Shown one piece after another: positions 1 to 64,000 of a stretch of DNA of 64,000 nt. The notes below the pieces were generated by a model. It did no database searches and was not told the origin of the DNA. It saw only the letters and a program-made list of their open reading frames with translations. Source of the DNA: Mugil cephalus (taxonomy: Eukaryota; Chordata; Actinopteri; Mugiliformes; Mugilidae); assembly GCF_022458985.1 (NCBI RefSeq), contig NC_061777.1, positions 12,861,668-12,925,667 on the forward strand. The letters are read 5' to 3'. A program made the position numbers and the translations under genes. Every line of letters begins with the position of its first letter. Position 1 is the stretch's first letter.

Positions 1-3000
1 TCAACCTGCCAAAGGAACCAAGAGCACGATAAGAAAGACAAAGAACATTATTTGCTCTGTCTGTTATGCATGGCTCAGCAGCAGAGAGATCTTTGAACGG
101 CCAACACAAACATCTGAAGGCCCCCTTGAATAACATCTGGGGTATGAGCTAATGTAGCAGCACTACAGACACGGACAGGTCCAGGAGAGGGGACAATGAG
201 CGCCGTTGTTTGCCAGCGCGAGACTTTAGAGGAAAACGGTCGCGTGTCGCCCCTGCACAGCGGTCGAGCACCTGAGCCAACGCAACACGTGAACTCTCTG
301 CAGAAACTGGATAACACGCAGGGTTTACTCACTGTAAACAAAAACAGAGCCGGTGAGTTACACTTGCTGGCAAAAACATATATATAAAACGATTACAATA
401 GCTACTTTCTCCAGGGTGGTGGGTGGAAAGATAATTACTGCCAGCGAGTTGGGCAGTTTTATCTTGCATTGGAGAACATTTTATTAAATCCCCTGTTGTC
501 AGGGTTACAATCACAGCAATGACATTTTTTTTTTTTAAACTTGCCAAGTGATGTGAGCACAGATGTTTATCTCTGAGCGGAAAATTACCCCCGAGCCAAT
601 TATCAGCTGGTATAGATCATCTTCAGTTTTGTGAAAGATGTTTTTTGGAACGGCACACTTGTCAAACTTGGCTCAAGGATTAATTGAGACAAAGTGCAAC
701 AGAGTGGTTTATTCGATTAGTAAAAAATGTTCCCTTTTGCCATTCAGGCTGCGTGATCCTGGTCCGTGGATCATTAATTGCTGCGATAAATATAATTTTG
801 TTGTGTGAAAGGGGTAATTTGGCCATCAAGGTGAACCTAACAATTTTCACTGAGAACCGCAGCTCAAATTAACAACATTAGGGAATTAAATGAATCTTCC
901 TCATATCAATTAGATCAGCGAATTAGCACGACCGGCGCGATAGTGTGTTATTTGTCAAAGCGGCACGTTTTGCTCTCGCATCTTCGCCTAGGGTCATTTC
1001 CATTTCGCAAAGCTGCTGACCAGCTAAAATATGGTCAATATAAACAATTTACATTAAAACTACAAGAAAGAAAAAAAAGCTGTATGAGCTCAAGCAGAAC
1101 TGGCTGAATATGTATTGGAGAGAAAACATGTATCGTCAGCGGTAATGTCTGGAGAGCAGATATAAGAGCTCTGGCTGTTCTCTATGACACTCCACAGATA
1201 ACTGGACCGTACACATGGGACCAGGCACAGCAGATGCACCGCTCATTACCACCAGCCTCACAAGCGCGCACATCACGCAGTTTTCCTGGTGCATACTTCA
1301 AGCGGAGTGCGGAGATCAGACTGCAGCCAGACATTACCAAACGTAGTCCGAGAGGCCAGCCAGAGGGTGTGTGGGAGCGCAGCGCGGAGGTGATGACTGA
1401 ACTTATGTAAAAACCTACACTAGACGCACGACACATGACGCAAACGGTGAACACCCTCGGACGCGCGGACCAGCGAAGCAAAAGACGCACGCACGCAGAA
1501 TACCTGCTTCCAAAACACATGTCTGCGAAAACACCGGGGGCACACGTCTTCTCCTCTGATTGGTTTACTCCCCTCGTCTTACAGTCACAAGCACATTCAT
1601 CACGCATGACACTATACACAAACTCGCTCAGTATTTGGTTTGCAGAGGAGACCGTTTCAGGCTTTTTTTGGGGGGCGGTCTGAAAACTCAATTAAGAATT
1701 GTGTTGCACACGGACCTTTCGCGACTGTTTTGACTTCGTTCCCAAAGCAAAACAAATCAAAGCCTTTTGTTTCCCGACGGCTGCGTTTTGCTTTCGTTCG
1801 GCTGTAATTCTGTTTGAGGACAACGCTGTAAAGCCATTTACATATCTTTTTAAATCAGGGGGGAGACGGAGGATAAAATTATTACGTTATAGTTATTTGT
1901 GTCATGCAACAGCAGAGGTCATTTCTCCATTAGCCAACACGCACTACAAGAGCACGGAGGCCTCAGCGGGACAGCCTCCGAGACAAGCTAGACTTCAGCC
2001 TCATATGGACCGACTTGTGCGCTGGAGCAGAACAGACAGAATGACACTGATAATGCTGCAGTCGCTGGCCACTGAGCCTTCGACTGAAAGCATACCAGTT
2101 CAGGGCCCAAGTTCAGGCAGCCAGCCTAACACAGAACAGCGCTCAGGCTTCCAGCTGCATCAAGAATAACAAGCTGTGAAGCCCTGGCTCTCTCTATGTA
2201 AGTAAGTGTGTGTGTGTGTGTGTGTGTTCGTGTGTGTGTGTGTGTGTGTGTGCGCGCACATAGTAAAGGTCTTATGTGAGAACCACCCTGCCAGAACTAA
2301 TGCTTGGCCCCTATCAAGGTACAGCTTGCACAACCGCACTCTCAAACACATGCCAGTGCAAAACACCAGGGACCGAAAAAAAAAAAAAAAAAAAGTAAGA
2401 AAAGAAAAGAAAAGACAGTACAACTGAAAGAAAGAGCAAAACAGACTGAGGCGGACAGAGAGGCTCTAAGGGAGGCACACAAAACCAACCTATTCTATAG
2501 TTACAATCCAGCCGCATTTTTGCCACACTTAACGGTCAAACCTTAACTGTGTGTACTTTATAGACGGATGTCATAATGTCACGTTAAAGAAAGCTACTAA
2601 ATGGCCAGCGCTATAGCGACAGACTTTCAGAATTATTTCACGTGGACGTACCAGTCTGCATGCCTTTAGTTTTTCAGTTTAAATAAGGTGGAAGGCTCAA
2701 CTTCGCGCAACAACGTGCGTCCAGCTTCGTAGCAGCTGTTCGGGGAGGGTCATTTCCTTGTGGACAAAGAGAGGACCGCGGAGTGATTTTTACAAATTTG
2801 GTTGGAAGCAACTTCAAGGGCCCCGCTCAGTCCCGCGTCCTGACCTCAGCTTCATCATAAAACCCTCGGGGGTGAACGAGGATAAAACAAGTCTCATCGC
2901 CCAAGAGGCAGATTTCAACGTTCGCGTTGCTCAATGGGAGCATGTTCCCATGGCCGGCGTCCAAACTCAAAGTGTTCCTCAAGACTGCTCAGCGTTTCCA

Positions 3001-3104
3001 CATACTTTTTCATGTTTAAGTTCTACCGCAAACAGAGAAGCAGAGAGATTTACAGTTCGCATCATGTCAGAGGGACCGTTAGCATTTCTATGCTCGCGCT
3101 CTAC
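1..3104. other. pcsk5 intron 11 (left part)
   Basis: No coding exon recognised. It contains a (TG)n tract at about 2,206-2,254, a poly-A run near 2,377 and short A runs near 3,238 and 3,290. The 169-codon open frame at 1182-1691 on the minus strand has no splice or family support. Confidence 0.7.
2206..2254. repeat. (TG)n microsatellite
   Basis: About 49 bp of TG repeats with one TTCG interruption, in pcsk5 intron 11. Confidence 0.95.
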
Positions 3105-35963
<32,859 letters not shown>

Positions 35964-36450
35964 CTTCCCCAACTTTAAACCGGACTCTTCTTCTTCTTCT
36001 CCTCCTCCTCCTCCTCAGCCGACCAGGCAAAAACAACCAAACTTCTCTTGTCGCCGAGCAAGACTCTCATAGAAACACAAATATCCGGCCAAACACACTG
36101 AGACGGAGAGAGGGGGGGAGGAACGGAGCCCCGAAGAGGGAAAAAAAAAAATACACCTTATCTTCAAACCTCTGCTTCCCACATGGGAGAGTTGGAAGTT
36201 TGCTCTTCGTGTGTCCTCTCCCTCTTTTCGCGGCGGGTGAGGAGGAAGTGTGCTCCGTGCGTCTTTGCGCGCAAGTTCGTGTACGCGTGTGGGTGCGCGC
36301 GGAGCTCCTCAAAGCTGATTTCTCCTCTCCACGAGCAACTCGGATGTTGGTCGTTCAGCTCATCGGGCTTTCATGTGGCGAAATGGCTATAGCGCCTCCC
36401 CACAAATAACTAGCTGACACTCTGGAGAGTAGAAACAACTAAAGCCGCGG
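35964..36450 (-). promoter_or_regulatory. pcsk5: pcsk5 5' UTR and likely promoter region
   Basis: Sequence upstream of the pcsk5 ATG. It is richer in CpG than its surroundings and has GGA/GAA repeats in the probable leader. No convincing TATA box is seen and the transcription start is not determinable from sequence alone. Confidence 0.5.
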
Positions 36451-36761
36451 GGTTTCCCTGCCGAGCTCCGCTGGGTCTTAAAGACACTCTGCTTGGATTC
36501 AACGCTGACCGCCTGTCTGGCAGACCCAGCCAAGGGAGGGGTCACACTAGGGACCAGAGAGCATCTCGGGGGCCAGATAGATGGGATTCTTCCAAGAGGA
36601 CTCCCGGGAAATTAAAAATCACTAACTTCGAGGCTGGCTGCATGTTAACCTAGATATGCGATATTTCACATAAGTTATTATTTTGTCAAAACTCTTGCTG
36701 GACCTACAAAAGTACAGAAACCCAAAACAGTGAGTATCTGTAGTTTATATACATAGTTATA

Positions 36762-37165
36762 TCAGCCAAACATTATGACCACCGACAGGAGACGTAAATA
36801 ACACGGACCATCTTGTGACAATGCAATGTTCCGCTGGGAAACTGGCATCCGTGTGGATGTTACTTTAGACTTGCACCACCCACCCAGACCAGACCAGTCA
36901 CCTCCTGCCCGACAGCAATAACACTCCTTGATGACAGCAGCCATCCCCAGCAGGATGCAGCCTGACGCACACACACACACAAAAGGTTTAAGGTTGACTC
37001 AGAAGACATGGAAAAACAGCATAAGGTGTTGACCTGGCCTCCAAATTCACTAGATCCCAAACTGATCAAGTATCTGTGGGATGCACTGATCCACAGAGAC
37101 CCCCTCCCCTCAACCCACAGAAAAGAGACAAACTAGATCCATCAGGAACAGCAGGCGTTTTTTTT
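36762..37165 (+). mobile_element. Internally deleted Tc1/mariner remnant
   Basis: Starts with TCAGCCAAACATTATGACCA, the terminal sequence of a widespread fish Tc1-like family. It jumps to the middle of the transposase (AATGTTCCGCTGGGAAAC; GTGGATGTTACTTT) and then to the C-terminal part, where a frame reads VLTWPPNSLDPKLIKYLWDA, matching the Tc1 motif around the third catalytic residue. Large internal deletions make it non-functional. Confidence 0.8.
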
Positions 37166-39302
37166 TTTTTGTTTTTTGTTTTTGTTTCACCCCAAAACGC
37201 TCACCAGTCAACAAGTAGATGCATTACATTTTGGATACTCCTCCACCTCCCCACACCTTGAAAACTGCTGTTGAATGCAAGCTTTGTCAGTCTCCTGCCC
37301 AATATTGACACAGACATACCACCGTAAAAGTAGAGTAAACTATGACCTCCACCTCAGTCATCATCCAATGAAAAAAAAAAAAAAAAACACCTACAGACGT
37401 AAACATTCGTGGCCTATATCCAGAAAAACACAGGGAGAAAAAAAAACAGGGAAATCAGCGTGATGATTCTTTTTGTCACGGTTTATAGTTTAAAAATCAG
37501 ATTGAAAACCCACAGACATGAACTGAACTCAGATCTGTTTGACGCCGTCGTGCTGCGCAGATAATTTTACTGTACGTCTGGCCCATGCGCCAACCGCTGC
37601 CAGTCAGACGTTTTGCGCTTCATCCTGGCTTTGCTGCGTATTTCCCATTAATCAGTGGGGCTCTAGATGTCATGCCCCCCATCGCAAAGCAGGTCACAGC
37701 TGACTAAACGCTGTCATTATGGAATGTGCCTGGTATTATCTGCAGTTGAGCCTTTCATTCAAGGCCTTTGTTGATTGATGGGTTTTTGTTTTGCAGCAAT
37801 TTCCCGGGGATGTCTCTGCGCACAGCGAAAACTCTGTTCTGCATGGGACACAAGTGAAAATCAGCATAATTGCACTAATTGCAGCCAATTTCTTGCTGAA
37901 TGGACCGCGCTGTCACATCTCACAACAAGCGGGGGGACAAGAACATCTCATGGTCCCCCAGATGGAGATGAAAGGGAGTAAAGGGGGGGAGGAAAAAAAA
38001 CACCCAGTGATCGGTCTCTATTCAACTGGATGGAAGGGTTTGTAATTTAAAGAGAAAAACAGGACAGGAGATGATGCACGGCAGAAATTTTGAGCATCAA
38101 ATCAAGCACACAGGTCACGAGGCCGCCTTGAGCACCGGGGGCCCCCGATTTCCATTCAGGTCTCAACTGTTGTGATATCTTGTGTGACAGCTTCACAGCT
38201 CCCAGAGTTTGTCCAGGGAGTGAACCGAGTGAACCCCAACAAAATGTCTTTGTCAACATCTGAGAGCGGAGCGGTCACGAGTGACAACAAACACTCCGAG
38301 GGGCATTCCTGTGTGCATTCCTGTGCCCCTTCAATGAAATAACGCCGTGAATTGTGTGTTTAGGCCAAACGCAACTTGGGAAAAACTCCACACAACCTCC
38401 GTGATACCTTACAATGGAGGGCCCCAGTGGGAAACTGTGGCCAAGTAGCTTCATTCACAGAGGATGCAGCTAATTTATTAATTCAGCATCGAGACGGACT
38501 CTTCCCGAGAGAATGATTTCCTTGTCCCATCAAGACAGGTGTGTTATGAAACGTGTGAGCTGCTTTTCAAATGCTTGTTTTCCTTTCCAGGTGTTCTGCT
38601 GTTTTGTCTTGATTTTGCAATCAATGTGGACCTCTTTCTTTCTTTCTGGTACCTTGCTGTACTCTTTCCATTGCTAGGACCCATCACTCTCTTTGGCCCA
38701 CCATATCCATAGCTCTCTCTGGGTGGGCTTCCAGGGAGCCATGGTTGGCCTTTCAACTTCACTTTGACCTTTGACCTTGTTGCCGTAGGCTCCTGCACTT
38801 AGGCCACAATAGCACCTGCCACTCACCGACTTTCTGTCCTCCCTGCATCCCACCCTCCCATAACCATCCTTCTCCTCTCCTCTTCACCCTCTCCTTTGTC
38901 AACCACATTCCAGGGTTATATAGGCTCTTCTCGGAGGTTCACACACTCTCTACACGGAGCGGAGACAAACAGAAGAAGGAGGGACGGGGAAGGAGAGCGC
39001 TACAGCCAAATTAAACCTTGGCCATCCCTAATCCATAAGGCACAAGGCAAGGCAGACGGTTATTAGGATTAATCAAAATTCAAATATAAATATTAATTAT
39101 CTTAAATTTAGGCATTCTCACACAGAGGTTAACACAAACTGGTTTGACGGGATGATTGTCCTTCACTTTAGAGTTTAACGGCCAGCGCTTTTTGTGTCCT
39201 AAATGAGAGCTATGAATGAGAAGTAGTGTCTATGTCAATGTGTCAAAAACAGGTTACACTATGGGCCTAATCAATAACTTCATGAGCCATGGTCACATAC
39301 TG

Positions 39303-39314
39303 CCACCTGGTGGC
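39303..39314. promoter_or_regulatory. CTCF-like motif
   Basis: CCACCTGGTGGC, preceded by TG, is a near-palindromic match to the CTCF core (CCASYAGRKGGC) with one mismatch. Such cores also occur inside dispersed repeats, so function is uncertain. Confidence 0.35.
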
Positions 39315-40249
39315 TACTGATGACATTACAAATAGGAAACACATTCAGGTCTGTTACACTTTTGTTAGGAAATTAAACGCATCATAGGAGTTACATAATT
39401 TGTCTTTATTTTCCTACACTATGATTAGATCTTTCCACTTTTACAGACATTCAAACTCCCTTGAGATAAATTATATATTTTGGTATTGTTGGGAATGCTT
39501 GTGATGTCCTGAATCTGAGAAATGATTCCTCCATTAACCAACACCTTATGTTCAGAATTTATATATATATTATTTATATATATTTATTTAATTTATATAA
39601 AGCACCTGCAGTACTGCTTCTTTAAATGGGGCTTTTACACCCAAAATGGAGAGACATAGTTCAATCTGTCTGACCCAAATTCATATAAAAGGCTATTTCA
39701 CAGAGATTCATAAACTATTATATAGTTCTATAATGCTGTAACTATAGTATTTTGTATGAGTTTTGATCAATTTCATCACAGAATGTGTATTTCATGAGAG
39801 GAGGCGGTCTTATGATGGAGCCACCTGTGTCTTATTCAAGCTGGGCCACCATATGGCCAACTGGCTTAAAGACTATTCCGGTGGACAGAGAGGGGTCTGC
39901 CAGCACGTTTACAGAAAATGTTAATTTCAGTGTTTAAAATCTCAAGAAGAGACATTCTAAATGTTTACGCAGCATGAGGTAACTGTTGTGTATGTTTACT
40001 TGATAATTATATGTCCTTTCAGCTGAGATTACTCTTAGAGTTCACGGTTGACGTTACCATCGCACATACCAAGAAAACTGTAAAGGCAATGTTTCACCGC
40101 AGACCGCTACTGCGCTTATATCCACTACATGTTGTTCATATATTGTTGGATAGATCAGTTTACATTAAACATTCAGAAAACTATTTGATACCCACGTCTG
40201 GAAATTAACTGGCACACACGGACACAACAAAAAGACTGCGACATGTCAA

Positions 40250-41011
40250 GACTTCCAACTGCTCAGAACTTTATTTTGAGAGAAATGAGGGTTAAAATTA
40301 AATTAAAATATAAAAATTTAGATAGGCAGGTCTGTCGTTAAAAGGGGTAAATGTTGACGGGGAGACGAGGCAGCCCTCCAGAAGATGCGATGAGAGAGGT
40401 GGGAGGGGAAAGACAGGAAGCTACAAAATGAAGATTAAGGGGGGGAATGAGCCTGGTCACTCAGGAAGTCATGTATAAAAAGAAAAGAAGAAAAAAAAAA
40501 AGAGGAGACAGATGCAGTTAGTCATTATAAACCCCACCCCCATCTTAAGTGTCCTCATATGCAATCAGTGCTTTAGCTCTCTTTTTCCTTTTTCTGATTT
40601 CTTCCAAGTTTGTGATCGTTTATCTTTTCCACTTTCTCACCATCATGTCATTCTGTCTTAATGTAACATCGTTTCCTGCAGTTTTGAAAAAAGTAAACAA
40701 AAAGTCCTTCAAAAATAAAATGCAGCAACCACATTTCATGTTCTACTATTACATATACAGTATATATATATTTATATATATAAATACATACATAAATATC
40801 TTACATGTACAACCAATTTTGAAAAGGGGGGGAAGAGAGAACCCAAAAGACTTATGAGGACTTGTGGAGGTGGGGGAGAGCAGGGCGACGGGGCCCAAGG
40901 TTGCTCATTGTGAGGGTAGTGTGTCTTTCCATTTGCTTTTTTGTTTTAGCTTTACACACACGCACACACAGCCTTTTGGGGGAGGGAGGGGGGGAGAATG
41001 GGATTCATTCC
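40250..41011 (-). other. ubap2: ubap2 3' untranslated region
   Basis: Sequence from the stop codon to the AATAAA signal. It contains TA/TATT-rich stretches (40,755-40,800) and a CA tract at 40,955-40,970. Confidence 0.6.
40270..40275 (-). terminator. ubap2: ubap2 polyadenylation signal
   Basis: AATAAA on the minus strand (TTTATT on plus), about 740 bases after the ubap2 stop at 41,012. Cleavage would be expected near 40,250. An alternative downstream-processing site cannot be excluded. Confidence 0.65.
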
Positions 41012-41677
41012 TCAGTTTGCCCAGTATGGGGAGCTGCCGTAGCTGGACTTGCTGCCTTGGGTTTTTTGCTGCATGCCGCTGGACTGACTGCGCTGACCAG
41101 GACCACCCTGCAGAGAAATAAAGTCCTCTCAGTGAACATGTTTAAAATCAAGTCTATTATTTATTCATTTTATCCTCTCCGACATATAGGACGGACACAA
41201 TCTTGGTCCATGAATCCCAGAAAACAAACATTTTTCACAATGAAGCCAACCTACAATTATCATTTTATCCTATCGAAATTTGTGATATGTGGCACTATTT
41301 CTACTAATTTAATAGACCAGACTCTGATCAGCTAATTCACTAAGTGAAGGTTTGGAGGAATCCAAATATTGGGTGCCATTTGAAGGCATATATAAAATAA
41401 TGTAAACATCACCACGCTGAATTTAAGAAAAAACTCATGGATAAAGAAAGGATGTGACATCCACATAGGAACTATTGCAGTTTACCTGTCCGTCCTGTGT
41501 GAGATGATGGTGCATCAGCTGGGAGTGGGGCTGTTGGTGTGGAGGCAGGATGTGCAGGAACTGAGCAGGGGCATAGCCGGGTGCACCCCCAGGGTTCAGG
41601 GGGCCCGTTCCTCCCAGAGCTGAAGGCAGACTGAAGGGAGGTGGTGTCCCCGTGTGGAAGCCCTGTTTGTCAAATGA
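41012..41677 (-). CDS. ubap2: ubap2 last two exons: conserved C-terminus
   Basis: Exons 41486-41677 and 41012-41107 encode [20 protein letters not shown], ...[31 protein letters not shown] and the end [13 protein letters not shown], then TGA. Very close to vertebrate UBAP2 and distinct from the SYSWGAN-type end of UBAP2L. Confidence 0.96.
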
Positions 41678-44600
41678 CTGAGGAGGCAAAACCCAGATTA
41701 TAATTAGTGCATGCGTGTAGAGAACATTTAGTCATTTTGATTAGCTAACTCAAGACTACCACCATCATACAAGCAGAAACATTACGCCTCGATACAGCAC
41801 AGGCACAAACATGTCACGCACCTGTGTTTTGCTGTAGATCGAACCTCCCATCTCAGGTACTCCACCACTCGTACCCGATCCTGACAATCCTGGCGCTGAG
41901 GGAAGAATGAAGTGAGGGGGGAAGGACAGAAGTAAAGAAAAACGTTGGAAGAGGAAAGGGAGGACATGAAATCAAGAGGTTAAATCGGTAGAAAAACTTA
42001 GTTACTGATGATGAGTGTGTCTGTTTTCACCGTTAGTAGGATGGGGGCAGCCAGTAGGAAGAAGCATATTAAATGAGGAGGTGCAGAGGCATGTGTCTCA
42101 CTTTTCTACACCGCCCTTTGGTATGTACCCAACTATGTGCACATAAAAAGTGCAATCACACACACGTGCATATACACACCTTTCTCCAGAACACTCTTGA
42201 CGCAGACTGCAATTGTGAGTATACTCGCTTTTTCCCACTGGGCGATGCCCTCTGACTTTGTGTGTTGTTAGAGTGTGCACATGTGGTGTGTGTACCTTTC
42301 CCTGGGCCGCTGCCTGCTGACTTGGCCTGAGATTGAGCAGAGCCTCCGTACCCTGCCTTACTGTATTCCCCACCGTGGGCTTGAGACAGGTCATCAAAGG
42401 CTGAAGGAGGAGGAGGAGGAGGAGGAGGGAGAGTAGAGAGGAGAGAACGCAGGATGAGCAAGAGAGAGGGAGAGAGTAGGAAGACAAAGCAGATGAAGAA
42501 AAAGATTTTGTGAAGGAAAGGAGTGAAACAGAAAGAAGAGAGAAGGGGGCAGGGGAGAGAGAGGCAGTAAGGTAACCTGACTAAAATGGCAGCTGTGTCT
42601 ATAATGAGCTGTGTCCAACTTCAGCAGGGGGTTTGAGCTATGCATGCAGCACAAGCAAAAACACACCGACCCAACTCCACACACATGCAGAAATCGTGTA
42701 CGCGTATAAAATATCGGAGGACATTTCTGTTTCGCCGTCCTTTCGTCTCACATGATTTCAACACGGTCAATGTAAAGTTCGTCTTAATGCTAAAAGTGTC
42801 GTTGAGGCATCCGACTCCAAGAAAACATGCAGTGTTAACCTTTCAAAAACACAACGAGTCAGTGCCTTGTTTTTTTTTTTGTCTTTGTTTTACCTGTGCC
42901 GTACGCATGCTGTCCATAATTGGGCTGATGCTGTTGGTGGTACTGGTTGGAGGGGTTGGCCAGGCCCATCGCTGGCTGCTTGGCTGAAGCAGGAGGGACG
43001 AACACGGGGCCGTACTGGAAGGCTGAGGGAACCCCGGGCATACCGGCGTAGTACGGCAGACCTGTGGAGCGAACGTGAAAGAAGACTGCTGAGCAACCAT
43101 TTCTAAATATGGTATTAATTAATGCAATTTACAAACTCGGTGTGCATTACCAGTTATGTAAGAACATTTAAACTTCCATTTATAGGAAAAGTATTTTCTC
43201 CTGAATTACTCCTCTCTAAACAAGGGCTCAGGGCTCAACTAACTTAAATCAAACAAACAGGCCAAGAAGCATTTAAACCAAGGCAGACGGTAGCTTGCTG
43301 TACTTTGGACTAGGTGTTTAGTGGAAGTCAACATCTTCTTTGCTTTTTCTTACCAGTGTATCCATAGCCAGGAGGGAGAGGAGGGTTGAGGAAGGCCTGG
43401 TTCTGCGTCTGCTGCCCCTGGCTCTGCCCCTGCCCCTGGCCTTGTGTTCCAGTCTGAGGCGTTTGCTGGGGCTGTGACTGCACCCCAGCTGCAGACAGGC
43501 TTGTTGGGGGAGCTGGAGACGAAGAGTCGTTCCTGCCAAACTTTGTTGCCTCACCTGGACAGAAACCAAGTAAGGGTCAAAAGTTAAAAAATATTTGCAA
43601 ATTACTTGTAGGAACATGAACTGAGATATCCACTTCGACTCAGCATAAAAATTGACTTGCCGGAATATGGATTATTGGCCAAGGCATCTCTTCCAGGCAT
43701 AGGAGCAGTAGTACCAGGGAATGTTACACCATAGTAGTCCTGTAAGTGAAGAAGTAATAGTTAAAAGAAAAGTTGTGCATTAATTCAATCAATTCTATCA
43801 ATTATATAAAGTTACTTTTAAGTTAAGGCAAGAATGTAATAAAGGGAAACAATTGTTTCTCCGTTTCATTGACAATGAACTAGAAATATTTGAATGACAA
43901 CACTCACCAAAGGAAGGCGCGACTGTAGCATCTGCAAGTCCTCGTATCCATAGATTTGCTGTTGCAGTAAAGATAAATTAAGATTTATTTTCATGTTGAA
44001 GTCTCTAAAACCACAAGCCTATTCTCCTTTGACCCAAACATGTTTTACTGTAGCTTCTACTAAGCTTTAGTCAGTGTTTCAGTGCGTTCCATAGAAGTCA
44101 TGTTTGATCAGAACCTACTAAAACACAGTCATCATCAACACTGAAAAAGCTCTGTAGAATAATAACACATTTTATCCCATCATTGATCAACATATCCACT
44201 CATGGAAACTGCAGGGCTCTCATATTGTACATATGTTCACTCTTACTACAGTGTACGTAAGACACCAACATCCACCTATTATTAGCAGTTCCAGCCATCT
44301 TTATCTTTAAAAAGTTATGAGACAAATAAATACACAATGATAAAGAAAGCATATTGTTACCGGGTAAGCAGGAAGCAAGCCACCAGGGCCCATAATGTAC
44401 TGGTTGGCCAGGAGAGGAGGTACTCCTTGGGCCAAGTTGGGAGGAGCTTTACCTGGGGGAAAAGGGGGAACATAATCGGTATTTTAAAACAATTTAATCA
44501 ATGGAAGTTGTAAAGATTGTGTGTTCAGATCAAATTTACCGGAGGTGGTGGTGAGCAGAGGCGCTGTGCGACTGCCCGCAGCTGAGAGTGTGGCATTCGT

Positions 44601-47600
44601 GCCATTAGGAGTTAGTCCTGGTGCTCCAGCTGGGTGCAGACCATTGGTGGCTGAGCTACTGATAACTGGAGGAACTGAAGGACTGGGATTGACAACTTGG
44701 CTGGATGACGAAGATGAAAAAGCATGAAGGTTGCCGCTGCTGCTGTCATCATTACTTAACTGTTTGGAAGAGGAATCAAACAGAGAATTTTAGAAAACAA
44801 CCAGGACTTTGTCAAAAGAAAAAGTAAAACAGACTGCTCAGAGTTTTACATCTGTGTGTTTTCTCACCGTCAGGGAGGAGCTTGTGGGGAGGGCTGAACC
44901 AGATGAGTGATTACTGCTCACGTGACTACAAAGATACAGAAGTGATTGTTTAAATCTGGTGGTGGCAAAAATGCACTTTAAATAGGAAGCATGACGAGCA
45001 AATGTGAGATTCAGGGTGAAATATTTCCACAAAACAGGATTAGGATATGTGCTTGTAAGCATCATTATCTCCTGACAGACATGCAGCGCTCAAAATATCA
45101 CAGTGTGTCCGAACCATCCCATACCTGTTGAGGGAGGGGACTGGTGTTGTATGAGATGGTGTAACTGCAGGGGAAGGGATGTGGTGGCCGGGGCCACTGT
45201 CACTCGTCATAACGGGAGACTCCGTTTTGACTGTTCTGGGTGATGATGTAGCTGATTTAGAAAGAAAACAAACAACAGATCAATACATATATAGTAAAGA
45301 GAGATTAATACATATATAATAAAATAATAATTCTATTAAAAATACAAGAATGAAAGTAAACTATCATAATGTAAAGACGGGTTGGCTCTGGTCTTAAACC
45401 TCATCAACTTTCACTGAGAGCCTTCTTTCCACATCCTACTAAATGCATTCAGCAATCAATACTCATTTTATTAGTCTCTGCCATTGCAGTGCAGTTCATG
45501 AGAACAGAAAATGCTCAAAGTACTTACTGTCCTGTGTGCTTGGCATCTTCATGCCACCGTAGCCATTCTATGAGAAGAGGAAGTGGTCATAGAAAAAAGT
45601 GTTATCATTCAGCTTTGGTCAGACATTGACTGTTCAGCGAATCATTACTGTCATTTCATGGAAAGCGAGAGAGAATAATCTTTATGCTCACCGTCAGTGG
45701 TCCACCAGCAGCTGATGGGATGTCTTTGCTCTGAGAGAAGCCAAGATGAGGCGGCAGGGTCCTTGAGCCACTGCTTTCCACAAGGTTGGCTGTGGTCGGG
45801 GCTGCAGAAGAAGGTGGAGCACCTGCACTGGGAAGACCAAGGGAGGGCGATTGCGTGGCACTTGGTAGACCCAAAGATGGTGAAGGGAAGTTGGAATCTG
45901 AAACGGCTGACGGTAAGGTGGGTATGCTGCTCATGTGTTCACTGTTCATGGGACGAAGAGAGGAAGACGTATAAGACACACACAATGAGAATATAATTGC
46001 ATTACTCAAGTCCAAGCCTTGTGCAGAGAGACACTGACATCTAATAATAGTGTTAAAGGCCGAGCCTTTTCTCTTCTTTGTAACAGCATAGGCTTTAGAC
46101 CAATGTTATGGTTAAACATTGTTGTTTATTAAATAATCACACTGACCGAGAGCAGTCATTCCTTCATCAACCACATGCACATATACAGTATTTCTAATCG
46201 AGCTATTGAAATTAAAGTTTGTTTTACTGGACAAATCTGAGACAAAATCAATCTAAACACCTGATTGGCAAGAAATAATGTTGGTGGAATCTCTGTTAGG
46301 AACTAAAAGCTCTTCTGACATTCGGCTTCAGATATTATGCAGCCAGTCTCTCACATAAACGAACCTCATACACAGATTGAAACCAGTCACTCATGCACAC
46401 ACACCTCACAGGTCCTGGCTTGGAGAACAGGCTGCTCTGTGGCTGCTGCGTGGGAACAGCAGTAGGAACAGACATGGTTCCCGGGGCCTGAGTCGTGGTG
46501 CGTTCTCTGGCCGACTCAGTCTGCGCCATGTCTACTGCCCCACTACCAGCCTCAGACCCGAAGTCAAGAGCTCCGAACTGAACGTTGAGACCAGGTATAT
46601 CTGCTGAGCCCGGCATCTCCACTGCTGACGATGGAATCTGAGGTAGACAGTGAAGGAATTTTGTAATAATTACACAACAAACACATTTTATTTCAATACT
46701 CAAAATTGAAATTGAAAAAACTCTAACTCAGAACTCTAAACCAAGCTGTAAAAAGACATTATGTCAGTGGAACTTGAACAAACTGCTAATTGAACATGTT
46801 ATAGTATAAACAGTTAGCTTGTTAGCAGCCACCGCTAGCAAGATACATTTCCAATTTCCACCTCATCCTGCAAGTACTACGGGTCTCGTCTTATCTCTGT
46901 ATCAAGGTAATTAAACTCTCAGTCTCATAAAAGGCCAGAGAACAGAACAGCTTACTTTTGAAGGAGGAGGTGCTTTGCGTCGCTGTGTCTTTAGTTGCCG
47001 TTGAGGGGGCTCTGTAATCGGAGGATCCAGTCCGGGCAGCTTCACCCCCGGAGAGGCTCCATCTCTTACTGGAGGGACAGAGGACTCGTGACCTGAACGA
47101 GGACGAAGGGTGCCAATTTCACAATTTCATTAAATGTCAAAGCCCTGGGATCAAAACAACGGTATCTGGAACGGATTATGAAGACAGCGATAGCCTTACC
47201 TGGCGGTGTGGGGACCTGTGGAGCATGTGACTGAGAGAGGCCCTGAGGCTCTGTGGTGGAAAGGATGGAGGACTGCTGTTGCCTCTGGGCCAGCTGGCTG
47301 AGCACCGCTGATGGCTCTGGCTGAAGCTTTATTTCCACTGAAGGAAATGGGAATTAGAATTTAATAGTCACATATTAGATTTCAACATTGATTTTCTTTT
47401 TTTCTACTCGAGGTTAAACGTACAGTGCTGGGCAGTGACGGGGCCATTGTCCATTCTCTGAACCTTAAGTTCTGCAGAGGGAGACGGGGCAGGTGCAGGA
47501 CTTTGCATTGGAGGTTGCCCAGCATCTTTGGAAACAGTGTTGTTGGTAGTGGTGGCCAACATCTGACTGGCTCTCTGACCCAGCCGAGGGCCGTTGAGTT

Positions 47601-50600
47601 GCTCTGATGTCCGAATGTCAGGATTAATTGTTTGCTTAGGTGCATTCAGGGACCCAAAACCAGAACCTAGGACTGAAGACTGAAGACGACACAAGCAAAA
47701 GAAGAACTTAGTACGATGACGCCATGTATGTATCATTGTGTTGGCATAAGATATGCGTTAATGTAAAAGCTGGGTCTTGTAGGTGTGTATGTACCAGTGC
47801 AGCATGCGCGTAGGTGGTACTAGCAGAGGCAGCATGGGCGTAGCTGTTGGCTGTGGCATGCGCATAGCTGTGTGTTGCAGTGCGTCCATTGTGGTGGGAA
47901 TTGGTAAACACCAAGCTTGGGCCCAAATCCTCTGCTGAGGGGCCATCGACTATCGCCCCCAAGTCAGAGTCCATAGAAGCCACTCCTGTCTTCGGCAGTA
48001 GGCTTGCCAAATCCACACTGATGAAAGACAGAAGATAAGAGGAAGAAGAAAATAAGGAGTGAATAACAGGGAGGAAACGGTAGTGTAGCGACATGGATTA
48101 AATCGAGTAAATTCTCCAATACGATCCATTTGATGGGGTGTTTTAGGTTTACTGGAACTTTTGAGCACGATAGCTTACCTGTGTCCAGGTGTGACATGAT
48201 TTGTTGGAGCAGAAGAGGCAGTGAATACTTTGGTCTCAGACAACTGTGTGTAAGAATAGAGGGAAAATACGGTCAACCACCAGATTAATACCAGAAATAT
48301 GTTCTGTATCCCATATTAACCTCCGTTTATCACTACACTAATATTGTTAACTCACATGAAATCAGTATTTAGCAAGTTGTCATTAGTAAATATCACTAGA
48401 CAATCAGGTTATCCAACACATATTTAAAGCATTGCCAACTCATCTCAGATGATTCATAAGAGCTGCCTTACATCCTCATTCCAGTCTTCTGAAGCCCAGT
48501 CTTCCATGTTGCCTCCCCAGTTTCCTAAGAAACGCATAAGAGCAGTCAAGTTAGCTTAGCAGCTAGCTTAGCTTTACTCATGTATATCAATGTTCCCATT
48601 TTGTGTAAATTTTACTTTTGTGTGTACAGAGTCAGAAATACGATATTTGTACTGCTAAAGAGAATATTGATACTAGCCGACAATCAAGTCATTTCGTAAA
48701 GAAAGAGCAGGGTAGGACATTTTCCTTACCAGTTCTCTCAGCAGGTTCGTTACCATCCCCTTCCCATGCCTCCTGGCGAGCTCCAGAGTTAGCAGTGTAG
48801 TCAGCAGGATTGAAGGTGCTGAAAGAATTAGAAGGGGGGAAGGGGGGGCACATTAAGAGTGAGAGACATGTAGGGCAGGTGAGCCAGTGTATGTAACATG
48901 GTTGCTCATAACAGAACAATGGTAAGTCTAACTTTTTCAATAAGGAGGTTCAGAAATTTTGTTTTTCCACACATTTGATTTTAAGATATGTGCTTGTAAT
49001 CACCATCACCACCTCCTCATCTCAATCCAGCATTAACATTTATACATGGCACATATTCTTACCCCATTCCCTGCGAAGAGAACCTGTTACCAGCAGCTGC
49101 TCGTCCTCTGCCACGACCTCCTGCCCCTGGGGATACAAACAGCCAGATGACCACATATGACGAGTCTCATGCAGCCTCGACTCTTTTAGTGTATCAAACT
49201 GCATTGCAGCACCAAATCAGTAATAGATTTACGAAGAACGTAATGACATCACAGAAAAACATGCCTGGAATACATTCAATCCAGGGCCAAGGAGGCCACA
49301 AGCATTTATTTTAAGTCTAAATAGCTCAAAAGATATGTTGTTGACAACAGAAATACATAATATATGATTAAAGAAAACCTTGCCACCTCTTCAGTGTTGA
49401 GATAGAGTCAAGAAAAATGAAGACAGTCTTTACTCCTTTCCAACAATAACAAGCAGTTGTTAGGGCTGAGTGAATTCTAAATATGTTCAGAGTTGCGAGG
49501 ATCTTAAAGTGAAAATGAAGATGTTACCGGCTCTTAAACCCTGCAATATCACAGAAATACAAATAAACCTATTTAATTAAAAAAAATAATAATAATAATT
49601 CTAATGGTTACCTCTGCCCCGTCCCCGACGTCCACGGTCTCCCCCTCTCTCTCCAGGAGCCACTTCAAATCCATTCTCTTCTGGCCGACCTACAGCAAAA
49701 CAAAATTAAAACTCATACATAATCAAAGGGACCAAATCCTAAAAAATATCTTCTAAATGAGAAAACCCAGGTTCTTCATTCCTTAAACAAGACAAAGGTA
49801 CATTTTTGTCTTTCCTTACCTTCACGCCCTCGGCTGATGCCTCTGCCCCTCCTGTTGGATCCCCCACGTCCACGACTGGCCTCCCTCTCTCCTCCTTTCT
49901 TCTCCCTACTCTCCTTTATCTCAGAGGGTCCTTCTTTGCCAAGGCTACGCTTCTTCCCCACAGTCTCCCAGGAGTTCTGCTAGAGATTAACAGAGGAGTA
50001 AGGAGTACAAACTGCAGTTATATGTCTGTTTTAATAAATGGCATGCTTGATTGTGCCTGAAGTCAAAACAGAATATGACCCACATGTGTAAACTCTCTTA
50101 CCGTGTCAGAGGTGCTCTCCAGCAGAAAATTGATGGCTCTGTTTACATCTTCGTTGCAGTCATGGAGGGCTACCATGCACTCATCTTGGGTCTTTCCAGT
50201 TACCTCGATCAACTGCAAGCGTGGCGAACAGAAAAAGAAAGTGATAAGTCAGAACATGATGTTACACAATGAAGGAGCTCGTATTAATTTCCAGGAAACC
50301 ACGCAGGTGATCGAGAGGATGGATTTTAACATGTTACCTGTTTGACCTTATCTTCAAAGTCAGCATCACTTTTGTCGTAGATCACTTGGGCTAAACGAAT
50401 CTGTTCTGCTGTGGCCTGGTTTAAAAAATGTAAAAAAAAAAAATGACATAAGACACAAGGCAAAAGCAACATATGTTGCAGTACAATCTAGAAACTCTTT
50501 ATAGCTGCGAAAATTTTACATTCCCTACATATTTCTTTTTCAATGTCAGTGCAACCAATGTTACATCATCAGTTAAATCAAGGCAGCCAAGAATGGAAGG

Positions 50601-50779
50601 CCTCCTAAACTAATCTTTTGTTGAACTAAAAATAACCATGTTTTGATTGAGGAGGGCATTTTCTTGGTAATGATGAAACCCACCTGTATCTGTTTCTGTG
50701 GCTGTGTTGTTTGTGTGGTAGTGGGCAGTGGTCTGTCCCGAGTCCCCCGGGCTTGATTGCTGACCACTGAAGTCATCAT
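41012..50779 (-). CDS. ubap2: Ubiquitin-associated protein 2, complete (28 coding exons, 1,177 residues)
   Basis: Ubiquitin-binding, RNA-granule-associated protein; UBAP2/UBAP2L proteins promote stress-granule assembly and RNA polymerase II degradation. Coding exons: 50684-50779, 50338-50415, 50102-50212, 49820-49979, 49612-49689, 49063-49126, 48730-48818, 48472-48524, 48179-48243, 47795-48017, 47424-47679, 47200-47337, 46956-47092, 46405-46637, 45692-45941, 45528-45567, 45125-45251, 44868-44925, 44540-44759, 44361-44452, 43908-43958, 43661-43739, 43354-43554, 42894-43061, 42296-42400, 41822-41895, 41486-41677, 41012-41107. They total 3,534 nt. Domains: UBA about 47-95, RGG-rich 120-195, Lingerer/UBAP2 core [12 protein letters not shown] at 532-543. 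The SSVLGSGFG block, the C-terminus [11 protein letters not shown] and KIF24 next door identify UBAP2 rather than UBAP2L. The ATG ATG pair gives a MMTSV start as in human. One intron is GC-AG. Confidence 0.96.
42401..42429 (-). repeat. (TCC)n tract serving as the polypyrimidine tract of ubap2 exon 26
   Basis: GGA repeats on the plus strand. On the transcribed strand they give an unbroken TCC/CTT pyrimidine run ending in CAG at the acceptor of exon 26 (exon start 42,400). Confidence 0.85.
43661..43739 (-). CDS. ubap2: ubap2 exon 23, followed by a GC donor
   Basis: Encodes [20 protein letters not shown] and ANNPYS plus the first base of Gly900. The intron begins GCAAGT (43,660-43,655) rather than GT. 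The next exon (43354-43554) starts GT GAG GCA ACA AAG TTT, giving [12 protein letters not shown], the expected family sequence, so the GC donor is needed to keep frame. Confidence 0.9.
44071..44144 (-). ncRNA. Candidate C/D box snoRNA in ubap2 intron 21
   Basis: 74-nt minus-strand segment between ubap2 exons 21 and 22. An 8-bp perfect terminal stem is formed by TCAGTGTT at the 5' end and AACACTGA at the 3' end. Inside it are a C box (ATGATGA), an internal CTGA (D'), a weak C' (TGACTTC) and a final CTGA (D box) directly against the stem. Length, box order and intronic position about 110 nt before the acceptor are typical of box C/D snoRNAs. A possible guide before D' is TTTTAGTAGGTT. I cannot name the family, and expression is not shown by sequence. 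Confidence 0.6.
45006..45071 (-). ncRNA. Candidate C/D box snoRNA, copy A (SNORD121-like?), ubap2 intron 18
   Basis: 66-nt minus-strand segment with terminal stem GAGAT/ATCTC, C-box-like ATGATGC, the block TTACAAGCACATATC and a final CTGA. The 3' end lies 80 nt before the next exon, the classic distance for intronic C/D snoRNAs. The 15-nt block recurs exactly in copy B (48,944-49,016). Human UBAP2 hosts SNORD121A and B, which suggests identity, but I cannot compare sequences here. The C box departs from consensus at the last base. Confidence 0.5.
46405..46637 (-). CDS. ubap2: ubap2 exon 15: conserved Lingerer/UBAP2 core
   Basis: Encodes [20 protein letters not shown] and FGALDFGSE, the most conserved motif outside the UBA domain (DUF3697), followed by a variable Thr/Gln/Pro-rich segment ending [10 protein letters not shown]. 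Phase 0 in, phase 2 out. Confidence 0.95.
48944..49016 (-). ncRNA. Candidate C/D box snoRNA, copy B (SNORD121-like?), ubap2 intron 7
   Basis: 73-nt minus-strand segment with terminal stem GGAGGT/ACCTCC (extendable by an A-T, a G-T wobble and a T-A pair), C-box-like GTGATGG, the shared TTACAAGCACATATC block, a shared TGTGGAAA block and a final CTGA against the stem. The stem sequence differs from copy A yet still pairs perfectly, a compensatory pattern. The C box departs from consensus at the last base. Confidence 0.52.
49063..49979 (-). CDS. ubap2: ubap2 exons 5-7: RGG/RG-rich RNA-binding region
   Basis: Exons 49820-49979, 49612-49689 and 49063-49126 encode [12 protein letters not shown], then Arg/Gly repeats ([46 protein letters not shown]). 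Such RGG tracts bind RNA and are methylated by PRMT1 in UBAP2L. The acceptor of exon 5 has the tandem form TAG/CAG, so a Gln may be included or skipped. Confidence 0.94.
50102..50415 (-). CDS. ubap2: ubap2 exons 3-4: UBA domain
   Basis: Two whole-codon exons (50338-50415 and 50102-50212) encoding [26 protein letters not shown] and then [37 protein letters not shown]. This is the ubiquitin-associated three-helix fold with the TGKTQDEC...HDCNEDVN...FLLE pattern of the family. Confidence 0.96.
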
Positions 50780-50821
50780 ATACAGTATATACAAAACAAT
50801 GTATGTACAAAATAGAAAAAT
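50780..50821 (-). other. ubap2: ubap2 5' UTR part of exon 2
   Basis: A pyrimidine-rich acceptor (TTTCTTGCTCTCCAG) ends at 50,822, so exon 2 begins at 50,821 with about 42 untranslated bases before the ATG pair at 50,774-50,779. Confidence 0.7.
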
Positions 50822-52180
50822 CTGGAGAGCAAGAAAGAGAAAAAGAAGCAAAGTGAGATGGTATGTTAGATCATGGTAACATTCCCATCTCAAGATACAC
50901 TGCTGAATTAATATGCAATGCAATAAAGAAAAGTGAATATAAGCAGACTGAGACGCACTGTTGTCAAGTATACCATGTAAGACTATAACCCCCATCTGTC
51001 GCCCCCCACATCCCCAGTTAAATATAGCTAGCCAAGAGGGGACTGTCCGGGTGTCAACTTACAACCCTCCCCTCTTTCGGTTTCCCCACATAAACACCGT
51101 CGAACACTTATTTGTAGTTTGAATACTTTTTTTTCCTACAGCGTGTGAGAACTACAGAAACTGAAATTTGATTAAAGGCAATAAGTGACGATTAAACGGC
51201 ATGCGCTTAGCGGCAGATGACGTATATATAAAGTATAAAAATAGCTTAAGTTGAATTATATCCCACACCTTAAGAGGGTGTAAAATGAGTAACAATGATC
51301 AACAAACAATGTGTCAGCGTCCTATTCTTTGGGAGAAACGTTAGAAAACCGTTGACGTTAGACAACGACGCACCATTAAACTGTTAAACGCATTAAGTAA
51401 GTGCTGTTATTGGCGTGTTTTCCTTTTATTTAACGTAAGTAATATCAGAACCGTAACTTTATTTGGCCGAATGTTTTAGAAGACGCTCGACGGAAATATA
51501 AGCCACACTGGCTAACGCTCACGTTAGCCGTATCCGTTGCTAACCGCTCCTCTTTGTTCCGTGCTCACAAACCGTTCCTACGGTTAAAATGTCTAATTTC
51601 TACTTTAAAGACATTACGGGCGTTAATAAACGATCTGCCAATCCGTCCCCACAAAGCCCCGCAGAAAGATTAACAAAAAAATAAACAAATGTGACAAGTT
51701 CGATGTCGAAGCCTTTTGTGTAGACCTAAGGAAAAGCTAACGTTAAACATAAAGTGGCAAACCTAGCTAATGTTAGCTAATGTACGCTAACAACTGAAAC
51801 GAAACGAAAAGCGATCCCTGTTTTATTAACGCCGTCACAACGGCGAGTGTCCCAAATTTAGCGTTTAAGAACTCGATGTGGGGGATTAAGACGTCGAAAT
51901 ACGTGTGGCCCATTAAGCCGCGACAGATATCAGCAGCATGCTAAGTGGCCGGCATGTGAACGGCCCGTCCGCATACAATGCACCACTAACAGTACGGTAC
52001 CAAAACTGGCTAGCTGGCTAGCGGAGTTAGTTAGCTAATCACCGAAAAGGACGAAATGGGTTTCTAAATTCGCTCATCGGCTTTTTTCAAACTAAATGAA
52101 ACACATACGACAAGATTATTGAACTGTTAAAAGAGTTTATAAACACCATCGACACAACAAATGTATAGTCTTCCTTTTAC
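50822..52180 (-). other. ubap2: ubap2 intron 1
   Basis: 1.36-kb first intron between a non-coding exon (donor AGCAG/GTAAAA at 52,181/52,180) and exon 2. No coding or RNA gene recognised. Confidence 0.65.
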
Positions 52181-52330
52181 CTGCTAACACGCTTCGCTCA
52201 GCCAGCAGCAGCAGATGCTGTCACGTGACCCACCGCGCCGTTGTTCAACGTTGTGACGTCGATGCAGCCAATCAAAAGCAACCTGGCAGGTCACGTGGTC
52301 ATAGGACGCGCCTTGACGTGCGCGTTCCCG
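52181..52330 (-). promoter_or_regulatory. ubap2: ubap2 non-coding exon 1 and compact promoter
   Basis: Upstream of the exon-1 donor lie a perfect palindromic GTCACGTGAC (52,220-52,229), a CRE-like TGACGTCG (52,254-52,261), a CCAAT box (52,268-52,272) and a second CACGTG (52,292-52,297), all within 80 bp and without a TATA box. This is the make-up of a housekeeping promoter. The exact start of transcription is unknown. Confidence 0.6.
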
Positions 52331-53048
52331 GCAAGGAGCGCGTGTTTCCAGTCAGACAGACAACAGGTGGAAATTTCCTTTATGAAGTGTCGCCTATGCT
52401 GTGATTTCCACTTGATGTGGTACTGTGTGTCGCCATATCTACATCCTGAAAGTAGGTCTGACATAAAAATGATGGGTTACGCTTCAAATTATGTGCGTAC
52501 GATGGAGACAAACTGTATTATGTTTGGGTTTGGTGCCTTAACAGGTTTGGCAAGTTTCCTTGCTGTTGGATTTTCTTTTGCAATATCCTACAACCTAATT
52601 CTTAAAATATATATTTCACAACACAGACTACATTATTTGATCATCCAGCAAGTTTAATTGATTAGAACAAAAAACGAGTTTCAATTCATCAATTACTTAG
52701 GTAGGCTAAAAATGAGCTTACAAATATAGCATAAAAAAAACTCTGATCCTAAAATCTACACAAGAAAACGGTTTACCACTTGTTAAGTAAACAGCTGAGT
52801 CACAACCTGAGTTCAGTTTTGAAGTAGGTTCACAAAATATATTACTTGGATCTTTGGTTCAGTGTGTTTTAATACCAGAATCAAGTATTTAATAAAGCCC
52901 ACAGTCTGATAAAAGACTAACAGTCTGAATGGTATTTGTACAGACAGAGTCGGTGTTAATATGGATAAAGCACAAAGTAAGACAAGCTCGAGAAACCCTG
53001 GATTGACTCCAATATCAATTATGAGCAGCAAAACTAAACATGTATGAA
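52331..53048. other. Short intergenic region between ubap2 and kif24
   Basis: Tandem arrangement with under 1 kb between the ubap2 promoter and the end of kif24. AT-rich, with no exon recognised. The 138-codon plus-strand open frame at 52,241-52,657 crosses the promoter and has no family features. Confidence 0.6.
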
Positions 53049-53054
53049 TTTAAT
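53049..53054 (-). terminator. kif24: Possible kif24 polyadenylation signal
   Basis: ATTAAA on the minus strand about 170 bases after the stop. No AATAAA is present between the stop and the ubap2 promoter. Another ATTAAA near 52,886-52,891 is an alternative. Confidence 0.35.
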
Positions 53055-53220
53055 GATAAATTATGTAAACAAAGCACACAGCACACACATAACAATTTGC
53101 AAAAATACATACAAACGTACATAATTCTTCCTTCAGGTTCCAATTCTTTAGCGTATTATTCTGATCATGTAAAAACACGTAGGCAATCATTTATATTATT
53201 TACGTTGGTGGATCATCTTC

Positions 53221-60175
<6,955 letters not shown>

Positions 60176-60844
60176 TTCCTCTTCATCCGTCTCTCCACCA
60201 GCCCTGGGAGAGACAGACATCTCAAATGTGTACCAAAAATTCAAATTTGACGGCTGAAGTTCTGCAGAAAACAACTTCTGCAGCCACGCCACGCTTTCTA
60301 AGGTGTCCTTCCCATTTTCCTTCCCTCAGTAATTTCTGTTAAAGAACTGTGTCCAATAGATGAACACTGTGTCATTACTACTACACTGCTCTATTGCTGG
60401 TGAGCAAAGCATGGGACACCGATACGATGCTGAAATCTGACACTGGCTAAAGATGGAGCCAGGGCGACACAGTGCCTTCGTCGCACACATTTCTGTATAG
60501 TAGCAAATATGACAAATATAGCAGACACTGGCAAGCAACTGTTTGCTTCTACAGTAGATTGGCTAGCAGCTGCAACTGTCCTGACACATGGTACATGTGA
60601 GATCCTCTTCATGTGCATACGTAAAGTGAGTGTTGTTCATTCCTGTGCTTGGGAAACAGTACACTGTTTTAAGTTGAGCCACAGTTCCTCCCTACAGTGA
60701 ATCTGTGTACGGACTCCAAGCCCTGCCTCAGTTAACTCACTGGTAATCCTGCAAACATATTAAGCCATGTTCACACCAGCTATTAAGTGTCCTGGGTGAT
60801 TCAGTCACAAGTGGGTATTTCAAAATGAAGGCATGAACACATCA

Positions 60845-61170
60845 AAAGACACATGGGTAACACACTGAGATATGATTGGTCAGACCACTGTTGGAAGTGG
60901 TCAGGATCGCATATGACCACACTTTTAACAATAATAATTAACCCTTTATTAATAACTCATGGGGAAATCCATTCTCGGCATTTGGCCCATCCATTCTTTC
61001 ACACAGTAGTGTGTACACATAGAGCACTAGGCTGCCACTTGTGTCGCACCCGGGGCGCTTGCTCAGGGCACCTCAGCCATGGACAAGAGGGGGTGAAAAC
61101 CTGTGACCCTTCATCCCAAGGCTTCCTCTTTAACCACTACAACCACTTCCAAATGAACTCCCACTCACGT
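60845..61170 (+). repeat. Dispersed fish repeat in kif24 intron 1
   Basis: The segment containing CACATAGAGCACTAGGCTGC, GCTCAGGGCACCTCAGCCAT and ACCTGTGACCCTTC matches in layout an interspersed repeat common in teleost genomes, recognised from general knowledge. Boundaries and family are not assigned. Confidence 0.5.
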
Positions 61171-61666
61171 TGTAGGACAGCCTGCTCAAAATGGTAAAGT
61201 TTTCAGTCATTCACTTTGCAGTAAGTACTGGAGTACTTGGAATGATTACAGAACAAATTATCACGAAACAAAAGAGTCGTTAGTGCCATGTGCAAAGTAA
61301 TGGGGCACCTAAAGAGAAAATACACATACAATATTCTGGATGATGGACTACTAGAAAGAGATATTGTATTATTATTTATTTTTTCATATAAGTTGTCTTT
61401 GCACATGTTATTGAACTAAAGTAAATAAATAAATAAAAGCTTGTATTAATGGCTGCAGAGTATAAACTAAAGAAGTAGTATGACGTAGACACCTGTCAAA
61501 GTGTGCTGTCGTGACAAACCCACCCTCAAAAAAAGGGCATTTTCAGTGTTTTAAATTCTCCAAATTAATTGACAAAAACACTAGATAATAGTGAGCTTAG
61601 TTAGCAAATAAATTTATGTGTGTAGAAAAAACTGTAAAAGCATCGTTATAAAATGTAAACACTCAC

Positions 61667-61810
61667 CAGACTCACTCCAGGCTTTAGTTTAACAGGTAGT
61701 TCACTCTACACGAGCAAACCGCAGCGATAATGTGCATTAATCTTTCATAAAGTTGTCGGTTTGAGGAGCATCACTATTTCCGTACACATGGTGGTCTCCA
61801 TGGCGACGGA
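61667..61810 (-). promoter_or_regulatory. kif24: kif24 non-coding exon 1 and promoter with an X-box-like motif
   Basis: A good donor (GAGTCTG/GTGAGTG at 61,667/61,666) implies a non-coding first exon. About 130 bp upstream, GTCGCCATGGAGAC on the minus strand (61,794-61,807) is a 14-mer close to the RFX X-box GTTGCCATGGCAAC, the hallmark of ciliary gene promoters. Confidence 0.55.
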
Positions 61811-62460
61811 AACGGTCCACGAAGAGCGAGCGCGGGTCCTGACCAGGCCGTCCTCCAGTAAATCAAGTTTCACAAGGAAAAACACGTAATACTGTAACAT
61901 ACGCTCGGTTCAACGCGACAGAGAGAGATGGAGATTATCCTACAGAGGGATTAATGCCCACCAACAAACCCACTAAGACAAAAAGCCTTCTCAGACTAAA
62001 CCATTAAGACATTTACCCCACTGGCTTTACAAAATAGAGGAGACAACTAGTACTAACAAACATACATAGCTATTGTTTTTGCCGTATAACACGGTATAGT
62101 TATAGATAGACAGATATATGACTCCATTCTATTTTATTTATTTATTTATTTTTATTTTATTTTAACATTTATTTATATATTTACAGTGAACCCATACAAT
62201 AAATTGTGTGTAGGAGAAAATTGTTATCGTCTTTCTGTGTTTCACCGGGGACGACATTGGATGTAACACACAACATTTTCTCTTCCTCAAACCTGCCGAC
62301 TTGCTTAAAAACTTCAAAGTTTACTTCACATTACGTAATTTGATACACATCCAACTTATTTTTAAGACCTGTTTGTAAAAGATAACGTACTAGCGCACTC
62401 GTGTGTGTATGTGTGTGTGTGTGTCTGTGTGTGCGTGTGTCGGCTTCGTGTGATAAGTGT
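61811..62460. other. Shared 5' region between kif24 and rfesd
   Basis: Divergent intergenic DNA of at most about 650 bp between the inferred first exons. It contains a TTTA/TTTAT-rich tract (62,127-62,185) and a TG tract (62,400-62,440). Confidence 0.55.
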
Positions 62461-62616
62461 CATGTCCCGCCCAGGACATGCAGCCTCATTATAGCATCTT
62501 CAGCAGCCAGGTGCCACTTGGAGACAACCACCGGTGTCCCATGAGAAGGACCGACATGACAACCAGCGGCAGGACTTAGAGGTGGCATTCAGAGTCACAA
62601 CCAGACTACATAAAAG
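62461..62616 (+). other. rfesd: Probable rfesd non-coding exon 1
   Basis: Ends with a strong donor AAAAG/GTAGGT at 62,616/62,617. No long frame crosses it. The next acceptor CACTTCCAG at 63,249 would join it to the leader of the first coding exon. The 5' end is a guess. Confidence 0.4.
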
Positions 62617-63274
62617 GTAGGTTAAAAAGAAAAAAAGAGGAAAAGGGAGAGGAACTTTGGGACATTATTGACTGGCGGTGTGTGTCTGGCTTTGTTGTGA
62701 GATTGAGGAGTATTATTTATTTAAAATTTGTATTCATTTTAAGTCAAGTTTTACAGGAGAAGTGACTGAGGACAGAAAATCAGGAGGTAACAGGACTAAT
62801 ATAATAGATAATAGTGAGACAGTGTTTTAGCAGCATGAAACTGATTATGATGGAGTTACAAAAGTTTTCATTTCATCTCTGTCACCCTATTTGTTTTTGT
62901 TTTGTTTTTTGTTTTGTTTTTGTAGGTGTAAAAAAAACATCTGGCATTTAAAGTTTAATCATTTTAAGTTGGTTACAGAGCCTGGTCCAGAAAAAGAGTT
63001 GCATTGGAAAGTTTAGCAAATATTCTACAGAGTAACTGAGTCTCCTTTTTAAGATATTTTCATCACATTATTTTCTTTCCTTTCATTCTTTCTTAGTCCA
63101 TTTAATAATAGATTGAAGTCTAAAAAGAACACTCGTAATGATGGGAAAACACAGTGCTTTTCATTACTGTCACTACTGTCCATTTTGCTGTTGGTCATGT
63201 TATCAAAAAACAAAACTGCTTTTAAAATATACTGATATTCACTTCCAGGAAATCTGCTGTGAGAGGTGACCAGT

Positions 63275-64000
<726 letters not shown>

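Follow-up and report, generated by a model that had tools for sequence, protein, structure and literature searches.

The ubap2 gene of Mugil cephalus carries two related elements, each located in an intron and each having the organization of a box C/D snoRNA. In our view they are best explained as two SNORD121 genes whose RNAs would guide 2'-O-methylation of 28S rRNA (probability about 0.92). A pair of minus-strand elements with shared sequence blocks had been proposed in an earlier note, and both direct reading of the sequence and measurement confirmed it. Hereafter, the element located after coding exon 17 is designated copy 1, the one after coding exon 6 is designated copy 2, and the window is the whole 64-kb stretch of DNA that was analyzed.

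The host gene is indeed ubap2, as had been supposed. Its coding span occupies positions 41,012–50,779 of the minus strand and consists of 28 coding exons; the spliced product (1,176 aa) is 100% identical to the M. cephalus "ubiquitin-associated protein 2-like isoform X2" and contains a Pfam UBAP2-Lig match (E 9.2e-18). Reading by eye showed that a mini-exon near 49,540 breaks the frame, and it was left out. A kif24-like gene adjoins ubap2. Copy 2 is located in a 244-nt intron (48,819–49,062, minus strand; GTAAGA...TTTCAG) between coding exons 6 and 7, and copy 1 in a 199-nt intron (44,926–45,124, minus strand; GTATGG...TTGTAG) between coding exons 17 and 18. Thus, both copies have the sense-strand placement in a UBAP2 intron that characterizes SNORD121A. 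Human UBAP2 presumably hosts both SNORD121A and SNORD121B.

Copy 2 (48,939–49,021, minus strand) is 83 nt long including its terminal stem. It contains the C box GTGATGG (49,003–49,009), the block TTACAAGCACATATC (48,985–48,999), a degenerate D' box (CTTA) and the D box CTGA (48,950–48,953). The stem comprises 11 pairs (nine Watson-Crick and two G-U; stem score 10.0), i.e., more than had originally been described, and is closed by plain folding. All the expected parts, namely the C box core, guide, CTGA and stem, are therefore present in this copy.

Copy 1 (45,006–45,071, minus strand) is shorter, 66 nt. Its C box is ATGATGC (45,059–45,065), the block TTACAAGCACATATC lies at 45,044–45,058, and the D box CTGA at 45,011–45,014. 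The 5-bp stem GAGAT/ATCTC (stem score 5.0) is exactly as first reported and, taken alone, is nothing unusual. The D' box (CCTA or CTAA) is degenerate and is the weaker of the two. Plain folding left the terminal stem of copy 1 open, which counts only weakly against this copy, since box C/D RNAs obtain their shape from proteins.

The two copies have in common the blocks TTACAAGCACATATC and TGTGGAAA, and the predicted RTGATG start and CTGA end are found in both; like SNORD121A, they combine a C box and a CUGA D box with a closing terminal stem. The alignment of both copies to the Rfam consensus slips in the 3' stem, and the stem pairs were read from the sequences themselves. Among the five inner pairs common to both copies, four are identical; the fifth is A-U in one copy and G-C in the other, so that both of its bases differ. 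Consequently, the idea that the stems change while still pairing holds only modestly.

In a search of the whole window with all Rfam families, SNORD121A (RF01191) was the only family that reached its cut-off. Copy 2 scored 44.2 bits, barely above the cut-off of 44 (E 3.9e-5), and copy 1, as the match 45,003–45,077 of the minus strand, was the second-best Rfam match in the window at 35.6 bits (E 0.0063), 8.4 bits short of the cut-off. These results support the identification of both elements as fish copies of SNORD121, which the earlier note had suggested; the SNORD121 model itself accepts copy 2 but not copy 1. Owing to its score we describe copy 1 as SNORD121-like and as a paralogue of copy 2.

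With SNORD121A/B (RF01191) and chicken GGgCD72 the mullet elements share a C box of the form AUGAUGN, the guide CAAGCACAUAU next to D', a C'-like segment (UGUGGAA), the D box CUGA and a terminal stem, as well as UBAP2 as the host and the presence of two copies. Both mullet C boxes deviate at the last base, as had been noticed, and this proved to be a family trait shared with the Rfam consensus AUGAUGU. The differences from SNORD121A/B are as follows: (i) the base preceding CAAGC is A in mullet and C in the Rfam consensus; (ii) the mullet D' boxes are degenerate relative to CUGA; and (iii) the stems differ in sequence.

The low score of copy 1 (35.6 bits), its stem of 5 bp versus 11 pairs in copy 2, its weaker D' box and the failure of plain folding to close its stem raise another possibility, that copy 2 alone works while copy 1 is a decaying duplicate, transcribed with its intron but poorly processed. 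We consider this rather unlikely, because copy 1 retains an intact C box core, the 15-nt guide block, the C'-like segment, the D box and a closed stem, and it is the nearer of the two copies to its 3' splice site (80 nt).

On the reading of two SNORD121 genes, the shared block TTACAAGCACATAT is the D' guide; in copy 2 the guide stops before the last C of the block TTACAAGCACATATC. In both copies it would pair with a presumed segment of 28S rRNA over 11 bp (10 Watson-Crick and one G-U), and the base of that segment opposite the fifth guide position from the D' box would be G. If the D' box of copy 1 is instead read as CTAA, the target site falls one base away, on a U. A chicken study gives SNORD121 the target 28S-G4092 and a 12-nt 5' guide (PMC2653536). 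The G predicted from the pairing above agrees with this published site, although the chicken guide has 12 nt as against 11 predicted pairs in mullet. A scan of viral contigs returned no match to the 28S target segment. By the offset of human sites, chicken 28S-G4092 would correspond to human G4607.

Trimming of a spliced intron to its stem-closed, protein-bound part is established box C/D biology. In mullet, the ubap2 introns would likewise be trimmed after splicing, leaving the part that the terminal stem closes and the C/D-box proteins bind. The mature RNA would then direct fibrillarin to 28S rRNA for 2'-O-methylation, and the methylated base would be the G facing guide base five, counted upstream from the D' box, at a site equivalent to chicken 28S-G4092.

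Could the shared block be a chance similarity or a dispersed repeat, with the boxes a coincidence? Within the window, the exact 12-base core CAAGCACATATC occurs only in copies 1 and 2. When up to two mismatches were allowed, it was found at 12 places against a shuffle mean of 6.44, a number reached in 5 of 100 shuffles. Since five shuffles in a hundred do as well, the block by itself is weak evidence, and it is the whole anatomy that counts. The Rfam E values of both copies given above and the flanks beyond the elements, which the earlier note does not list as shared and which look unlike each other by eye, also speak against a repeat or a coincidence, a reading that we regard as highly improbable.

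As a chance background, the pattern "TGATG, 4–20 nt, CAAGCACATATC" was sought in collections of viral and prokaryotic sequences, where it marked 102 viral and at least 118 prokaryotic stretches (at least 220 in all). Among the matches listed (225 at 220 loci), only three were followed by CTGA at 20–60 nt together with a stem score of at least 5, a combination that both mullet copies show. On the other side, when both strands of the window are counted, there are eight combinations of a C box with at most one mismatch, CTGA and a stem score of at least 5, where 200 shuffles averaged 2.96; a short stem like that of copy 1 is thus no distinction. A C/D-like combination at 48,479–48,404 was rejected: its C box lies within coding exon 8 and its stem, of only 6 pairs, is offset by three bases.

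SNORD121 is a known kind of snoRNA, and its presence in mullet is an ordinary but well supported find. It extends the range of SNORD121 and its host UBAP2 from amniotes to a percomorph fish, where the guide is retained but the other parts have changed. Two studies likewise place a pair of SNORD121 copies in introns of chicken UBAP2 (PMC2653536, PMC4053838), given as introns 13 and 15 in the numbering of the chicken gene model. Host gene and copy number therefore coincide in mullet and chicken, as had been suggested for human and fish, but the spacing of the host introns does not, being eleven introns in mullet and two in chicken. It follows from this spacing that the position of at least one intron differs and that at most one host intron is homologous.

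The agreement in host and copy number could mean that the mullet pair descends directly from that of chicken (and human), with host introns unchanged since the fish-amniote split. This seems improbable to us. The spacing of introns 13 and 15 in the chicken gene does not fit that of the mullet locations after coding exons 6 and 17, and almost all chicken snoRNA paralogues were traced to intragenic duplication in PMC2653536. The earlier claim of conservation thus stands for the host and for the number of copies, not for common descent. The pair provides a clean test case for snoRNA movement between introns of one host whose identity and copy number are seemingly constant.

It should be added that SNORA40 was absent from the 12 matches of a relaxed Rfam search of positions 40,500–51,500. 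SNORA40 (ACA40) is placed in intron 27 of chicken UBAP2 in PMC2653536.

One more box C/D candidate was revealed at 44,071–44,144 of the minus strand, in the intron 43,959–44,360 between coding exons 20 and 21. It has a perfect C box, CTGA, an 8-bp terminal stem closed by plain folding and the sense intronic location usual for box C/D RNAs. None of 500 shuffles of the gene, and four of 200 shuffles of the window, had a perfect C box with a stem of at least 8. Its layout and inner CUGA resemble SNORD90, SNORD79 and SNORD18, but assignment to any of them was rejected (25.4, 22.2 and 22.0 bits versus cut-offs of 41, 47 and 41, respectively). Expression would make it a box C/D RNA that no Rfam family covers.

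A bolder scheme, which we consider improbable, is that ubap2 is an evolving box C/D nest. Since fish and amniotes separated, the SNORD121 pair would have shifted from intron to intron or been duplicated anew between them, and the candidate at 44,071–44,144 would be an undescribed snoRNA with both guides complementary to U6 snRNA (10 nt by the D box, with U96 at the fifth position, and 8 nt by the D' box). Were this so, either a U6 methylation not yet listed or a chaperone function for U6 would follow. A start at 44,138 is an alternative register of the same candidate and does not represent a separate element.

The layout of a box C/D snoRNA can be read directly from the sequence in both elements, and the coordinates that the earlier note had assigned to them are right. 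Copy 1 (45,071-45,006, minus strand), located in the intron between coding exons 17 and 18 of ubap2, has the C box ATGATGC, the D box CTGA and 5 closing pairs. Copy 2 (49,021-48,939, minus strand), between coding exons 6 and 7, has the C box GTGATGG, the D box CTGA and 11 closing pairs; its stem had been described before, but as shorter than measured here. The deviation of both C boxes at the last base is real and also occurs in the RF01191 consensus (AUGAUGU). The distance to the 3' splice site is 120 nt for copy 2 and 80 nt for copy 1. The 11-pair stem of copy 2 fits a passage of PMC10234308, where a terminal stem is said often to offset a larger branch-point distance.

A search of the 64-kb window against 4,227 Rfam families revealed a single match reaching its cut-off, RF01191 (SNORD121A) at 48,939-49,021 on the minus strand (44.2 bits, cut-off 44, E 3.9e-5). 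Only three matches had E <= 0.5: the two SNORD121A copies and SCARNA7 (12,931-13,136, minus strand; 22.2 bits vs a cut-off of 65, E 0.29), the latter probably due to chance. Since copy 1 scored under the RF01191 cut-off (35.6 bits, E 0.0063), it is labelled SNORD121-like. The suggested SNORD121 identity was thus borne out by the model for copy 2, while copy 1 fell short. With high confidence, the RNA family is a known one that is seen here in a further species, and the earlier note had read the sequence well. No paper title on SNORD121 in a fish was found in the literature searched, which covered few subscription papers; because fish SNORD121 is picked up by the Rfam model, it has probably been annotated in genomes already.

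The 28 coding exons of the host gene, spliced over 27 introns, gave an uninterrupted protein of 1,176 aa, identical over its full length (100%) to 'ubiquitin-associated protein 2-like isoform X2 [Mugil cephalus]'; the window accordingly comes from this species or one closely related to it. The remaining 119 of the best 120 of 2,718 protein matches had 75-90% identity, and those with names were from fishes. The protein contains the Pfam domain UBAP2-Lig (E 9.2e-18), and its UBA region matches 1wj7, the solved structure of a protein that carries no name. The splice pairs are GT-AG in 26 introns; the single GC-AG case is the intron between coding exons 22 and 23 (43,555-43,660, minus strand; GCAAGT...GTCCAG). 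A kif24-like gene (918-aa frame, 53,696-56,452, minus strand) adjoins ubap2 on the same strand, which would favour ubap2 over ubap2l as the host, because human KIF24 and UBAP2 are both at 9p13 and UBAP2L is on chromosome 1. Among the 77 protein matches of the kif24-like frame several are named KIF24 or kinesin-motor protein and the others are uncharacterized or nameless; identity was mostly <= 52%, except for 74% (nameless) and 68% over 5% of the query. The two adjoining genes are therefore very unequally conserved, the ubap2 matches listed having at least 75% identity.

Judged by its occurrences in the window and in shuffles, the 15-nt guide block common to both copies is by itself weak evidence. 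Among the 225 listed matches to the C core plus guide, from 220 loci in viral and prokaryote collections, a CTGA 20-60 nt further on and a stem score of at least 5 were found in three; both window copies have these features. We also used a generic scanner (C box with <= 1 mismatch, CTGA and a stem, G-U pairs counting half). On the ubap2 minus strand at 41,000-50,800, two combinations had a stem score of at least 8, namely copy 2 and a third candidate; in dinucleotide shuffles of this stretch one such combination appeared in 2 of 500 and two in none of 500. The whole window contained eight combinations with scores of at least 5 (seven minus, one plus; two are registers of one element), whereas 200 shuffles averaged 2.96. 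By this test copy 1 (stem score 5.0) is unremarkable, and the case for it depends on its guide and its match to the SNORD121 model.

By comparison with the family, we read the common block as the D' guide, with TGTGGAAA spanning the expected C' box. Against a presumed 28S segment, with the D' box start set at the family position, both guides would form 11 bp, all Watson-Crick except for one G-U pair, covering bases 1-11 upstream of the D' box, and a G would face position 5. The D' boxes are degenerate in both copies, CTTA in copy 2 and CCTA or CTAA in copy 1; with CTAA the site would move one base, onto U. A second target common to both copies appears unlikely, because the segments upstream of their D boxes differ. 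Box C/D RNAs are released from introns and bound by proteins, and fibrillarin carries out the methylation; the SNORD121 copies would likewise be released from the ubap2 introns and bound by proteins, and fibrillarin would methylate the target of the guide. Chicken 28S-G-4092 presumably corresponds to human G4607 (an offset of 515, from neighbouring sites in the chicken data vs human sites).

In chicken, two SNORD121 copies with a 12-nt 5' guide to 28S-G-4092 are listed for UBAP2 introns 13 and 15 (PMC2653536). Two copies are also tabulated for UBAP2-W in PMC4053838, and PMC5332411 places SNORD121A in the amniote DCAF12/NOL6/UBE2R2 locus. The proposed conservation of host gene and copy number agrees with these chicken data, but the spacing differs: the copies are two introns apart in chicken, in the published numbering, and eleven in mullet. 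Therefore at most one copy can lie in a homologous intron, regardless of the number of 5' untranslated exons. With the chicken gene model as published, we consider it more likely that the copies were relocated or re-duplicated within ubap2 than that they were inherited unchanged. PMC2653536 attributes almost all chicken snoRNA paralogues to intragenic duplication, and PMC3511168 argues that snoRNAs are mobile within genomes.

The third candidate (44,144-44,071, minus strand) is an unassigned box C/D-like element in the ubap2 intron that separates coding exons 20 and 21, with a perfect C box, CTGA and an 8-bp stem, in the order TCAGTGTT-G-ATGATGA ... CTGA-AACACTGA; an inner CTGA is present. It alone among the eight scanner combinations has a perfect C box. 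Such a box together with a stem score of at least 8 turned up in none of 500 shuffles of the gene and in 4 of 200 shuffles of the window. Its best Rfam scores, to SNORD90, SNORD79 and SNORD18 (25.4, 22.2 and 22.0 bits), were far under the cut-offs, and these identities were rejected. Its guides were compared with the presumed sequences of four RNAs (U6, U5, U2 and one 28S fragment), from which U6 was singled out post hoc as the best: it would be perfectly complementary to the D guide over 10 nt and to the D' guide over 8 nt, the latter match starting only at position 5. In 20,000 letter shuffles against this U6 sequence the D guide reached at least 10 in 7, the D' guide at least 8 in 262, and both in none. 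A further point against U6 is that U96 and U23 are not known to be among the human U6 sites. U6 as the target of the predicted guides is a lead, not a result.

Elsewhere in the window, two minus-strand open frames have, by eye, a resemblance to known proteins: one (29,784-30,251) to the N-terminal portion of Tc1/mariner transposases, the other (35,703-36,014) to what a first exon encodes in proprotein convertases of the furin type.
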